64,000 bases of DNA from Acidisoma sp. PAMC 29798 (lineage in GTDB: Bacteria; Pseudomonadota; Alphaproteobacteria; Acetobacterales; Acetobacteraceae), in NCBI RefSeq assembly GCF_030252425.1, contig NZ_CP126994.1:3901001-3965000 (forward strand), written 5' to 3'. A model generated the notes under the pieces. That model was not told where the DNA came from and searched no databases. It worked only from the letters and a program-made list of their open reading frames with translations. Shown piece after piece: positions 1 to 64,000 of this stretch (position 1 is its first letter; every line of letters begins with the position of its first letter). The position numbers and the translations under genes are program-made.

Positions 1-50
1 CCTACTGCTCCTGCGACGGTATGGCTGGGCTAGCGTTCCCGTCTACCACC

Positions 51-467
51 CTACCATACCAAATCTCGGGTCTGAACTGGATCAGGCGGTGTCGAAGTTG
101 CCCAGCGCTCTACGATCCTGCCGTCTTCCAGGCGGTATTGAACGAATGCGCGGAATGCAACCCTGATCGAAGTCTCGGCGTCCGTCCCCGACCACACACC
201 TCGGACCACGACCATATCACCCTCGGCAACGACGCTGAGCAGATCGACATGAAAATCAGGAAAGCGTGCGAACATCGCTTCCATCCGCCTCATGCCGTCT
301 TCGACGCTTCCACTGGAACCTTCAGGGCCATCATGATCCACATACCGGTCTATCGCGATAGTTCTCGAGATCGCATCGGGCTCCCTGCGGTTGATCGATC
401 CCTCGAAGTGGTCGATCACCACCCGCTTGTTTGAGTCCGCGACGTTCGTTGTTTGGATGTCAGTCAT
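51..467 (-). CDS. SnoaL-like / NTF2-fold protein
   Basis: A 138-residue protein of the SnoaL-like polyketide cyclase / ester cyclase type (NTF2 fold). The recognisable parts are an N-terminal helix region (VIDHFEGSINRREPDAI), a Tyr-Val-Asp-His segment, and a C-terminal strand region ending RLEDGRIVERWATSTPPD, which is the usual end of small NTF2-like domains. Members bind small hydrophobic ligands and many are non-enzymatic, so no substrate can be named. The ATG at 467 is chosen over an upstream in-frame ATG at 500 because a purine-rich AGAAGAG lies just before it. It stands alone, with no operon partner on its strand. Confidence 0.75.
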   Translation of the reverse strand: MTDIQTTNVADSNKRVVIDHFEGSINRREPDAISRTIAIDRYVDHDGPEGSSGSVEDGMRRMEAMFARFPDFHVDLLSVVAEGDMVVVRGVWSGTDAETSIRVAFRAFVQYRLEDGRIVERWATSTPPDPVQTRDLVW

Positions 468-737
468 TGCTACTCTTCTAAATGCAGCCTGCGGCATCAT
501 GCCGTGTCACAAGCCATCCGACTAGAATGCATGAGGATGCAGCGGGCCTCGGCGGGGCTCATCGTGACCAAATGTGCGGCCGTGCGACTGGAGAGCGCCG
601 GCATCATGCATGCGCCCAGCGTCTTGGTCTGCCGCCAGCGTGTGATCCGGGTGTGATGTTATTGGACGGAGCGCCTGACAGACTCAGGTGATGGTATACC
701 GAGGCTAACGAAGCCATCCGCTACAAACGCCGAAAGC

Positions 738-1229
738 TTATTTCTTCCATGACTTAGATTTGAGCAAAATAATGAAGATCATCAAGTGCGAGATAATGAC
801 TAAGGGAGCGTAAAACGTATAGACATACCAAAAGGTAGCTAGGTTGAAGCTCGGCACGTTCAACTGCAAGACTCCGCGTACTCCGTTTAGCAGGTCAACG
901 AACCCCCATATGTTGGTCACCCACACCAGAGGAATGGCAAAACGCAAGCTGCTCCGAAGGGCAAAGATAGCAACGAGGGCCAGCGCCGCTTCTAAGAGAT
1001 CGCCGTAAGCTGCACTGGAAAGGAACTCTCCGGGAAGTTTCGGATCGACCATACCCGTAACCAACAAGGTCATTCCCACATAGCGGGGCACATGCACCCA
1101 GAGCAGGAGCGTTAGAGCAGAATTACGAGGCAGCTTGGTTAGCGACGGCCACACATACCAAACTGCGACGATGGTGAAGACGACGCAACTCACTACAAGC
1201 TGCATCCAGAATATTGCGACGCTACTCAT
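738..1229 (-). CDS. small integral membrane protein, function unknown
   Basis: A 163-residue protein with about five hydrophobic segments (roughly residues 5-28, 38-58, 72-92, 97-112 and 133-156) and a basic tail (LLKSKSWKK), so an inner-membrane protein. I do not recognise the family. An AGGAGT sequence precedes the ATG by about eight bases. The gene is immediately upstream (49 bp) of, and on the same strand as, nothing obviously related: the Old Yellow Enzyme gene at 1279-2382 is transcribed toward it, so the two may be co-transcribed. Confidence 0.6.
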   Translation of the reverse strand: MSSVAIFWMQLVVSCVVFTIVAVWYVWPSLTKLPRNSALTLLLWVHVPRYVGMTLLVTGMVDPKLPGEFLSSAAYGDLLEAALALVAIFALRSSLRFAIPLVWVTNIWGFVDLLNGVRGVLQLNVPSFNLATFWYVYTFYAPLVIISHLMIFIILLKSKSWKK

Positions 1230-1278
1230 CTCTAACTACTCCTATTTATGTGCTTTACGAGCCTCAATCGAATTGCCT

Positions 1279-2382
1279 TTACATCGCCAGCTCAGCCTCC
1301 TTGATGTTGGCGATCGGTCCAAGAATCGTCGGATCGAAGTTGTTGAGGACGCTTCGGTCGAGCAGCCGCCTAGGTAAGTCAGGATTGGCCAGGGCCCCAC
1401 GGGCGATGGTGATGATGTCGGCGCCGTCGTCCAGCGCAGCCACAGCCTGCTCGATATTGTGCAGGCCGCCATTGACAAAGATCGCTGCTTTGGGTGCATA
1501 GCGCTTGGCGAGGCGCATCAATGACGGACCTCCCGCGGCGAACGCCGGCTTCCACGCCTCAAATTCGGTCACATGGATGAAGTCCGCGCCGGCCTCCGCG
1601 AGGCCGCCGAATATGATTTCTGCGTCGCGCTCCTGATCCGCCCACTTATGATGATGGTCGTTCACCTTGCCTTGAGAAATACGGATGCCGACCGGCACCT
1701 TGGCCCCAACCTTCGCACGCACAGCTTTGAAGGTTTCCAGGATCAATCTTACACGGTTCTCTGTGGGGCCGCCCCATCGATCCCCTCTGGTGTTCGTGTA
1801 GTCGGTCAAAAACTGGTCGAGCAGGTAGCCGTTGGCACCATGAATCTCGATGGCGTCAAACCCGGCCACCTCAATCGCGCGCCCCGCCGCGCCAGCAATA
1901 CCGTCGATGGCATCGGCGATCTGCGCCTCCGTCATCGTAGCCGGCAGGGCGTAGCGGCCCTTCCCGTGATAGAACGTCATCTGCTCACCCTTCGGCTGGA
2001 CTGCAGACGGTCCAACCGTAGTGTCGCGAAAGCGATTGGCCTGGCTGATGGCGCCGGCATGCATCATCTGGGCGATGGCGAACGCGCCGTGGGCCTTGAT
2101 GCCGTTGACGACCGGCTTCCAGGCATTGGCCTGTGTTTGGTCGGTCATGCCGGGCTGATGGGCGTAGCCCTGCGAGAACACCTGATCGGTGTAAATGCCT
2201 TCGGTGATGACGGTCCCGAAGCCGCCGCGCGCAAAGCGCTCATAGTAGCGAGTCATCGTTTCGGTTGCCCGGCCGTCCTCGGTCGCAGTGATGCGCGTCA
2301 TCGGCGCAACAGAGAGGCGGTTCTTCACGGTATGGCCGTTTGTAACGATCGGCGCGAAAAGCGCGCGAGTGTCAATGTCCAT
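1279..2382 (-). CDS. Old Yellow Enzyme family NADH:flavin oxidoreductase
   Basis: A 367-residue FMN-dependent ene-reductase of the Old Yellow Enzyme family, a single-domain TIM barrel that reduces activated C=C bonds with NAD(P)H. Visible signatures are the N-terminal RLSVAPMTR motif, MMHAGA, the active-site segment HGANGYLLDQFLTD with the spaced His and Asn that bind the substrate carbonyl or nitro group, RWGG, and the phosphate-binding NGGLHN and GADIITIARGALANPDLPRR near the C-terminus. The ATG at 2382 starts the family-typical MDIDTRALFAPI; an in-frame ATG seven codons upstream is less likely. It is divergent from a LysR regulator. A decayed paralogue lies at 39247-40279. Confidence 0.92.
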   Translation of the reverse strand: MDIDTRALFAPIVTNGHTVKNRLSVAPMTRITATEDGRATETMTRYYERFARGGFGTVITEGIYTDQVFSQGYAHQPGMTDQTQANAWKPVVNGIKAHGAFAIAQMMHAGAISQANRFRDTTVGPSAVQPKGEQMTFYHGKGRYALPATMTEAQIADAIDGIAGAAGRAIEVAGFDAIEIHGANGYLLDQFLTDYTNTRGDRWGGPTENRVRLILETFKAVRAKVGAKVPVGIRISQGKVNDHHHKWADQERDAEIIFGGLAEAGADFIHVTEFEAWKPAFAAGGPSLMRLAKRYAPKAAIFVNGGLHNIEQAVAALDDGADIITIARGALANPDLPRRLLDRSVLNNFDPTILGPIANIKEAELAM

Positions 2383-2426
2383 CGTCCAGACCTCCAGAAG
2401 CATGACACCGAACCTTTCAGCTCAAA

Positions 2427-2515
2427 GCTAAGGATCAGGCGCTTGCTTAGCCTTGATTTAGCGCCTGCGTATGGGACGCAGAAGATGGGATGGACGATAA
2501 GCAATATATCGCTTA
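2427..2515. promoter_or_regulatory. divergent LysR/OYE promoter region with GCTTAGC half-sites
   Basis: The 143 bp between the Old Yellow Enzyme and LysR start codons hold an inverted repeat GCTAAG-N13-CTTAGC (2427-2451) and a second one, TAAGC-N8-GCTTA (2498-2515), about 65 bp away. Repeated half-sites next to a divergent lysR gene are the usual arrangement of regulator- and activation-binding sites. Binding by the adjacent LysR protein is inferred. Confidence 0.45.
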
Positions 2516-2525
2516 GCGTTAAAAT

Positions 2526-3455
2526 ATGGATCTCGCAGATGTGGCTCTGTTTCGCGCCATCACGTCCGTCGGCAGCCTGTCGGCTGCGGCGCGTCAAATG
2601 GACACGACACCGATGCTGGTCAGCCGGAGGCTAGCAGGCCTCGAAGCCGAGTTGGGCGCGCGCCTGTTCCACCGCACGACGCGGTCCCTATCACTCACTC
2701 CCGAGGGAGAGGCCTTTTTGCCTCACGCGGTGACCCTTTTGGACGCTCGCGATTCGGCGCTCGAGGCGGTCTCATCCGGCGGCTCGGGCCTTTCGGGCGT
2801 GTTGAAGATTACCGCACCGAACGTCATCGGCCACGCCGTCGTCGTGCCCGTAGTGGCCGAGTTAATTGCCCACAACCCCGCGCTACGCGTTGACCTGACC
2901 TTGAGCGACGGAGTCATCGACATTGCGACGGCGGGACTGGATGTGGCCGTCCGCGTGGCGGAGATGAAACCGTCGGACATGATCGCGACACGGGTGGCCG
3001 ACAATCCGTTTATTCTCATCGCATCGCCGGGCTACGTCGCACGCTTCGGACAGCCCATCACGACAGACGACTTGGTGAGCCACCCCTGCATCAAGCTTCA
3101 TGCCATGGACCATTGGCCATTCACGCGGGGCGGCGAGATGCACCGCGTTCGGATTAGTGGTCCCTTCTCGGCCAGCACCGTCGACGCGGTGCGAGCAGCC
3201 TGCATCGCCGGCGTCGGGATCGCCATGTTGACGTATTGGGACGTTCACGAGCAGGTCGCACGCGGAGAATTGCAGCGCATCGTCCTCGCTGACGCTAAAC
3301 CGCTTGAAGTGGGAATATGGGCCGTTTTCCCAACCCGCTCGCACATGCCAGCCCGCGTGCGGGCCTTGATCGACGCGTTGCGAGATTGGCTGCTCGCTGA
3401 CGCGGATGAGCGGCCTAGTCCGTCCACTTCCGGGGGGAACCGGCGGCCAGCGTGA
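2526..3455 (+). CDS. LysR-family transcriptional regulator
   Basis: A 309-residue LysR regulator. Residues 1-60 form the winged helix-turn-helix (LFRAITSVGSLSAAARQM, then SRRLAGLEAELGARLFHRTTRSLSLT), and residues 90-295 the periplasmic-binding-like effector domain. This sub-type (GVLKITAPNVIGHAVVVPVVAEL) resembles the DhcR/CrgA-like group often paired with quinone or ene reductases. It is divergent from the Old Yellow Enzyme gene, so it probably controls that gene and itself. The effector cannot be told from sequence. Confidence 0.9.
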   Translation: MDLADVALFRAITSVGSLSAAARQMDTTPMLVSRRLAGLEAELGARLFHRTTRSLSLTPEGEAFLPHAVTLLDARDSALEAVSSGGSGLSGVLKITAPNVIGHAVVVPVVAELIAHNPALRVDLTLSDGVIDIATAGLDVAVRVAEMKPSDMIATRVADNPFILIASPGYVARFGQPITTDDLVSHPCIKLHAMDHWPFTRGGEMHRVRISGPFSASTVDAVRAACIAGVGIAMLTYWDVHEQVARGELQRIVLADAKPLEVGIWAVFPTRSHMPARVRALIDALRDWLLADADERPSPSTSGGNRRPA

Positions 3456-3726
3456 ATGTTGAGTGGTCGGTGCAGCGGGCTCGTTACATGACGCTGGAAA
3501 CAATCGCGCCACTGAGCGATGATGCCATCGTCAGCATGCTAGCATTGGTCGGCTGAACAAGCAGCCAACGCTTCTCAATAACACCTTCCGACACCACGCC
3601 CCGGGACACGATCTTTGCTTGTCTCATGCTTAGACAAGCCGCAGCCATCGCCGCAGGTGACAGCGCGGCCTTGGTGGGACCCCCCACAGCAGAATGAACC
3701 GCTGGACCGCCGCCACTAACATTGAT

Positions 3727-4211
3727 GGTTCTGTCGCAAGTTTGCGGATTGGTCGCCTGCGATATGATGGGATGACGATGTGTTCGGGACGAGACGATGG
3801 CGATCGACTTCAAGGGCAGTCACTTAGAACGGGATATCATCTTGTGGGGTGTGCGGTGGTATTTGGCTTATCCGATCAGCTACCGCCAGCTCGAGGAGAT
3901 GATGAGCGATCGCGGGTATAATGCTGAGCACGACGCGGAAATCGTGACCAGACAGATCAAGTATCTCAATAATATTGTGGAGCAAGATCACCGGGCGATC
4001 AAACGGCTGACCCGGCCGATGCTGGGGTTCAAGTCATTTTGGTCAGCGGCCGTCACCATCGCCGGAATCGAGATGATGCACATGATCCGCAAAGGGCAGT
4101 TGCGCCCAACAGAAAAATTACGTCCTGCTCAGCAATTGTACTCACTGGCCGGCTAGATTAATCCACTTCCTCCATGAAAACGCAGTCACTCTGGAAATTT
4201 TCGACAGAACC
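3727..4211 (+). mobile_element. internally deleted IS6-family insertion sequence (485 bp)
   Basis: Both ends carry matching inverted repeats: GGTTCTGTCGCAAGTTT at 3727-3743, and its near-complement ending the element at 4195-4211 (reads GGTTCTGTCGAAAATTT on the other strand). This is the terminal sequence style of IS6 elements. The element is about 485 bp, against about 800 bp for intact family members, because the transposase is internally deleted. The 8-bp flanks (ACATTGAT and GCAGCGAA) do not match, so there is no target duplication. The right end abuts a truncated AraC gene exactly. Confidence 0.85.
3797..4156 (+). pseudogene. IS6-family transposase with large in-frame deletion
   Basis: A 119-residue reading frame whose first ~40 residues are an IS6 N-terminus (VRWYLAYPISYRQLEEMMSDRG) and whose remainder is the C-terminal end (YLNNIVEQDHRAIKRLTRPM, GIEMMHMIRKGQL). 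Intact proteins are about 235 residues, so roughly 120 residues are missing between SDRG and YNAEHD. The two catalytic aspartates lie in the missing part, while the final catalytic glutamate (VEQDH) remains. The frame is kept across the join. It cannot be an active transposase, though the element's ends could still be mobilised by an intact relative. Confidence 0.85.
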
Positions 4212-4529
4212 GCAGCGAAGACATATATCGCCCGCGACTGCGTCAATTTCGTAACGAATCCGCACTCTGTCGTACTACATTTGAAGTGTTCCCGAACGGT
4301 GCTGTACCGGGCATTTGCCAAGCAAGGCGAGAGCGTATCGGCATTCATCTGGCAGGCGCGTCTCGCGCATGCAAGGCAGATGCTCAACGCGGGCTGCTAC
4401 CGTCATCTCCCGATCAACGAAATTGTAGTCCGAAGCGGTTTTGCTGATCATTCAACCTTCGACCGAATGTTCAAGCGCGCCTTTGGCATGAAGCCTGGAG
4501 AGATGCGCCTCCACTATCGCGCGCGATAG
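4212..4529 (+). pseudogene. AraC-family regulator, C-terminal DNA-binding part only
   Basis: From the first base after the IS6 right end, an open frame encodes about 105 residues of an AraC/XylS double helix-turn-helix domain: NPHSVVLHLKCSRTVLYRAF (first HTH), then INEIVVRSGFADHSTFDRMFKRAFGMKPGEMR (second HTH and signature). The N-terminal sensor domain and any start codon are gone; a TTG at 4281 could start an 82-residue stub. The precise junction with the IS indicates truncation by insertion and later rearrangement. Confidence 0.8.
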
Positions 4530-4823
4530 TCACGGCGAAGCTCGCATCGTCGAGCGTGGCATCGGCGCCAAACCGCCGGGACCGGCAGTCAATTAAATCC
4601 GGGATGAGGCGGGACGGTCATCCTAACTGCCCTCGAGGTATTACGATATAGAATCGTCAGCTCTGTGCGCGCGTCCGTAGCCGATTGGCAACGCAACCGC
4701 GGCACCGAGGGTTTCGACCTTCATAACCTGCCGGCCCGATGCTGCACCTTTTCGTTAAGATTTCAGGATCAAGATGGCACAGCATTATGCCTCGTTTAAT
4801 TAGACGTCCGTTAGGAAACAAAA

Positions 4824-7800
4824 ATGAGCCGGAAGCTTCTTGCCTGTGTTGTCTTTTGGGCTGTCCCGGCTTGGGCCGACGCCGGAACCTGTTCCAATCA
4901 GGGGAATGTGCGGGTCTGCGTCGGCGACTTCAGCAACACAGGTGGCGTGGCACTCGACTTTACGAGTATCGGCAACAACGGCAGCAGCGGCAGCTTTGGC
5001 TTTATCCCGAGTAGCGGAGCGGCAGGGGATAACAGCGGCAGTCCGAGCGAGGCGTTTTCGGGCTCTGCCTCATCCGGTTCAATCGCCGTGCGTCTTTTGA
5101 GCCGGGGCGGCATGGGCGGCAACGGTGGTAACGGGCTTGGTGGCGGTGGGGCCGAGGGCGGACGCGGCGGGGAGACCGGTACCGTGTCTCTGACATTGAC
5201 CGGCGCGCGAATCACCGCCAGCGGCAATCAGGCGATCGGCACGCTCGCGCAATCTACCGGGGGTGCCGGGGGAAACGGGGGCAGTGGCAGTGTGGGCGCC
5301 GGCGGTGGGATCGGTGGGCTCGGCGCGGCTGGCCGCGCCGTCTCTGTCTCGACGAACAACGCTGCGGTCAATGTCAGCGGAACCAATGCTGTCGGGCTGG
5401 CGGCGATCTCCGATGGCGGCAATGGCGGCAAGGGTGGGGCGGGGAACCTCTCCACCGGTGGCGGTCATGGTGGCGATGGCGGCAATGGCGGCAACGTTGC
5501 GGTCAGCCTGATCAACGATACCCAGATCAGAGTGAACGGCGTCGGTGCCCTCGGCATCCTGGCCCAAAGCAATGGCGGTCTGGGCGGCGCCGGAGGCAAT
5601 GGCAATGTGGGTGGCGGCGGTGGTGGCGGCGGCACCGGAGGCAGCGGCGGCAATGTCGCGGTTGACCTGGCCAGCACGGTCATCACGACTGAGAACCAGT
5701 CGATTGGGCTTCTGGCCCAGTCCATCGGCGGATTCGGCGGCAATGGTGGCAATGCATCCGGCATTGCCGTCACTGGCGGTGTTGGTCAGTCGTCCGGAAA
5801 CGGTGGTCCCATCAATGTCAACTTTCATGGCATCGTTTCCACGACCGGCGATGGGTCGGTCGGAATCGAAGCACAGTCGATCGGCGGTGGCGGCGGCGCC
5901 GGCGGCTCCTCTTCAGGAATCGCGACGGTCGGCGGATCCGGTGCGGGCGGCGGCAATGCCAGCACGATTTCCCTCGGGTTTGGCAATATCAACAGCTACG
6001 ACATCACGCAGATCTTCACGCGCGGTGCCTACGCCCCTGCCTTGCTGGCGCAATCGGTTGGCGGCGGTGGCGGCAGCGGTGGCGGTGGCGCGGGTATTGT
6101 CAATGTCGGCGGCAATGCCGGCGGTGGCGGCAACGGCGGCAATATCGCCTTCCAGACCCGGGGACCCGGTTCGCTGTTTAATACCACAGGCGCGGAATCG
6201 GATGGGCTTCAGTTGCAGTCGATCGGCGGAGGTGGCGGCACGGGTGGTTCGTCCGTGTCTGTCGGCCCGGTCTTTTCGCTGGCGGTCGGCGGCAGCGGCG
6301 GCGGCGGCGGCAACGGTGGCAATATTTTTGTCAACAACTCCGGCGCGTTAATCCCAATCGACGTCGCGACCAAGGGCAACGGGTCAACGGGCGTGTCTTT
6401 GGAATCAACCGGCGGTGGCGGCGGCGCGGGGGGGTGGGCGGCGAGCGCCGCGGTGGGAAATATCGCGGTGTCAACCGCCGTCGGCGGCAGCGGCGGCAAT
6501 GGCGGGAACGCTGGCTCCATCCTCATGACCGGAGCGGGCGATATCTCCACCGCCGGGGACGATGCCGCAGGGCTTCTGGCCCAATCGGCGGGCGGCGGCG
6601 GCGGACAGAGCGGGCTTACCCTGAGCCTCGCCTTGTCGACGAACGCTTCCGCGGCCGTAGCGGTCGGCGGCTCGGGCGGCGGCGGCGGCAACGGCGGTAA
6701 TGCTGCCGTCGGCTGGGTCGCGAACAGCAGCAACATTGCGACTGAGGGCAATTTCTCGCCCGGTATGGAGGTGGAGTCAGAAGGTGGCGGCGGCGGCGAT
6801 GCGGGCCTGACCATCGCAGGCGCCGGGTCCATCGGGGGCGCGCTTGCTTTGGGCATCGGCGGCAGCGGCGGCAATGGTGGCACCTCCGGCACTGCCATCG
6901 CGAACGCCCAAGGGACCGTGACGACGAAGGGCGATGATTCTGCCGGTATTCTGGCGGAATCGATCGCCGGTGGCGGCGGCAATGGTGGCGTCAGCATTGT
7001 GGCCGCCCTGGGAGGCCAAGCGGCACTCAGTGCCGCGGTGGGCGGCAGTGGCGGCGGCGGTCAAGCCGCCGGATCCGCCAGTGCTTCCTTCGACGGCGCG
7101 CTTTCCACGGCAGGGCGGGACTCTCCGGGCGTCAGTGCCGCGTCCGTCGGTGGTGGTGGCGGCGCTGGCGGGTTCGCGGGGACAGTGTCTCTCGGTCGCG
7201 GTGCCGCGACACTCGGCGTGGCGGTCGGCGGTTCCGGCGGCAGCGGCGGCACCGGCGGTTCGGCCGTTGCCACCTCCAGCGGCACGATCAAGACCTTGGG
7301 GGCATCCTCGGCCGGGATCAGCGCGACCTCCATTGGCGGTGGCGGCGGCACGGGCGGATTCGCGCTCGGCCTCAGCGGTGGCGGCACGCTCAGCGGCAAC
7401 GCCGCGATCGGCGGCTCAGGCGCCGGCGGGGCGGCTGGGGGAGGAGCGAGCGTGAATGCGACGGGGGCGATCACCTCCGAGGGGGCCCTATCCGATGCCA
7501 TCGATGCCATCAGCGTCGGCGGCGGCGGCGGCTCCGGCGGCTTCGCCCTCTCAGGGAACTTGGCCATGGGCCAGGGAGGCTTCGGCGTGGCCGTCGGCGG
7601 CAGCGGTGCGCAGGGTGGCAACGGCGGTCAATCCACCGTCACCAACGCAGCCACGATCAAGACCAGCGGCGCCGTTGCCAATGGCATCCTTGCCTCGAGC
7701 ATCGGCGGCGGTGGCGGCTCCGGCGGTTTCGCGATCGCTGGCAACATCATCGCGGGCAGTTCACCCAAAGGCATCACCATCGGCATCGGCGGCGGCGGCG

Positions 7801-10800
7801 GAACCGGGGGCGATGCCGGCGTGGTCACTGTTCGAAACACGGGCGCGGTGACGGTGGCTGGCCCGGAATCTTCGGGCATCCTCGCCACTAGCGAAGGCGG
7901 AGGCGGGGGCAATGCCGGCTTCTCCGGCACGGTTTCGCTCGGCGCAAGCTCGTCACTCACGACGAGCGTCACGGTCGGGCGCTCGGGCGGCAGCGGCGGC
8001 AATGGCAATGCCGTCACCGTCTTCAACAGCGGCGCCATCACCTTGCCAAAATCGACCGCCTCGACGCCGGCAGGAGGTGGGTTCGGCCTGCTCGCCTTGA
8101 GTGTCGGCGGCGGCGGCGGCGATGGCGGGAGCGCCGGCTCGCTTCAGATCAGCGGCAAATCCTCCTGGAGCGCCAATGTGACCGTGGGTGGTGCTGGCGG
8201 CGGTGGAGGCACAGGCGCCCCGGTCCAGGTCAGCCAATCTGGGGCCATCCAGACCTTTGGCGAAGAGGCCAGCGATATCGTGGCGCAGAGCGTGGGCGGC
8301 GGCGGCGGCGATGGCGGCCTCGCTTTCGCGCAGAGCTACTCGGGCGGCTACCTTGCCGCGAACCTTACCGTCGCGGTCGGCGGCAAGGGCGGCAAAGGGG
8401 GTGACGCCAGCACCGTGTTCGTCACCAACGCGGGCGCCCTGAGCACGGCGGGCAATAGCGCCAACGGCATCTTGGCGGAAAGCGTGGGCGGTGGCGGCGG
8501 CAATGGCGGCCTGGCATCTTCCACCTCGGGCCTCGTCTCGACGCAGAGCGGGGGTAGCGCATCCTTCGCGGTCGGCGGGAGTGGGGGCGTTGCCGGCCAA
8601 GGTTCCACCGTCACCGTCGCCAACTATGCGCCAATCGTGACCGGCGGTGGCAGCGCTGACGGCATCCTGGCGCAAAGTGTCGGCGGCGGCGGCGGCAATG
8701 GTGGCGATGCCAGGGGCGTCGCCCAAATCCTCGCCCTCTTGGCGCCGGGGAATCCGGAAGCGGGGAAGACTTTCGCTGTTTCAGTGTCTATCGGCGGAGA
8801 AGGCGGCGCCTCCGGCAATGGCGGCCTAGTTTCGGTCTCAAACGATGCCGCGATCACAGTGTCCGGCGCCAATTCCCGCGGCATTGACGCACAAAGTGTC
8901 GGCGGCGGCGGCGGCAACGGTGGAGATCTGTCAGCCAACGGGTCAGAATTGCTCTCGTTTCTGTCGTTCGCGAACTTCGTGACAGGCAAAGGCTCTGTCT
9001 ATCCGGTCTCGATCAATGTCGGCGGCAGCGGCGGCTCTTCCGGTTCCGGTGGATCCGTGGGTGTCAGGAACACAGCCTCGATTACAGCATCCGGCACGGA
9101 AGATATCGCGATCGAGGCGCAATCGGTGGGTGGTGGCGGCGGCGATGGCGGGTTCGGGCTTCCCGGCCGGGTCAATGTCGGCGGTCAGGGCGGCAGCAGT
9201 GGCAATGGCGGTGCCGTCACCGTGGACAATAGCGGCACCCTGGTCACGACCGGTGATTCCGCGATCGGAATTATGGCGGAGAGCATCGGTGGCGGCGGCG
9301 GCAATGGCGGCGACACGAGTTCGCCGATCTCTGCCCCCACATCGGCTGTTGGGTTTTCGATCGGCGGGTTTGGCGGCTCGAGTGGCTCGGGTGGCTCGGT
9401 AGGCGTCGTCAATACCGGAGACATCACGACAAACCGCGGCTACGCGCCGGCGATCTTTGCCCAGAGCGTGGGCGGCGGCGGCGGTACGGGCGGGAACGGT
9501 GTGGCGGTATTATCACCCAAGATCACGCTGCCAGGGCTTGGCAGTAATGGCGGCAATGGTGGCAGCGTCACTGTAAGCAATAGTGCCGCGATTGCGACCG
9601 CGGGAACGGCATCCTACGGCATTATGGCGGAGAGCGTGGGCGGCGGCGGCGGCGTTGCCGGGGCCTATTCCGTCGGTCTCGAAGAAAAGGACGTGCCGCT
9701 CGTCACCATCCCTGATCTGTCCTTTACCTTCGGCAGTGTTGGCACTTCCGCGGGCGGCAGCGGCGGCAATGTTTCCGTCAACAACAGCGGCACGATCACT
9801 GTGACCGGCTCTGGCACCGTTGGCATCCTGGCGCAAAGCGTCGGCGGTAGTGGCGGCTTGTTCGGCCTGTCCGATGGGGCAGGTTTTCTGGGCAGCCTGG
9901 GCTTTGGGTCCGGGACTGGCGGCAACGTCACGCTGACGCAGTCTGGCGTTGTCCAGGCTCTTGGCACCTATGATGTGGGCGTGCTGCTGCAGAGCATGGG
10001 GCCGGGTGGCAATGGCAATATCGACGCCACGATCAACGGACAGATTCTCACCGATGCTCCGACCAGCACGGCCATGGTGGTGAGCGGCGGCAATAACAAC
10101 ACAATCACAATCGGCACGACCGGCGTGATTTCCGGACAGAAGGCGCTGTTCACAGGATCGGGCAACGACACGATCGACAACTCCGGCACGATCACTGGAC
10201 TCATCAATCTAGGCGCCGGCACGAACAGGCTGAACAATCAGGCCGGGGGTGTTCTCAATACCGCCGCGACGGTTGATCTTGGGGCGGGGACACTGATCAA
10301 TGGTGGCACAATCCTGCCCGGTGGCGGTACCGCCCTTCAGACCACGACCATTTCCGGGACCCTCGACAATACGAGCACTGGCACGCTGAGAATAAGCCTG
10401 GGCGATGCGGGCGCTGTGCCCGGCCCGGTGCAGTCATCCCAAATCATCGTCAATGGCCAAACCGCGCTGAGCGGGAAGCTCGTCGTCGCGGCAATTCCCG
10501 GCGGGGCGTTGTTGGTCCCTGGCACCGATACGATCACACTGCTCACAGCCGCGAACCCGCTTGTGGATAAATCCACCGGATCGAGCGCTGATGCGATCAT
10601 TACCTTTCTCAACAAGCAGACTATCGGCAATAGCGTGCAAGCTCAGGTTCAGGTCAACTATGCGGTGCATGGGGTGAGATCCAACGCCGCCGCCGATTCA
10701 GTGGCCAATGCCATCACGGCGATCGCCGAGGAGGAAACATCGGTGCTGCCCATCGACGCGGCGCTGGTGGATATGGAGCAGGCGTCCACGGAAGCAGCGC

Positions 10801-11759
10801 TTGAGGCGGATTACGAGAGCTTCAGTCCGCAAGCCTATGCCGCCAGCCGTGTCGCCATGACCTACGCCGCGCTCGGTTACAATGATCTGTTGTTCGATGG
10901 CGGCGCGGGCGCACGTTTCCGCACGCAATCCGATGACGGCCATGTCTTCTGGCTGGATACGTCCGGCGGTCTCTATCATTCGACCGCCGCCGCGACGAAT
11001 TTCTCCCAGAGCGGCGCCGGACCCAGCCTGGGTGGTGTTGCAACTCTGGCTGACGGGTGGAAAGTCGGGTTCGGCGCCGGTCTGCACTATCTGACGAATT
11101 CTCTGAACGGGTATGCAAGCGGCCAGGGTTGGCTGGGTGATGCTGGCGTTACGGCCGGCCATAGCCTGGGCCCGATCGACGCCGCTGTCGCGCTGAGCGC
11201 CAGTGCCGAAGGACTGCAGATGAATCGCAGCGTTGCCGAGGGGGCAGGCGCGACGGCGACCGGCTCGCAGACTATTGCCTTTGCAACCGCCACCGGTCGC
11301 CTGTCGCACGGCTTCCCCGTCGCAGGATGGGAGATCCGGCCGCTTGTGGAAGCGAGCGTGATCGGAATGGATTCGCCGTCCTTCACGGAAAGCGGCGCTG
11401 GTGCGCTTAATCTGTCCGTTGATGGAACGACGACGGCGGCTTTGCGCGGCACTGCCGCCGTCGCGCTGAGCGGCATGGTGCCGATCTTTGGCATACCCGT
11501 GCAATCCAGCCTCCAGATCGGCGCCAGCGGCTGGCTTGCGGGTGGCGGCGCGACGGTGACGGCCGCCTTCCAGGACGTTCCTGCCGAGACGCCTTCGGTT
11601 ATCGGTTATGCACCCGATAACGGGGTGATGGGCGACGTCGGTCTGAAGTTGAGCGTGGCGACACGGGGCGGCGTTGATCTCAGGCTATCCTATGCCGGTC
11701 AGTTCAACGCGCAGACGCGCATTCAGGATTTTGGCCTGGAGGCGGCAACGAAGTTTTAG
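4824..11759 (+). CDS. giant glycine-rich autotransporter adhesin
   Basis: A 2,311-residue type V secreted surface protein. Residues 1-18 form a signal peptide (KLLACVVFWAVPAWADA). Residues ~90-1745 contain about 27 repeats of 50-75 residues, each built as a short beta segment (GSGGNGGxxxVxxxG, IxTxGxxSxGI) followed by the hallmark LAQSVGGGGGNGG. Then comes a linker with beta-helix-like NTITIGTTG and SGNDTIDNSGTITG strands, and a C-terminal ~300-residue autotransporter beta-barrel ending in Phe (FGLEAATKF), the usual BAM signal. The start is supported by TTAGGA eleven bases upstream. The passenger probably folds as a long glycine-rich beta solenoid on the cell surface; adhesion or biofilm function is inferred. 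No passenger protease motif was seen. Confidence 0.93.
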   Translation: MSRKLLACVVFWAVPAWADAGTCSNQGNVRVCVGDFSNTGGVALDFTSIGNNGSSGSFGFIPSSGAAGDNSGSPSEAFSGSASSGSIAVRLLSRGGMGGNGGNGLGGGGAEGGRGGETGTVSLTLTGARITASGNQAIGTLAQSTGGAGGNGGSGSVGAGGGIGGLGAAGRAVSVSTNNAAVNVSGTNAVGLAAISDGGNGGKGGAGNLSTGGGHGGDGGNGGNVAVSLINDTQIRVNGVGALGILAQSNGGLGGAGGNGNVGGGGGGGGTGGSGGNVAVDLASTVITTENQSIGLLAQSIGGFGGNGGNASGIAVTGGVGQSSGNGGPINVNFHGIVSTTGDGSVGIEAQSIGGGGGAGGSSSGIATVGGSGAGGGNASTISLGFGNINSYDITQIFTRGAYAPALLAQSVGGGGGSGGGGAGIVNVGGNAGGGGNGGNIAFQTRGPGSLFNTTGAESDGLQLQSIGGGGGTGGSSVSVGPVFSLAVGGSGGGGGNGGNIFVNNSGALIPIDVATKGNGSTGVSLESTGGGGGAGGWAASAAVGNIAVSTAVGGSGGNGGNAGSILMTGAGDISTAGDDAAGLLAQSAGGGGGQSGLTLSLALSTNASAAVAVGGSGGGGGNGGNAAVGWVANSSNIATEGNFSPGMEVESEGGGGGDAGLTIAGAGSIGGALALGIGGSGGNGGTSGTAIANAQGTVTTKGDDSAGILAESIAGGGGNGGVSIVAALGGQAALSAAVGGSGGGGQAAGSASASFDGALSTAGRDSPGVSAASVGGGGGAGGFAGTVSLGRGAATLGVAVGGSGGSGGTGGSAVATSSGTIKTLGASSAGISATSIGGGGGTGGFALGLSGGGTLSGNAAIGGSGAGGAAGGGASVNATGAITSEGALSDAIDAISVGGGGGSGGFALSGNLAMGQGGFGVAVGGSGAQGGNGGQSTVTNAATIKTSGAVANGILASSIGGGGGSGGFAIAGNIIAGSSPKGITIGIGGGGGTGGDAGVVTVRNTGAVTVAGPESSGILATSEGGGGGNAGFSGTVSLGASSSLTTSVTVGRSGGSGGNGNAVTVFNSGAITLPKSTASTPAGGGFGLLALSVGGGGGDGGSAGSLQISGKSSWSANVTVGGAGGGGGTGAPVQVSQSGAIQTFGEEASDIVAQSVGGGGGDGGLAFAQSYSGGYLAANLTVAVGGKGGKGGDASTVFVTNAGALSTAGNSANGILAESVGGGGGNGGLASSTSGLVSTQSGGSASFAVGGSGGVAGQGSTVTVANYAPIVTGGGSADGILAQSVGGGGGNGGDARGVAQILALLAPGNPEAGKTFAVSVSIGGEGGASGNGGLVSVSNDAAITVSGANSRGIDAQSVGGGGGNGGDLSANGSELLSFLSFANFVTGKGSVYPVSINVGGSGGSSGSGGSVGVRNTASITASGTEDIAIEAQSVGGGGGDGGFGLPGRVNVGGQGGSSGNGGAVTVDNSGTLVTTGDSAIGIMAESIGGGGGNGGDTSSPISAPTSAVGFSIGGFGGSSGSGGSVGVVNTGDITTNRGYAPAIFAQSVGGGGGTGGNGVAVLSPKITLPGLGSNGGNGGSVTVSNSAAIATAGTASYGIMAESVGGGGGVAGAYSVGLEEKDVPLVTIPDLSFTFGSVGTSAGGSGGNVSVNNSGTITVTGSGTVGILAQSVGGSGGLFGLSDGAGFLGSLGFGSGTGGNVTLTQSGVVQALGTYDVGVLLQSMGPGGNGNIDATINGQILTDAPTSTAMVVSGGNNNTITIGTTGVISGQKALFTGSGNDTIDNSGTITGLINLGAGTNRLNNQAGGVLNTAATVDLGAGTLINGGTILPGGGTALQTTTISGTLDNTSTGTLRISLGDAGAVPGPVQSSQIIVNGQTALSGKLVVAAIPGGALLVPGTDTITLLTAANPLVDKSTGSSADAIITFLNKQTIGNSVQAQVQVNYAVHGVRSNAAADSVANAITAIAEEETSVLPIDAALVDMEQASTEAALEADYESFSPQAYAASRVAMTYAALGYNDLLFDGGAGARFRTQSDDGHVFWLDTSGGLYHSTAAATNFSQSGAGPSLGGVATLADGWKVGFGAGLHYLTNSLNGYASGQGWLGDAGVTAGHSLGPIDAAVALSASAEGLQMNRSVAEGAGATATGSQTIAFATATGRLSHGFPVAGWEIRPLVEASVIGMDSPSFTESGAGALNLSVDGTTTAALRGTAAVALSGMVPIFGIPVQSSLQIGASGWLAGGGATVTAAFQDVPAETPSVIGYAPDNGVMGDVGLKLSVATRGGVDLRLSYAGQFNAQTRIQDFGLEAATKF

Positions 11760-11776
11760 TCCGGCTTAGGGCCATC

Positions 11777-11797
11777 GCCCGGCACATTGGTCCGGGC
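11777..11797 (+). terminator. possible terminator hairpin after the autotransporter
   Basis: GCCCGG and CCGGGC, separated by nine bases, lie 18 bp after the autotransporter stop codon. There is no T-run after the stem, so an intrinsic terminator is only tentative. Confidence 0.3.
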
Positions 11798-11821
11798 GCC
11801 CGCCCCCCGCAGCTTAGCAAG

Positions 11822-12234
11822 ACGGGCTGGATGCGAGCCGAGGCGGCGGGCGACGTAGGGCCCTGGCGACAGCAAGCGATATTAGGTCGCGGTCGATGGG
11901 ATGCCGATGCCTTGCGCGACATCGTCCGGGAGCATGTGATTGAGCATCTAGCCGATGATAATGCGGTCCTTGTGATCGATGAGACGGGTTTCCTCAAACA
12001 GGCAAGGCCTCATGCGGCGTGGGGCGACAATATCCACGGTCTGCGGGCAAGATTACGAACTGCCAGATCGGTGTGTTTGCCTCCTATGTATCCGGCAAGG
12101 GGCACGCCTTCATTGACCGTGCGCTCTATCTTCCAAAGGCCTGGACATCCGATCCCTCTCGGCTGGCAGTCAACTTAGGCTTTCCAGATAAAGTTAAGTG
12201 GTGCGGCCACTGCTTCAGCCCAACCCGTTATTAG
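11822..12234 (+). pseudogene. IS701-family transposase fragment, frameshifted
   Basis: Two overlapping frames together match the middle of an IS701-type DDE transposase: RGRWDADALRDIVREHVIEH and AVLVIDETGFLKQ (with a catalytic Asp) in one frame, then AGKITNCQIGVFASYVSGKG and FIDRALYLPKAW in another from about 12045. Both ends of the protein are missing and there is at least one frameshift near 12040. Intact family members are over 400 residues. Confidence 0.8.
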
Positions 12235-12239
12235 GCAAA

Positions 12240-13170
12240 GGAACACTCATGTGTAGATCACTGCAGATTTCGCGGTTCTTCGCTTCCTCCCGCTTCGGAC
12301 GCGGCTTTAGCGGGAGCGAAACCTTTAAAAGATGCCGGCCGTTCGGTGTGGCAGGTTGGTGACTTCATTGTGGGATTCTCCGCGTCGCATGGAGCCCCGC
12401 TTGAGAGCCGGCGATTTAGCGGTGAGGTCAGGGTGCCTTTGACAAGACCCTGCGCCCCTAGGGGCCGACGATTTTCGATAGTCAGTGACGTCGCCGCAGC
12501 GCTGACTACGTGGGTGAAATGTGGCGATCGCGAAGTCACGATGGCGCAGGTATGCGCTGCGGACGAGATTAGTGGCTCGGAAAGCTTCTAATCTTGCTCC
12601 TGCCGGAGGGCAGGCCGACGCCCCCCGATAGCCAGTGGCACGGCCGCATCCTGCGCTGTGCTCAGGGATCGTGTCGCGGCCGGGCCGTTGAGAAAGCACC
12701 ATGGCGCTTCGGTCACAGTCGTCGGATCGGGCTCCCTCGATGATCGCGAAGGTGCGCACGACCACACCACTCCGGCGATTGCCAGCCCTCTCACAGGCCG
12801 CCGAAGGCCAGTGGAGCACCCGCAGCCCCGAGTCCAAATACCGGCAGCGACGCGCACTGTGTTAACAACTTCGACATCTGATGTACATGGCCCTCCTTGG
12901 GCCAAATCTTACAAAGAAATATCGACTTATGTTTACAGGACGCTTGCTTTCCCCTGTTGTCTGCGCTCGATCGATCGAGCACGACCGCCCTCTAATGGGG
13001 TTATCGTCTCATACGGGAGCATCCGGCCGATGGTGTCTGAAGTTTGGCTCCGCCTTCGCCAATAATCGCCATCGCCGCCGGCCGCGACCGGCCGATTATC
13101 GGGACGATCGATCGGAGCCGTGTCCGCATGATCTACACAACGTGTCATGCATGCGACTTCATTTATGCAA
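12240..13170. other. 930 bp without a recognisable gene
   Basis: No frame here has coding character I can support on either strand, and I saw no RNA gene or repeat. It separates the IS701 remnant from the end of the sugar-transport operon and is probably decayed sequence. Confidence 0.5.
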
Positions 13171-13992
13171 TCATTTCAACGCCCCCGCCGTCAGCCCGCT
13201 TACGATACGGCGCTGCAGCAGCACGAAGACGATAAGGATCGGCGTCACATAGATCGCCGAGTAGGTCATCAACCCATTCCAATCGCTGGTATTAGGACCG
13301 AGGAAGGCCGCAAGGCCGACTGTCGCCGTCTGCAGGTCATCCTCGGAGATCATCGAACGCGCATAAACGTATTCACCGAAGCTCTGAAGGAAAACGAGAA
13401 TCCCGGTCACCAGGATACCGTTGCGCGCCAGCGGCAGGATGATGCGGAAGAAGGCGCCGATGCGGGATGCGCCATCCACCATCGCGGCCTGTTCCAGCTC
13501 AACCGGGATCTGGCCGAGATTCGCGCGCGTCAGAACGATGTAGAATGGCATTACCTTCGCGACCTGGGCGAGGATCACGGCGAGGCGTGGCGTGTGCAGC
13601 AGGCCCGCTTCGCTGAAGCCGACGAAGAGCGGCGTCACCATGAGCGAGGACGGCAAAACCTGCATCATCAGGATGGCGAAGAGTGCGACGTCCACCCATC
13701 GGTTGCGGTAGCGCGCCAGCACCCGCGCGCAGCCCGTGCCGAGCACAATGCAAATGAGAGTGACCCCGCCCGCGATGATGAGAGAATTGGTGAGATAGGT
13801 CGCCATTTCGTGCTGCACGAAGACATGACCGACGGTCCAGACAATATGGTGCGGCAGGAAGCGCGGCGGATAGGCGAAGAGATCCTCGCTCGATTTCAGC
13901 GCGCTCACATACATCCAGTAGAGCGGAAACAGGTAGATACCCGTGATGACAAGGCCAAAGCCGAGAAGAAGCCAGCGTTTCACCGTGCTCAC
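13171..13992 (-). CDS. carbohydrate ABC transporter permease (MalG type)
   Basis: A 273-residue inner-membrane permease of the CUT1 carbohydrate-uptake family with about six membrane segments. The EAA loop is visible as EQAAMVDGASRIGAFFRIILPLARNG (residues ~170-200), which docks the ATPase. The GTG start overlaps the stop of the upstream permease by four bases (GTGA), so the two are translationally coupled. It is the last gene of the operon starting at 18122. The operon holds no ATP-binding subunit, so a shared MsmK/UgpC-like ATPase elsewhere is presumably used. Confidence 0.92.
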   Translation of the reverse strand: MSTVKRWLLLGFGLVITGIYLFPLYWMYVSALKSSEDLFAYPPRFLPHHIVWTVGHVFVQHEMATYLTNSLIIAGGVTLICIVLGTGCARVLARYRNRWVDVALFAILMMQVLPSSLMVTPLFVGFSEAGLLHTPRLAVILAQVAKVMPFYIVLTRANLGQIPVELEQAAMVDGASRIGAFFRIILPLARNGILVTGILVFLQSFGEYVYARSMISEDDLQTATVGLAAFLGPNTSDWNGLMTYSAIYVTPILIVFVLLQRRIVSGLTAGALK

Positions 13993-14891
13993 GCCTGCTG
14001 TTCGAACCGGGTGGAACCGACGTAGAGAATGGCGACCAGGATCACGACCAGGATCATGAGCACGGCGACTACGCTGCCGCCCGCGATGTCATAGGTCTCG
14101 AACGAGAGCTGCCAGGACCAGTATTGCGCCACGTTGGACGCGTTGGACGGGCCGCCCTGCGTGAGCGCCGCGACAAGATCATATTGCTGGAGCGTGAAGA
14201 TGATGCTGAGCGAAAGCACGGCGCCGAGCGTGGCCCGCATCATCGGCACGGTGACGAACAGAAAGCGTTGGATCGGGCCCGCGCCATCCAAGGCCGCGGC
14301 TTCGTAGACATCCTCTGGAATGGCGGCGAGGCCCACCGAGAGCAGAAGCATGTTGAAGGGAATGCCGAGCCAGACATTCGCGATGACGAGCGAGTAAAGG
14401 GCGACATGCGGATCCGAGATCCAGAAGATATGCCCTTTGATCAGGCCGAGGGAATTCAGCAGATAGTTGACGACGCCGAAATCCCCCGCCAGCAGCCACC
14501 GCCAAATGGCGCCGACGACAAGAGCCGGCATCACCCATCCCGCGAGAAACAGGCCCCGTAGCGTCGCGGCCCCGGGAAAGCTCTGCCGGAAGTAGATGGC
14601 CAATGCCAGGCCGATCACGAGCTGGAAGAAAACCGAGAGGAAGACGAAGATCGCCGTATTCGTCGCCACCCGCCAGGCGACCGGCATGGCGAGCACATGG
14701 GCATAGTTGCGCAGGCCCACGAAGGGGCGCGCCAGCGAGCCGAGGGTGAACATGTCGATCTTCTGCACCGACATGAGCATGGTGTAGAGCATCGGCACGG
14801 TTGCGAAGACGAAGAGATAGGCGAGTGCCAGCGCGACCATCGCCACCTCGAAGCTTCCGCCATCCCGAAAGCGCGCCATCATCCGGCCCAT
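13989..14891 (-). CDS. carbohydrate ABC transporter permease (MalF type)
   Basis: A 300-residue permease partner of the MalG-type protein, with six predicted membrane helices and the EAA motif DVYEAAALDGAGPIQRFLFVTVPMM (residues ~200-225). The ATG at 14891 is preferred because AAGGG precedes it and because longer frames would run into the binding-protein gene, which ends at 14914. It is the fourth gene of the sugar operon. The pair would form the membrane channel for the sugar delivered by the binding protein at 14914-16140. Confidence 0.92.
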   Translation of the reverse strand: MGRMMARFRDGGSFEVAMVALALAYLFVFATVPMLYTMLMSVQKIDMFTLGSLARPFVGLRNYAHVLAMPVAWRVATNTAIFVFLSVFFQLVIGLALAIYFRQSFPGAATLRGLFLAGWVMPALVVGAIWRWLLAGDFGVVNYLLNSLGLIKGHIFWISDPHVALYSLVIANVWLGIPFNMLLLSVGLAAIPEDVYEAAALDGAGPIQRFLFVTVPMMRATLGAVLSLSIIFTLQQYDLVAALTQGGPSNASNVAQYWSWQLSFETYDIAGGSVVAVLMILVVILVAILYVGSTRFEQQA

Positions 14892-14913
14892 GACCGGCCC
14901 TTCCGCACGGCGC

Positions 14914-16140
14914 CTATTCGCTGGCCGCCGCATCCACCGCCTGCTGCGCGGTGGCAAGCGCCTGCGCCGCAGTTGCCTGATGGGTCAGCGCGGCTTGGAT
15001 TGCGGTCTGAATCGCCTGGGAGATGTCGGCCCAATGTGGGCTGGGCCCACGCACTCGCGCGGTCTGTAGCGCCTGTAGGAAGAGCGCATATTCCGTCGGC
15101 CAGTTCGGATGATCGACGGTCACTTTCTCCACGGGCAGGAAGCCTGACTTGTTCCACACCTTCGGCATCTGGCTGTTGAGGAATTCGAGCAGCGCAAAGG
15201 CTTCTTTCGGATGGGCCGATTTGGCCAAGATGACATTGTCGCCTTCACCCAGGGCGGAGACATGCGGGCCGCCTGCCGTCATGGTGGGCAGTAGCGCCAC
15301 GCGGACATCGAACTTCGCGTCCTTCGCCATGCGCGGCAATTCCCACGGGCCGGAAATCGCCATCGCGGCATCGCCGGCATTGAAAGTCGCGGTCGAATCA
15401 TATTGGCCGCGCACCAGCGTATCAGGGGAGGCGAGTTTGTCGTCCATCAGTCTCTGCCAGAATTGCAGGGCCTTCACATCGTCTGGTGTATCGAGCCGAT
15501 TGTAATCCCCGCCGGCCATCTGAATCCACGGCAGGAACTGGAATGTTCCTTCCTCGGAAGCGACGGCCGAGAAGGCAAGGCCATAGACTTGCTTAGCGGG
15601 ATCGGTGAGCCTCTTGGCATCGGCGTAAAACTCCGCCCATGTTTGCGGAGGCTTGTTCGGGTCAAGCCCGGCCGCCTTGAACATGTCGGCATTGTAGTAG
15701 AGCGCCAGCGTATTGGCGCCGCGCGGAATGCCGTAAATCTTGTCGCCATATTGAACGGCGGCAAGCGGGGCAGGGTAGAATTTCGCAAGGTCGATAACCT
15801 TGGACTGGGCGATCATGGGTGCGAGGTCGAGCAGCATGCCCCGAGAGCGGAAAAGATCGACATAGGGATTGTCGATGTAGCTGACATCCGGAACGATGCC
15901 GGTGATGCCGGCGCGGGCAAGGTCGTTATTGATGTCCTGAAACTGCACATGCTTGACGCGCACGGTGATGTCAGGATGCAGTGTCTCGAACTGCTTCGCC
16001 AGCGGGAACATGTACTGGTTCTCGAGATCGACGGTCCAGACATTGAGAGTGACGTGCGCCGCTTCCGCGTGGGGAGCGGCGGCAAAGCCGAAGGCAACCG
16101 CGCAGGCGAGGCCGGCGCCGAGGCATTTCAGGCGAGACAT
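14914..16140 (-). CDS. extracellular sugar-binding protein of an ABC importer
   Basis: A 408-residue family 1 solute-binding protein. Residues 1-26 are a signal peptide (CLGAGLACAVAFGFAAAPHAEA). The mature part has typical family stretches: LNVWTVDLENQYMFPLAKQF, IYGIPRGANTLALYYNADMFKAAGLDP, AMAISGPWELPRMAKD and NVILAKSAHPKEAFALLEFL. A perfect AGGAGG lies seven bases before the ATG, suggesting strong translation, as usual for the binding protein. It captures a sugar in the periplasm; context (isomerase-like protein and Gfo/Idh dehydrogenase) suggests a sugar, inositol or sugar-acid type ligand, but identity is not readable. Confidence 0.92.
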   Translation of the reverse strand: MSRLKCLGAGLACAVAFGFAAAPHAEAAHVTLNVWTVDLENQYMFPLAKQFETLHPDITVRVKHVQFQDINNDLARAGITGIVPDVSYIDNPYVDLFRSRGMLLDLAPMIAQSKVIDLAKFYPAPLAAVQYGDKIYGIPRGANTLALYYNADMFKAAGLDPNKPPQTWAEFYADAKRLTDPAKQVYGLAFSAVASEEGTFQFLPWIQMAGGDYNRLDTPDDVKALQFWQRLMDDKLASPDTLVRGQYDSTATFNAGDAAMAISGPWELPRMAKDAKFDVRVALLPTMTAGGPHVSALGEGDNVILAKSAHPKEAFALLEFLNSQMPKVWNKSGFLPVEKVTVDHPNWPTEYALFLQALQTARVRGPSPHWADISQAIQTAIQAALTHQATAAQALATAQQAVDAAASE

Positions 16141-16195
16141 AACTTCCTCCTTTTCAGCATCGTTGAACGCGAACGCCTCTTAAGGGCGCTTGACG

Positions 16196-17083
16196 TCAGG
16201 CTGGATTGGGAATGACGGCACCGCCGCGGCATTCCTGGAGATAGCGAAGGCCAGCCACTTGTCCTGTCATCTCCAACGCATCGCGATAAACGGGATCGTG
16301 CCAGCCCTCGATGTCGATCGATCCGCTGTAACCGGCAAGCCGAAGTTCCGAGATGACATCGGTCCAATTCGAGTCGCCAAAGCCCGGCGTGCGCATGAAA
16401 ACGAAGGGGTGCTTGCCGAAGACGCCATGTTCGCGGATGACCTCCCACCGGATTGTCGCGTCCTTGCCATGGACGTGGAAGATGCGCGGCGCCCATTTGC
16501 GGATCTGCGGCATGGGATCGATCAGATAGACCATCTGATGGCAGGGCTCCCATTCAAGTCCGATCGTTTCATCCGGCAAGGCGTTGAACATCAGCTCCCA
16601 GGCATCGGGGTTATGGGCGATGTTCCAGTCGCCGGAGGCCCAGTTTCCGTCCATGGCGCAATTTTCGAATGCGATGCGAAGCCCGCGATCCGCAGCACGA
16701 CGCGCGAGATCCCCCCAGACGTCCTTGTAGCGCGGCAGGCTTTCTTCGATCGGGCGGCCCCGGATGCGACCTGTGAAGCCCGCGATGGTGGTGGCGCTAA
16801 AGAGATGGGCATGATCGATAAGGGTCTTCCATCCTTCCAGCGTTTCACGGTCAAGCGGTCCATCCTCCAGCGGATTGCCGAACATACCGAGTGTTGAGAT
16901 CGTGACGTCCCGATCCCCGATCGCCTCCCATATCTCACCCGCGAGGCGCGGCAGATCCGCGCCATTCAGGCTCTGCCAGAAGAAGGGTTGGAGACTCTCG
17001 AAACCATAGGGCAGAATTTGGCGCACATAGGCGCCGACATCCCCCGTATTGCATTTCACCATCGTGCCGATGCGCAGATCCAT
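16196..17083 (-). CDS. sugar phosphate isomerase/epimerase (xylose isomerase-like TIM barrel)
   Basis: A 295-residue protein of the AP-endonuclease-2-like TIM-barrel superfamily that includes inosose dehydratases, tagatose epimerases and hydroxypyruvate isomerases. Metal-ligand strands are visible: IAFENCAM (Glu), GLEWEPCHQ (Glu/His), RIFHVHGKDA (His-x-His) and GSIDIEGWHDP (Glu). The ATG at 17083 is favoured over a GTG one codon earlier because AGGGACAGG is well placed for it. It lies 13 bp after the Gfo/Idh/MocA gene, a pairing common in sugar and inositol catabolism where the two act on keto-sugar intermediates. Confidence 0.88.
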   Translation of the reverse strand: MDLRIGTMVKCNTGDVGAYVRQILPYGFESLQPFFWQSLNGADLPRLAGEIWEAIGDRDVTISTLGMFGNPLEDGPLDRETLEGWKTLIDHAHLFSATTIAGFTGRIRGRPIEESLPRYKDVWGDLARRAADRGLRIAFENCAMDGNWASGDWNIAHNPDAWELMFNALPDETIGLEWEPCHQMVYLIDPMPQIRKWAPRIFHVHGKDATIRWEVIREHGVFGKHPFVFMRTPGFGDSNWTDVISELRLAGYSGSIDIEGWHDPVYRDALEMTGQVAGLRYLQECRGGAVIPNPA

Positions 17084-17099
17084 CACCTGTCCCTTTTGT

Positions 17100-18122
17100 T
17101 CAGACCCTGACCGCCACGCGGGTGCCGCTTTCCGCGCTGCGGATCGCGGCCATGACCATGGCGAAACTCTTTATATTGTCCTCGCCCCGGGTCTCGGGGG
17201 CTGGGCCGCCACGCACGGCCGCGACAAAATCACGCATCACCCCGAGATGGCCCCCGATCAGATCCCCCGTCGCGAGAGGCGGTATTTCCAGGGGCTGGGC
17301 GGTGTCGAACAGATGCGACCGGGGCCGACCCACGATCTCCGCGCGGATATCCTCATGCCCGTCCCAGACCAGGCTGCCGTGGGTGCCCAGGATTCGCCAG
17401 GCGCTTTCCCAGCTCGTGGCCAGACCTTGCGCGACCCAGGAGCCCCGATAGGTAAAGACAGCGCCCCCTGTGAGCTCGAAGATGGCGGCGGCGGCGGGCT
17501 CATGGTCGAACCAGGACCCCGGCGGAGTCCATTCCCTGCAATAGACGGCTTCCGCGTCGAGGCCGGACATGCATCGCGCCGCGTCGAAGGTATGGATTGC
17601 CATATCAAGCAGCAGGACATGGCGCATGACCTCCCGAAAGCCGCCGAAATGGGGGCCGAGAAAGAAGTCGCAATGCAGGCAGGTAACGGGGCCGAGCACG
17701 CCGGACGCCAAAAACCTGCGAATGCGCCGGATGGGCGCGATGTAGCGGCGGTTCTGGATCACGGCATGAATGCGGCCCGCCGCCTGCGCCCGGAGCAGCA
17801 GGTCGGCCGCCTGCTCCATCGTCTCCGCCATCGGCTTTTCGGTGAGAACATGGCACCCGCGGGCAAGGGCGTGGGAGACGAGCGCATGGCGCGCGGCAGG
17901 CACTGCCACGTCGAAAAGGATGTCGGGGCGCAGCGCATCGACCATGGCGGCCGCATCCGTGCCGATCTGTGCGCGTCGCCCCCAGCGTGCTGCCGCGGCT
18001 TCGGCCCGGGCTGGGTCGAGATCGGCGAAACCTGCAATGGACAGATCGGGAATGGCCTGAGCCGCCTCAATCCATCCGGCGCTCATGGCGCCGCACCCGG
18101 CCAGAACCGCGCGCACAGTCAT
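17100..18122 (-). CDS. Gfo/Idh/MocA family NAD(P)-dependent oxidoreductase
   Basis: A 340-residue two-domain dehydrogenase. The N-terminal Rossmann fold has a glycine motif, AVLAGCGAMSAGWIEAA, and the family landmark HVLTEKPMAETMEQA (Glu-Lys-Pro, Lys catalytic) near residue 95. The second domain contains LLDMAIHTFDAARCMSGLDAEAVYC with the conserved Asp and His. It would oxidise a sugar or cyclitol taken up by the linked ABC importer. It is the first gene of the operon, 56 bp from a LacI-type operator and divergent from the lacI-like gene, so it is presumably repressed until sugar arrives. Confidence 0.9.
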   Translation of the reverse strand: MTVRAVLAGCGAMSAGWIEAAQAIPDLSIAGFADLDPARAEAAAARWGRRAQIGTDAAAMVDALRPDILFDVAVPAARHALVSHALARGCHVLTEKPMAETMEQAADLLLRAQAAGRIHAVIQNRRYIAPIRRIRRFLASGVLGPVTCLHCDFFLGPHFGGFREVMRHVLLLDMAIHTFDAARCMSGLDAEAVYCREWTPPGSWFDHEPAAAAIFELTGGAVFTYRGSWVAQGLATSWESAWRILGTHGSLVWDGHEDIRAEIVGRPRSHLFDTAQPLEIPPLATGDLIGGHLGVMRDFVAAVRGGPAPETRGEDNIKSFAMVMAAIRSAESGTRVAVRV

Positions 18123-18178
18123 CCTGACGTTCCCCTCGGCGTTTGGCCATCTCTTCTACCCTCGGCGGAGACTGGTCC

Positions 18179-18190
18179 GTAAACGTTTAC
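18179..18190. promoter_or_regulatory. LacI-type operator
   Basis: A perfect 12-bp palindrome, GTAAACGTTTAC, with a central CpG, the classic form of LacI/GalR-family operators. It sits in the 119-bp gap between the divergent LacI-family gene and the sugar operon, 57 bp before the dehydrogenase ATG. Binding by the adjacent regulator is inferred. Confidence 0.85.
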
Positions 18191-18241
18191 GACGATAGGA
18201 TCCGGGTGGTCGGGAAGTCAATACAAAGCTAAGGTTCCATC

Positions 18242-19309
18242 GTGCCAGGCATGAAGACGTCGCATCCTCTCCCCCTCCCTCTGTCTGGACAGGGGGCATC
18301 CGGGATCCGCGACCTCGCGGCGCGACTTGGTATCTCCATCGGCACCGTATCGCGCGCATTGAACGACCGGCCGGACGTCAATCCCGAGACGCGGCAGCGG
18401 GTTATCGAAGCAGCGCATGCCATTGGCTATGTGCCACAGCAATCGGGCCGCAGTCTGCGCAAGGGCGCCACGCACAATGTCGGCCTGCTCTGGGAAATTC
18501 CAGAGGGGCGTGAGGCCTATGGCGAACCCTTCTTCCTCTCCCTCTTTGATGGCACACAGCAGGTTTTGAGCGCGGGAGACTACGACCTCGTCATCATGCC
18601 GGACCAACCAGGCGCGACCCGGGACCCACTCGCCCGGTTGCGGCGTATCATCCAGCGCCGCCAGGTCGACGCGCTGATCTTGCCCTGGACGCGGACCAAG
18701 GACCCGCGGCTCGACTATCTGGCTGAGGTCGGCCTCCCCTTCGTGGCCCTCGGTCGCAGTCGTTCGGGGGGCGCCCATCCCTGGATCGATCTCGATTTCG
18801 AGCGGGCGGCAGAGATTGCAACCGCGCGCTTCATCGAATCCGGGCACACACAGATCGCAATCGGAATACCGGCCGATACGCTCATGCAAAAACGCTTCTT
18901 TCTCGCAGGCTACCGTCGGGCGCTGAAAGCCGCCGGCCTTTCGTTTGACAAGGCACTCGTGGCAGAGGGAGAGGTGACGCCGGCAGGTGGTTATGCCATC
19001 GCGACGCAGCTTCTCCACGCCACGCCGCATCCCACTGCCATTCTCACCATCGACAGCGGCATGGCCGTCGGGATTTACCGACGCCTGGCGGAGCTCGGCC
19101 TGCGCTGCGGTCAGGACGTCGCCGTCATTGGCGGCGTGCACGACACGCCCATGACGGAATTCCTCGTTCCGGCCTTAACCTGTTTCAGCCTGGACACCGT
19201 AGCGCTTGGGCGACGCCTCGCGGAACTTCTGCTCGCCCGGCTGGGAGGTAGCGCAGACTCGGTCGGCGAGTTGTGGCCGCTTACCCTGGTCGAGCGGCAG
19301 AGCGACTAA
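18242..19309 (+). CDS. LacI-family transcriptional regulator
   Basis: A 355-residue repressor-type regulator. Residues ~20-75 are the DNA-binding headpiece (IRDLAARLGISIGTVSRALN, then NPETRQRVIEAAHAIGYVPQQSGRSLRKG including the hinge helix). The rest is a periplasmic-binding-like sugar sensor (VGLLWEIPEGREAY, PWIDLDFERAAEIATARFIESGH, ILTIDSGMAVGIYRRLAELG). TAAGG precedes the GTG start; an ATG three codons later is the alternative. It is divergent from the sugar operon with the operator palindrome between, so it most likely represses that operon until the sugar binds. Confidence 0.92.
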   Translation: MPGMKTSHPLPLPLSGQGASGIRDLAARLGISIGTVSRALNDRPDVNPETRQRVIEAAHAIGYVPQQSGRSLRKGATHNVGLLWEIPEGREAYGEPFFLSLFDGTQQVLSAGDYDLVIMPDQPGATRDPLARLRRIIQRRQVDALILPWTRTKDPRLDYLAEVGLPFVALGRSRSGGAHPWIDLDFERAAEIATARFIESGHTQIAIGIPADTLMQKRFFLAGYRRALKAAGLSFDKALVAEGEVTPAGGYAIATQLLHATPHPTAILTIDSGMAVGIYRRLAELGLRCGQDVAVIGGVHDTPMTEFLVPALTCFSLDTVALGRRLAELLLARLGGSADSVGELWPLTLVERQSD

Positions 19310-19310
19310 G

Positions 19311-20029
19311 AGCCCATCCGAGAAGTATCAACGCATGATGAAGGCTGCGGCCTTGCGTGCATGGCAATCGTAGTCTCGCGATAAGCGCTGGTTTCGACTG
19401 ATCCACGCCAAGGTTCGCTCGACGATCCAGCGCTTCGGCAACACCACGAAGCGGTGCTGGTCGGATCGCTTCACGATCTCCGAGGTCTAGGCGCCTGTGC
19501 GTGTCACCATCGCCGCCATCTTTGGCTCCTGGTAGCCACCGTCACCGATGACGCGCTGTATGAACCGGAAAGCGCCGTCGAGCCTGCCGTAACAGCGTCT
19601 CCACGCCATCGCGATCCTGGATACTCGCCGCATGGTCATCCACGTTCAGGAGCAGTCCAAGCGTGTCGACAAGGATGTGCCGCTTGCGCCCGAGAATTTT
19701 CTTGCCCGCATCATAACCGCAGGGATCAAGCGAACGCCCCCTTCTACGGCGCCCTTGGCGCTCTGTGCGTCGATGATAGCTGTCGTCGGACTGGGCTCTC
19801 GACCGGCGCTCTCTCGGCTCTGAACGTAGAGAGCCTCGTGAATGCGCTCGATCGTGCCGTCCCAATCCCACAGGTCGAGATAGTGCCAAGTCGTGCTCCG
19901 AGGCGGCAGGTCGGACGGAAGGGCGTTCCACTGGCATCCTGTCGAGAGTACATAGACGATCGCGTTCAGCACCTCTCCGACATTGACTGTTCTGTGAGCT
20001 GCTGCCGGTTTCGTGGACATGCAGCTCAA
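19311..20029 (-). pseudogene. IS5-family transposase remnant, frameshifted
   Basis: Reading on the minus strand, pieces in different frames give an IS5-type transposase: REVLN-like [38 protein letters not shown], then [10 protein letters not shown] (catalytic Asp), [24 protein letters not shown] (catalytic Asp region), and near 19330-19470 the C-terminal end [22 protein letters not shown] (catalytic Glu). The first ~30 residues are missing at the junction with the IS3 fragment, and at least two frameshifts separate the pieces. The end near 19311 (GAGCCCATCCGAGAAGT) resembles an IS5-group terminus. Confidence 0.85.
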
Positions 20030-20367
20030 GCTGACGCTTTGATCCGCTCGAACTCCATAGGGCTGAGATACCCGATGGTGGAGTGGCGTTGGCGCGGGTT
20101 ATAGAACCGCTCAATGTAGTCGAACACGTCGGCCCTGGCCTGGTCCCGGGTGCGATACACCTTGCGAGCTGTCCGTTCGGTTTTCAGTGAAGAGAAGAAG
20201 CTCTCCATTGCCGCGTTGTCCCAGACACTCCCGGATCGGCTCATACTACAGATGACCCCATGATCCGCCAGCCGCTTCTGAAACTTCTCACTGCTATATT
20301 GGCTTCCCTGGTCCGAGTGGTGGAGCAGCGCATCCGGTTTGCCGCGGCGCCAGATCGCCATCATCAC
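20026..20367 (-). pseudogene. IS3-family transposase OrfB, C-terminal fragment
   Basis: This 113-residue frame is the end of an IS3-type integrase core: HHSDQGSQYSSEKFQKRLADHG (second catalytic Asp), [20 protein letters not shown] (catalytic Glu) and [20 protein letters not shown]. The N-terminal half and OrfA are absent beyond 20367. Its stop codon meets the beginning of the IS5 remnant, so one element truncated the other. Confidence 0.85.
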
Positions 20368-20835
20368 TTTTCTGGATTCTTGTTCGCTTGCTGAGACGAG
20401 TCATCTTGCAACCATTTGCGAGGATGCAACTGGAGTAGATCGGGCGGCGGTCCATCGCCAAACTGCCACGATGGCCGCGGCATTCTTTGCCAAAGCACTT
20501 GACGCCGAGGGCACTTCAGAAATTCACATTCACTGATTTTTCGCCAAAATATCCGCTATCGAGAGGACCTATGCAACGGCTGCATGGCCATCTTGGGTCG
20601 ATACCGTTTGTTCCAGGTTTTAGGACTCATGCAAAAATCCCATTGCATAGAGGACAACATCCTCGGCCTCGTAGTCGAAGGGATTCCACGGATGAACAAT
20701 GGAGAAGACGTAGAGCTATTTCAAAGATTTGCTTCGATGTGGATAGTCGGCTGTGCGCCTAAACTCGGTCATATGGGGTGTTGGCTGTGCACACCCGAAA
20801 GCTGATGTGCCGGCGAAAGATGACCGCGCATCCCG
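20368..20835. other. 468 bp with no recognisable gene
   Basis: Only short frames without family resemblance occur here on both strands. It lies between IS3 debris and the end of a LysR gene and is probably decayed insertion flank. Confidence 0.5.
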
Positions 20836-21714
20836 TCAGTTTGGGCAGTCCGCGCCTATGGCTAGGCTTGTGAACGCCATGGCAACGGGCCCGAGCGCGT
20901 CCAGCGGCCTGGTAAGCAGGTGCAACGTGCGGCGCAGCCGTGGCCGCAGCCGCAGGACCTCCAGCCCGCTTCGGTCCATTGGCACGGCAAGCTCCGGCAT
21001 GATCGTCAGTCCAAGCCCCTCACGCACCATGCTCACCAGGGTCGCGTTGTCCCGCACGAGGCACACGATCTCCGGATGGCTCGCCGCAGCGGCCAGCAGC
21101 TCCTCGATCAGCGTTTCGCACCCGCCCGCCGATAGCAACATGCGCTGGCCGTCGAGCTGTCGCAGACCGACGCTTGCCTGCCCTGCCAGGGCGTGCCCGT
21201 CGGGCACCACGGCCACGTAGTCGTCCTCGAACACGGTTCGCGCCACCAAGTCGGCGTGGGTAAGGCTTGTGACGCCGACTTCGACGACGCCGGCAAGCAC
21301 CCAACCCATGATCTCCGGATCAGTGCCCTCGTAGAGCGTGACCCCTATGCCGGGATGCTCGGCACGCAACCGCTGCAGCCAACTGGGTAGCAGCCGCACA
21401 GCCGCGCTCTGCACAACGCCGATGCGAAGTGTCCCGGTCAGGCTCCTGCTGTCCCTCGTGCAGGCCGCGAGCCGCTCGACGGCAGCCAGTACCGCCCGCA
21501 CTTCGGCCAGCGCCGCCACGCCCACGGCGGTCAGGCTTGTACCGTCCCGCCCACGCACCAGAAGCCGCGTATTCAGGGTTCTTTCCAGTAGCGCGACGGC
21601 TTGGCTAACGGCGGACTGCGACATGCAAAGCTGGCCGGCGGCAGCGGTGAAACCGTTCTGCTCGGCGACGGAACGGAAGCACCGGAGCTGCACCAGACTA
21701 ACATTAGGAAACAC
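20836..21714 (-). CDS. LysR-family transcriptional regulator (next to nitrilase)
   Basis: A 292-residue LysR regulator starting at GTG. Its helix-turn-helix covers residues ~8-65 (LRCFRSVAEQNGFTAAAGQLCMSQSAVSQ), and the effector domain begins at LTGTLRIGVVQSAAVRLLPSWL. The effector-domain strands EVGVTSLTHADLV and LVSMVREGLGLTIMPELAV are typical. It is divergent from the nitrilase gene with an 88-bp gap, so it is the likely activator of that gene. Inducer unknown. Confidence 0.9.
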   Translation of the reverse strand: MFPNVSLVQLRCFRSVAEQNGFTAAAGQLCMSQSAVSQAVALLERTLNTRLLVRGRDGTSLTAVGVAALAEVRAVLAAVERLAACTRDSRSLTGTLRIGVVQSAAVRLLPSWLQRLRAEHPGIGVTLYEGTDPEIMGWVLAGVVEVGVTSLTHADLVARTVFEDDYVAVVPDGHALAGQASVGLRQLDGQRMLLSAGGCETLIEELLAAAASHPEIVCLVRDNATLVSMVREGLGLTIMPELAVPMDRSGLEVLRLRPRLRRTLHLLTRPLDALGPVAMAFTSLAIGADCPN

Positions 21715-21802
21715 GATAGATATCCATCACTACGATTAATTGGACCGATGCTGATCCATCTTTTATCCCGCGGCAAGCCATTCACGATGGAGAGACAAGG
21801 CC

Positions 21803-22789
21803 ATGCCGACAGGAACGAGGGACAAGCTAACAGTGGGCCTGGCCCAGATCGCCCCGGTGTGGCTCGACCGCGACGCCACGCTCGCAAAAGTGCTGGACTG
21901 GATCGAACAGGCCGCCGCGGCGGGCTGCGGCTTCGTGGCGTTTGGCGAAGCGCTCGTACCAGGTTACCCGTTCTGGCTCGAGCACACGGATGGCGCGCGT
22001 TTTGAGTCCAGCTTGCAGAAGGACATACACGCCCACTACCTCGATCAATCCGTCCAGGTGGAGGCGGGGCACCTGGATGGCGTGTGCGCGGCCGCCGCCC
22101 GGCTCGGCATCGCCGTCATGCTGGGCACCATTGAGCGCCCCGCGGACCGTGGTGGACACAGCCTTTACTGCTCCCGCATCCATATCGGCGCCGATGGCAA
22201 GGTCGGCTCGGTCCACCGCAAGCTGCTGCCGACCTATGAAGAGCGGCTGAGCTGGGCACCAGGTGACGGGCACGGGCTGCAGGTTCATCCTGTCGGCCCG
22301 TTCACTGTGGGCGGCTTAAACTGTTACGAGAACTGGATGCCGCTGTCGCGGGCCGCCCTTTATGCGCAGGGCGAGGACCTGCATGTAGCATTGTGGCCGG
22401 GCAGCCTCCGCAACACCGTCGACACCACTCGCTTCCTGGCAAGAGAGGGGCGGAGCTACGTGCTGGCAGTGTCCGGGCTGATGCGGCGCGAGGATGTGCC
22501 GCCAGGCAGCCCGGCAGCTGCCATGCTGGAGCGGTGCCCGGACGTGTTGGCCGATGGCGGGTCGTGTATTGCCGGGCCGGACGGGAAGTGGGTGGTCGAG
22601 CCGGTCACGGGAAGGGAGCACCTGATCGTTGCGACTTTGGACCACCGCGAGGTGCGGCGCGAGCGGCAGAACTTCGATCAAGCCGGGCATTACGCCCGGC
22701 CCGACGTAACCCGCCTGGTTGTGGACCGGCGCCGGCAGAACATGGCGTTGTTCGTGGAGACGATGGGTGAAGATGGACCATTGTCGTAA
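21803..22789 (+). CDS. nitrilase / carbon-nitrogen hydrolase
   Basis: A 328-residue member of the nitrilase branch of the carbon-nitrogen hydrolases, which convert nitriles to acids and ammonia. The catalytic triad is visible: Glu49 in FVAFGEALVPGYP, Lys140 in VHRKLLPTYEERL, and Cys174 in GGLNCYENWMPL. Nitrilases usually have CWEN; this one has CYEN. The wording after the cysteine (ENWMPL) favours a true nitrilase over an amidase. GGAGAGA precedes the ATG. It is divergent from its LysR gene and followed by a strong stem-loop, so it is probably monocistronic. Substrate (aliphatic or aryl nitrile) cannot be told. Confidence 0.9.
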   Translation: MPTGTRDKLTVGLAQIAPVWLDRDATLAKVLDWIEQAAAAGCGFVAFGEALVPGYPFWLEHTDGARFESSLQKDIHAHYLDQSVQVEAGHLDGVCAAAARLGIAVMLGTIERPADRGGHSLYCSRIHIGADGKVGSVHRKLLPTYEERLSWAPGDGHGLQVHPVGPFTVGGLNCYENWMPLSRAALYAQGEDLHVALWPGSLRNTVDTTRFLAREGRSYVLAVSGLMRREDVPPGSPAAAMLERCPDVLADGGSCIAGPDGKWVVEPVTGREHLIVATLDHREVRRERQNFDQAGHYARPDVTRLVVDRRRQNMALFVETMGEDGPLS

Positions 22790-22830
22790 ACGTCGAGGGA
22801 AGCATAGCGGCCCCCTGCGTAGCCTCCATA

Positions 22831-22864
22831 GCGGGGTGGTCAAGTGGCTAGTTCACCACCCCGC
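22831..22864 (+). terminator. stem-loop after nitrilase
   Basis: GCGGGGTGGT and its exact complement ACCACCCCGC flank a 14-base loop, 42 bp after the nitrilase stop codon. The 10-bp GC-rich stem is well suited to end transcription, although no T-run follows it. Confidence 0.5.
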
Positions 22865-23279
22865 ATGCCGCTCCCATCCTGCACCGCCTCATGCGTCGCC
22901 AGTATCCGCCGTAGCGTGGGTTTCCCTTTGTCGCTCCCCTGCTCGATACGCTTATGCATTTCCTTGATCCCGGTCGTCATCTGCTCCGCCAGACCGCATA
23001 ACCGACTACGCCAAGCTAATCGTGCCAATGATCGACCGGTTCATGGCCACCGACCGAGTCTTCGCCAAAGCACGTCGGGGCGCTAAGCAGCAAGGGGGGC
23101 GACGATGATACAGGAGGTCAGCAGGCCTGTTTTCAGCTTTCCGGAGCCTGCCGCTTCGCTGTATGAACTCACTATTTATTCCTTTCCCTTGTTGGGCGAG
23201 CCGCACGCCCAAGGGAAGAGGATGTTTAAGAGCTTTGGACTACACCTTGCCCAAGGAGAACATCCATTGCTGCAGGCAA
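22865..23279. other. 415 bp with no recognisable gene
   Basis: Nothing with a supportable family match is present. A short plus-strand run (VPMIDRFMATDRVFAKARRG, about 23025-23085) has coding-like composition but neither a start nor a known family. Confidence 0.4.
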
Positions 23280-24200
23280 TCACAGAACAGAGTAGTTCTG
23301 GTCAATGTCCGCGATAAGATCGAGCTCTCGAGGCGTCCATCCGAGGCGCTCCTTGGTTCGCAGGTTGGAAACAGGTCCGTTACCACGGACAGGCATCGCC
23401 AAGGGGCCGAAATGCTCGGCTGCATCATCAGGCGCTATGGACACTGTTGGGAGATTGAGGCGGCGGCCAATGGCTTCGGCGATGCGCCTGAATGCAACCC
23501 CTTCTTCGGCGACCGCAAGAAAGGGACCGCCATTGCCGCCGGACTCAAGGGCGAGACGATATACCCGCGCTGCGTCGAGCCTATGAATGGACGGCCAAAG
23601 GTTCTCGCCTCCGCCGATATAGCCAGACACTCCCTTTCGACGCGCCAGCGCCATCAGTTGGGGGACAAAGCCATGGGCCTCTCCCGCACCATGCACGGAG
23701 CGCGGTAGGCGCACAGTAGCCGCGCGTAAACCGCGATCCGCCAAGGCCGCTGCCGCCTGCTCCGAAGCGCGTGGAAACGCAGGATTAATGGGAGCGGGAG
23801 AAGTTTCCTCTGTAAATACCTGCCCATGAGGCGGCACGCCGATCCCGCCCGTGACCCCGATCCCGCCCGTGACAAGGATAGGTCGGTCAGATCCTTGGAA
23901 AGCGTCGGCGAATGTCTCGATGGCCTGGCGATCTTCCCTCGCCGCTTCTGCAAAAGCGGTAGGTTGCCCGAGGCCCCGGCCAAAGGCAGTGTGAATGACT
24001 GCGTCCGTTTCCTCAGCCCCCTTCTTGAGAATATCGATATCGCTGAGCGAACCCAGTAGTGGCTCACCTCCTAAAGCCGACAGAATTCGCGACTTGTCCT
24101 CTGAGCGCACGAGTCCCACGACTTCGTGGCCTGCCTCGACCAATTCTTTGACCAGAACTGACCCAACCCAACCGGTGGCTCCGGTGATAAACACGCGCAT
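23280..24200 (-). CDS. NAD(P)-dependent extended SDR / epimerase-like oxidoreductase
   Basis: A 306-residue extended short-chain dehydrogenase. The N-terminus is MRVFITGATGWVGSVLVKEL, a TGxxGxxG Rossmann motif, followed by HEVVGLVRS and the strand DAVIHTAF. The usual YxxxK is not evident in its normal context, as in other atypical SDRs of the NmrA/epimerase-like group. Around residues 108-121 the protein carries a doubled VTGGIG hexapeptide, encoded by an 18-bp tandem repeat at 23839-23873. It is divergent from an AraC regulator, which likely controls it. Substrate unknown. Confidence 0.85.
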   Translation of the reverse strand: MRVFITGATGWVGSVLVKELVEAGHEVVGLVRSEDKSRILSALGGEPLLGSLSDIDILKKGAEETDAVIHTAFGRGLGQPTAFAEAAREDRQAIETFADAFQGSDRPILVTGGIGVTGGIGVPPHGQVFTEETSPAPINPAFPRASEQAAAALADRGLRAATVRLPRSVHGAGEAHGFVPQLMALARRKGVSGYIGGGENLWPSIHRLDAARVYRLALESGGNGGPFLAVAEEGVAFRRIAEAIGRRLNLPTVSIAPDDAAEHFGPLAMPVRGNGPVSNLRTKERLGWTPRELDLIADIDQNYSVL

Positions 24201-24302
24201 GATCGGTCCCCTACCCTGGATTCTTTCGGGGTCTAGAATGCTAGCCAGAGTCTCGTTTTAAAATGCGCGTTAATCGATATTTTATGCTAGGGCGTCTCAA
24301 TC

Positions 24303-25283
24303 ATGTGGATTGGTTTAGCATCCGCAAGCGACGTTCTGTCCGTCGTCTTGTCGCGCCTTAAGCTGGAAGCGTTCGCCACTGGCGCGTTTGATGCCGGCGG
24401 TGCATGGGCGATCGAGTTTCCTCCGACCGACGCTCTGAGCTTCAAGGTCATTACGAAAGGCGAATGCTGGCTCGCCATCGAAGGGGAGGAGCAGCATTAT
24501 CATCTAAAGACGGGCGACTGCTTCCTCATCTCAGGGAGCCGAAGCTTCGTCCTCGCCAAGGATCTAAAGGCCAAAAAGAAGATTTCTTCTCAATTGCTGG
24601 CTCATAGCAGAGGGGATAACGGCGTCGCCGTTTATAACGGCGGTGGAGACGTAATTTCGATTGGGACTATGTTCAGATTTGAGGGCCACTTCTCAAATAT
24701 CATTTTGAAATCTCTGCCCGCAATTATTCACATACCTGCACATTTGGATCAGGCTGCGGTCCTGCGTTGGAGCTTGGAGAGATTCGTCGCAGAATTCCAG
24801 GGTCGGAGCACGGGTTACTCCCTGATGATGGGCTATCTGGCACCGATCATTTTTTTGCAGACCTTACGGCTATATCTTGCCTTGACCCATAGAGACAAGA
24901 ATTGGCTGGTTGCCTTGTCACATCCAAAACTATCCAAAGCTATGGAAGCCATTCACGTCCATTACAGGATGGACTGGTCACTAGAGACATTGGCCATGAC
25001 ATCAGGAATGTCCCGAGCCGGCTTCGCTCTCAATTTCAAGATGCTCGTTGGGGTTTCACCAATCGATTATCTCACAAATTGGCGTATGCAGATTGCCTGT
25101 GATCTTCTCCAAGAAGGAAGGTCCAGTATTGCAGAGATAGCAAGCACGGTAGGATATGGGTCCGAAAGCGCTTTTAGCGCCGCCTTCAAAAAGATAATCA
25201 AGTGCCGTCCCGGATTTTATCAAAAAAATCGGAGCAGCACACTTGATGTCAAGCGCGATCCATTGGATATGCGCGCCTCTTGA
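24303..25283 (+). CDS. AraC-family transcriptional regulator with cupin N-terminus
   Basis: A 326-residue AraC regulator. Residues ~20-190 are an AraC_binding_2/cupin_6-like sensor (IEFPPTDALSFKVITKGECWLAIEGEEQHYHLKTGDCFLIS). Residues ~215-310 are the double helix-turn-helix (WSLETLAMTSGMSRAGFALNFKMLVGVSPIDYLTNWRM, then SSIAEIASTVGYGSESAFSAAFKKIIKCRPGFY). The 102-bp divergent gap with the SDR gene suggests control of that gene. The cupin domain probably binds a small ligand that cannot be identified. Base composition is lower in GC than its neighbours, hinting at separate acquisition. Confidence 0.9.
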   Translation: MWIGLASASDVLSVVLSRLKLEAFATGAFDAGGAWAIEFPPTDALSFKVITKGECWLAIEGEEQHYHLKTGDCFLISGSRSFVLAKDLKAKKKISSQLLAHSRGDNGVAVYNGGGDVISIGTMFRFEGHFSNIILKSLPAIIHIPAHLDQAAVLRWSLERFVAEFQGRSTGYSLMMGYLAPIIFLQTLRLYLALTHRDKNWLVALSHPKLSKAMEAIHVHYRMDWSLETLAMTSGMSRAGFALNFKMLVGVSPIDYLTNWRMQIACDLLQEGRSSIAEIASTVGYGSESAFSAAFKKIIKCRPGFYQKNRSSTLDVKRDPLDMRAS

Positions 25284-25362
25284 CGAGCTGCTCACAGTCG
25301 CGGAGATCGGGAGCCCTTCGCCGTTTGGAATCGAGAAAATATTGAACGCCGAACTCGGATGC

Positions 25363-25851
25363 TCACTGTGCTCGCTCGTCTCGGGTCCGGGCTTCGTGGT
25401 GTGGGTCGTGAGGAAAATGCGGGGCGCCAGGGCGGTCGATCACCAGGCATGTCACGATCGCAATCGCGACAAGGTCACCGCCTGCAGTGGACATACGTGC
25501 TTCCGCCACCATGATCCGCGATCCGCATTGGATGACCGCGGCGATGACATTCAGGATGTCGTCGTGGGGCAGAACTGGCCTCAAGAAATTGGTCTTGAAC
25601 TCGACCGTCGTGCAGATCTTGTCGGCGCCACACACGGTGTCGCAGGCCCAGGCGGCGGCGGTATCCAGCGCTGTCGCCAAGGCGCCGCCGCCCACCTTCC
25701 CATAGGGGTTTCCGAGCCGTTCCGAGGGACGCAGGGCCAGTCCAACGATCCCGGAGGTCGCCGATGTCACGGAGAGGCCAAGCGTATCGTAGAGGGGCGG
25801 CAGCGGCGCTCGTCCGTCACGCATCGCCTGAAGGCGTTTGATGGCGTTCAT
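25363..25851 (-). CDS. PaaI-like hotdog-fold thioesterase
   Basis: A 162-residue protein of the PaaI/4HBT hotdog family that hydrolyses acyl-CoA thioesters. The family core is visible: a helix opening GKVGGGALATALDTAAAWAC (in place of the usual HGG-hATLLD) and the strands TTVEFKTNFLRPVLPHDDILNVIAAV. Its ATG overlaps the stop of the BKACE gene by four bases, making it the last member of a four-gene operon. In this setting it could release free acid or CoA from the acyl-CoA made by the preceding cleavage enzyme; that is an inference. Confidence 0.85.
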   Translation of the reverse strand: MNAIKRLQAMRDGRAPLPPLYDTLGLSVTSATSGIVGLALRPSERLGNPYGKVGGGALATALDTAAAWACDTVCGADKICTTVEFKTNFLRPVLPHDDILNVIAAVIQCGSRIMVAEARMSTAGGDLVAIAIVTCLVIDRPGAPHFPHDPHHEARTRDERAQ

Positions 25852-26765
25852 CCTCGTTTGAGTTCAAGACGCTGCCGGACTTGGTCAGGCGATGCCGTTT
25901 CGAGGAACAGGGTGCCGAGCAGCTGCTGTATCGCTTCGACCTGCTCCGCGTTCGATGTCGACAATGCGCCCGGCCCGGACCAGAGATTATCCTCAAGCCC
26001 GACCCGCACATTGCCGCCCATGACCGCCGCGACGGTGCAAAGCCGCATCTGGGCTCTTCCCGCCGGAAGGACGGACCATTCGATGGCGTCGCCAAACAGC
26101 CGGGTTGCCGTGTCCTTCATGAAGACGAGGTTCTCGACGCTTGCGCCAATCCCGCCCAGGATTCCCATGACGAACTGCACGAACGGCGTGCCGGTCACGA
26201 TCTTCTTATCGAGCATATAGGCGAGATTATAGAGCTGCCCGCTGTCATAGGCTTCGAATTCAAACCGCGTTCCGCAGCGCTCGCCGAGCAACCCGATGAT
26301 CCGCTCCATGTCGGCAAAGGTATTGCGGAAGATGGCGTCCTTTGAGCGTTCGAGGAACGGTTTTTCCCAATCGAATTGCCAGTCGCGGGCCTTTTCGGCC
26401 ATCGGAAACAGGCCAAAATTCATCGAGCCGAGATTGAGCGAGCATAGATCGGGACAGATCGCAAGAGGCGCCGCTAGCCGTTCGTCGAGGCTCATCTGCG
26501 CGCTACCGCCCGTCGTTACGCTGATCACCGCATCGCAGCCGGCCCGGATCCGCGCGACGACACGCGCGAAGAGCGTGGGATCGGCGCTCGGTTGGCCGGT
26601 CTCGGGATCGCGGACATGCAGATGGAGCACCGATGCGCCGGCCAAGGCTGCGGCGATGGATTGCGCGATGATATCCTCCTCGCGGTAGGGCAAATAGGGC
26701 GACATGCTCGGCGTGTGGATCGAGCCGGTGATGGCGCAGGTGATGATTGTCGTGCGGGCTGCCAC
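25848..26765 (-). CDS. beta-keto acid cleavage enzyme (BKACE, DUF849 family)
   Basis: A 305-residue TIM-barrel enzyme of the family of 3-keto-5-aminohexanoate cleavage enzyme (Kce). These zinc enzymes condense a beta-keto acid with acetyl-CoA and split it to acetoacetate plus an acyl-CoA. Zinc ligands are visible in VLHLHVRDP (His48-x-His50), and VRVGLEDN carries the conserved Glu. The N-terminal TCAITGSIHTPSMSPYLP is diagnostic. The GTG at 26765, one base after the aminotransferase stop and preceded by GGAG, is chosen because upstream in-frame residues are not family-like. The substrate of the family varies widely, so here it is unknown. Confidence 0.9.
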   Translation of the reverse strand: MAARTTIITCAITGSIHTPSMSPYLPYREEDIIAQSIAAALAGASVLHLHVRDPETGQPSADPTLFARVVARIRAGCDAVISVTTGGSAQMSLDERLAAPLAICPDLCSLNLGSMNFGLFPMAEKARDWQFDWEKPFLERSKDAIFRNTFADMERIIGLLGERCGTRFEFEAYDSGQLYNLAYMLDKKIVTGTPFVQFVMGILGGIGASVENLVFMKDTATRLFGDAIEWSVLPAGRAQMRLCTVAAVMGGNVRVGLEDNLWSGPGALSTSNAEQVEAIQQLLGTLFLETASPDQVRQRLELKRG

Positions 26766-26766
26766 G

Positions 26767-28098
26767 TTAAGCAGCTCCGATTTCGACAAGGGCTTCTTTG
26801 ATCGAAATCGCCAATTTCTCGGCAATTTCCGTGAGCTCCGTATCCGGCGCGTTGTATCGAGGGGCGATAATGATCGTATCGCCAGCCACACCGTCGACAT
26901 TGCCACCGGACGGATAGCAGATTAGGCCATTATGCAGGCTCCTCTGCCGCACCCGCGAGAAGAGCTTATGCGCCGGATCGAAGGGCATCTTGGTATCGCG
27001 ATCCGCCACCAGCTCGATGCCGGCGAAGTAACCACGGCCGCGAATGTCGCCGACGGCGTCTATTCCGCCGAGCGCCGCCCTCAGCAGGCCGAACAGCCTT
27101 TCGCTATTCACCCTGACATGATCGAACAGTCCCTCCCGCCGCATGATCGTTTGCACGGCGACGCCGGCGGCGCAGGCCGTGGTGTGGCCGGTGAAGGTGT
27201 GCCCGGTCTGCGGCCCGCCGTATCGCTGGCGCAGAACCTCCCCGATCGGTCGGCGGTAGACCGCGGCGCCCAGCGGCAGATATCCCCCGCCCAGCCCTTT
27301 GGCGATCGCCATGATGTCCGGGACAACGCCATCGTGAGCGAGGGCGCGAAACGGGCCCGTTCGCCCACTGCCGCACATCACCTCGTCGGCGATCATCAGA
27401 ACGCCGTGCCGATCGCAAATCTCGCGCACCCGCGCGGCATACCCTTGGGGGGCCGGCACCACGCCGCCCGCCGCACCGACGACAGGTTCAAACACGAAGG
27501 CCGCGACGTGCGCAGCGCCGATCTGCAGGATCGCCTGCTCCAACTCGCCGGCGCAGAAAGCCGCGACGTCGGACGACGTCAGGCCTGCCGGCGGCCGATA
27601 GGCGTTGACCGGCGCTAGTAGACAAGACGGCAGCAGCGCCCCCTCATAGGCGTCGCGCCGCTCCTCGAAACCGGAGATGGACAGTGCCCCCAATGTATTG
27701 CCATGCCAGGACCGCTGCCGCGAAATGAAACGCCGGCGAGTCTTCTCGTCGCGACCGGAGTGGTATTGCAATGCGATCTTCATGGCGGACTCAACGGCCT
27801 CCGAGCCCCCCGACACGAAGACCATCTCATCGAGATCGGCACCGCATTGCGCGGCGATGAGCGCGGTCAGTTCTTCGAGCGGATCGCTGGTGAAGGTATA
27901 GCGATAGCCATGCATCACCCGCGTGAGCTGCCGATGGATCGCCTCGATCACCTCCTCATTCCCGTAGCCCAGGCTGTAAACTGCGGGACCGCCAGACCCG
28001 TCAACATAGCATTTTCCGTCGACATCGTAGATGTGGCCGCCTTTGCCGTAGGCGACCTTGGGCAAGCGCGCACCGACGATCGTGGTCGAAGGGGTCAC
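26767..28098 (-). CDS. class III (PLP) omega-aminotransferase
   Basis: A 443-residue fold-type I aminotransferase of class III, moving an amino group from a diamine or omega-amino acid to a keto acid. Motifs: VFVSGGSEAVESAMKIA, RQRSWHGNTLGALS, IADEVMCGSGRTG (Asp238 to the PLP nitrogen), and AKGLGGGYLPLGA (Lys267 Schiff base). The GTG at 28098 overlaps the stop of the upstream hydrolase gene (GTGA). It is the second gene of the operon; a longer in-frame extension lies entirely within that hydrolase gene and is not coding. It resembles the aminotransferase at 35131-36519 in its C-terminal IDGVxGD-type end, so the two may have related substrates. Confidence 0.9.
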   Translation of the reverse strand: MTPSTTIVGARLPKVAYGKGGHIYDVDGKCYVDGSGGPAVYSLGYGNEEVIEAIHRQLTRVMHGYRYTFTSDPLEELTALIAAQCGADLDEMVFVSGGSEAVESAMKIALQYHSGRDEKTRRRFISRQRSWHGNTLGALSISGFEERRDAYEGALLPSCLLAPVNAYRPPAGLTSSDVAAFCAGELEQAILQIGAAHVAAFVFEPVVGAAGGVVPAPQGYAARVREICDRHGVLMIADEVMCGSGRTGPFRALAHDGVVPDIMAIAKGLGGGYLPLGAAVYRRPIGEVLRQRYGGPQTGHTFTGHTTACAAGVAVQTIMRREGLFDHVRVNSERLFGLLRAALGGIDAVGDIRGRGYFAGIELVADRDTKMPFDPAHKLFSRVRQRSLHNGLICYPSGGNVDGVAGDTIIIAPRYNAPDTELTEIAEKLAISIKEALVEIGAA

Positions 28099-28979
28099 GC
28101 GGCCCTCCGCAGCGGCATGGTCAGGCAATGCGTCGAGCCACCCTCGAGCACGAACTGCTCCAGATCCGGTGCCATTACATCCAGCCCGTGAGCGCGCATC
28201 TTGGCGTTGAGCGTTCCATTCTGTGCGGCCGACAGCACGCGGCCGTCGCCGAGTGCCGTCACATTGCAGCCCATTCGCATGACATCGCTGTAGCCGACTG
28301 AGATCAGCTCGAACCGCTCGCGTAGCCAGGCAACGTCCTCCGCCTCCAAAATATCGGTGGCGCAGAGCGCGAGCTTGTCGGTCAGGGCGGTGAACAGGAC
28401 GTCGAGGTGAAGAAAATGCGCCGGCACCCTCATGAGTTTCGCGGTCCAACCCATTTCTGCAACCCAGTGGGCGACCTGCTCAGCCCCTTTCCTGTATGTG
28501 CGAACCTCGTTGACGCCGACGAGAATCTCGCCCGGCCTCATGACCTGGATGTCCCCTCCCTCAACCGGCGCTGCCGTCACGCGTTGCCAGATCGGAAGAT
28601 CCAGCGTCGCGGCGAGGCGTTCCCCGGCAACCCACTCACCACGACGCTCCCGACGCGCCATCTGGCACACGAGAAGCCCCCAGGGTGTCATCACGGCGCT
28701 GTCACGCGCGAAGGTTTGCATAGGCAAATAAGGATCGGCCTCCAGATAATGGATGGCGACGCCGGCCTGCTCCAAAGCCTGAACCATCCCAGCATGCTGG
28801 ACCTCCGCTGCCGCACGATCCGCAGACGCGCCAGCCGCCTTTGAAGCGGCGACGATCGCGTTCTCCGCTGCCCAATCATAATGGGTCGGCTTGCAGAGCG
28901 CGACCTCGATCAGGCGCGAGTATTCGTTGCTGACCAGAGATGGCCGCGCGTCTTTGGTCGTATCCAAGGCGATGTGCAT
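28095..28979 (-). CDS. DDAH / arginine-deiminase-fold amidinohydrolase
   Basis: A 294-residue protein of the guanidino-group modifying superfamily (dimethylarginine dimethylaminohydrolase, arginine deiminase, amidinotransferase). Active-site elements are in place: ARDSAVMTP (Arg92-Asp93), VEGGD (Glu140, Asp143), FLHLDVLF (His191) and GGSTHCLTMPL with the nucleophile Cys285. The spacing best suits DDAH-type enzymes, which turn methylarginine into citrulline plus a methylamine, but related enzymes act on other guanidines. The ATG at 28979 follows the last extra-family residues. It leads the four-gene operon and has a shared 70-bp upstream element 51 bp before its start. Confidence 0.87.
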   Translation of the reverse strand: MHIALDTTKDARPSLVSNEYSRLIEVALCKPTHYDWAAENAIVAASKAAGASADRAAAEVQHAGMVQALEQAGVAIHYLEADPYLPMQTFARDSAVMTPWGLLVCQMARRERRGEWVAGERLAATLDLPIWQRVTAAPVEGGDIQVMRPGEILVGVNEVRTYRKGAEQVAHWVAEMGWTAKLMRVPAHFLHLDVLFTALTDKLALCATDILEAEDVAWLRERFELISVGYSDVMRMGCNVTALGDGRVLSAAQNGTLNAKMRAHGLDVMAPDLEQFVLEGGSTHCLTMPLRRAA

Positions 28980-29029
28980 GTACCTGTCCGCGTTATATCG
29001 GCACGACGTCGCGCCATCCGAGGCCCGCT

Positions 29030-29099
29030 GTGGCACATCCTGGCCCGATGTTCTTTCGGCAATGGGCGAAGGCGTGTTCGCGGTTTCGACGATGAGAAC
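29030..29099 (-). promoter_or_regulatory. shared upstream element, copy A
   Basis: This 70-bp stretch before the DDAH-like operon aligns with 32911-32980 before the PotD-like gene: GTGGCA, then TTTCGGCAAT, GGCGAAGG and GTTCGCGGTTT, ending in GATGA-AA, match in order with only one length difference. It lies 51 bp from the start codon (44 bp for copy B). Two such matched sites suggest one regulator, most likely the LysR protein at 33201. Confidence 0.65.
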
Positions 29100-29192
29100 C
29101 GCCAGCCCCGGCTTGAGGTCAAGGCGGGGGCGTGTTCATGTCTATGGGAGGGGAGGCGCCTGGTCTCCTCCGCAATCAAAGGCGCAAAGACG

Positions 29193-30092
29193 ATGTCCGC
29201 CCACCATCCTGCGCGCCATGGCGAGACCATGCGTATTTTCAGCCCGGCGCCGCATGTTCTGGCTTTCTATGACGGCAGGGTTGCGGGCGATACGCTGCCT
29301 GCGGAATCACCCACCTGGTTGGACTGGGCCTATGGCCTCGGAACCAGCAGCTTCGCGATCGTCGATGGTGATGAGGCGCTGGTCTACGACACGCATATGT
29401 CGATCACGCATGCGACGTTGGTGCGTCGTCATCTCGAAGGGATGGGCGTCACGCGGATGCGTGTCGTGATGAGCCACTGGCATACCGATCATGTCGCTGG
29501 CAACGCAGCCTTCGCGGATTGCGCCATTATCGCCCACGCGTTGACGGCGCGCGCCCTGGAGGACAATCGGGCGGCGCTGGAGGAGGGTGAGCCGCCGATC
29601 TTTCCGATCATCATGCCGACCCAGCTGTATGAAGACCGACTGTCGCTGACCGTGGGTCAGATCGCCGTCGAACTGCGCCATGTCGATTGCCACAGCCATG
29701 ATGGCACGGTGCTGTTCATGCCCGAAACCGGCCTTCTGCTCGCAGGCGATACTTTGGAGGACACGGTGACCTACGTGGCCGAGCCGGAGCGTCTGGCGGA
29801 GCATCTAGACGGATTGCGTCTGATGGCGTCCTGGCCGATCTCCGCCATCCTGCTCAATCACGGCGACCCGACGGTGATGGCGCAAGGCGGCTATCCGCCT
29901 GCGCTGATCGCGGCGACTGCCCGCTATATCGAGCGGTTGCAGCGCTGCCGGACAGAACCGGCCCTCGCCGCCCTCAGTCTTTCAGAGTTCGTCGCAGAGG
30001 ATCTCGCGGCCGGCACGCTGACCTATATCGATGCCTACGAGCCTGTGCATCGGAATAATGTTGCCTTGGTCATTGCCGAAGCGGCTTCATAG
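29193..30092 (+). CDS. metallo-beta-lactamase-fold hydrolase
   Basis: A 299-residue MBL-fold metal hydrolase. The zinc motif SHWHTDH (His95-x-His97-x-Asp99-His100), the later DCHSHDGTVLF, the bridging LLLAGDTLED (Asp) and ILLNHGDPT (His) are all present. Such proteins hydrolyse lactones, thioesters, amides or phosphodiesters. It is divergent from the DDAH-like operon, with the shared element between, and converges on the dimethylformamidase-like gene. An ATG at 29229 is an alternative start, 12 codons in. It may complete the local catabolic set, but the substrate is not known. Confidence 0.87.
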   Translation: MSAHHPARHGETMRIFSPAPHVLAFYDGRVAGDTLPAESPTWLDWAYGLGTSSFAIVDGDEALVYDTHMSITHATLVRRHLEGMGVTRMRVVMSHWHTDHVAGNAAFADCAIIAHALTARALEDNRAALEEGEPPIFPIIMPTQLYEDRLSLTVGQIAVELRHVDCHSHDGTVLFMPETGLLLAGDTLEDTVTYVAEPERLAEHLDGLRLMASWPISAILLNHGDPTVMAQGGYPPALIAATARYIERLQRCRTEPALAALSLSEFVAEDLAAGTLTYIDAYEPVHRNNVALVIAEAAS

Positions 30093-30103
30093 GCGACAAC
30101 CGC

Positions 30104-31738
30104 CTAAGCAGACAGAAACCGACGAAGAACATTGTTCGTCACTTTTATGACCATAGGATCGTTCCGCGACAGGCCCATGATCCAATCCGAACTACCCGCG
30201 TGAAAGACCTCACCCTTTCCCCGCGTGAAGGTGACGATCGCGCCGCATCCTCGCTTGGTTTTTTCGATACTCTCGTCATCGGAATTGCCTGCGAGAATCG
30301 CGGCTATATACGCCGCATCCTCACGCCCCAGGAATGAACGACCGGGAATGATCGTGGGCCCCTCTTCAATCGTTGATGACAGGCCAAGGGCCAGGATTTC
30401 CAAACCGTCGGGTATGGTGTCCGCCGGCATCACGAAGGGCAAGCCGCCTCGAATCTCGTAGCCGATGCCATCCACCTCGTAGCCGAATATGGCACTGTCA
30501 CGCCCCAAGATATCGCCGTAATACAGCCCCGTATCCGCGAATGCCCAATGCTCGGGCCGATAAACTGGGAAGCCCTTGGCCCCTCTTGGAGAACATCCGG
30601 ACCAGCTGGCATACATGCCCTGCGTTGCGTTGAGACCGAAAGTGGCCGATCCGGGTCGGTTGATCTCTTTTGCCTCCCAGGCTTCCGTAACCAAATGGCG
30701 AGGGCCGCTTTGCATCAATGGATCCTCGTCGACAGCCGTGTATTTGTAGCAGACTTGCGTTGCACCAGAACTTTCCAGGCGTATTTGCCACATGAAATTA
30801 CCCGCAAAACGAGCGACCTTGCCTCCATCCGAGACGAACCGATCGATGGCGTCGCGCATTTCCCAAGACCAATACTCGTCGTGCCCGACCATGATGACGC
30901 AACGGTGATTGGCTAGGACATCGGCATCAAGGTGCAAATCGGTTTGTGAAATCACGTCGATCCCATAGCCTTCGGCTTCTGCCCAAAGCACGAAATGGCG
31001 CTCAAAACTTGCCCAACCCGCCGACACGTATTTCTTGCTGTAACCGTGCGTGTAGGCCCATTCCATATGTGGATAACGCGGCTCGGTCATAGGCGCCGGC
31101 GTATCCGTGAGCACAGCGCGCGGTGCGTCTTCCGGCAGGCTGACAAAGCCTCGGGCGTAAGGGCGTAGAACGCTGAGCCTTGGAGAGAAGCAATCGCGGT
31201 TTGGGCCGCAATAGCCCTGATAATGGTTCGACCCGCCCCAGTCATTGTAAGCGGTCCAGGTATTCGTCGCGGCTATCAGCAGCAAACGCGTGGGATCATG
31301 CGTGCTCTTGTCGGGTCTTAGAATGAACAGATGCTCATAGGCGGCAATCTCCTCCGCACGCATGGCCGAGACCCGCACCACATAGCCGCCGGAGGACCAC
31401 CCATTTGCAACCGCAACGGTTACGGAGACGGGCCACTGACACCCGGATGCCGAGCAATCATCCGGTGTGGGCGACCAGCGGCCCGGCAACCCTGAGGCCT
31501 CATAAACGATATGGCGAAGAATGCCGTCGCGAAAGACTTCTATTGAATAGTGCTCGACGTTCGTGTTGACGGCAATCCGAATATTATCGCCAGGCGAGTA
31601 GGAAATCTTATCGGTATAGGCCCATATCTTTGCAGGCCCGGCCGAGTCCGACGGCGCCTTTTCTGCGTAATTGCCATGAACCGATTCATGCAGCCAGTCA
31701 GCATCCGACGTGGCGACATCCTCGGGCGAGCGGTTCAT
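30104..31738 (-). CDS. N,N-dimethylformamidase beta-subunit-like protein
   Basis: A 544-residue protein matching the C-terminal catalytic domain family of the large subunit of N,N-dimethylformamidase, which cleaves DMF to formate and dimethylamine. Seen in sequence: an N-terminal beta-sandwich portion (DNIRIAVNTNVEHYSIEVFRDG), LLLIAATNTWTAYNDWGGSNHY, and MVGHDEYWSWEMRDAIDRFV with the His-x-Glu pair; in the characterised enzyme the corresponding Glu is, from memory, an iron ligand. A small alpha-subunit gene was not found nearby. The ATG at 31738 with GAGG six bases upstream is preferred over a TTG at 31765. It lies 85 bp after the PotD-like gene and is probably co-transcribed. Confidence 0.82.
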   Translation of the reverse strand: MNRSPEDVATSDADWLHESVHGNYAEKAPSDSAGPAKIWAYTDKISYSPGDNIRIAVNTNVEHYSIEVFRDGILRHIVYEASGLPGRWSPTPDDCSASGCQWPVSVTVAVANGWSSGGYVVRVSAMRAEEIAAYEHLFILRPDKSTHDPTRLLLIAATNTWTAYNDWGGSNHYQGYCGPNRDCFSPRLSVLRPYARGFVSLPEDAPRAVLTDTPAPMTEPRYPHMEWAYTHGYSKKYVSAGWASFERHFVLWAEAEGYGIDVISQTDLHLDADVLANHRCVIMVGHDEYWSWEMRDAIDRFVSDGGKVARFAGNFMWQIRLESSGATQVCYKYTAVDEDPLMQSGPRHLVTEAWEAKEINRPGSATFGLNATQGMYASWSGCSPRGAKGFPVYRPEHWAFADTGLYYGDILGRDSAIFGYEVDGIGYEIRGGLPFVMPADTIPDGLEILALGLSSTIEEGPTIIPGRSFLGREDAAYIAAILAGNSDDESIEKTKRGCGAIVTFTRGKGEVFHAGSSDWIMGLSRNDPMVIKVTNNVLRRFLSA

Positions 31739-31823
31739 GGCATACCTCAAGACGTGTCGAATCAAAAAGGAAGGCGCGTATTGGGCCGCGGGCTATTCCG
31801 AGGGGTCGATCCGCCCGAAGCGA

Positions 31824-32867
31824 CTACTTTCGCAGCAGCGTCCAGATGCGATCATAGTCCTTGGTGGCCTTGGCTGGACAGGCGTGGTTAAAGTAAATCT
31901 TGTAATCCGCCGGCGGGTTGAACTCCGGCGAGGTGCCGAGCTTCGGGTCGAGGAATTGGCCCGAGCCGGCGACGCCGTTCTGATAGCCCGTGTAGCTCGT
32001 CTCCAGGGCGGCGTTCTTCGGGTCCATCATGAAGTTGAGGAACGTCTTGGCGTTCTCCAAATCTGGCGCGCCAACGGCGACGGCGAGATTGTCCATCCAG
32101 CCGGGGCCGCCTTCCTTGGCATAGACATAGCGTAGCGTTGACTTCTGCACGCGGGCGCGCTCGGCATCGCCGGACCACACCGCATGCATCGTCGTCTCAC
32201 CCGACACCATACGATCGGAGATGCCGTCGGAGTTGTAGACCTTCACGAAGGGCTTCTGCACTTCCAGCAAGGCCAGAACTTGCTTCAGCGTCGCCGGGTC
32301 CTCGTTGCAATAGGGCTTATGCAGATAGATCAGTGCCATATTGATGACTTCGCTCGGTGAGCCGAGCTGGCCGACCTGGCCCCTGAAAATCGTTGGCGGA
32401 TTGAAGAAGGTTGCGAAGCTATCGACCGGACCGGGATAGACTTTGGTGTCATAGACGAAGGATGTCGTGCCCCACTGCCACGGCACGGTATATTGCGCCT
32501 TCGGATCCCAGACGCGATGTTGCCAGCGCGGCTCCAGGTTATGGAAGTTCGCCATATCCGTAACATCCACCGGCTGGATCAGCTTCTGCGCGATCAGGAT
32601 CGGTACGAAATCATTTTGTGGCACTACGATATCGTAACCTCCATTGCCTGCCTTCATCTTGGCGAGCAGCGTCTCGTTCGAATCATAGGTATCGATCGTG
32701 ACCTTGATACCGGTCTCGGCGGTGAACTTCTTGATCATGTCGGGTGATGTGTAGTCTGTATAGTTGAACATATGCAGCACACCGGCATCCGCGGCCTGAG
32801 CGGCGTGCGACAGGGCCAAAGCCACCAGAGCGGAGGCGCCCAGACAGAGTGCGAGTAAGGAACGCAT
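31824..32867 (-). CDS. PotD-like polyamine-type binding protein of an ABC importer
   Basis: A 347-residue periplasmic solute-binding protein with a signal peptide at residues 1-25 (LLALCLGASALVALALSHAAQA). It follows the spermidine/putrescine-binding pattern: LHMFNYTDYTSPDMIKKF, YDSNETLLAKMKAG, YDIVVPQNDFVPILI, TVPWQWGTTSFVYD and SGETTMHAVWSGDAE. No permease or ATPase genes accompany it, so it must work with a transporter encoded elsewhere. A cationic amine or guanidine ligand suits the neighbouring enzymes. Copy B of the shared upstream element sits 44 bp before its start. Confidence 0.88.
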   Translation of the reverse strand: MRSLLALCLGASALVALALSHAAQAADAGVLHMFNYTDYTSPDMIKKFTAETGIKVTIDTYDSNETLLAKMKAGNGGYDIVVPQNDFVPILIAQKLIQPVDVTDMANFHNLEPRWQHRVWDPKAQYTVPWQWGTTSFVYDTKVYPGPVDSFATFFNPPTIFRGQVGQLGSPSEVINMALIYLHKPYCNEDPATLKQVLALLEVQKPFVKVYNSDGISDRMVSGETTMHAVWSGDAERARVQKSTLRYVYAKEGGPGWMDNLAVAVGAPDLENAKTFLNFMMDPKNAALETSYTGYQNGVAGSGQFLDPKLGTSPEFNPPADYKIYFNHACPAKATKDYDRIWTLLRK

Positions 32868-32910
32868 CGACGTGATCTCCTAGAATGTCCGCTTGGGGTA
32901 GGCTTACAGC

Positions 32911-32980
32911 GTGGCATACCGCGGCTCGTTTTTGTTTCGGCAATCGGCGAAGGGTGGTTCGCGGTTTTCGATGATGAAAA
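32911..32980 (-). promoter_or_regulatory. shared upstream element, copy B
   Basis: This is the partner of 29030-29099. The two agree over about 70 bp, best in the right-hand 46 bp (roughly 38 identical by eye). It lies 44 bp before the PotD-like start codon and 220 bp before the divergent LysR gene. The spacing conserved relative to each start codon argues that it is functional rather than a chance repeat. Confidence 0.65.
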
Positions 32981-33200
32981 TGTCTAGGGCCGCACGTCTG
33001 ACAACGCTTCGTGCGGGGGGCGGCTGTTTGACAAGGCCGGGCGGCACTAATACGAACTGACCATATCTTCGTTGAACCGAGTTTCGCAGCTTCCAGTGAC
33101 GTCGATCTCGTCAAGCGGCTGCTGGCCGTTGCCCCAATGGATTGAGGCAGACGCCCCGATGAGAAGCAGTCATAGGTCCGAGCGGCTGAGTGTTGAACCG

Positions 33201-34133
33201 ATGGCAGATCGCGCGAAACTGAGTCGCCTGAATGCACTGGCCGATTTCGACATCAGGCTGTTGCGCGTCTTCATCGCGGTGGTTGAAGAAGGCGGATACG
33301 TCGGCGCTCAAGCGCGTCTCAACATTTCACCTTCGACCTTGAGCGAGCATATCAAGGACCTGGAATACCGGCTCGGCTGCACCGTGTGCCTCCGCGGGCG
33401 CAGCGGGTTCAAGCTGACCGAGCAGGGGGATAGCCTTTACAAGGCGGCTCGAACCCTTTTCGGCCAGTTGGAGGCGTTTCGGAACCAGGTATCGGATATT
33501 GCGGGTCGCGCCGAAGGGACGCTCAATATCGGCGTTGTCGACGGCCTCGCGACCGAGACCATGCTTCGCCTGCCCGACGTTCTTCGCGAGTTTTCAAGTC
33601 TAAAGCCTTTGGTAGTCATCGATTTAAGCGTCGGCTCACCGCCTGATCTCGAACTTTCGCTCTTGCAGGGCGAACTCGATGTCATTGTTGGACCCTTTCC
33701 GGCCGAACGGCCGGGACTGCTTTACGAAAAACTCTATGATGAATCGGAATCGCTTTTCTGCGGTCTCGGCAACCCGCTATTCGGGCGGCCGTCGGATGCA
33801 CTGTCGGACGAGGAGGTGTGTAACCTGCCCCTTGTCGCCTTGGATTATCCCAGCTTTGCTAATCTGCAAAGATTCAAACCTCATGTCTTTGCACGAACGA
33901 TTGAGGCCGCGACCCTGCTTATCCTTTCAGGCAAGTATATCGGTTTTCTTCCCAGACATGTTACTTTGCCGCATGTGAAGAACCACTTGCTGTGGGAAAT
34001 CGATGAGGCGCGCTATGCCTTCTGCGCTGCCTTCTCGGTCGTCAGCCGAGACGTGAACGTAATGGACCCGTTCTTGAAATTGCTACTCACGCTGTTGCGG
34101 CGCAAACGTTCGGGCGATGTCGCCCGCACCTGA
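33201..34133 (+). CDS. LysR-family transcriptional regulator (amine/guanidine cassette)
   Basis: A 310-residue LysR regulator. Helix-turn-helix: DIRLLRVFIAVVEEGGYVGAQARLNISPSTLSEHIKDLEYRLGCTVC (residues ~15-60). Effector domain from GTLNIGVVDGLATETMLRLPDVLREF. The ATG at 33201 (MADRAKLSRLNALADFD) is preferred to one 43 codons upstream, since the extra residues are not family-like. It is divergent from the PotD-like gene and is the obvious candidate to bind the two copies of the shared element. Confidence 0.88.
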   Translation: MADRAKLSRLNALADFDIRLLRVFIAVVEEGGYVGAQARLNISPSTLSEHIKDLEYRLGCTVCLRGRSGFKLTEQGDSLYKAARTLFGQLEAFRNQVSDIAGRAEGTLNIGVVDGLATETMLRLPDVLREFSSLKPLVVIDLSVGSPPDLELSLLQGELDVIVGPFPAERPGLLYEKLYDESESLFCGLGNPLFGRPSDALSDEEVCNLPLVALDYPSFANLQRFKPHVFARTIEAATLLILSGKYIGFLPRHVTLPHVKNHLLWEIDEARYAFCAAFSVVSRDVNVMDPFLKLLLTLLRRKRSGDVART

Positions 34134-34218
34134 TGGTCGCTTCGCTTTGAGGTGCTCCTCAAGTCGATGCTTGGGTGAGAGATTGAGATCGTCACTGGGT
34201 GGGGACATCGGCCCACGG

Positions 34219-34455
34219 GGATGCTATCTCAACAACAGGGCGGAAGTATCGCACCAGCCGACGCGACGACAAGAACGGCAGATGCAGCGTTTCAAGTCGA
34301 TACGGCAGGCACAGCGCTTCCTATCCGCCCATAGCCGCATCCATAATCACTTTCAACTTAGCCGCCATCTTATCCCAGCCGATGAATACCGCTCCCTCCG
34401 AAACGCCGCGTTTCGTGTCTGGCAGGATGTGACCCGCACCCCTTCATTCAGATGA
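34219..34455 (+). pseudogene. IS6-family transposase, C-terminal fragment
   Basis: An open stretch encodes LNNRAEVSHQPTRRQERQMQ, then FKSIRQAQRFLSAHSRIHNHFQLSRHLIPADEYRSLRNAAFRVW, the end of a transposase of the IS6/IS240 type. The catalytic Asp residues and the left part are missing. It belongs to a different sub-group from the IS6 element at 3727. It lies directly beyond the broken ParE end. Confidence 0.8.
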
Positions 34456-34499
34456 CTAGGCAAATCTCTGTACCGAAACTCAAGCTTCTATCAACAACC

Positions 34500-34588
34500 T
34501 GACAACGCCCCCCAGAGGTCTCAAGCCCGTGTAAAAACAAATCCAGCAGGTCGGCATCGGCATCTGTGGTGAGCCTATATTCATTCAT
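34500..34588 (-). pseudogene. ParE-like toxin, frameshifted and truncated
   Basis: The minus strand starts MNEYRLTTDA at 34588, overlapping the ParD stop by eight bases. After a one-base loss near 34560 it continues in another frame as DADLLDLFLHGLETSGG, which is the N-terminal third of an RelE/ParE-family toxin. Nothing ParE-like remains beyond about 34505, where IS6 debris begins. The toxin is therefore inactive. Confidence 0.65.
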
Positions 34589-34847
34589 GCATCAGACCGT
34601 GCGCCTTGGCGATTTCCCGCGCCTCGGCAAAGATGTCATCAACTGTTCGGTCGCTGACGCCGCTTTCCCTCGATGTGGCCAGTTTTTGACGTAGCTCCTC
34701 AAGGGTAAACTCCTGTTCCCGCCGGGCGCGGTCGCGGCGCACAAGATCACGCACGTAATCGCTCGCGCTGGCGTATCCGCCCTGCTTGATCTGGGCCTCG
34801 ATCCAATCTTTCATGGGATCAGGCAGAGAGACCGTCATCGTGGCCAT
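34581..34847 (-). CDS. parD: ParD-like antitoxin (ribbon-helix-helix)
   Basis: An 88-residue antitoxin. Residues 1-50 are a CopG/ParD ribbon-helix-helix DNA-binding domain (MTVSLPDPMKDWIEAQIKQGGYASASDYVRDLVRRDRARR), and the acidic C-terminal tail (VDDIFAEAREIAKAHG) would bind and neutralise ParE. AAGGGG precedes the ATG at 34847; a second ATG three codons on is possible. Its partner toxin is broken, so this antitoxin is an orphan; it may still repress its own promoter or guard against a related toxin elsewhere. Confidence 0.8.
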   Translation of the reverse strand: MATMTVSLPDPMKDWIEAQIKQGGYASASDYVRDLVRRDRARREQEFTLEELRQKLATSRESGVSDRTVDDIFAEAREIAKAHGLMHE

Positions 34848-34909
34848 GATAAGCACCCCTTGTTAGAACTAGCATAGCCACAATAAGAACAAATCACAAA
34901 AATTCTTAT

Positions 34910-35134
34910 TTAAAGGTATGGCCGGCTAAGACGGGATGCACCTGACATGGCCTTTCGGGATGCACCTCTAAGGAATCCCTCTATGGGGGCCGGCGCGTGC
35001 GGTCGCGTCCCGGTGTTCACGCCGCATACCAGTAGTTCCCGCGACTTCACCACATCCAGCGTCGCCGCGTTGGACGGCGCCGCGAAAGCAAGGACAGCCA
35101 GCCCAGCGACGGTGGCGAGTAGAGTGGACGTCAT
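34910..35134 (-). pseudogene. amino-acid ABC binding protein, N-terminal stub
   Basis: Begins with an ATG overlapping the aminotransferase stop (ATGA). It encodes a signal peptide (LLATVAGLAVLAFAAPSNA) and the first mature strand TLDVVKSRELLVCGVNTGTRP, which is the start of an AapJ/BztA-type general amino-acid binding protein. Similarity ends after about 45 residues; the remaining ~30 codons to the stop at 34910 look unrelated. The gene is truncated, and the ParD locus follows. Confidence 0.7.
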
Positions 35135-36519
35135 GCGCGGGTTTCCTGATGCGGCAGGCTGGACAGGGCATCGTCGATGGCATGGGCAAGGCGATCCACC
35201 ACGATGTCGATCTCGTCGGGCGTGACGATGTATGGCGGCGCCAGCAGGATGTGGTCGCCGCGCACACCGTCCACAGTGCCGCCCGAGGGATAGCAGGCAA
35301 GGCCGCGGCCAAAGGCTGCGGCCTTGATGCGGGCATGCAGCTTGAGCGCCGGGTCGAACGGCGTTTTGCCAGCACGGTCGGCCACCAGTTCGATCCCGCG
35401 GAACAGGCCGCGGCCGCGAATGTCGCCGACGTGGCGGTGGTTGCCCAGCCGGTCGGTGAGACGTTGTTCTAGCAGGGTGCCGCGTTCCTGAACCTGATGC
35501 AGAAGCCCGTCTTCCTGGATGACCTGCTGCACCGCGAGGGCGGCAGCGCAGGCGACCGGGTGGGCCAGGTAGGTGTGGCCGTGCTGGAAGGCGCCGGAGC
35601 CCTGCCGGATTGGCTCCACCACCCGGTCCGACACCAGAACGGCGCCAATCGGCTGATACCCGCCGCCCAGTCCCTTTGCGATCGTCTGAATATCGGGCGC
35701 GATGCCCTCCTGTTGCCAAGCGTGCAGCGTGCCGGTGCGGCCCATGCCGCACATCACCTCGTCCAGGATTAGCAACGCTCCGTGACGGTCGCACACGGCG
35801 CGCACCGCCTGGAAATACCCGGCGGGCGCCGTGACGCAGCCTGCGGTAGCCCCCACTACAGGCTCCGCCACGAAAGCGGCCACGGTGTCTGGACCAAGGC
35901 GCTGGAACTCGGCCTCCAGTTCAGCGGCCAGTCGCGCGGTGAAATCGGCTTCTGTCTCATGGCCCTGCTGTTCCCGGTAGGCAAAGGCGGGCGAGACATG
36001 GCTGAAGGCGTGCGACAGCAGGGGGGCATAGGGGGCCCGCCGCCAGGCGTTGCCGCCAGCGGCCAGGGCGCCCAGCGTGTTGCCGTGGTAGCTCTGCCGC
36101 CGGGCGATGACGTGGCCGCGGCCGGGTTGGCCGATCTCCACGAAATACTGGCGCGCTAGCTTCAACGCGGCCTCAATGGCCTCCGAACCGCCGGACACGA
36201 AGTAGGCGAAGGACAGGCCGCCGGGCTCGTGCCCAACCAACGCCTGGGCCAAGGCCTCCGCGGGTTCCGAGGAGAAGAAGCTTGTATGGGCATAGGCCAA
36301 GGTGGCGGCCTGGCGCTGGATCGCTTCCACCACGCGCGGATGGCCGTGCCCAAGGCAGCTGACGGCAGCACCGCCAGAGGCGTCCAGCACGCGCCGCCCC
36401 TCCGTCCCGTGCAGCCAGACACCCTGACCGCCAGTTGCCACCGGCGGCGGGGCGCCTCGAAGGCTACGATGCAGGACGCGGCTGCGATCGGCCGGCTGGA
36501 TTTGGAGATCGGTGATCAT
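35131..36519 (-). CDS. class III (PLP) aminotransferase, second locus
   Basis: A 462-residue fold-type I omega-aminotransferase. Motifs: AYFVSGGSEAIEAALKLARQ, RQSYHGNTLGALAAGG, ILDEVMCGMGRTG (Asp253) and AKGLGGGYQPIGA (Lys282, the PLP Schiff base). The ATG at 36519 overlaps the stop of the RpiR gene by four bases, so the two are coupled; a longer extension upstream lies within the rpiR gene and is not coding. A truncated amino-acid binding-protein gene follows in the same overlapping way, so the original operon was regulator, aminotransferase and uptake system. The substrate is an amino acid or amine that cannot be named. Confidence 0.9.
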   Translation of the reverse strand: MITDLQIQPADRSRVLHRSLRGAPPPVATGGQGVWLHGTEGRRVLDASGGAAVSCLGHGHPRVVEAIQRQAATLAYAHTSFFSSEPAEALAQALVGHEPGGLSFAYFVSGGSEAIEAALKLARQYFVEIGQPGRGHVIARRQSYHGNTLGALAAGGNAWRRAPYAPLLSHAFSHVSPAFAYREQQGHETEADFTARLAAELEAEFQRLGPDTVAAFVAEPVVGATAGCVTAPAGYFQAVRAVCDRHGALLILDEVMCGMGRTGTLHAWQQEGIAPDIQTIAKGLGGGYQPIGAVLVSDRVVEPIRQGSGAFQHGHTYLAHPVACAAALAVQQVIQEDGLLHQVQERGTLLEQRLTDRLGNHRHVGDIRGRGLFRGIELVADRAGKTPFDPALKLHARIKAAAFGRGLACYPSGGTVDGVRGDHILLAPPYIVTPDEIDIVVDRLAHAIDDALSSLPHQETRA

Positions 36520-37409
36520 GGCTCGATGGACTCCGGACCCGGGACGTATTGAGAGTGGGCGGCCAGGCGCGCCTCGGTTTGTCGCAGCCGGAGCAGAGCC
36601 CCCTTGCCGCCAAGCACGAAGCTGCCGGCAGCAAGGGCTTGCGCCTGGGCAACCGCCCCGGTCAGGCTGGGAAAGAAGCCGGGACTGGATGCAGCCTCGA
36701 ATAAGAGCAGGTGGTCGGCACCCTCGGCCATCGGCGCCTGAGGCGTGTCTGCGATCGCGATGATTCTGCAACCGGCGGTGCGAGCCGCACGCACCGTCAT
36801 CACGCTGGCTCGCGAATATGGCGCAAAGCCGACGACTACGACAGCGTGCCCGGCACGAAAGGCCCCGAAGTCCAGGTCCTCCGGACCCGCGCTGCCAACC
36901 AGGTGCACCACGTCAGGTCGGAAGAGCCGAAGCTGGTAGTGCAGCAACTCCGCTACGGCACGGCAGGAGCGGAAGCCCGCTATCCAGGCGCGGGGTGCTG
37001 CGTGCAGCGCGGCGGCGGCGGCCGCGATCGGTGCCGTCGCCACCCGAGACAGCCCGGCGGTGTCACTGCCGATCAGCGCGGTCGCGATCGCCGCGGAATC
37101 CTGCGCGGGTTCGCCGGTGGCAGCCCGCAGCCGGCCAGAGAAGGGAGCGTCTGTTCCCGGCCTTCGTGCCTCGATCAGAGCATCCCGCAACTCGTCCCAG
37201 CCGCGGTAGCCCAGGGCCTGAGCCAACCGAGTGAAGGAAGCCGGATTGACTCCCGCTGCAGCGGCCAGGCCGCGCATGGAGCGTGTGGCCGCATCGAATT
37301 CATGTCCGCTAAGGAACCGCCCGACCTCCCGCAGGCGCGGCGGCAGGTCCGGCATGGCTTGCCGAAGCAGGTCGAGGGGTGGTTGCAAAGCGACGGCATG
37401 CTTGGACAT
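36516..37409 (-). CDS. MurR/RpiR-family transcriptional regulator
   Basis: A 297-residue regulator with an N-terminal HTH_6 domain (PPRLREVGRFLSGHEFDAATRSMRGLAAAAGVNPASFTRLAQALGYRGWDELR, residues ~23-77) and a C-terminal SIS sugar-phosphate-binding-like domain (AWIAGFRSCRAVAELLHYQLRL, HAVVVVGFAPYSRASVMTVRAARTAGCRIIAIAD). In this sub-type the SIS fold often controls amino-acid or amine catabolism. It is the first gene of its operon and has an inverted repeat just upstream, suggesting autoregulation. Confidence 0.9.
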   Translation of the reverse strand: MSKHAVALQPPLDLLRQAMPDLPPRLREVGRFLSGHEFDAATRSMRGLAAAAGVNPASFTRLAQALGYRGWDELRDALIEARRPGTDAPFSGRLRAATGEPAQDSAAIATALIGSDTAGLSRVATAPIAAAAAALHAAPRAWIAGFRSCRAVAELLHYQLRLFRPDVVHLVGSAGPEDLDFGAFRAGHAVVVVGFAPYSRASVMTVRAARTAGCRIIAIADTPQAPMAEGADHLLLFEAASSPGFFPSLTGAVAQAQALAAGSFVLGGKGALLRLRQTEARLAAHSQYVPGPESIEP

Positions 37410-37417
37410 GCTTCAAA

Positions 37418-37446
37418 TGTTGCAAAGTCTTTTGGTAGATGCAACA
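37418..37446 (-). promoter_or_regulatory. inverted repeat before rpiR-like gene
   Basis: TGTTGCA (37418-37424) and its exact complement TGCAACA (37440-37446) are spaced 22 bp centre to centre, two helical turns. They lie 9 bp upstream of the RpiR start codon. This suits a dimeric repressor operator; binding by the RpiR protein is inferred. Confidence 0.5.
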
Positions 37447-37681
37447 GACGAATCATAGAGAGAAGCAGGATTAGTCATGCGTATCGCGTTGATCCAAGCC
37501 CTCCGGCATTCCCCGCCACCGATCAAGGCCGCCTTTGCGGCACTGTAGCCGGAAGCGAAGTTGATGAACCTGCTGGATGGCAGCCTCTTGGCCGACCTGA
37601 TACGGCGCGCTCATGCCGGCGATGACCGACCCCCTCCAGCCAGGTCGCGCCCACTGGCGCGACGTCTGACAGAACCAGATG

Positions 37682-37834
37682 ATGTTCGCCAAGCTCAAAA
37701 CGCTTCTGCGAAAAGCCGGCGAACGATCCGTCGAGGCCACTTGGCGAAGGGTCGGCACACTTCTCAGCACATTCACACCAGACGAGTGCGCTGCCTACCT
37801 TCGCCGCGCCGGCTATGCCTCAATCAAAACCTGA
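37682..37834 (+). pseudogene. IS630-family transposase, C-terminal 50 residues
   Basis: The frame MFAKLKTLLRKAGERSVEAT, then WRRVGTLLSTFTPDECAAYLRRAGYASIKT and stop, matches the end of IS630 transposases. The preceding catalytic region is absent or too decayed to read. The fragment is not functional. Confidence 0.75.
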
Positions 37835-38001
37835 CAAACTCTAGGGCAACGAGTTGACGCTCTAAAGCGGTGCCATACGTGTCCACCGTGCCACAGTTTT
37901 CCGGCACCTTAGCGCCTCATTCCGGCCATACGCGAAACCCAGCGGGTTTTTCTGCAACCGGACATCGGAAACGCCATTGACGTAGTTCTTGCAGTAGTTG
38001 C

Positions 38002-38907
38002 CTACGCTCCATCAAACTGAACGAGAGGATTGGCCTTAAAATGTTCCCGCATTGCTTTGACAAACGTGGCTACGTTGGCTGATGCAATACGTCGCGCTTG
38101 GTAGGCCACACTGACCGGCAGAGGTGGCGGCGTGAACTGCTGCAGAACAAGGGTGAGACGCCCGGCGCGCACGGCGTCCCAGACCTGGTAGGACAGCGTT
38201 CGCGCGATGCCAACACCAGCCTCTGCAGCTGTGATCGCCGCGTCGGCACCGTTTACAACGAGGCGAGGCGCCACTCGTATTGTTTTTTTATCTGCGCCAA
38301 AGGGCCATTCATTGGTGGCACCGATCCCTTCGAACAGTATGATATCATGAGATGAAAGGGCAGCCGGCGATGCCGGCACGCCGCGATTTTGTAGATAGCC
38401 GGGGCTGGCGATGAGGACCGGGGTGGCGAGGCCCAGCCTGAGCGCGATCATGCTGCTATCGGCAAGCTCGCCGACGAGAACTGCAACGTCGACACCTTCC
38501 TCGAAGAGATGGACGTTGCGATCTAACAAAGTGAGATGGACGGAAAGAGCGGGATGCTTGTGCAAAAGCGAATTCACGATCGGCAATACGTACAAGCGCC
38601 CAAATAGGACCGGTGCCGTGACACGCACGGTACCGCGTGGCTTCGCATCCTCGCCGCGGACCCGCCGCTCGGCCATCTCCAAATCTTCCAGGATTCGTCT
38701 GCAGTCTTCGAGGTAAATTTGGCCGCGTTCAGTCAGCTGCACCGATCGGGTGGTGCGGTTGAGTAGCATTATGCCTAGCTTCTCCTCGATCTGTGAGATG
38801 GACCTGGTAACAACGGAAGGCGAGAGACGCATGCGCCTAGCCGCTTCGGTGAAGCTCCCCTGGGTCGCGACTGAGACAAAAATGCGCATCGCTTCGAGAT
38901 TGTCCAT
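38002..38907 (-). CDS. LysR-family transcriptional regulator
   Basis: A 301-residue LysR regulator of the CrgA/DhcR-like group: MDNLEAMRIFVSVATQGSFTEAARRMRLSPSVVTRSISQIEEKLG (helix-turn-helix), and effector domain from GTVRVTAPVLFGRLYVLPIV. The ATG at 38907 is used because the seven extra upstream codons overlap a palindrome. That palindrome (38913-38929) lies five bases from the start codon, which suggests autoregulation, and an identical copy lies before the carboxymuconolactone-decarboxylase-family gene at 40424. Confidence 0.9.
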   Translation of the reverse strand: MDNLEAMRIFVSVATQGSFTEAARRMRLSPSVVTRSISQIEEKLGIMLLNRTTRSVQLTERGQIYLEDCRRILEDLEMAERRVRGEDAKPRGTVRVTAPVLFGRLYVLPIVNSLLHKHPALSVHLTLLDRNVHLFEEGVDVAVLVGELADSSMIALRLGLATPVLIASPGYLQNRGVPASPAALSSHDIILFEGIGATNEWPFGADKKTIRVAPRLVVNGADAAITAAEAGVGIARTLSYQVWDAVRAGRLTLVLQQFTPPPLPVSVAYQARRIASANVATFVKAMREHFKANPLVQFDGA

Positions 38908-38912
38908 ACATA

Positions 38913-39040
38913 ATTGCTGAAACAGCAATAAAAACTTGTCAAGTTAATGGATTATCGCATTAGCGATTGGGTCCTATACCTCAGGTCACGCCACAACTGC
39001 GGTTCAATCATGGGAGAGACCCATACAAGCATTGCCGTCC
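38913..39040 (+). promoter_or_regulatory. LysR-linked promoter, copy 1, with 17-bp palindrome
   Basis: Contains the perfect palindrome ATTGCTGAAACAGCAAT at 38913-38929, followed by TGGATTATCGCA and, 95 bp on, CGGTTCAATCA with GGGAGAGACCCAT. The whole ~125-bp block is repeated at 40315-40440 with many matches. Copy 1 now drives only a decayed hydrolase/OYE reading frame. Confidence 0.7.
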
Positions 39041-39245
39041 TACCCCTGAAACCACCCGAGCGCGCCCTGCGCAAGCCTACGATCGTGCTTGTGCACGGTG
39101 CTCTCGAAGACGCGTCGAGCCGACACTAAGTGGTTGCCGGCTCCAGCGCGAAGGCTACTCCGTCATCGCGTTCGCCAACCCGCTACGGGGCTGGGCATCC
39201 ACGTTGCCTATTTGCGAAGCGTGCTGGACCGGATCTAGGGCTCCG
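39010..39245 (+). pseudogene. alpha/beta hydrolase N-terminal fragment
   Basis: From the ATG at 39010 the frame gives KPTIVLVHGALEDASS, the oxyanion-hole strand of an alpha/beta hydrolase, then a stop at 39129. Continuing in another frame it gives LQREGYSVIAFANPLRG. The catalytic Ser-Asp-His region is absent, because sequence passes straight into Old Yellow Enzyme code at about 39247. It is a frameshifted and fused relic. Confidence 0.7.
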
Positions 39246-39246
39246 T

Positions 39247-40279
39247 GATACTCGCGGTCGCGCCGATGACGCGCATTTCCGCGACCAAGGATGGACGTGC
39301 GACCGAGACGATGACCCGTTACTACGAGCGTTTCGGGCGAGATGGTTTCGGCACGATTAGTACCGAAGGCATTTATACAGATCAGGCATCAACGCAGGGC
39401 TAAGCATACCAGCCCGGCATGACTGACAAAGCGCAAGACAATGCTTGGAAGCCGGTCGTCAGTGGCATCACGGCGCACTCGCCATCGTCCAGCTTATGCA
39501 TGCCGGCGCCCTCAGCCAGGGCAATCGCTTCTCTGACACCACGGTAGGGCCTTCAACCGTTCAACCGAGGGCGAACAAAATGGTATTTTATCACGGCAAG
39601 GACCGTGACGCCGTGCCGGAAACGATTACGGAAGCGGAGATCCCCGACGCCCTAAAACGGCTTTACTGAATCGGCAGGGTCCGCGATCGACATTGCTGAG
39701 TTTGACGCCGTTGAATCCATGGCTCCAATGGCTATCTTCTCGACCAGTTTTTGCCCGGCTACACCAACGCCAGAACGGATCGATGGGGAGGCGCGACTGG
39801 GAGGCACTTGCAATCGCTCCTCGCAACGTTCAATGCGGTGCGTGCGAGGGTCGGTGTCCGCGTTCCGATCGGCATCCGCATCTCCCAGGGGAAGGTGAAC
39901 GATTACCATCACAAATGGGCCGATGCGGAGCGCGATGCGGAAATCATCTTTGGCAGCCTCGCGGAGGCCGGCGCGGACTTCATCCATGTGACCGGCTATG
40001 AGGCGTGGCAGCCGGCATTTACGCCGGGCGGTCCGTCCTTGATGCGCCTCGCCAAGCGCCACGCCCTCAAGGCCGCGATCTTTGCCAATGGTGGTCTGCA
40101 CAATATCGCGCAGGCGGTGGCGGCACCGGGCGACGGCGCCGACATCGTCACCATCGCCCGCGGAGCGTTGGCGAAATCCGATTTGCCAAGGCGTTTACCG
40201 GATCGACGTATCCTTAACGACTTCGACCCGGCCACCCTCGCCCCATCCCAACATGGAGGAAAGCGAGCTCGCGATGTGA
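39247..40279 (+). pseudogene. decayed Old Yellow Enzyme paralogue
   Basis: A broken copy of the gene at 1279-2382. Pieces in several frames are readable: APMTRISATKDGRATETMTR and EGIYTDQA followed by a stop, then LMHAGALSQGNRFSDTTVGP, then from about 39750 a long intact stretch (TNARTDRWGG, IGIRISQGKVNDYHHKWAD, DIVTIARGALAKSDLPRRL), and finally MEESELAM after another frameshift. The start is missing (fused to the hydrolase relic), and the active-site HGANGYLLDQF segment is disrupted near 39700. Confidence 0.85.
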
Positions 40280-40314
40280 AGGCCACCCGACTACCGCGCA
40301 ATCGAATATTTATA

Positions 40315-40440
40315 ATTGCTGAAACAGCAATAAAGTGTTGCCAACTTAGTGGATTATCGCACCAACAGGTGAGTCCTAGACCTTGGCCACACCGCAAGTG
40401 GCGGTTCAATCAAGGAGAGACCCATGTCGCGCATTACCGT
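40315..40440 (+). promoter_or_regulatory. LysR-linked promoter, copy 2, with identical palindrome
   Basis: ATTGCTGAAACAGCAAT at 40315-40331 is identical to the copy at 38913. TGGATTATCGCA, CGGTTCAATCA and AGGAGAGACCCATG follow in the same order, the last including the ribosome-binding site and start codon of the gene at 40424. A duplicated regulatory block with two downstream genes is the clearest reading. Confidence 0.7.
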
Positions 40441-40969
40441 TCCTACCTATGAGACCGCCCCTTCCGCCTCGCAGCCCATGCTGGATGCTGTGAAGAAACA
40501 GCTTGGCGTGGTTCCGAATAGCTTTCGCTTGGTTGCGCTGAGTCCAGCGGCATTGCAGGGCCTACTTGGCCTGAATGGCGCCCTGACGAAGGCGCTTGAC
40601 CTCAAAACCCGCGAGCGGATTGCGATTGCCATCGCGCAGAGCAACGCCTGTGACTACTGCCTCTCGGCGCACAGCTATATCGGCCTGAACCTCGCCAAGA
40701 TCGATGCCGCCGAAATTGCCCTGAACCGGCGGGGCGCCTCGGCCGACGTCAAGGCTAATGTTGCTGTCGCCTTTGCCGTCAAGATTAATGAGCAACGCGG
40801 CAATGTCAGCGATGCCGATTTGCAGGCGGTCAGGGCTGCCGGGTTCACCGACGCCCAGATCGTCGAAATCATCGCGGTCGTGGCTGAGAATATTTTTACG
40901 AACCTCCTCAACATCGTCGCCGGGACCGAGATCGACTTTCCGGTCGTGCTTGCCGCTGAAGCAGCGTAA
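40424..40969 (+). CDS. carboxymuconolactone decarboxylase-family (AhpD-like) protein
   Basis: A 181-residue all-helical protein of the CMD/AhpD-like peroxidase-related group. The redox motif CDYCLSAH (Cys76-x-x-Cys79, His83) marks the AhpD-type alkylhydroperoxidase branch instead of true decarboxylases. The frame starts with MSRITVPTYETAPSASQPML and has AAGGAGAG seven bases before the ATG. Its promoter repeats that of the LysR locus upstream, so it is probably induced by the LysR protein at 38002-38907, perhaps in an electrophile or peroxide response together with ene-reductases. Confidence 0.9.
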   Translation: MSRITVPTYETAPSASQPMLDAVKKQLGVVPNSFRLVALSPAALQGLLGLNGALTKALDLKTRERIAIAIAQSNACDYCLSAHSYIGLNLAKIDAAEIALNRRGASADVKANVAVAFAVKINEQRGNVSDADLQAVRAAGFTDAQIVEIIAVVAENIFTNLLNIVAGTEIDFPVVLAAEAA

Positions 40970-40979
40970 TCTTGGCAGG

Positions 40980-41005
40980 AGCTGGCGGTGCATGCCCCGC
41001 CAGCT
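40980..41005 (+). terminator. stem-loop after the AhpD-like gene
   Basis: AGCTGGCGG and its exact complement CCGCCAGCT enclose an eight-base loop, starting 10 bp after the stop codon. Position and stem strength suggest a terminator, although no T-run follows. Confidence 0.5.
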
Positions 41006-41395
41006 GGCTTGCCTTGGCGTGGAGCCACACCATGACGGCCTAGCATTTTCTCGGCATAGGTCAACCACATGCCAGAGTTAGGCCTCGGTTGCCCGGACAA
41101 TGGTGCGTCGGCCAAGGTGGCCGATCAGCTTGTCAGCGATATGCCCGTCATGCGCAGCACGCGTCTATCATCGACGCGGCGTAGACCTCGCGGCTTGTCG
41201 GGTACGAGCAGATAGGAGGCAAACGACCCCGCCCGGCAGGGATTCATCACGTCAAGCGCAGTCCCTGCGACCCAAGCTGGCACAAGTCAGATCGCTGCCT
41301 GAATCCTGAAGGCGGCGACCCGCGGCTCCCATGCCGCGAAGCGCGCGGAAGCCCTTTTGCATAACACCTGCAGCGCCAGAGTTTTAGGAGAAGCC
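41006..41395. other. 390 bp with no recognisable gene
   Basis: No supportable coding frame is visible. The right end carries the TTTTAGGAGAAGCC leader of the azoreductase fragment. Confidence 0.45.
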
Positions 41396-41470
41396 ATGCC
41401 TACACTTCTAACCATCAACGCCAGCCCGCGAGGTGAGATGTCGATCTCGCGTAGGTTGGGCGATAACACC
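41396..41470 (+). pseudogene. FMN-dependent azoreductase, N-terminal stub
   Basis: ATG at 41396 with TAGGAGA ahead encodes MPTLLTINASPRGEMSISRR and LGD, the phosphate-binding start of AzoR-type NADH-azoreductases. After about 25 residues similarity stops at the ISL3 element debris. This is a gene cut at its 5' end by insertion. Confidence 0.7.
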
Positions 41471-41494
41471 ATCAGTCATGTTCATCGGGTCCTT

Positions 41495-42553
41495 TCACCA
41501 TCGGGCGCCATCGCAGTGAACTGCAGAGAATTTGGGCGTAGTGCCCGTCTCGGCTAAGTTGACGCGCCTCAGCCGCCGACGCGTAGACCGCTGGGTGAGG
41601 CTCGAGCGACTGCCACCGCGCAACGCAATCGCCAGGTCACCGCGTCGACGGCTGAGGCTGAGTTCCTCGCAAATCGTCGTTGCAGTCTTGCCGGCGTCGT
41701 AGAGTGCACGAACCTTCGTAAACAGGTCTTCCCGCACGCCGTGGAGACCGGCCCTGGTATCTGCCGCTTCGGCCGCGACGGAGGCGCCCCGTCGAAGTGG
41801 TCTGCACAAGCGGCCCAACTGCTGCTCGATCCGTTCGCGCAAGTTCTGCAGCAGGTGGAAGCGGTCGGCAACCTGGACCGCTTGCGGGGCACCATCACGC
41901 GCCCCCTCGGCATAAAGACCATGACGGTCGCGGCTGACGACTTCGACTCCCGGATATGCACGCAGCCAGGCTGCGGTGCTGGTCGAGCTTCGGTCTGACA
42001 GGATGTCCACCACGCGTCGCCGCTCCAGGTCCACCATGATCGTTCCGTAGGTCTGCCCTTTCGTCCAGGACCAGTCGTCGATCCCGACCACTCGGAGCGA
42101 GGCTCGCGGTGATCTGGCGCGGGCGCGACGTTTGAGATGATGCAGAACGGTATCATCGCTTGATTGAAGACCGAGCCTTGATAGGATGCGCTCAGCGGGT
42201 TTGCCACCTGCGGCATACCCCAGCGCCTGCAGGATGTCGACGACCTGGCATGTGCGTCGGACCAGAGGCTCAGCTAGCCCAGCCGGCTGCTCGGCAACTA
42301 TCTTCTGGTCGCAAGTGGCCGCGCGACATCGCAGGCGGGCGACCCGAAGGCGAACGACGACCGGGATGCCATGCATTGGAAGGTCTCGTAGCAGCCGCCA
42401 GTAACTGGTGTGCCGAGCGTTGGAGCGACAACCGCAGGCCGGACACAGGCCGTCGCCAGGCGCAGACACGGAGACGACCCATTCCGCACCCACTCGCTCA
42501 GCGCCCGGCACATGGATTCCGGGACCGAAGGCGAACATAGCTTTCATCTTCAT
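41495..42553 (-). pseudogene. ISL3-family transposase, C-terminally broken
   Basis: The minus-strand frame has the ISL3 zinc-finger start (LCPACGCRSNARHTSYWRLL, RLRVARLRCRAATC), then the DDE core: VVGIDDWSWTKGQTYGTIMVDLERRRVVDIL (first Asp) and VEVVSRDRHGLYAEGARDGAPQAVQVADRFHLLQNL (second Asp). The frame then loses similarity after LSLSRRR, about 310 residues in, where a frameshift and truncation remove the third catalytic residue and the end. I found no clear matching inverted ends. Confidence 0.8.
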
Positions 42554-42620
42554 CTCCTTCCCTATCTCAGAGCATTTTCTCCTAACTCGTCACGAACTGC
42601 ACCGAGAACCAGGCAGGACC

Positions 42621-43337
42621 TAGTTAACAGAAACTGACATCTGGATTGAGCAAAACGAGGGTGCCAAGTTTTGGCTGCGGGTCATGAACGAGCTCAAGAA
42701 CCGTGGCACCGAGGACATCCTGCTCGCCGTGGTGGATGGCCTGAAGGGGTTTCCTGAGGCGATCCGGGCCGTCTTTCCGGAGGTCACGGTTCAGACCTGC
42801 ATCGTTCATCTATTGCGGCACTCCTTGGACTTCGTTTCCTACAAGGACCGCAAAGCCGTCGCCACCGCCCTGAAGGATATCTACCGGGCCATTGACTACG
42901 ACGCGGCTGAGACAGCGCTTGATGCCTTCGAGGCGGGGCCTTGGGGCCAGAAATACCCGGCCATTGTGCAGAGTTGGCGCCGGGCTTGGGTCGAGGTCAT
43001 TCCCTTCTATACTTTTCCTGGAGAGGTGCGTCGGAGCCTCTACACAACCAACGCTATAGAAGCGCTCAACGCCAAGCTAAGGCGCGCGGTTCGGGCCCGG
43101 GGTCATTTTCCAAACGACGAGGCCGCGATCAAGCTGCTCTTTCTAGCGTTGCACCGAACTGAGAAGGCATGGATCATGCCCGCACGTGAGTGGACCATGG
43201 CCAAAGCTCCGTTCGCCATCCTCTTCGGCGAACGCTTTACCACAGCCCAGGCCTTATCAGTGAACCAGGCCCCAGACACGGAATTCCTGACAGTCCCTCC
43301 GCAAGGGACAAGCATCGGCCTTCAACATCACGCGTGA
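42621..43337 (+). pseudogene. IS256-family transposase, C-terminal half
   Basis: An open frame gives WIEQNEGAKFWLRVMNELKNRG, VDGLKGFPEAIRAVFPEVTVQTCIVHLLRHSL, FPGEVRRSLYTTNAIEALNAKLRRAVRARGHFPND, and KAWIMPAREWTMAKAPFAILF. These are the second Asp, the C/DxxH region and the catalytic Glu of IS256 transposases. The first half is missing, and the last ~30 residues before the stop are not family sequence. A start ATG at 42684 would give a 217-residue stub. Confidence 0.82.
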
Positions 43338-43960
43338 CATTCGCGGCGAAGCCCGCATTGTCGAGCGCGCCTTCGGTCTTGGCGCCTCGGCCCTAGCCGA
43401 GGTGGTCCAGCTTGTCCGCGAATAGCTTGATCTCACGGCAGCGTAACGAGCCACCTGACCCGATTGGCCGCTTAACGCGCCCACCGCAAAAAATTGCAGC
43501 AGGGCCTCGAATTTAGAGGGTCCTAAGACAGTCTTAGGACCAAGGTCCAATATCTCTCGTCATACCCACTCGCTAAGATGCGCCCATTCGAGGCTTTAAC
43601 CCGCAATGGACCTGGCCTATTGCATGAACAACCAATCGTTAGTCCACTCACCTGCAACTGGATTGGATGGACAGAGCGACTCACGCTCTTGGCAAACGAT
43701 CTGCGTTGGCGAAGAGGCATTCACTGCGGGAACGGGTTGCGAAGGACGGCGGTCAATGCAATCGGAAAGATTCTCAACGACGGCATCATTCTAGCTTATT
43801 CCGGCGCGGCGGTGGGCCATCAACGTTCATGCTGTCGAGCTTTCAGCCTTACGGTGCCGCAGTATTTGGATAAACTGTATCATGCTGCTCACCCATTCAA
43901 ATGACAGCGCAACTGACGGTCTTGCCTTGCTAAAGTTCAATAACATTGAGAGGAGCGACC
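43338..43960. other. 623 bp without a gene, containing a 23-bp palindrome
   Basis: No gene is supportable. The start contains a short decayed frame reading RGEARIVERAFGLGASALAE. GAGAGGAGCGACC at the end is the ribosome-binding site of the following glycine-rich gene. Confidence 0.45.
43519..43541. repeat. perfect 23-bp palindrome
   Basis: GGTCCTAAGAC (43519-43529) is followed by one A and its exact complement GTCTTAGGACC (43531-43541). No T-run follows, so it is more like an operator or element end than a terminator. Confidence 0.75.
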
Positions 43961-46114
43961 ATGGCCGTGATTACAGTCACGAATTCCAACGACAGCGGCA
44001 CGGGCTCTCTCCGCGCAGCACTTGCGGCGACAGCCCCTGGCGACACGATTGCCTTTGCATCGAGCGTTACCAGCATCACGCTGGACTCGCCGCTGACCAT
44101 CGACCCAACGGTCACAATCGACGGGGACTACGCAAAGACAAATGCCAGCGTTACGATTGATGGCGCGGTCATCATCCAGTCCAGCGGCGTTGTCACCATG
44201 GACAACATGCGGATCGTCAACTCCAGCGCCGGTCTGGCGGCGACGTCGAATGCTGAGAAGGGCGATAATGGTGACGCGGGCATGCCTGGTTCCAATGGCC
44301 CGGTGTCCGGAGGGCCAGGAACGCAAGGCGGTGACGCTGATCCGGGTGGGGACGCGACTGAGGCGAGCGGTGTCGCCTTTTCTGGCACGCCGGCCATCGA
44401 AAATGATGGTACACTGACACTGATCAATTCCACTGTGGCCGGCGGCGCCACCGGCGGCAAAGGGGCTGACGGCGCCGATGGCGGCGACGGTGGCTACGGC
44501 GGCGACGGTGGATCGGGGGTTGGTGCGGGTGCCAACGGCGCCAATGGCGGCATCGGCGGCGATGGCGGTTTGGGCAGCCGCGGGACGGATGGTGCCGACG
44601 CTGTCGGCGGCATCCTTAACACCGGCAATCTCACGCTTGAGGATAGCGTCATCACCGGGATCGCGACCGGCGGTGATGGAGGCGACGGCGGTGGTGGTGG
44701 CGCGGGTGAGCCCGGCGGCAGTGGCGGAAAAGGCGGCTTCACGGTCGGCATTGGCACTGCTCCGCCTCCTGGTGGCAACGGTGGTACTGGCGGTAATGGC
44801 GGCGCAGCCGGCACCGGCGCTGACGGCGGCGTGGGCGGCTCTGCCGTCGGCGGGATTCTCAATACTGGCACGGTCGCGGTCGTCGGCGCGGCCGTATTGG
44901 CCGATGACAGCGCGACAGGCGGCACGGGCGGCAAAGGCGGCACGCCGGGTGATGTCGGCGTCGGTGGCCTTGCCGGAACGGGCGCGTCCGGCGGCGCCAA
45001 TGGTCTGGCTGGAAAGGACGGTAATGACGGCACTACAGGCGTGACGGGCGCCGACGGCACCGCGACCAACGATATTCTGAACAATGGCGGCACGGAAAGT
45101 GGCACGCTCACCATCAATGGCCGCATTCTCGAACTCAATACGGATCTGTCGGGCCAGGCCTCGACCGTCAATATTTCCGGCGCGACGCCGACCACCTTCA
45201 CGTATGAGGCTAGCTCGCTGAACGGCACGGCCCCTGACACCGGTACCGTGGACTGGAAGATCGTGACCGGCACGGGTGCCCCTCTGGTGCGGGATTTCAC
45301 GGGTGCCACCTCCGGCACGCTGAGCTTCAGTTCGGGTACGACGCGTTCAGACGAGGCCTTCTCCATCCAGCTCTCTGCAGACGCCGCCGCCCCGCGCGAT
45401 GAGAGTTTCACGGTCGAACTATTCGACCCCTCGACCGGTAATGTCATCGGCTCGCTCGCCTCATTGACACAGACCGTCGTCAATCTGGATGCCCCAGCCT
45501 GCTTCGCCGCCGGCACCCGCATTCACACGTCACGCGGCAATATCGCCGTCGAGGCTCTTGTCGTCGGCGATCTTGTCGTCACCATCAGCGGTGCCCTGCG
45601 GCCGATCATCTGGCTCGGCTCGCGCGAGGTCGATTGTGCACGCCACGGGCGACCCGCTTCCGTGTATCCCGTCCGCATTCAGTCTGGCGCTTTCGGCGTC
45701 GACCTGCCTTTGCGCGACCTCATGCTGTCGCCCGATCACGCGGTCTTTGTCGCGGGTTCACTGATCCCGGTGAAGCACCTCGTCAACGGCAAAACAATCA
45801 TGCTGATGCCCGTCGACAGAATCACCTATTTTCATATTGAGCTGGAAACCCATGATGTCCTTTTCGCTGAAGGACTGACTTGTGAAACCTATCTCGACAC
45901 TGGTGATCGGACATCCTTCGCCGAAAATGGGATGGTGACGGCGCTACATCCGCTCTGGGGGTCCGAGGCGAGGGATATCGGCCTGCTGAACGATGCTTTG
46001 GGTTATGCGCCTTTGCGCGTGACCGGTCCCGAGGTCGCGCGCGTCCGCTCGTTGCTTGCAGCCCAGCGGCCAGTCAAAACTCGCCCAGTCAGCGAACGGC
46101 GAACGGCCACCTGA
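43961..46114 (+). CDS. glycine-rich repeat protein with C-terminal Hint domain
   Basis: A 717-residue protein without a classical signal peptide. Residues ~1-90 resemble the start of choice-of-anchor/parallel beta-helix surface proteins (ITVTNSNDSGTGSLRAALAAT). Residues ~90-370 are Gly/Asp-rich (GGxGGxGG interrupted by GGILNTGNLTLEDS-type strands). From ~514 there is a Hint_2 domain: CFAAGTRIHTSRGNIAVEAL with its leading Cys, RPIIWLGSREVDCARH, and LMLSPDHAVFVAGSLIPVKHLVNG. Hint domains cleave or join peptide bonds at that Cys; the usual Asn end is not present, so cleavage without splicing is more likely. GAGGAG precedes the ATG. Export may be by a type I route. Confidence 0.88.
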   Translation: MAVITVTNSNDSGTGSLRAALAATAPGDTIAFASSVTSITLDSPLTIDPTVTIDGDYAKTNASVTIDGAVIIQSSGVVTMDNMRIVNSSAGLAATSNAEKGDNGDAGMPGSNGPVSGGPGTQGGDADPGGDATEASGVAFSGTPAIENDGTLTLINSTVAGGATGGKGADGADGGDGGYGGDGGSGVGAGANGANGGIGGDGGLGSRGTDGADAVGGILNTGNLTLEDSVITGIATGGDGGDGGGGGAGEPGGSGGKGGFTVGIGTAPPPGGNGGTGGNGGAAGTGADGGVGGSAVGGILNTGTVAVVGAAVLADDSATGGTGGKGGTPGDVGVGGLAGTGASGGANGLAGKDGNDGTTGVTGADGTATNDILNNGGTESGTLTINGRILELNTDLSGQASTVNISGATPTTFTYEASSLNGTAPDTGTVDWKIVTGTGAPLVRDFTGATSGTLSFSSGTTRSDEAFSIQLSADAAAPRDESFTVELFDPSTGNVIGSLASLTQTVVNLDAPACFAAGTRIHTSRGNIAVEALVVGDLVVTISGALRPIIWLGSREVDCARHGRPASVYPVRIQSGAFGVDLPLRDLMLSPDHAVFVAGSLIPVKHLVNGKTIMLMPVDRITYFHIELETHDVLFAEGLTCETYLDTGDRTSFAENGMVTALHPLWGSEARDIGLLNDALGYAPLRVTGPEVARVRSLLAAQRPVKTRPVSERRTAT

Positions 46115-46379
46115 TCAGTTACTGGCCGAGGCCTGTGAGGTCCGGAGGGTGGCCGAGCGGCAAATGGAGCAGCCGCTCGGCATCGGTAATCGGCAGATGG
46201 TTTATGCTGGCAATACGGCGCTGTGAAGCTGCCCCTTTGTCGACCGGACATCGGGCATAACGTCGAAAAGCTAAGCGTAAGCCTAGCAACGTATGATCTC
46301 CAGGGAGCAAAAAAGATCCTGGTCAGACTGACGCCGGGTCAGGGACGATCGCTTCTTTCTGCGACATAGGAGGGCGGTC

Positions 46380-46503
46380 ATGGAATAGTTCGTTAAGCTC
46401 GAGGCGAAGACTGGCTGGGGCGACGTGGAGACGATTGAAGTCGGCAGGCTCGAACGGCGGGTTGTCGGGTTGAGGGCGGAGGAGATCGGCCTGACCCTGG
46501 CCG
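46380..46503 (+). pseudogene. ISKra4-like transposase, N-terminal fragment with stop
   Basis: After AGGAGGGCGGTC, the ATG at 46380 reads ME-stop-FVKLEAKTGWGDVETIEVG, RLERRVVGLRAEEIGLTLA, resembling the N-terminus of ISKra4-type transposases. There is a TAG at the third codon and the frame is lost at 46503. Family assignment is tentative. Confidence 0.4.
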
Positions 46504-46659
46504 GTTCTGTCAGAACCTGTGCCAGAGACCGATCTGGTGGCGCGTGCTTGGCTGCCCTAGTGTTTGCAAGGGGCAGCGACGGCTGGGATCGAGATGAACT
46601 GTGTGGGCTGTGGATCGGCAGCGGTGGCGGAGCGGCGCGAGGTCGCCGCACGTGGCTAC

Positions 46660-46793
46660 CGGCGGTAACAACGCTCCGCCATAGGGATCAAGCGACAGCA
46701 CCGTATGCACCTGGGCAGCCAATCCGTCGAAACCCTTGCGCATGTCGGTGAACCCGCATCCCAGATACACGCGCGTGCCGGCGGCAGCATCAT
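46660..46793 (-). pseudogene. IS66 TnpB fragment, frameshifted
   Basis: Starts with an ATG overlapping the tnpA stop. After a one-base loss in the first five codons it reads [37 protein letters not shown], the conserved core of the IS66 second protein, and similarity ends near 46670. Confidence 0.75.
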
Positions 46794-47254
46794 GGCGCCG
46801 CGAGCGCCGCAAGCACGCGCTGCAGTAGCGTGCCGTCCACATCGGACCCGATACGCAGCCGAACACCCGACTGCAGCTCGACCTCGATCACGCCCGCAGC
46901 CTACTCCGCTACCGGCCATGGCGGCGGCATCGGCGTCGCCGGTGTGTCGTGGCAGGTGCTCGGCAACGCCATCGCAGCTTCAGGCTGGGTCTCGACCGTG
47001 GCGAAGCCTGCCATCGCCGTTCGAAGTATCTGCTTGCGCCACGTATAAATCAGCCCCGTGCCAATGCCATGCCGGTCGGCTACGACCTGCGCCACCGAAC
47101 CAGGCACCAAGGTCTCGCGGACGATGGCCAGCTTGGCCGCCGAGGTCCACCGCCGCCGACGCTCCGGCCGGACAAGCATCTCGACGCGGTCCGGAAGAGT
47201 GCTCATACGACCGTCGTATGACTGCTCATAAGAGCTTTCGTTCCCGTCAGTCAT
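46790..47254 (-). pseudogene. IS66 TnpA with a premature stop
   Basis: MTDGNESSYEQSYDGRMSTL, RRRRWTSAAKLAIVRETLVPG, SVAQVVADRHGIGTGLIYTWRKQ give a clear TnpA helix-turn-helix. A TAG at about 46901 interrupts the frame; beyond it, still in frame, [20 protein letters not shown] and [12 protein letters not shown] complete the protein. One nonsense mutation therefore separates it from an intact gene. Confidence 0.8.
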
Positions 47255-47612
47255 GCACTGCCCCACCAACATCAATTGGCAGGATGCTCAATTGGAACCA
47301 GCGCCGAAACGTGGGGCTGCGCTTTCGCTTACGAGCAAACGCGGCAAAGGCCGCGATGTCCGTCTCTGGCCCTGGAGCCGGATGACCGCCTGGCGTCAGG
47401 TTCATGCCGTGATGGAAGGCGCCGGACTCTCTGGGCCGCACGCCTCACCCAAGCGGCTCCGGCACGGCTTCGGGGTGGCGGCAGTCTCCGCCGGCATCTC
47501 CCTTAACCTTGTCCAGAAATTGCTCGGCCACGCCCAGCTCTCCACAACCGCCATCTATGCCGATGCCGTCGGCGCCGAGGAGAAAGACATCGCCCGTCGT
47601 ATGTGGGGGTAG
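47253..47612 (+). pseudogene. tyrosine recombinase (integrase), C-terminal fragment
   Basis: RLWPWSRMTAWRQVHAVMEG, SPKRLRHGFGVAAVSAGISLNLVQKLLGHAQLSTTAIYAD is the catalytic end of a phage-type integrase: the His-x-x-Arg-like RLRHGFG, the LLGHAQ histidine and the Tyr nucleophile in TAIYAD. The N-terminal core-binding domain and the first catalytic Arg are missing; the opening ~25 codons are not family sequence. Confidence 0.75.
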
Positions 47613-47770
47613 GTTTCGACTAGTCTCGGTTCGTAGCAGCGCCGCGAGTTCGCACGCATCTACCGCCAGCGCTTCGGCCAACTGCTTTCGAAAACCTTGC
47701 GTGGCGCTAAAAAGTAATTGCCCCTGAAAGAACGTTAGCAACAGCGCATGGATATGAGGGATGGTCCGGG

Positions 47771-49390
47771 CTAGGGCTGCAGGCTTGTCGGATAGAGCTG
47801 CTGCCAGAAGGCGCAGTGATGGGCGGACGCACCATCGAAATACCCGACCTTTCCGGGTTCGAGGCGCATGATCTTCTTGGTGGAGGTCATGGGGGCCCAG
47901 GCGGGCTCACCCTTAGCCGCAGGCATACCGGTCGCGGCAAAGCTCGTCCAATATTCCATCATCACTGTGGCCAGATGCTGCGATCCCGGCGCGAGCGCGG
48001 GACCGTTCAACTTCGTCGTATTCGTGAAGCGCGGGAATTGATACGGCAGTTCGGAGGAGTGGACGGCACCCATTTCGAAACCCGGATTGTCCGTCACCGG
48101 TGGTGCATCGCGATCGGCGAATTCATATTGGAATACGGACACATAGGCGCTCGCTAGCTTGCCGGTTTCTTGAAAGCCGCAATTGTTGAGGCCGTTGTCC
48201 TGGCGATAGTCGGACATCACGGTGCCGACGGCGGCAGCCGGCGACGAAAAATGCGACAGCAGATATTCAGCCAGCACACGGTCGGTCTTGTCGCCGTAAG
48301 CGCTCCGCAGCACGGCGGCGTAATTCGCCGGCGTTATTATGCTGCCGCCTTGAACCGCATAGGCGACATAGAGCCGAAGCTCGTCCCGGTTGCCGCCATT
48401 GATGATCGGCACGCGCAGGAAGCGCCCGCTCGCGAGCGCTTCGGCTGGCTGCTCAGGCACGCCGCTTGCGCCCACAGACGGCACGTACATCATAATGTCG
48501 CTGCCCGCCACCTTCGACGCCGCGTTTAGCAGGTCCTTCACCGGCTTGGCCTGCAGGCAGGCAAGCTCACCCACGCCATCTGCGCAGCCGACCAGCGTGG
48601 CCACTTTTTCACCGACGGCATCGGCCTCCGTCAGCGTGCGCAGATGCTGAGTGCAATTGGCGCTCTGGATGATCGCCTTGGAAAATAGGCCCTTCGTCTC
48701 TCCCGGCGCCGCGATATGCATGCAAATCGAGGCTGCGCCCGCAGATTCACCCGCCACTGTAACGTTCTTCGGATCTCCGCCGAAGGCGGCGATATTGCGC
48801 TGAACCCAGCCCAGGGCGGCGCGCTGATCCTCCAACCCGTAGGACCCATCATTGGCCCGGTCAAAGGTCGGGCTCGCCATGAACCCGAACACTCCGAGGC
48901 GATAGTTGAAGGACACGACGATCGCATTGCCGCTCAGTGCCATATGCGCCAGCGGATAGATGGCGGTCGAGCCGCCGACGAAGGCGCCTCCGTAAATCCA
49001 AGCAATGACCGGGCGTTTCGCGCTCATCGATGCGCCCTTGGGGGACGGCACAGTCACGTTGATCGACAGGCAATCCTCATTATAGCCGGCCTCGGTGAGG
49101 CCATACCGCGCAAGCTGCGGGCAGCCGCTGCCGAAATGGGTAGCGTCGCGAATGCCGGACCAGGCAGCCGCCGGCTGCGGCGGCGCCCAGCGGAGCGCCC
49201 CGGTTGGCGAGACCGCATACGGAATGCCCTTGAAGGCGATAACGCCATCTTCGCGCAGGCCACGCACGGCGCCACTATCAGTTTGCACGACCGTGAGATC
49301 AGATGAGGTCGCACTGGCTGTCCCCGGGGAAGATACCGCCGCAAGCGCCAGAAGAAAAAGGCCGAGGGCCGCGCGCTTGGAGTACTTCAT
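47771..49390 (-). CDS. secreted type B carboxylesterase
   Basis: A 539-residue carboxylesterase/para-nitrobenzyl esterase-type hydrolase. Residues 1-27 are a signal peptide (ALGLFLLALAAVSSPGTASA). The family start VQTDSGAVRGLREDGVIAFKGIPYA, the oxyanion hole WIYGGAFVGGS, and the nucleophile elbow VAGESAGAAS (Ser216) are all present; GAVHSSELPYQF carries the catalytic His. It would cleave ester bonds in the periplasm or outside the cell. The ribosome-binding AGAGG is inside one arm of a 10-bp inverted repeat, so translation may be controlled by leader structure. Confidence 0.9.
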   Translation of the reverse strand: MKYSKRAALGLFLLALAAVSSPGTASATSSDLTVVQTDSGAVRGLREDGVIAFKGIPYAVSPTGALRWAPPQPAAAWSGIRDATHFGSGCPQLARYGLTEAGYNEDCLSINVTVPSPKGASMSAKRPVIAWIYGGAFVGGSTAIYPLAHMALSGNAIVVSFNYRLGVFGFMASPTFDRANDGSYGLEDQRAALGWVQRNIAAFGGDPKNVTVAGESAGAASICMHIAAPGETKGLFSKAIIQSANCTQHLRTLTEADAVGEKVATLVGCADGVGELACLQAKPVKDLLNAASKVAGSDIMMYVPSVGASGVPEQPAEALASGRFLRVPIINGGNRDELRLYVAYAVQGGSIITPANYAAVLRSAYGDKTDRVLAEYLLSHFSSPAAAVGTVMSDYRQDNGLNNCGFQETGKLASAYVSVFQYEFADRDAPPVTDNPGFEMGAVHSSELPYQFPRFTNTTKLNGPALAPGSQHLATVMMEYWTSFAATGMPAAKGEPAWAPMTSTKKIMRLEPGKVGYFDGASAHHCAFWQQLYPTSLQP

Positions 49391-49396
49391 GAGTGC

Positions 49397-49449
49397 CTCT
49401 TTTGAGATGGGCTATCGCTGAGGCATTACGCCGAGCGTCCTCAAAAGAG
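49397..49449 (-). promoter_or_regulatory. inverted repeat covering the esterase ribosome-binding site
   Basis: CTCTTTTGAG (49397-49406) and its exact complement (49440-49449) lie just before the esterase ATG at 49390. In the transcript the ATG-proximal arm reads CUCAAAAGAG and contains AGAGG, the Shine-Dalgarno. The 33-base interior also has a GGCGUAAUGCC hairpin. It may act as an RNA switch, or as a DNA operator with arms four helical turns apart. Confidence 0.5.
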
Positions 49450-49895
49450 CACGCACCGCTAACATGAACAACGATCTGTAGCAGTGCATGAGGCAACGCC
49501 AAACCGCAACTGAAACCTAGTCGTTAAGTCTTGATTGCGGACAACGCTCCATAATGAATCGGTGGCGCCGTGCGCATGCATCACCGCCTCTGCCACTCCG
49601 CCACGTGACCCGGGCCTGACCTCGGTACGCTGCTAGGAGTGGGATTGGGCAGGGCCGGGAATTCTTGATCGCGCATTAGGAGGTTCTCGAACGGCGAGAG
49701 ACGCGTTTTCTCAGCAGAACATGCGTTTATATCTGCGATACAATTCGAACGTCGAATGCGGTGCAATTGGAGGCCGTTGGTCGCCCACTCGCCAAGCCCG
49801 TTGCAGTGAGATAATGACGATCACCACGATTGCTGTGTGCAGAAATCACCCATAAGGACAGCCTAATCGACATCCACTTTCCGGAGCCAACCATC
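49450..49895. other. 446 bp with no recognisable gene
   Basis: No coding frame or RNA gene is supportable. The right end provides the leader of the small secreted protein, with GGAG about ten bases before its ATG. Confidence 0.5.
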
Positions 49896-50240
49896 ATGCG
49901 TCAGTCCTTTACGACGATGGCCGCAATGCTCGGACTGCTTGCCCTCGCCGCCCCCGCGATAGCGCAGGCATATTACCTGCCCAAGAAGCTCAGTGCCAGC
50001 GACATGCAGATGCTGACGATCGAAGGCAACACGCTGACGCCGGGCGGAAAGCAGACAGGCGCATGGTCCAACCCAAAAACAGGGCATTCGGGGACAGCCG
50101 CGATTCTCAAGAAGACCGAAAAGAAAGGAATGCACTGCGAGCTATACGAATATACGTTCCGCACCGGCACCAGCTCGGATAACACGCCCTACAAGCTTAA
50201 TTGGTGCAAGACCGACACCGCTTGGAAGATTGCCAACTAA
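49896..50240 (+). CDS. small secreted protein, function unknown
   Basis: A 114-residue protein with a clear signal peptide (MRQSFTTMAAMLGLLALAAP, cleavage near AIAQA). The ~90-residue mature part has two cysteines (GMHCELYEY and LNWCKTD), likely disulphide-linked, and ends TAWKIAN. It may resemble small alphaproteobacterial surface antigens, but I do not recognise the family with confidence. It stands alone. Confidence 0.65.
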   Translation: MRQSFTTMAAMLGLLALAAPAIAQAYYLPKKLSASDMQMLTIEGNTLTPGGKQTGAWSNPKTGHSGTAAILKKTEKKGMHCELYEYTFRTGTSSDNTPYKLNWCKTDTAWKIAN

Positions 50241-50433
50241 TCAGGTCGCAACGGCTGGCTTGTCCCCCCGTCATTGGCGGGCGATCGTCTAGAGCGAGAC
50301 GATATCTCTCGTCTAGCGGCGGCCGCATCCTTGGCCCAATCAGCGTGCGCATTACCTACACCAAGGCGCACCGCTATCGGCCCGGATGCATCGTCACGCG
50401 GGCCGGTGTGCTCAGTTACGATTTCTGTTCGTC

Positions 50434-51599
50434 CTAAACGGTCTCTCTCCAAAGGGGCTGCGTACTGCAACGAAATGCACCACCAAAACCTCGCGAGATT
50501 TGGAAATCTACGTATTCTACCCGGATTCCGTGCTTCGCGACCTCATCGCCGATCCGCTTGAAGAATGGGTCCGTTACGTAAACCGTCGGGCTGATGGGCA
50601 GACCGTTCGTACCGAGGTTCGCTGCCTCCTCCTGACTCACGGAAATCCTTTCCCAGTTTGCCAGCGCTTTCGGGACGCCGTCGAGTAGCCCGTCGGCGTA
50701 GACGGCGAGAAGACCCTCGCGCACCATCCCCATCGTACAGTCGAGATGGAGGATATCGGGCTTCATCAACACAGATTCCACGGTGTAGCCGGACGGTGCC
50801 AACAGCTTGCGTAGGTGCTCGGCGCCCTGCAGGGTGGATGCACGGCCAGAGTGGCCAACAAACACGTGGCGCCCGTAGACCAGAACGTCTCCCCCTTCAA
50901 GAAAGGGCCCAGGCCCGCCGTCATCGACTTCGAGCGGCATAATCTCGGGTTGTGGCAAGGCGGTATAGGTGCAAGCTGCCGGGAGAACCTCAGCGTACAT
51001 AATGTTGCGGCTGGGGAGTACTTCATGCCGACGCTGCGGAAACATCAGCGAGCCTTCTATAACGTAGTTGCCAACGGTGAACCAAGGATCACGGACAAAG
51101 TCGTTGCTGTAACCCTGCTTGCCACCGGCAGCCTTTTCATACTCAGTCAAAAGTCTGGGACGAAAGACTTCTACGCCGTGCTTCTCGAGGACCGCTTTGA
51201 AAGCGGTTCGTTCGGCTTCCCATTGCGCCTGCCGTTCGGGCATAGCAATCGCATGGTCCTTGCCCATCAATGAGTGAATGAGAGCACGCTTGCCCTTCGG
51301 CATGATGGCGATCTCCGCATCGAGCTGCTCCGGCGTGAAAAGGCTGGCATCCGGAAGTCGCAACTGAGATTGCGCAAGCACAACAGTACGCAACGCTGCG
51401 AACTCGGTCTCTACGAAATGCGTCTGGATGAGGCGGGCACGGACGACTGTCCGGCACCGTTAGACGCTCCGGGTGTGGTTGCCGTAGTCGGTGGGCTAGC
51501 CGCCAAAGCGACGAAAGGCATCGCGGTCCCTATTGCAGCTCCTGCGATAATAGATCTGCGGCTGATCGCATTGGCCTCGGTTATCTTAACCACAGGCAA
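50434..51599 (-). pseudogene. Tat-exported amidinotransferase/ADI-like enzyme, frameshifted
   Basis: The catalytic body (50434-51393, 319 residues from a TTG) belongs to the amidinotransferase/arginine-deiminase superfamily: FVRDPWFTVGNYVIEGSL, LEGGDVLVYGRHVF, PDILHLDCTMG (His) and GGAFRCSTQPL (nucleophile Cys). Upstream, another frame beginning TTG at 51599 with GAGGA ahead encodes a twin-arginine leader, AISRRSIIAGAAIGTAMPFVALAA. Body-like sequence (RARLIQTHFVETEFAAL) continues upstream of 51393 in the body frame to about 51450, so one frameshift near 51450 splits a single gene of about 388 residues. The body could still be made from the TTG, without export. Confidence 0.72.
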
Positions 51600-51722
51600 A
51601 TCCTCTTTCTAGCGAAATCAGGATAATCATTCTCACGATTATAGTAACCGTAGGGCAATGGCTATGATCAATAAGTCCTGAACCTAGCACTACTTTGGTA
51701 GATTCTTATTGTCTCTAGAATT

Positions 51723-51977
51723 CTAGGGATTCTCAGGAACGAGTTTGCGTGATTCATAGGAGGTCGGTACGATCCCGGCGGCCGCCTTCGCGGCATTCGT
51801 TGCGGTGGAAACGGCGATCCCCATCTGCGCCTGCCTCAGCGCCGGGGCATCGTTGGCCCCATCGCCGCGCATGCCGACGATATGCGAGTCTGCCTGTAGC
51901 GCCTTGACAAAGCGGAACTTGTCCTCGGTCACAACGCCGGCGAAAAATGCGTAGTCTTCCGCCTTGATTCGGGGCGC
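51723..51977 (-). pseudogene. P-type ATPase fragment
   Basis: [49 protein letters not shown] is the hinge region of a proton-efflux or similar cation P-type ATPase, including the conserved GDGxNDAP loop. The remainder of the pump (phosphorylation DKTGT site, nucleotide domain, membrane helices) is absent on both sides. It is a relic of a gene of 800 or more residues. Confidence 0.75.
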
Positions 51978-52367
51978 GGGCTTAACGCATAGCGGAGGCA
52001 CTCCGAAAGCGAGGGATCGCGATCACGAATACTACCGCTTCCAACGCAGGCACTTTCAGAACGTCCTTGAAGTCGAGCCGACTGCGCACCCTTGGGTGCG
52101 AGGGCAGACCGCCGCGGCGGTTTGCCCGTCACCTCGATCCTGCCGACGGTGACGTCGAGGTGTCGCGATTGATAGCCATGGGCTACCGTCAGTCTGACCA
52201 GGATTCTTCCGCTCCCCATCCCGGGCGAGTGCATTCTTTGTGCCAAGCTCGTTTGGGCTGCGCCAAGATGACGCGCGCAGTACGGGATAGAATGCGGCGC
52301 TTGCAGGCATTGGTCTCCGCCACAGAAGAACGCCGCCGCTTTGTTACCCGCTCGTTCGTATTCCAAT
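51978..52367. other. 390 bp with no recognisable gene
   Basis: No frame could be supported, although some of it may be further decayed P-type ATPase. It precedes the end of the aspartate decarboxylase gene. Confidence 0.4.
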
Positions 52368-53987
52368 CTAAACTGTGGCGGCGGCAACATCCTTCGCATT
52401 GGTGCTCTTATAGTCTTGGAAATACTCGTCCAGTATCTGCCTTGAGAACCGTCCGATCGACGCATATTCGCTCTCTGTCAGGTTGGCGAGTGAGACACGG
52501 GCGGAGGTGTCGACCACTTCGAAGCCGTTGCCGGGGAGAAGAACGACACCCGTCTCCTGTGCGAGGCGGAAGAGAAAGCTGGTCCCCAGGTCGCTGTTCA
52601 TGAACCATGTCTTGAACGCGAGCCCATGCAGCACTCCAGCCAGATCCTGAAGATCGATCAAGGTGTAATAGTTTACATCATTCGCCCGGTGCGGCACGAC
52701 GATACCCATATTGCGGTAAAGCGTCTGGTGCCGCTGCCGGATCAAGCGCTTGGCCGCGTCCTTGTAGCGATGATCCCGGTCCATCAGCCCGTTGAGGGCG
52801 AAGAGGGCCATCTGCAACTGCTGTGGCGTTGACAGACCCGCAGTGTGATTCAGCGCAACGGCGCGGCTATCCGCGACGAGACGATCGATAAAGCGAATCT
52901 CGCGCGGTTTCGTGCTCAATGAGATGTAGCGTGCGTCCAAGCGCTGCTTTTGGTCCTCGGGCTGCGCTGCCAGGGCCGCGTCGAAGGCATTGTCGTCATG
53001 CAACGCAATCGCGCCGAGACGCCATCCGGTTGCACCGAAAAACTTTGAAAATGAATAAACGCAGAGGGTATTGCGAGCGCATTTGGCGAAGACGGAGACA
53101 AAGTCGTCCGCGAAGGTGCCATAGACATCGTCTGTCACGATGAAGAGATCGGGCCGCTCAGTCTTGATGAACTGCGCCAGCTGTTCCAGCGCTGCATCCG
53201 ACATTTTCGTCGATGGCGGATTGCTCGGATTGACGAGACAGAAGATCTTGACCTTCGGGTCACGTAGCTTCTCGATCTCAGTGAGTGGGAATTGCCAATT
53301 GTCGCCCTGGTCCAAGCGGATGTCGACCACATCCAGACCGAACTCGGCCAGGACCGGAATCTCAAGGTATGGTGAGAAGATTGGCGTTCCGATACCGATC
53401 TTGTCGCCGTGGCCCACCAGACCGTTCGCATTGAGTGTCTGGAAGATATAGGCCATCGCGGCCGTTCCACCTTCCGTCGCAAAGACGGAGAAGTCACCGG
53501 CCGGAGGTGCCGTGCCGAACATTTCCTGCGCCAGATAGGCCTTCACGATCTCCTCCGTGTGCGGCAACATGCGTGGCGGTGTCGGGTAGGTGCATCCCAG
53601 GAAGGCATTCGTCAACTCGAATAGAAACTCATCCTGGTTCAGGCCAAGCTGATCCTTCACATAGGACGTTGCGGACCGAATGAACTTGATACCCGCTGCC
53701 CCGGCGTGACCCGCCGCATAGGAGTCAAATCTCTGGACAATGCCGTCATGCTCCGGCAGGCCGCCGAAGCCGCTGTCGAGATAGGCGTACGACCGTTCCG
53801 CCTCGAGCATTGCAAACTCACCCAGGCTCAGAAACGCCAACCGGGGGAGCATCGCCAAGAAGTTTGGATTGCCGCGGCCGGCATTCAGCATCAGGCGTTC
53901 CGCGTCAGACGAAGCGATGGCGATCAGCTGATCCTTCAACTCGAAGGGACTGAGCTTTGCATATTGACGGTACAGATTCTCGAGCAT
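52368..53987 (-). CDS. aspD: aspartate 4-decarboxylase / bifunctional aspartate aminotransferase
   Basis: A 539-residue PLP enzyme, the length of the family. It decarboxylates L-aspartate to L-alanine and CO2, and has side aminotransferase activity. The PLP lysine is Lys315 in CVYSFSKFFGATGWRLGA, the same number as in the Pseudomonas enzyme as I remember it; NPSNPPSTKMS and IVTDDVYGTF supply the ring-contacting Asn and Asp. The ATG at 53987 starts MLENLYRQYAKLSPFELKD. It lies 32 bp after aspT, on the same strand, so the two form the classical aspartate-alanine cycle, which consumes a proton per turn in the cytoplasm. Confidence 0.96.
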   Translation of the reverse strand: MLENLYRQYAKLSPFELKDQLIAIASSDAERLMLNAGRGNPNFLAMLPRLAFLSLGEFAMLEAERSYAYLDSGFGGLPEHDGIVQRFDSYAAGHAGAAGIKFIRSATSYVKDQLGLNQDEFLFELTNAFLGCTYPTPPRMLPHTEEIVKAYLAQEMFGTAPPAGDFSVFATEGGTAAMAYIFQTLNANGLVGHGDKIGIGTPIFSPYLEIPVLAEFGLDVVDIRLDQGDNWQFPLTEIEKLRDPKVKIFCLVNPSNPPSTKMSDAALEQLAQFIKTERPDLFIVTDDVYGTFADDFVSVFAKCARNTLCVYSFSKFFGATGWRLGAIALHDDNAFDAALAAQPEDQKQRLDARYISLSTKPREIRFIDRLVADSRAVALNHTAGLSTPQQLQMALFALNGLMDRDHRYKDAAKRLIRQRHQTLYRNMGIVVPHRANDVNYYTLIDLQDLAGVLHGLAFKTWFMNSDLGTSFLFRLAQETGVVLLPGNGFEVVDTSARVSLANLTESEYASIGRFSRQILDEYFQDYKSTNAKDVAAATV

Positions 53988-54019
53988 GGCGTTACTCCAT
54001 TGATTTAAGGATGAGCCGA

Positions 54020-55729
54020 CTACGGTCCTGCATTCTTCGTGATAATGCCGACGATGACCGGTCCCCACAGCGTCAGGAAGACATTCGCGACGGCATAGGT
54101 GACTGTGAAGGACACAACGGGCGTGCCATTCCCCGCCTTGGCGAGCAAGGCAGCGAAGGCGGGATTTGCGCTCCGCCCACCCGCAACGCACGACAGTGCC
54201 TCGATCGGATTTTTGATACGCAGGACAAAGTAGGAAAAGAAGAACGTCACGATCTGCGGGATGAGTGTCACGGCAACACCCAGGAGCAGCAGCGTCACGC
54301 CATAATGTTCGATGGCCGTCAGGGCCTGGGGGCCGGCACCAATCCCGACCACACCGACGAACACGGCCAGGCCGAAATCTCGCAGGAAGGTCGACGCGCC
54401 GATCGGCAGGGCGGCAAACCTGGGATGCACGCTGCGCAGCCACCCAAATAGCAGGCCCGAGAGAAGGCAACCGCCACCGCTGCCTATGGAAATCGGCACG
54501 CCCCATATCTTGAAGGCCAACATGCCGATCAGCGTGCCGACAATCATGCCGAGACCGAAGAATATGAAATCCGTCACGACCGCGGCACTAATCTTGTAGC
54601 CGATCTTCGATTGGACGCGGTCGAGATCGGACGGGCTGCCCGTGAAATGCAGCTCATCTCCGGTCTTAAGTTGAAGCTTGCTCAACAAGGGCAGGTCTCG
54701 CCCCATGCGCTTCGCCGCGGTCAGAAACACGCCGTGACGCGTGTCGATCGTGGCATGATCGTGGATTTCGCTAATCTGCCGGCCACTTAATACGCGGTTC
54801 GTGAGAATGATCCCTCGGTTCTCCTCAACGATCGAGAACCCGGGCGGGGACGCGATCTCACGACCGAACACCGTGTCCGACAGTTTGAATGCGTCGAGCC
54901 GTCCCGTCATCGCGACGGCGTCTCCAAGCTCGATCGTTGTCGTGTCATTCATCTCGACCATTTTGCCGGCACGAAAAACACCCTCGACTGAGGCATCCGA
55001 GAATTGCCTATCGAGTTCCAAGGTCGTTCTGCCGATGGCCGTGCGGTCCCGTGTGACTTCATAGACGCGCGTGATGATATCGTTGACGGCGTTAAACTGG
55101 CCAGGTTCGAGTTCCGCCTTGCCGCCAGATAGCTCCTTTGCAAGCTTGACGGCTTCCTTGCGGATATCCCACTTCATGATCATGGGGAAGAACCAAGTCA
55201 CCATGATGATCGGACCGAGCGAGCCGAAAATGTAACAGACGGCGTAACCGACCGCGACATTCGTCTGCATAGTTTTGGTTATTGCTGGAGAAAGGCCCAA
55301 TTTGGAGATCGCATCCCCCGCCGTCCCGAGAATGGCCGACTGGGTCAATCCACCTGCGGCAAGGCCGGCTGCCATGCCGCGATCCAATCCAAACATCCAA
55401 GCCCCCGCGATGACACAGAGGAGGCCCGTGAAGCACATGACGAACGCCGAGACGAGTTGATTGAGCGAACGCAGATTCAGAGCGTGGAAGAACTGCGGGC
55501 CGCCCTGAAAACCGACCGCATAGATGAACAAGGCGAAGAAGATCGTCTTGATGCCGGGGTCGATGTTGACGCCCAACTGGCCGATGATAACTCCCACCAG
55601 CAAAGTGCCGGCGACACCGCCAAGAACGAAGCTTCCGACTTTGATCCGGCCTACGAGATAACCTATGGCGATGGTGGCGAAGAGAGCAATCAGCGGTTGA
55701 TTGGCGAAGAGATGCCGTAGGAAATCCAT
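54020..55729 (-). CDS. aspT: aspartate-alanine antiporter
   Basis: A 569-residue inner-membrane exchanger of the AAE family, swapping external aspartate for internal alanine. Two hydrophobic halves (about residues 10-180 and 385-565) flank a central cytoplasmic pair of TrkA_C-like domains (AIGRTTLELDRQF to TGDELHFTGSPSDLDRV). The family motif GGLTQSAILGTAGDAI, and in the second half GAGPQAL, are visible. With aspD it makes a metabolic proton-motive cycle useful for acid resistance or energy. A FixJ-like box lies 117 bp before the start, on this strand. Confidence 0.95.
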   Translation of the reverse strand: MDFLRHLFANQPLIALFATIAIGYLVGRIKVGSFVLGGVAGTLLVGVIIGQLGVNIDPGIKTIFFALFIYAVGFQGGPQFFHALNLRSLNQLVSAFVMCFTGLLCVIAGAWMFGLDRGMAAGLAAGGLTQSAILGTAGDAISKLGLSPAITKTMQTNVAVGYAVCYIFGSLGPIIMVTWFFPMIMKWDIRKEAVKLAKELSGGKAELEPGQFNAVNDIITRVYEVTRDRTAIGRTTLELDRQFSDASVEGVFRAGKMVEMNDTTTIELGDAVAMTGRLDAFKLSDTVFGREIASPPGFSIVEENRGIILTNRVLSGRQISEIHDHATIDTRHGVFLTAAKRMGRDLPLLSKLQLKTGDELHFTGSPSDLDRVQSKIGYKISAAVVTDFIFFGLGMIVGTLIGMLAFKIWGVPISIGSGGGCLLSGLLFGWLRSVHPRFAALPIGASTFLRDFGLAVFVGVVGIGAGPQALTAIEHYGVTLLLLGVAVTLIPQIVTFFFSYFVLRIKNPIEALSCVAGGRSANPAFAALLAKAGNGTPVVSFTVTYAVANVFLTLWGPVIVGIITKNAGP

Positions 55730-55845
55730 GCTGTCATCCTCGATGCAATGCGCGAACGAACTCCGACCGCTCCGTTTCGACGTTGCAGCGAAGCTGGCCC
55801 GTTATATGCCAGAGAAGTGTCATGGGTCGGCCACGGCAGGTAGCC

Positions 55846-55861
55846 TCGGAAACTACCTAGG
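55846..55861 (-). promoter_or_regulatory. FixJ-like box 1 (toward aspT)
   Basis: On the minus strand this reads CCTAGGTAGTTTCCGA. It is one of five near-identical boxes in the last 8.5 kb, and it points toward aspT, 117 bp away. Rhizobial FixJ targets have the form TAnGTAGTTTCC. Confidence 0.6.
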
Positions 55862-55986
55862 TCGCCGCTTTTTAATCGCAGTCTGAGAGGGTCTGTGGCG
55901 AGCCGGCATGGATACTCAACACATGATGGCGAGGATGGTCGCAGGCGTAGCACATGATCTTACTAACTCACGCCAACGGACTCATG

Positions 55987-56000
55987 TAGGTAATTTCCGA
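55987..56000 (+). promoter_or_regulatory. FixJ-like box 2 (toward histidine phosphatase)
   Basis: TAGGTAATTTCCGA, one mismatch (A for G in GTAG) from the others. It points toward the histidine phosphatase gene, 214 bp away. It is the weakest box of the set. Confidence 0.45.
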
Positions 56001-56213
56001 ATCTACACCCTGATGCCAGGATGAAATACTCTCAATCAATCTTAGGCTTGCCGACAAAACGACTGTCACGCAGGCCACAACACTAGTCGAAAGTCACGCT
56101 TTGCCTAAGAACTCTCCAAACTTCTGCAATCTCATAGCCTCGACCGAGACTGGGGCACCGCCAGGGCGTCCTGCAATGGTGGCTGCGAGCATCGCCCGCC
56201 GTTCGGTGCCGCG

Positions 56214-56840
56214 ATGAAATCGTCAACGCGTATTATCCTGGTCCGCCACGGCGAAGTCAAAGGCATAGAGACCCCACGTTTTCGAGGTTCAGCAGACCTG
56301 CCTCTCACCGAACGTGGATTGCGACAATCGGAACTGACCCGTGATCACCTCCTGTATCTGGGCGTAGCCGCTGCAATCTACAGCAGCCCGCTCCGGGGAT
56401 GTGCGCAAACAGCCGCGATCTTCGGGCAGTCGCAGGCAGTCGCCGTGAATTATGCGTCTGAACTGAATGATATCGACCATGGCCTTTGGCGGGGGCAAAC
56501 CCATGATGACATCAGGCGAAGCGAGCCGCTCGGCTTCGACACATGGGTGGCCAATCCCGAGAAGACCCAGTTCCCGGGCGGTGAAAGTCTTCAATCCGCA
56601 GCCGACCGCGCTCTGGTCACGCTCAGCGTCACCCGGACGGCAAGCGTCGGTTCGACCATTCTCCTCGTAAGTTATGACAGCATAATCCGGCTGCTGTTAC
56701 TGCACGTTCTTGGACTGCCGCTGGCCCGCTACGCGACCCTGGACGTTGCACCTTGTGGTATCAGCGTCCTTCTCTCTCAAAAAGCGTCATGGCGTGTGCG
56801 CTGCATCAACGAAACATCGCACCTCATGCGCCTGGGGTGA
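56214..56840 (+). CDS. histidine phosphatase family protein
   Basis: A 208-residue member of the phosphoglycerate-mutase-like (histidine phosphatase) superfamily. IILVRHGEV (Arg-His-Gly, phosphate-accepting His), SSPLRGCAQTA, and LNDIDHGLWRGQTHDDI (catalytic Glu/Asp position) are typical, but the second histidine usually found in a GG/SHG motif appears as VSYDSIIRL, with no His. Its phosphatase activity may therefore be altered. It might act on sugar phosphates or cobalamin intermediates; the pathway cannot be assigned. It is convergent with the kinase gene at 56901. Confidence 0.85.
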   Translation: MKSSTRIILVRHGEVKGIETPRFRGSADLPLTERGLRQSELTRDHLLYLGVAAAIYSSPLRGCAQTAAIFGQSQAVAVNYASELNDIDHGLWRGQTHDDIRRSEPLGFDTWVANPEKTQFPGGESLQSAADRALVTLSVTRTASVGSTILLVSYDSIIRLLLLHVLGLPLARYATLDVAPCGISVLLSQKASWRVRCINETSHLMRLG

Positions 56841-56900
56841 GAAACACGCCGCCGCCGCGAAGCAAAGCGCCTCTTGCTCTCGGATCGATGACGGCGTGAC

Positions 56901-59900
56901 TCAGCTTCCGTCGGCGCCGGAACCCGCCACCGACGCCGCCGCGAGCGCCAGACGCGCCAAAGCAGGAAGCGATTTGGTACCGGTCCGCTCCATGATAGAC
57001 GCCCGATGATTTTCCACGGTGCGCTGGCTGATACCGAGGTCGCTAGCGATGTTCTTGCTGGGATGGCCGGCAAGGACCAATCGCATAATCTCGCGCTGCC
57101 TTGTGGTGAGTCCAGCGAGTTTCGAAGCCGCATCCTCGTGCCAGGCAGACCGCTTGCTCGTATCTCCCGCTTGTTCGAGCGCACGGGCCACGCTCGCAAT
57201 AAGCTCGTCATGTCCGATCGGCTTTTCAATGAAGTCGGAAGCCCCGGCCTTCATCGCCTGCACCGCCATCGGTACGTCACTATTGCCGGTGATCATGATC
57301 GCCGGCAATAGGTCGCCGTCGCTGCGTAGGCGCTGTAGAAGCGCAAGACCGCTCATGCCAGGAAGATAAGCATCGATCACGATGCAGGCTTCGCGGCCTG
57401 GGCGATAGGCGGCGAGAAAGGCCTCGCACGTGCTAAAGACCTCCGTCACGATGCCATGTTCAACCAACACGTCTCGCATCGCATTGCGCACGGAGGCATC
57501 ATCGTCGACGACGAAGACAACCGGTCCGTCGGGATCGCGCCTTGTGTCTATCGGTTCAGAGTGCGGCCGCATCGCCGTTGCCGCCGGTGAAGTCAGTAGG
57601 ACCTGAATGACTCGCGTTAATTCTGAGGCTTTTACGGGTTTGTTCAGTTGTATACAACCACTCTGGGTGACGCGCATCGCCGTTTCGGTGGAGATGTCAC
57701 CCGTCAGCATGATGGCGGGCACGGCTCGTATTAAGGCGTTTCGGATCTGCTCGACGACGTCTAGCCCATTCATCCCGTTGGGAAGGTTGTAGTCAGTAAT
57801 GATGAGGTCCGGTTGCAGTTCCCGTCTAGCCAATACATCTAAGGCCGCAATGCCGTCAGCTGCGGTGGTTGGCTCATAGCCTTGGTCCTGCAATAATAGC
57901 GCGAGCAAATCACGAACTTCCGGATCATCCTCCACGACCAAGATTGCCCTACCCAGGTGCGCCCGCGCCGACTTTGAAGCGCTAACATCATTTTCTGAGT
58001 TGTTAGCGATCGAAGTCAACCCGATCGGTGCAAGCTCAACGTCAATCGTGAATACCGAACCCTTGCCCAGCGCGGAGCGCGCGTGAATTGGACATTTGAG
58101 AAGAGCGCCTAGCCTTTGCACGATCGAAAGGCCAAGGCCAAGGCCGCGGCTGCGTTCCCGTGCCGCATTATCGACCTGGAAATACTCCTGAAACACCGAT
58201 TTCAACGCAGTTTCGGAGATGCCAATGCCGCTATCCCAAACCTCTATGCTCAGGCGTCCGGAACGCCGCCGGCAGCCGACCAGGACTTTGCCGTGCTTGG
58301 TGTATTTTAGGGCGTTGGAGATAAAGTTGCGGATGATCTGTTCCAGCAGGTTGGCGTCACCCCTAACAGACAGCCCGCACGGCACAACGCTCAAGGTCAG
58401 GCCCTTGGCCAGCGCATGATATGAAAATTCTTCTCGTAAACGTGTCAGAACCTTGTCGATCTGAAAGCTCTGTAGTTCGGCATGGACGCCACCGGCGTCA
58501 ATCTGGTTGATGTCCAGCAAGGTGTTCAGCATGCCCGCCATCGCGCCTAGCGTATCATCCAACCGGGATACCAATCGCTGCGCGCGCTCTCCTTCGACCG
58601 TGTGTGATAGCAGACCCTGAAGCAGCGTGAGGGTCTGCAATGGCTGTCGAAGGTCATGGCTGGCGGCTGCCAGGAACCGGGACTTCGTAACGTTGGCGAT
58701 ATCGGCCTGCTGCTTGGCCGCTTCTAAGGCCCGGCCGGCTAGAATCCGCTTTGTGATGTCAGTGAAGGTGATGACAACGCCCTCCACGCGGCCATCATGC
58801 GACCTATACGGAGAGATGCGCCGGCGGAACCAAGCGCCATTCCCACCCTCGATCTCGCGCTCGACGAGTGTCATGCTTTTTAGCACGTCTTCCGCATCGA
58901 CCGTCACCGATGCCTCGGGGCCGAGTGATCGGAGATCCGCGAGCGGACGGCCGACATCACTTGGTATGACATGGAAGATCGATCGCGTTTCTGGCGTAAA
59001 GAAGCGAATATTCAGGTGCACATCAAGGAAGATGGTCGCCACGTCAGTGCTGTAGAGGACGTTCTGAAGATCGTCGGCGGTTGTGCGCTGGCGATCCAAG
59101 GTTTCACGCAACTGGCTATTAAGCGCCGTCAGTTCCTCGTTCAGGGACTGAAGCTCCTCCTTCGAGGCAAGAAGCTCTTCATTCGTCGATTGGAACTCTT
59201 CGTTTGCCGACAGCGCTTCCTCGTCGATCGCCTTGTGGTCCTCGCTCATGATCTCGAGATCACGCAAGGCGTTCCGCAGTTCGAGCCCTACCGCGTCGAG
59301 GTCATGCTTGTAACCTGCGTCAGGGCCGTCGAGCCGCGCAGCGAGACGCGCACCAGCGTCATGTTCGACCACCGGGCCCTCGATGAAGCAAACCAGGAGC
59401 AGGTCCTCCCCGGCGTTCGTCACGGGCTGCACGTCGATGCGATACGAGCCCGAGCCTGCCGCGGCTTTGGAGCGACCTCCGGCCATGATGACACGCACCT
59501 TCTCGCGCCTTGCTTGATTGATGGCCAGCTTCAGCTTGGACCGTACCTCCGGTCGGGCCATCGCGAGCAGGTCATGGGTCGGCTGCTCTGGAATCGCCCT
59601 CAGATAGCGGTCAGTCGGGCCCACAGAGAACAGACATTGGTGTTTCGTATTGATCAAAATGGCCGCAGGTGCGTATTGCTCGAGAACGAGGCGCTGCCCC
59701 AGTTCGACGATAGACTCCTGTCTCGATAGCGGCGATTCCTTGCCGGCTCTTCGGCGGAATCGGAGCGCGCCACCGGCGACATGCGCCGAGGTGGAACTAC
59801 TCTCTCTCCCAGCACCCAGGAACTTGTAGAGTCGGTCAGATTTCGAGATAATCTCAAACTTGGCTTCTGAGCTGCCGATGGTCTCCGACGTTCCAAGAAG

Positions 59901-61337
59901 CAAGATGCCACTCTTGCGGAGAGCAAACCGGAAGACCGCGATGACGCGCTCCTGGGCCTCGGGGCTCAGGTAGATCAAAAGGTTTCGACACGACACAAGA
60001 TCGAGTCGCGAAAACGGTGGATCAGCGAGCACGTCCTGCACCGTGTAAACGACAGACGCGCGGAGGTCGGCCGAAACGCGATAACCATCCTCCTCCTTGG
60101 AGAAGAAACGCGCCAGGCGATCGGCCGATACATCCGCCTCGATAGTGAGCGGATAAAAGCCTTCGCGCGCCGTCGCTACGGCCTCTGGATCGACATCCGA
60201 GGCAAAGACCTGCAAACCCAGGTCCGATCTCGCAGCGAGAAGCTGCTCTCGGAACAGCATTGCGAGTGAGTACGGCTCCTGACCCGTGCTGCATCCGGCG
60301 ACCCAGATGCGAATCGTCTGGCCGGCCGGCTGATGGCGAATGATCTCCGGAATGACACTTTCCGAAAGCGTGTCGAAGACAGTCGGATCTCGAAAGAAGC
60401 TGGTGACGTTGATGAGGAGATCCATCGCAAGAAGATTGAGCTCCGCCTCGTCATCATAGAGCTTGTGGTAGTACCGGCCCATTTCCCCGCGCGGGATGGC
60501 GAGCATGGCCATCCGCCGTTCGATGCGCCGGCGCAGCGTCCCTGGCTTGTAGAGCGTGAAATTATAGACCGTCTGAGTGCGGAGCAGCAGGACGATCTCG
60601 TCAAAGCAATCCGTTTCAGGAACATCCTTCAAAGGCGGCTGAAAACCCTTGGCCGATGCTCTCGCCTGCCGGGCTTGCAACGCGGCGGGCATTTCAGCGA
60701 CTGGAAGGATGAGATCGACGACATCCGTATCGATTGCGCTTTGCGGCATTCCTCTGTAGCCCGCCTCGGCGGGTCGCTGGGCAATGGTAAGGCCCCCTTT
60801 TTCCCGCAACGCGCCGGAGCCCAGGCTTCCATCCGCACCTGTGCCGGATAGGATAATGGACACGGCACGCGGCCCGAACGCCTCCGCGAGTGACTGCAAA
60901 AGGTGGTCGAACGGCAGGCGCGCCCCGTGACGGCTCGGCGGGCGGGAAAGATGAAAGGCGCCCTCAACGATAGAGAGGTAGGTTCCCGGGGGAATGACGT
61001 AGAGATGGTCCGCCTCAAGCGCCATCCCTTCCGCAGCCTGTACGACCGTCATTTTGGTATGGGCTGAAAGAAGCTCCACCATCATGCTCTCATGATTTGG
61101 ATCGAGATGCTGGATGAGAATGAAGGTCATCCCCGTGTCAGCGGTGATCGCATCCAATAGCTTCGTGCAGGCCCCCAATCCGCCCGCTGAAGCCCCAATG
61201 CCGATAACAAGATCGGCCGATTGTCCTACAGCAACCTTCGCCTCATCCAATATTGCGCGGCCGTTAAATGCGGTTTCGGACACCTCGCCGTTGGCGGAGT
61301 GATCCTTGGGCGGAAGACGCGGCATGCGTAGCGTCAT
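56901..61337 (-). CDS. CheB-CheR-PAS histidine kinase fused to REC-REC-LuxR
   Basis: A 1,478-residue signalling protein. Domains in order: CheB methylesterase (40-225; IGIGASAGG, ILIQHLDPNH, SGTGADGS), CheR methyltransferase (240-505; INVTSFFRDP, WVAGCSTGQEPYS), a Glu-rich coiled coil (700-755), PAS (760-865), histidine kinase (885-1105; ASHDLRQPLQ with His894, NALKY, DSGIGI, GLGLGLSI), receiver 1 (1130-1250; Asp1182), receiver 2 (1272-1390; Asp1322 in IDAYLPGMSG), and a LuxR-type helix-turn-helix (1410-1465; LTTRQREIMRLVLAGHPSKNIA). Receiver 2 plus LuxR is a complete FixJ-type response regulator, so sensing and transcription sit on one chain. Autoregulation and control of the nearby FixJ-like boxes are inferred. 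Confidence 0.94.
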   Translation of the reverse strand: MTLRMPRLPPKDHSANGEVSETAFNGRAILDEAKVAVGQSADLVIGIGASAGGLGACTKLLDAITADTGMTFILIQHLDPNHESMMVELLSAHTKMTVVQAAEGMALEADHLYVIPPGTYLSIVEGAFHLSRPPSRHGARLPFDHLLQSLAEAFGPRAVSIILSGTGADGSLGSGALREKGGLTIAQRPAEAGYRGMPQSAIDTDVVDLILPVAEMPAALQARQARASAKGFQPPLKDVPETDCFDEIVLLLRTQTVYNFTLYKPGTLRRRIERRMAMLAIPRGEMGRYYHKLYDDEAELNLLAMDLLINVTSFFRDPTVFDTLSESVIPEIIRHQPAGQTIRIWVAGCSTGQEPYSLAMLFREQLLAARSDLGLQVFASDVDPEAVATAREGFYPLTIEADVSADRLARFFSKEEDGYRVSADLRASVVYTVQDVLADPPFSRLDLVSCRNLLIYLSPEAQERVIAVFRFALRKSGILLLGTSETIGSSEAKFEIISKSDRLYKFLGAGRESSSTSAHVAGGALRFRRRAGKESPLSRQESIVELGQRLVLEQYAPAAILINTKHQCLFSVGPTDRYLRAIPEQPTHDLLAMARPEVRSKLKLAINQARREKVRVIMAGGRSKAAAGSGSYRIDVQPVTNAGEDLLLVCFIEGPVVEHDAGARLAARLDGPDAGYKHDLDAVGLELRNALRDLEIMSEDHKAIDEEALSANEEFQSTNEELLASKEELQSLNEELTALNSQLRETLDRQRTTADDLQNVLYSTDVATIFLDVHLNIRFFTPETRSIFHVIPSDVGRPLADLRSLGPEASVTVDAEDVLKSMTLVEREIEGGNGAWFRRRISPYRSHDGRVEGVVITFTDITKRILAGRALEAAKQQADIANVTKSRFLAAASHDLRQPLQTLTLLQGLLSHTVEGERAQRLVSRLDDTLGAMAGMLNTLLDINQIDAGGVHAELQSFQIDKVLTRLREEFSYHALAKGLTLSVVPCGLSVRGDANLLEQIIRNFISNALKYTKHGKVLVGCRRRSGRLSIEVWDSGIGISETALKSVFQEYFQVDNAARERSRGLGLGLSIVQRLGALLKCPIHARSALGKGSVFTIDVELAPIGLTSIANNSENDVSASKSARAHLGRAILVVEDDPEVRDLLALLLQDQGYEPTTAADGIAALDVLARRELQPDLIITDYNLPNGMNGLDVVEQIRNALIRAVPAIMLTGDISTETAMRVTQSGCIQLNKPVKASELTRVIQVLLTSPAATAMRPHSEPIDTRRDPDGPVVFVVDDDASVRNAMRDVLVEHGIVTEVFSTCEAFLAAYRPGREACIVIDAYLPGMSGLALLQRLRSDGDLLPAIMITGNSDVPMAVQAMKAGASDFIEKPIGHDELIASVARALEQAGDTSKRSAWHEDAASKLAGLTTRQREIMRLVLAGHPSKNIASDLGISQRTVENHRASIMERTGTKSLPALARLALAAASVAGSGADGS

Positions 61338-61437
61338 GTTTCATCCTATTCCGCGCGACATGCGAGAGCGTGACGTTCCGTTGTCGTTTGGGCTCGCACT
61401 GAGTGGCGACGTGGACCCGCAAATGTTGCAGGGCGTT

Positions 61438-61451
61438 TAGGTAGTTTCCGA
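61438..61451 (+). promoter_or_regulatory. FixJ-like box 3 (between kinase and receiver genes)
   Basis: TAGGTAGTTTCCGA lies in the 276-bp divergent gap, 100 bp from the kinase ATG and 163 bp from the single-receiver ATG. It is oriented toward the latter. It could serve both promoters. Confidence 0.6.
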
Positions 61452-61613
61452 AGCTATCTTAGTTCAGTTTTGCTGAGTTACAAAATCTCATGACGGATAA
61501 CCGGGCTACACCGACCATAGACGCGGCAAAATGACACGGTTTCACTCCCCGCAGTCAGCGATCGCACGCATCCGTCGCGCGTCGTTCTTCCCAAGGCCGG
61601 GCGTCGATCGCGC

Positions 61614-61964
61614 ATGATATCCTTGCGTATTCTCGTCGTTGAGGATGATCTTATCATCGGATCACTGATCTCGGAGATGCTTGTAGAGCTCGGACATGAA
61701 GTTTGCGGTCTAGAAACAACAGAAATGGCCGCCATCGCGGCTGCGTCTCGCGATAAGCCGCAACTCATGATCGTCGATCGCCAGTTGCGCGAAGGAGACG
61801 GAACCTCCACCATGAGGGCTGTTCTCCGCGCTGGCCCGGTTGCTTATATTTTCATGACTGGCGAGCGCAGGGTCGCCGACAACCCCGACGCGGTCATGCT
61901 CTACAAGCCGTTTCGAGAGGTGGACCTGCGCGTTGCTATCGAGCGCGCTGTGTCAAGGCGTTGA
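61614..61964 (+). CDS. single-domain response regulator
   Basis: A 116-residue lone CheY-like receiver: ILVVEDDLIIGSLI (acidic pair), MIVDRQLREGDGT (phospho-Asp about residue 55), FMTGE (Thr) and LYKPFREVDL (Lys). No output domain is present, so it relays phosphate or acts by binding a partner. It is divergent from the CheB-CheR-kinase gene, the natural source of phosphate. It is convergent with the PRC-barrel gene, 9 bp away. Confidence 0.88.
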   Translation: MISLRILVVEDDLIIGSLISEMLVELGHEVCGLETTEMAAIAAASRDKPQLMIVDRQLREGDGTSTMRAVLRAGPVAYIFMTGERRVADNPDAVMLYKPFREVDLRVAIERAVSRR

Positions 61965-61973
61965 TTGATCGCT

Positions 61974-62753
61974 TTAGTACAGGCTCTGGCCGGGCCAGTT
62001 GTAATGGTGATGCAGCCCCTCAGCATAGGCCTGCTCAATCATGGCGTCAGGATTCCATGGCGGCGCGGTCTTGACCTTCTCGCGCAGGACATTGAGCCTG
62101 ATCTCGCGGTCTTCCCAACTGACTCCGCTCACGGCGTAGGGTGACAGCAGCACGTGCTTGCCAGGCCACCAGTTTTTGGTGTCGATGATCATGTATTGAA
62201 CGGCCCAGGCCTTATCGTCGATCAGAAGATTCTCGATGTGACCGATGGTACCGTCGGTCGCGTGGACATGGTAGCCGATGACCGCTGACACACTGCGGAG
62301 GTGTGGATCCAGATGTTCGTCTTCTTCGCTTGAAGACGCCGTGTTGGCCGTAAAAAATGGCGGTGACGATAGCGGAGAACCGATCGCGCCGGCGCCTATT
62401 CCGTCGCCCGTCGCAAGTAAGCCGCCGCCACCCCAGATCGGGTTCCAGCCGTAGTAATCATAGAGGCTGAGTTCCATCTGCCGTGATACAGGGGCGTCAG
62501 CGCTGATATCAGGACTTTCTTCGACTTGAGTCATTGTCAGCGCGACCGCGAGTTCCTCCCGATCGTAATCTGACTTGACGATCGCGGATGGGTGAACAAG
62601 CACTTTACGCGCCGACAGCCAGCTCCCTGTGTCGATCACGAGCCAGCGTAGCTTCCAGCTCCGGTCATCGAATAGGAAATCAGCAACGACACCGATTTTT
62701 CCGTCTTGGGCCTTGATGGCGTAACCTTTGAACGCCGCGGCGACCAACAGCAT
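61974..62753 (-). CDS. PRC-barrel domain protein (two domains)
   Basis: A 259-residue protein with two PRC-barrel domains: about residues 3-75 (FKGYAIKAQDGKIGVVADFLFDDRSWKLRWLVIDTG) and 155-230 (VIGYHVHATDGTIGHIENLLIDDKAWAVQYMIIDTKNWWPGKHVLLSP). Such domains occur in photosynthetic reaction-centre H subunits and in stress- or RNA-associated proteins. The ATG at 62753 starts MLLVAAAFKGYAI; upstream in-frame codons overlap the next gene and are not family-like. It is probably a general stress-linked protein of this regulon. Confidence 0.85.
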   Translation of the reverse strand: MLLVAAAFKGYAIKAQDGKIGVVADFLFDDRSWKLRWLVIDTGSWLSARKVLVHPSAIVKSDYDREELAVALTMTQVEESPDISADAPVSRQMELSLYDYYGWNPIWGGGGLLATGDGIGAGAIGSPLSSPPFFTANTASSSEEDEHLDPHLRSVSAVIGYHVHATDGTIGHIENLLIDDKAWAVQYMIIDTKNWWPGKHVLLSPYAVSGVSWEDREIRLNVLREKVKTAPPWNPDAMIEQAYAEGLHHHYNWPGQSLY

Positions 62754-62806
62754 GGTGCAATGATCCTGATATTCGTGGTTGCGGGCAATTCGCGACCTCG
62801 GTCGCG

Positions 62807-63295
62807 TTACCGTGAAAGCTGAGGACTTGGCGGCGTCGCCTGTTTCGGGCTTTGGTGCGTCATCGCCGTTATCGACCCCGCCTGTTGTTGCGTGAACAGC
62901 AGGCTCATCGACGTACCCAGGGCTAGCGCGCAAAAGATCAGAATGAGCGGCCCATAGCTTTGACGAGTGGTGATATCAACGGCAACGATGCCGGGGCTTT
63001 GCAGAGCCCCTGCTGGACCGGGCAGGAGAAGGACAAGCCTCGCAGCCCTCGCGCGGGCATCCGCAGAGGATACGGATGACAGGGGGGTGCGGCCGATCAG
63101 TCGCGCGAGATTTTCTGGAAGAGCCGTTTTGGGCATCCTCGCCAGTCGGCCGGCTTCTTCCCAAGGGTCCTTGTCCATGCGCGCGAGAACCGAGAGCATC
63201 GTCACAGTTGAGCCGTTAAAATCCGTTCCCGCCTCAGCATAGAGAAAGGCATTCAGGGCCGAATGACCAAGATTCTCCGCATTGCGATCTGCCAC
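62807..63295 (-). CDS. single-pass membrane protein, function unknown
   Basis: A 162-residue protein with a ~90-residue cytoplasmic N-terminal part (SALNAFLYAEAGTDFNGSTVTMLSVLARMDKDPWEEAGRLARMPK) and one membrane helix near residues 112-132 (YGPLILIFCALALGTSMSLLF). I do not know a named family. FixJ-like box 4 lies 96 bp upstream on its strand. It precedes and is probably co-transcribed with the PRC-barrel gene, 53 bp away. Confidence 0.7.
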   Translation of the reverse strand: MADRNAENLGHSALNAFLYAEAGTDFNGSTVTMLSVLARMDKDPWEEAGRLARMPKTALPENLARLIGRTPLSSVSSADARARAARLVLLLPGPAGALQSPGIVAVDITTRQSYGPLILIFCALALGTSMSLLFTQQQAGSITAMTHQSPKQATPPSPQLSR

Positions 63296-63390
63296 GGCCG
63301 GCTCTCCCTTGCTGCGTGAAGCCTCATGTCTGCGTGCCCATACGAGGACAAAGAAACATTGTTGCCACGTCGCTTCCCGCTCGGGCAGCC

Positions 63391-63405
63391 TCGGAAACTA
63401 CTTAA
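63391..63405 (-). promoter_or_regulatory. FixJ-like box 4 (toward membrane protein gene)
   Basis: On the minus strand this reads TTAAGTAGTTTCCGA, the closest of the five to rhizobial FixJ sites (TAAGTAGTTTCC). It lies 96 bp before the gene at 63295. Confidence 0.65.
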
Positions 63406-63445
63406 GTGGTCCGGTTTGCCGAGTTCGCGTGCCACCCCGAGCGGC

Positions 63446-63460
63446 CTGAGTAGTTTCCGA
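63446..63460 (+). promoter_or_regulatory. FixJ-like box 5 (toward alcohol dehydrogenase)
   Basis: CTGAGTAGTTTCCGA lies 57 bp before the alcohol dehydrogenase start and is inverted relative to box 4, 41 bp away. The pair sits back to back between divergent genes. Confidence 0.6.
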
Positions 63461-63516
63461 GCCTGCCGTCGGCCCCTTTCTTCCGAGACATTGGGCGGCA
63501 ACGTCGGAGATGCGTG

Positions 63517-64000
63517 ATGCACGCCATGGTTCTGAAGCGGTTACGCTCCCCTCTGGAGCTGACCGAGTTTCCCGACCGCGCGCCGGGCCCGGGCGAGATC
63601 CGAGTGAAGGTTGGTGCCTGCGGGGTCTGCCGCACGGATCTGCACGTCGTGGATGGCGAACTCCCGGATCCACAGGTGCCCATGATACCCGGTCACGAAA
63701 TCGTCGGCCGGATCGATGCTCTGGGCTTGGGCGTCGAGGGGCTGCGCCTTGGCGAGCGCGTCGGCATCCCCTGGCTCGGCCATACCTGCGGCGTCTGCTC
63801 CTATTGCACCAGTAAGCACGAAAATCTGTGCGACCACACACTTTTTACCGGCTACACCCGCGACGGCGGCTTCGCGACCTCCACGATCGCCGATGCGCGC
63901 TTCGCCTTCCCCCTGGGCGAGGATGGCAGCGATGAGGAACTCGCGCCCTTGCTCTGCGCCGGTTTGATCGGCTGGAGGTCGCTCACCATCGCGGGAGAGG
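63517..64000 (+). CDS. zinc-dependent alcohol dehydrogenase (runs off window end)
   Basis: The first 161 residues of a medium-chain zinc alcohol dehydrogenase of the AdhP-like type, 5' complete and cut by the window end. GACGVCRTDLHVVDGELPDPQVPMIPGHE gives the catalytic zinc ligands (Cys, His with Glu), and CGVCSYCTSKHENLCDH the four cysteines for the structural zinc. The coenzyme domain begins as the sequence ends. The ATG at 63517 starts MHAMVLKR; a second ATG three codons on is possible. It oxidises or reduces alcohols and aldehydes with NAD(P)H. Control by the FixJ-like box just upstream is likely. Confidence 0.92.
   Translation, partial: MHAMVLKRLRSPLELTEFPDRAPGPGEIRVKVGACGVCRTDLHVVDGELPDPQVPMIPGHEIVGRIDALGLGVEGLRLGERVGIPWLGHTCGVCSYCTSKHENLCDHTLFTGYTRDGGFATSTIADARFAFPLGEDGSDEELAPLLCAGLIGWRSLTIAGE

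What the first reader, a model, noticed from the sequence alone, without database searches (positions are those of the whole stretch)
55846..63460. Five FixJ-type boxes mark a local regulon around a one-chain sensor-regulator
Five short sequences (TA[A/G]GTAGTTTCCGA, one weaker copy TAGGTAATTTCCGA) occur only in the last 8.5 kb, at 55846, 55987, 61438, 63391 and 63446. All five lie between genes, and four of the five sit 57-163 bp before a start codon in matching orientation. They bracket aspT-aspD, a histidine phosphatase, a receiver, a membrane-PRC operon and an alcohol dehydrogenase. The only LuxR/FixJ-type output in the window is the C-terminus of the CheB-CheR-PAS-kinase protein in the middle. 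Rhizobial FixJ sites have the same TAnGTAGTTTCC core. A sensor kinase and FixJ-like regulator on one chain directly controlling its own neighbours is the most complete unreported-looking system here.
Basis: partly seen in the sequence, partly recalled or inferred. Interest (0 to 1): 0.72.

Follow-up and report, generated by a model that had tools for sequence, protein, structure and literature searches.

The report
One-protein sensor-regulator with its DNA boxes
A single very long bacterial protein that is both sensor and gene switch appears to turn on a large set of stress and fermentation genes through a specific 21-letter DNA box, and this pairing of protein and box recurs in many alphaproteobacteria.

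Summary
The boxes are real: 5 in the window against 0.41 expected, 32 in the genome against 0 for the reversed pattern. The box is TRRGTAGTTTCCGANNCTRCC and avoids genes (2 of 31 sites inside, 81% of the DNA coding). A -10-like hexamer recurs 39-41 bp after the box start (124 of 295 sites; control mean 16.4), the geometry of an activator overlapping -35. In 120 Acetobacteraceae genomes, >=3 boxes occur in 22 of 26 with the chain and 3 of 94 without; with ordinary FixJ only, 2 of 31; chain without FixJ, 10 of 13. Of 80 chain loci from a named collection, 72 carry boxes (202 sites, reversed control 0). Conclusion: the chain, not the genome's separate FixJ, reads the boxes and activates a stress, fermentation and envelope regulon. 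Direct binding and the signal are unproven. New variant of hybrid two-component regulators; not found in ten paper searches.

The parts
55846..55859 (-). Box 1 (TAGGTAGTTTCCGA; followed by GGCTACC), 116 bp before the aspT start
55987..56000 (+). Box 2 (TAGGTAATTTCCGA), 213 bp before the histidine phosphatase ATG
61438..61451 (+). Box 3 (TAGGTAGTTTCCGA), in the divergent gap between chain and receiver, pointing to the receiver; -10-like TACAAA at +41
63391..63404 (-). Box 4 (TAAGTAGTTTCCGA), 95 bp before the 162-aa/PRC genes; -10-like AACAAT at +41
63447..63460 (+). Box 5 (TGAGTAGTTTCCGA), 56 bp before the alcohol dehydrogenase
56901..61337 (-). One-chain regulator, 1478 aa: CheB, CheR, coiled coil (by eye), PAS_10, HisKA, HATPase, REC, REC, LuxR
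   Evidence: 57% identical paralogue in the second cluster
57189..57518 (-). REC2 of the chain (residues 1274-1383)
56946..57110 (-). LuxR/GerE DNA-binding domain of the chain (residues 1410-1464)
   Evidence: the C-terminal 219 aa match FixJ best among solved structures, 5xso E 6.5e-41
61614..61964 (+). Single-domain receiver, target of box 3; receivers of this kind are the commonest neighbour family of the chain (32 of 80 loci)
54020..55729 (-). AspT-like Asp/Ala exchanger, target of box 1
   Evidence: PF06826
52368..53987 (-). AspD-like aminotransferase-fold enzyme, probably co-transcribed with aspT
   Evidence: PF00155
56214..56840 (+). Histidine phosphatase family protein, possible target of box 2
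   Evidence: PF00300
62807..63295 (-). 162-aa protein without Pfam match, target of box 4
   Evidence: homologue in the second cluster
61974..62753 (-). PRC-barrel protein, next gene behind box 4
   Evidence: PF05239
63517..64000 (+). Alcohol dehydrogenase (runs on beyond the window to 64500 of the joined region), target of box 5
   Evidence: PF08240

Best explanation
The 1478-aa chain is a hybrid two-component regulator with its own DNA-binding end. A signal acting on the CheB-CheR/coil/PAS front end sets the activity of the histidine kinase. Phosphate passes to the receivers on the same chain, and the phosphorylated REC2-LuxR part binds, as a FixJ-like dimer, the imperfect palindrome RGTAG-TTTCCGANN-CTRCC. 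Bound there, centred about 41-42 bp before the start of transcription, it acts as a class II activator of promoters with weak -10 elements. The targets form a regulon of many operons: single-domain receiver, AspT-AspD, phosphoketolase, a phosphotransacetylase-type protein, alcohol dehydrogenase, an amino acid permease-decarboxylase-OTC-carbamate kinase operon, mechanosensitive channel, BON/PRC/SPFH envelope proteins. The set suggests survival when respiration, energy or the envelope is under stress. Shown by computation: motif, clustering, gene avoidance, promoter geometry, co-occurrence with the chain and not with FixJ. Inferred: binding by the chain, phosphorylation order, activation, physiological signal.
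For: Motif beyond chance in window, genome and relatives. Box count >=3: 18 of 22 family genomes with the chain's output domain, 22 of 26 when 4 genomes with incomplete chains are added, 3 of 94 others (Fisher 5e-17); stand-alone FixJ only 2 of 31; chain without FixJ 10 of 13. The reversed pattern gives 25 hits in 21 of the 120 genomes, never more than 2 in one. Without the own genus 20 of 24. Class-wide, exact box in 8 of 289 genomes, chain in 13 of 289, both in 6 (Fisher 6e-8; 1e-6 without the own genome). Of 80 chain loci from the genome collection (the best 80 of at least 483 relatives), 72 carry boxes, 202 sites, reversed control 0. Only two of the 13 GerE hits of the genome lie in the box clusters, and both are this chain. 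FixJ-like output and a FixJ-like box core (PMC4999443). -10-like hexamer at +39..41 in 124 of 295 sites, control mean 16.4, maximum 27. Natural control: G076's chain ends after REC1, without REC2-LuxR, and that genome has 0 boxes.
Against: No binding or expression data. Four family genomes have the chain's output domain but few or no boxes (G005 0, G012 0, G007 1, G096 2), and 7 of 13 chain genomes in the class sample have no exact box, where the reversed pattern itself hits 3 of 289 genomes once each. G004, G019 and G082 have >=3 boxes without a detected chain; the first two have a congener with the chain or a piece of it, and the third is 73% complete. Chain and boxes may travel together on islands, so co-occurrence alone cannot exclude another regulator on the island. 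In G006 (3 boxes) the kinase's phosphate-accepting His is replaced (L037), and in G010 (7 boxes) the chain is 644 aa with no detected ATPase domain, PAS or second receiver (L121); there the chain cannot phosphorylate itself in the ordinary way. In the own genome only 5 of 31 sites have a -10-like hexamer of >=4/6 at the favoured spacing.
Confidence: 0.81

Rival explanations
1. The boxes are read by the genome's ordinary two-protein FixL-FixJ system at C1:1513.8-1516.4 kb; the chain is a neighbour or a bystander.
For: A FixJ with 41.8% identity to REC2-LuxR exists in the genome behind a PAS-PAS-HisKA kinase, and FixJ's known sites share the GTAGTTTCC core (PMC4999443).
Against: Of 31 family genomes with stand-alone FixJ but no chain, 2 have >=3 boxes; of 13 with the chain but no such FixJ, 10 do (with looser FixJ hits counted, 2 of 38 and 8 of 10). 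No site within 2 mismatches of two FixJ cores (TAMGTAGTTTCC, TAAGTAATTTCC) in about 32 kb around the FixLJ pair.
Confidence: 0.07
2. Another regulator of the same islands reads the boxes, and the chain is linked only by co-inheritance.
For: The clusters hold transposase genes. Cluster A has a Crp-type and two MerR-type regulators, cluster B an OmpR-kinase pair. Both hold a ParE-type toxin with an 84- or 78-aa partner that could bind DNA.
Against: Apart from that toxin pair, the paralogues shared by the two clusters include no DNA-binding protein other than the chain among those typed by Pfam. In the 80 loci, of the 21 most frequent neighbour families 19 were scanned through one member each: one, in 4 loci, has a DNA-binding domain and 4 have no Pfam match. 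The output domain and the box are both FixJ-like. In G014 and G031 the boxes lie on many contigs.
Confidence: 0.09
3. The boxes are part of a mobile repeat or another non-regulatory sequence.
For: Clusters contain transposases and duplicated genes.
Against: Outside the 21 bp and the -10 region, no column from -40 to +127 of 295 sites exceeds 0.12 bits. Position and orientation relative to genes are constrained.
Confidence: 0.02

Closest known systems
FixJ / FixL-FixJ of rhizobia
   Same: REC-LuxR output (best solved-structure match 5xso); box core GTAGTTTCC; imperfect palindrome
   Different: Sensor and regulator are one chain with CheB-CheR and two receivers; box ends TTTCCGA-NN-CT instead of TTTCCC(TTA); about 30 sites, where FixJ is reported upstream of a few genes (PMC4999443 passages); the genome carries an ordinary FixLJ pair as well
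Hybrid two-component systems with DNA-binding ends (HTCS, AraC type, of Bacteroides; recalled)
   Same: Sensor, kinase, receiver and DNA-binding domain on one polypeptide; regulates neighbouring genes
   Different: LuxR/FixJ output, CheB-CheR-coil-PAS front end, two receivers, many stress operons as targets
Low-oxygen-activated (lxa) locus of Burkholderia cenocepacia (content recalled; only a paper listing seen)
   Same: Large co-regulated cluster of stress and energy genes thought to help survival without oxygen
   Different: Different organism group; regulator and box not shown to be the same; not compared gene by gene here
CheB-CheR-PAS proteins without a matching LuxR end
   Same: Same front end (own genome C1:1466517-1469117, 37% over residues 5-869, with one stop inside)
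   Different: The match ends before the kinase domain; the rest of that protein was not examined

Membership tests
FixJ response regulator | Receiver plus C-terminal LuxR/GerE domain related to FixJ | tested here: met
   (5xso FixJ E 6.5e-41 over 195 residues)
FixJ response regulator | Stand-alone response regulator with a separate FixL kinase | tested here: not met
   kinase and regulator are one open frame of 1478 aa
FixJ response regulator | Site with GTAGTTTCC core upstream of targets | tested here: met
   the 3' part differs (CGA-NN-CT)
FixJ response regulator | Haem PAS oxygen sensor | not tested
   PAS_10 found; haem ligands not examined
FixJ response regulator | Activates a fixK-type Crp gene | tested here: inconclusive
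   one Crp-family gene in cluster A has a one-mismatch box 175 bp upstream in matching orientation
Hybrid two-component regulator with DNA-binding end | Input, HisKA/HATPase, receiver and HTH on one chain | tested here: met
   for both own copies; in 17 of 20 fetched family loci selected segments of kinase, both receivers and LuxR align (L028 is cut by a contig end, L029 ends after REC1, L038 is divergent); 59 of 73 chain genes called complete in the 80 loci have >=1400 aa
Hybrid two-component regulator with DNA-binding end | Binds DNA upstream of its targets | not testable with these tools
   needs gel shift or ChIP
Burkholderia lxa locus | Same gene content and regulation by low oxygen | not tested
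   resemblance recalled only

The most novel reading that the evidence does not exclude
The chain is a transcription factor with built-in chemotaxis-type adaptation. Its own CheR and CheB would methylate and demethylate glutamates of the Glu-rich coiled coil between CheR and PAS, resetting the kinase as the signal persists. The box-controlled single-domain receiver would drain phosphate as a second feedback. Sensing, adaptation memory, kinase and DNA binding would thus sit in one molecule controlling a stress regulon.
Probability: 0.2. Interest if true: 0.85.

Novelty: new variant of a known kind. Interest (0 to 1): 0.64.

Why it matters
It links a multi-domain protein for which I found no described function to an exact DNA code and to its target genes across many alphaproteobacteria. 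That makes the regulon testable at once: one gel shift, one deletion. It also suggests that a FixJ-type output was captured by a CheB-CheR kinase and keeps a box distinguishable from FixJ's, so the question of what CheB and CheR do when fused to a kinase and a transcription factor gets a direct transcriptional read-out.

Tried and rejected
A mobile repeat: flanks carry no conservation. Activation of the chain itself through the adjacent box in the usual orientation: 0 of 36 upstream sites point to the chain. Clean covariation of recognition helix and box: looked at, not clean (N to T or S changes occur in chains with and without boxes), so not claimed. Dyad: some inner pairs are strong (289, 277 and 293 of 295), the pair 6/16 has 208, two inner pairs fail (61 and 24) and the outer pairs are weak (157, 102, 73, 71 and 36 of 295), so the palindrome is imperfect. 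Columns 16-17 were part of the search pattern for those 295, but 31 of 31 own sites found without that condition carry CT there. Paper searches (10 of 10 used) listed no report of this box or of this chain with it. Several lists were cut: 15 of 6,202 shown, 15 of 27, 10 of 99, 15 of 25; the box core on either strand gave only papers unrelated by title among those shown. Most subscription journals are not in that library. I saw passages of PMC4999443 only; the rest as listings. The sets were typed by hand: chain = one search hit with >=50% identity, plus four genomes (G053, G057, G074, G103) with an incomplete chain of >=50% identity; FixJ = stand-alone one search hit with E <= 1e-44. One search's clustering P used 28 of 31; the recount is 29 of 31.

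Full report
Observation. The genome search with TARGTARTTTCCGA at <=1 mismatch gave 31 sites against 3 for the reversed pattern. 29 of the 31 lie in two stretches of contig C1, 2.286-2.390 Mb (cluster A, 17 sites) and 3.957-4.003 Mb (cluster B, 12 sites; its first 8.5 kb is the end of the window). With the extended pattern TRRGTARTTTCCGANNCT at <=1 mismatch the genome has 32 sites and the reversed pattern 0; one site, at 1713853, lies outside the clusters. All 31 cluster sites found with a pattern that did not ask for it carry CT at positions 17-18. Over 295 sites from 101 sources the box is T-R-R-G-T-A-G-T-T-T-C-C-G-A-N-N-C-T-R-C-C, and outside it only a region 40-46 bp downstream is conserved.

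Promoter geometry. At offsets 39-41 from the box start, 124 of 295 sites have a hexamer matching TATAAT in at least 4 of 6 positions; control offsets of equal width average 16.4 with a maximum of 27, and 70 of 101 sources have at least one such site. If that hexamer is the -10 element, the box centre lies about 41-42 bp before the start, where class II activators sit (established knowledge of bacterial promoters). In the own genome only 5 of 31 sites meet the criterion; boxes 3 and 4 of the window are among them. Sites avoid genes: 2 of 31 in the own clusters and 4 of 198 distinct sites in the 80 loci lie inside called genes although 81-82% of the DNA is coding (binomial P 4e-19 and 2e-136, treating sites as independent).

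The regulator. The 1478-aa chain has CheB, CheR, PAS_10, HisKA, HATPase, two receivers and GerE. A paralogue of 1481 aa, 57% identical, lies in cluster A. The genome has 13 GerE hits, and these two are the only ones in the clusters. The REC2-LuxR part matches FixJ best among solved structures. A separate FixL-FixJ-like pair exists at C1:1513.8-1516.4 kb: a kinase with PAS domains and a FixJ. No site within 2 mismatches of the two FixJ cores tried lies in about 32 kb around it.

Which regulator reads the boxes. In 120 family genomes (102 genera), >=3 boxes occur in 18 of 22 with the chain's output domain (identity >=50%), and in 22 of 26 when four genomes with an incomplete, mostly contig-cut chain are added, against 3 of 94 without. 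Stand-alone FixJ (E <= 1e-44) without chain: 2 of 31. Chain without such FixJ: 10 of 13. Both: 12 of 13. Neither: 1 of 63 (counted). Counting weaker FixJ hits too: 2 of 38, 8 of 10, 14 of 16 and 1 of 56. The reversed pattern never exceeds 2 in a genome (25 hits in 21 of 120). The three exceptions without a chain are drafts: G019 and G004 have congeners (G110, G103) with the chain or a piece of it, and G082 is 73% complete; a search of these three found no chain. Among chain genomes poor in boxes, G005's chain has altered helix and receiver residues. G076's chain stops after REC1 and its genome has 0 boxes. In a class-wide sample the exact box occurs in 8 of 289 genomes and the chain in 13 of 289, 6 shared; the reversed pattern hits 3 of 289. 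7 of the 13 chain genomes have no exact box, so the box must vary or be absent there.

Relatives with record titles. A scan of the genome collection gave 80 loci with chain-type output domains, the best of at least 483 relatives; by title mainly Acetobacteraceae, other Rhodospirillales, Rhizobiales and Parvibaculum, with single cases labelled Sphingomonas, Caballeronia and others. The own family is probably Acetobacteraceae: a matching contig length identifies G086 as Lichenicoccus roseus. 72 of 80 loci have at least one box within the fetched DNA, 202 sites in 1.117 Mb, reversed control 0. In 71 loci with upstream DNA, 36 have a site within 400 bp upstream of the chain, and all 36 sites point away from it; 28 sites at or just after the chain's stop, in 77 loci, all point downstream. 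The commonest neighbour is a single-domain receiver (32 of 80 loci). A receiver-containing family is also the most frequent box target (24 of 145 by loose clustering; 17 of 145 by best match to the two own receivers). 59 of 73 chain genes called complete have >=1400 aa; 11 have under 1000 aa. Shorter chains checked (L058, L081, L097, L113, L141) have PAS-kinase-REC-REC-LuxR without CheB-CheR, so the boxes go with the output end, not with CheB-CheR. L121 (644 aa, the chain of G010) lacks a detected PAS, ATPase domain and one receiver, and L037 (G006) lacks the kinase His; both genomes have boxes, so phosphate may come from elsewhere there.

What it controls. Genes directly behind boxes in the own genome (positions) include AspT (with AspD), histidine phosphatase, receiver, the 162-aa/PRC pair and ADH; phosphoketolase, a MaoC-PTA protein, an OYE-type oxidoreductase, an MFS protein and an SPFH protein, an MCRA-family protein and a BON protein, PRC proteins; MscS-cNMP channel, and GrpE followed by aldehyde dehydrogenase and transhydrogenase genes; a GH94-type glucan enzyme, and an amino acid permease followed by Orn/Lys/Arg decarboxylase, OTC and a carbamate kinase-like gene. 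A box at C1:3995183 points at a cation ATPase-PPK2 pair but a transposase gene lies between. In relatives: OmpA, YflT, PRC, LTXXQ, Ysc84, P-type ATPase, trehalose phosphatase and Usp proteins behind boxes, with Dps-like ferritin, CsbD and SPFH proteins frequent in the neighbourhood. This reads as energy-saving fermentation, proton-motive and acid protection, and envelope stress. The signal is not known; oxygen or energy limitation is my inference.

Mechanism and limits. Supported by computation: a conserved, oriented, promoter-placed box that follows the chain and not FixJ. Inferred: that REC2-LuxR binds it, that phosphorylation switches it, that it activates. Co-inheritance on islands remains the main alternative. 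It is weakened because the shared paralogues of both clusters show no other DNA-binding protein among those typed, save a ParE-type toxin's small partner that might be one, because only one of 19 scanned frequent neighbour families has a DNA-binding domain, and because in G014 and G031 the boxes are spread over many contigs.

Novelty. Hybrid kinases with DNA-binding ends, and FixJ, are known kinds; the combination with CheB-CheR, this box and this regulon did not appear in ten full-text searches, several with cut lists. I rate it a new variant of a known kind.

Noticed in passing
L009-L015 (C1:2270001-2410000), positions 46593-47345, 76758-77732, 88083-88835, 88886-89542: Cluster A carries two identical IS240-type transposase genes and a 99.5% identical partial copy of the alcohol dehydrogenase, suggesting recent rearrangement of the box-bearing island.
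   Followed up: no
L017:9000-10079 and 10183 (joined position 93000-94183): A DDE-type transposase gene sits between a box and the cation ATPase-PPK2 genes it points to; the paralogous ATPase in cluster A has its box without such an insert.
   Followed up: no
window 51723-52001 (-): A 92-aa open frame looks like the hinge end of a P-type ATPase without the rest, probably a remnant beside aspD (by eye).
   Followed up: no
L084:8652, L095:8646, L097:5678, L126:8589: In several relatives the first three bases of a box form the stop codon of the chain gene, so box and gene end overlap.
   Followed up: partly
L029 (G076): A chain relative ends right after REC1, without REC2-LuxR, and its genome has no boxes: a natural truncation.
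   Followed up: yes
L019 (G005): A full-length chain with altered helix and receiver residues in a genome with 0 boxes; possibly a decayed output or a changed box.
   Followed up: partly
L037 (G006) and L121 (G010): Chains without the kinase His, or without a detected ATPase domain, in genomes that still have boxes; phosphate may come from another kinase.
   Followed up: no
L009:14661-15311: A Crp-family regulator at the edge of cluster A has a one-mismatch box 175 bp upstream in matching orientation, recalling the FixJ-to-fixK cascade.
   Followed up: no
L014:18107-18680 and joined positions 107025-107580 of cluster B: A ParE-type toxin and a small partner, 90-94% identical between the two clusters, near the end of each box region.
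   Followed up: no
window 56901-61337, coil before the PAS domain: The segment between CheR and PAS is a Glu-rich repeat also seen in L029; the short chain L058 still matches from residue 710 on. A candidate substrate for the fused CheR and CheB (by eye).
   Followed up: no
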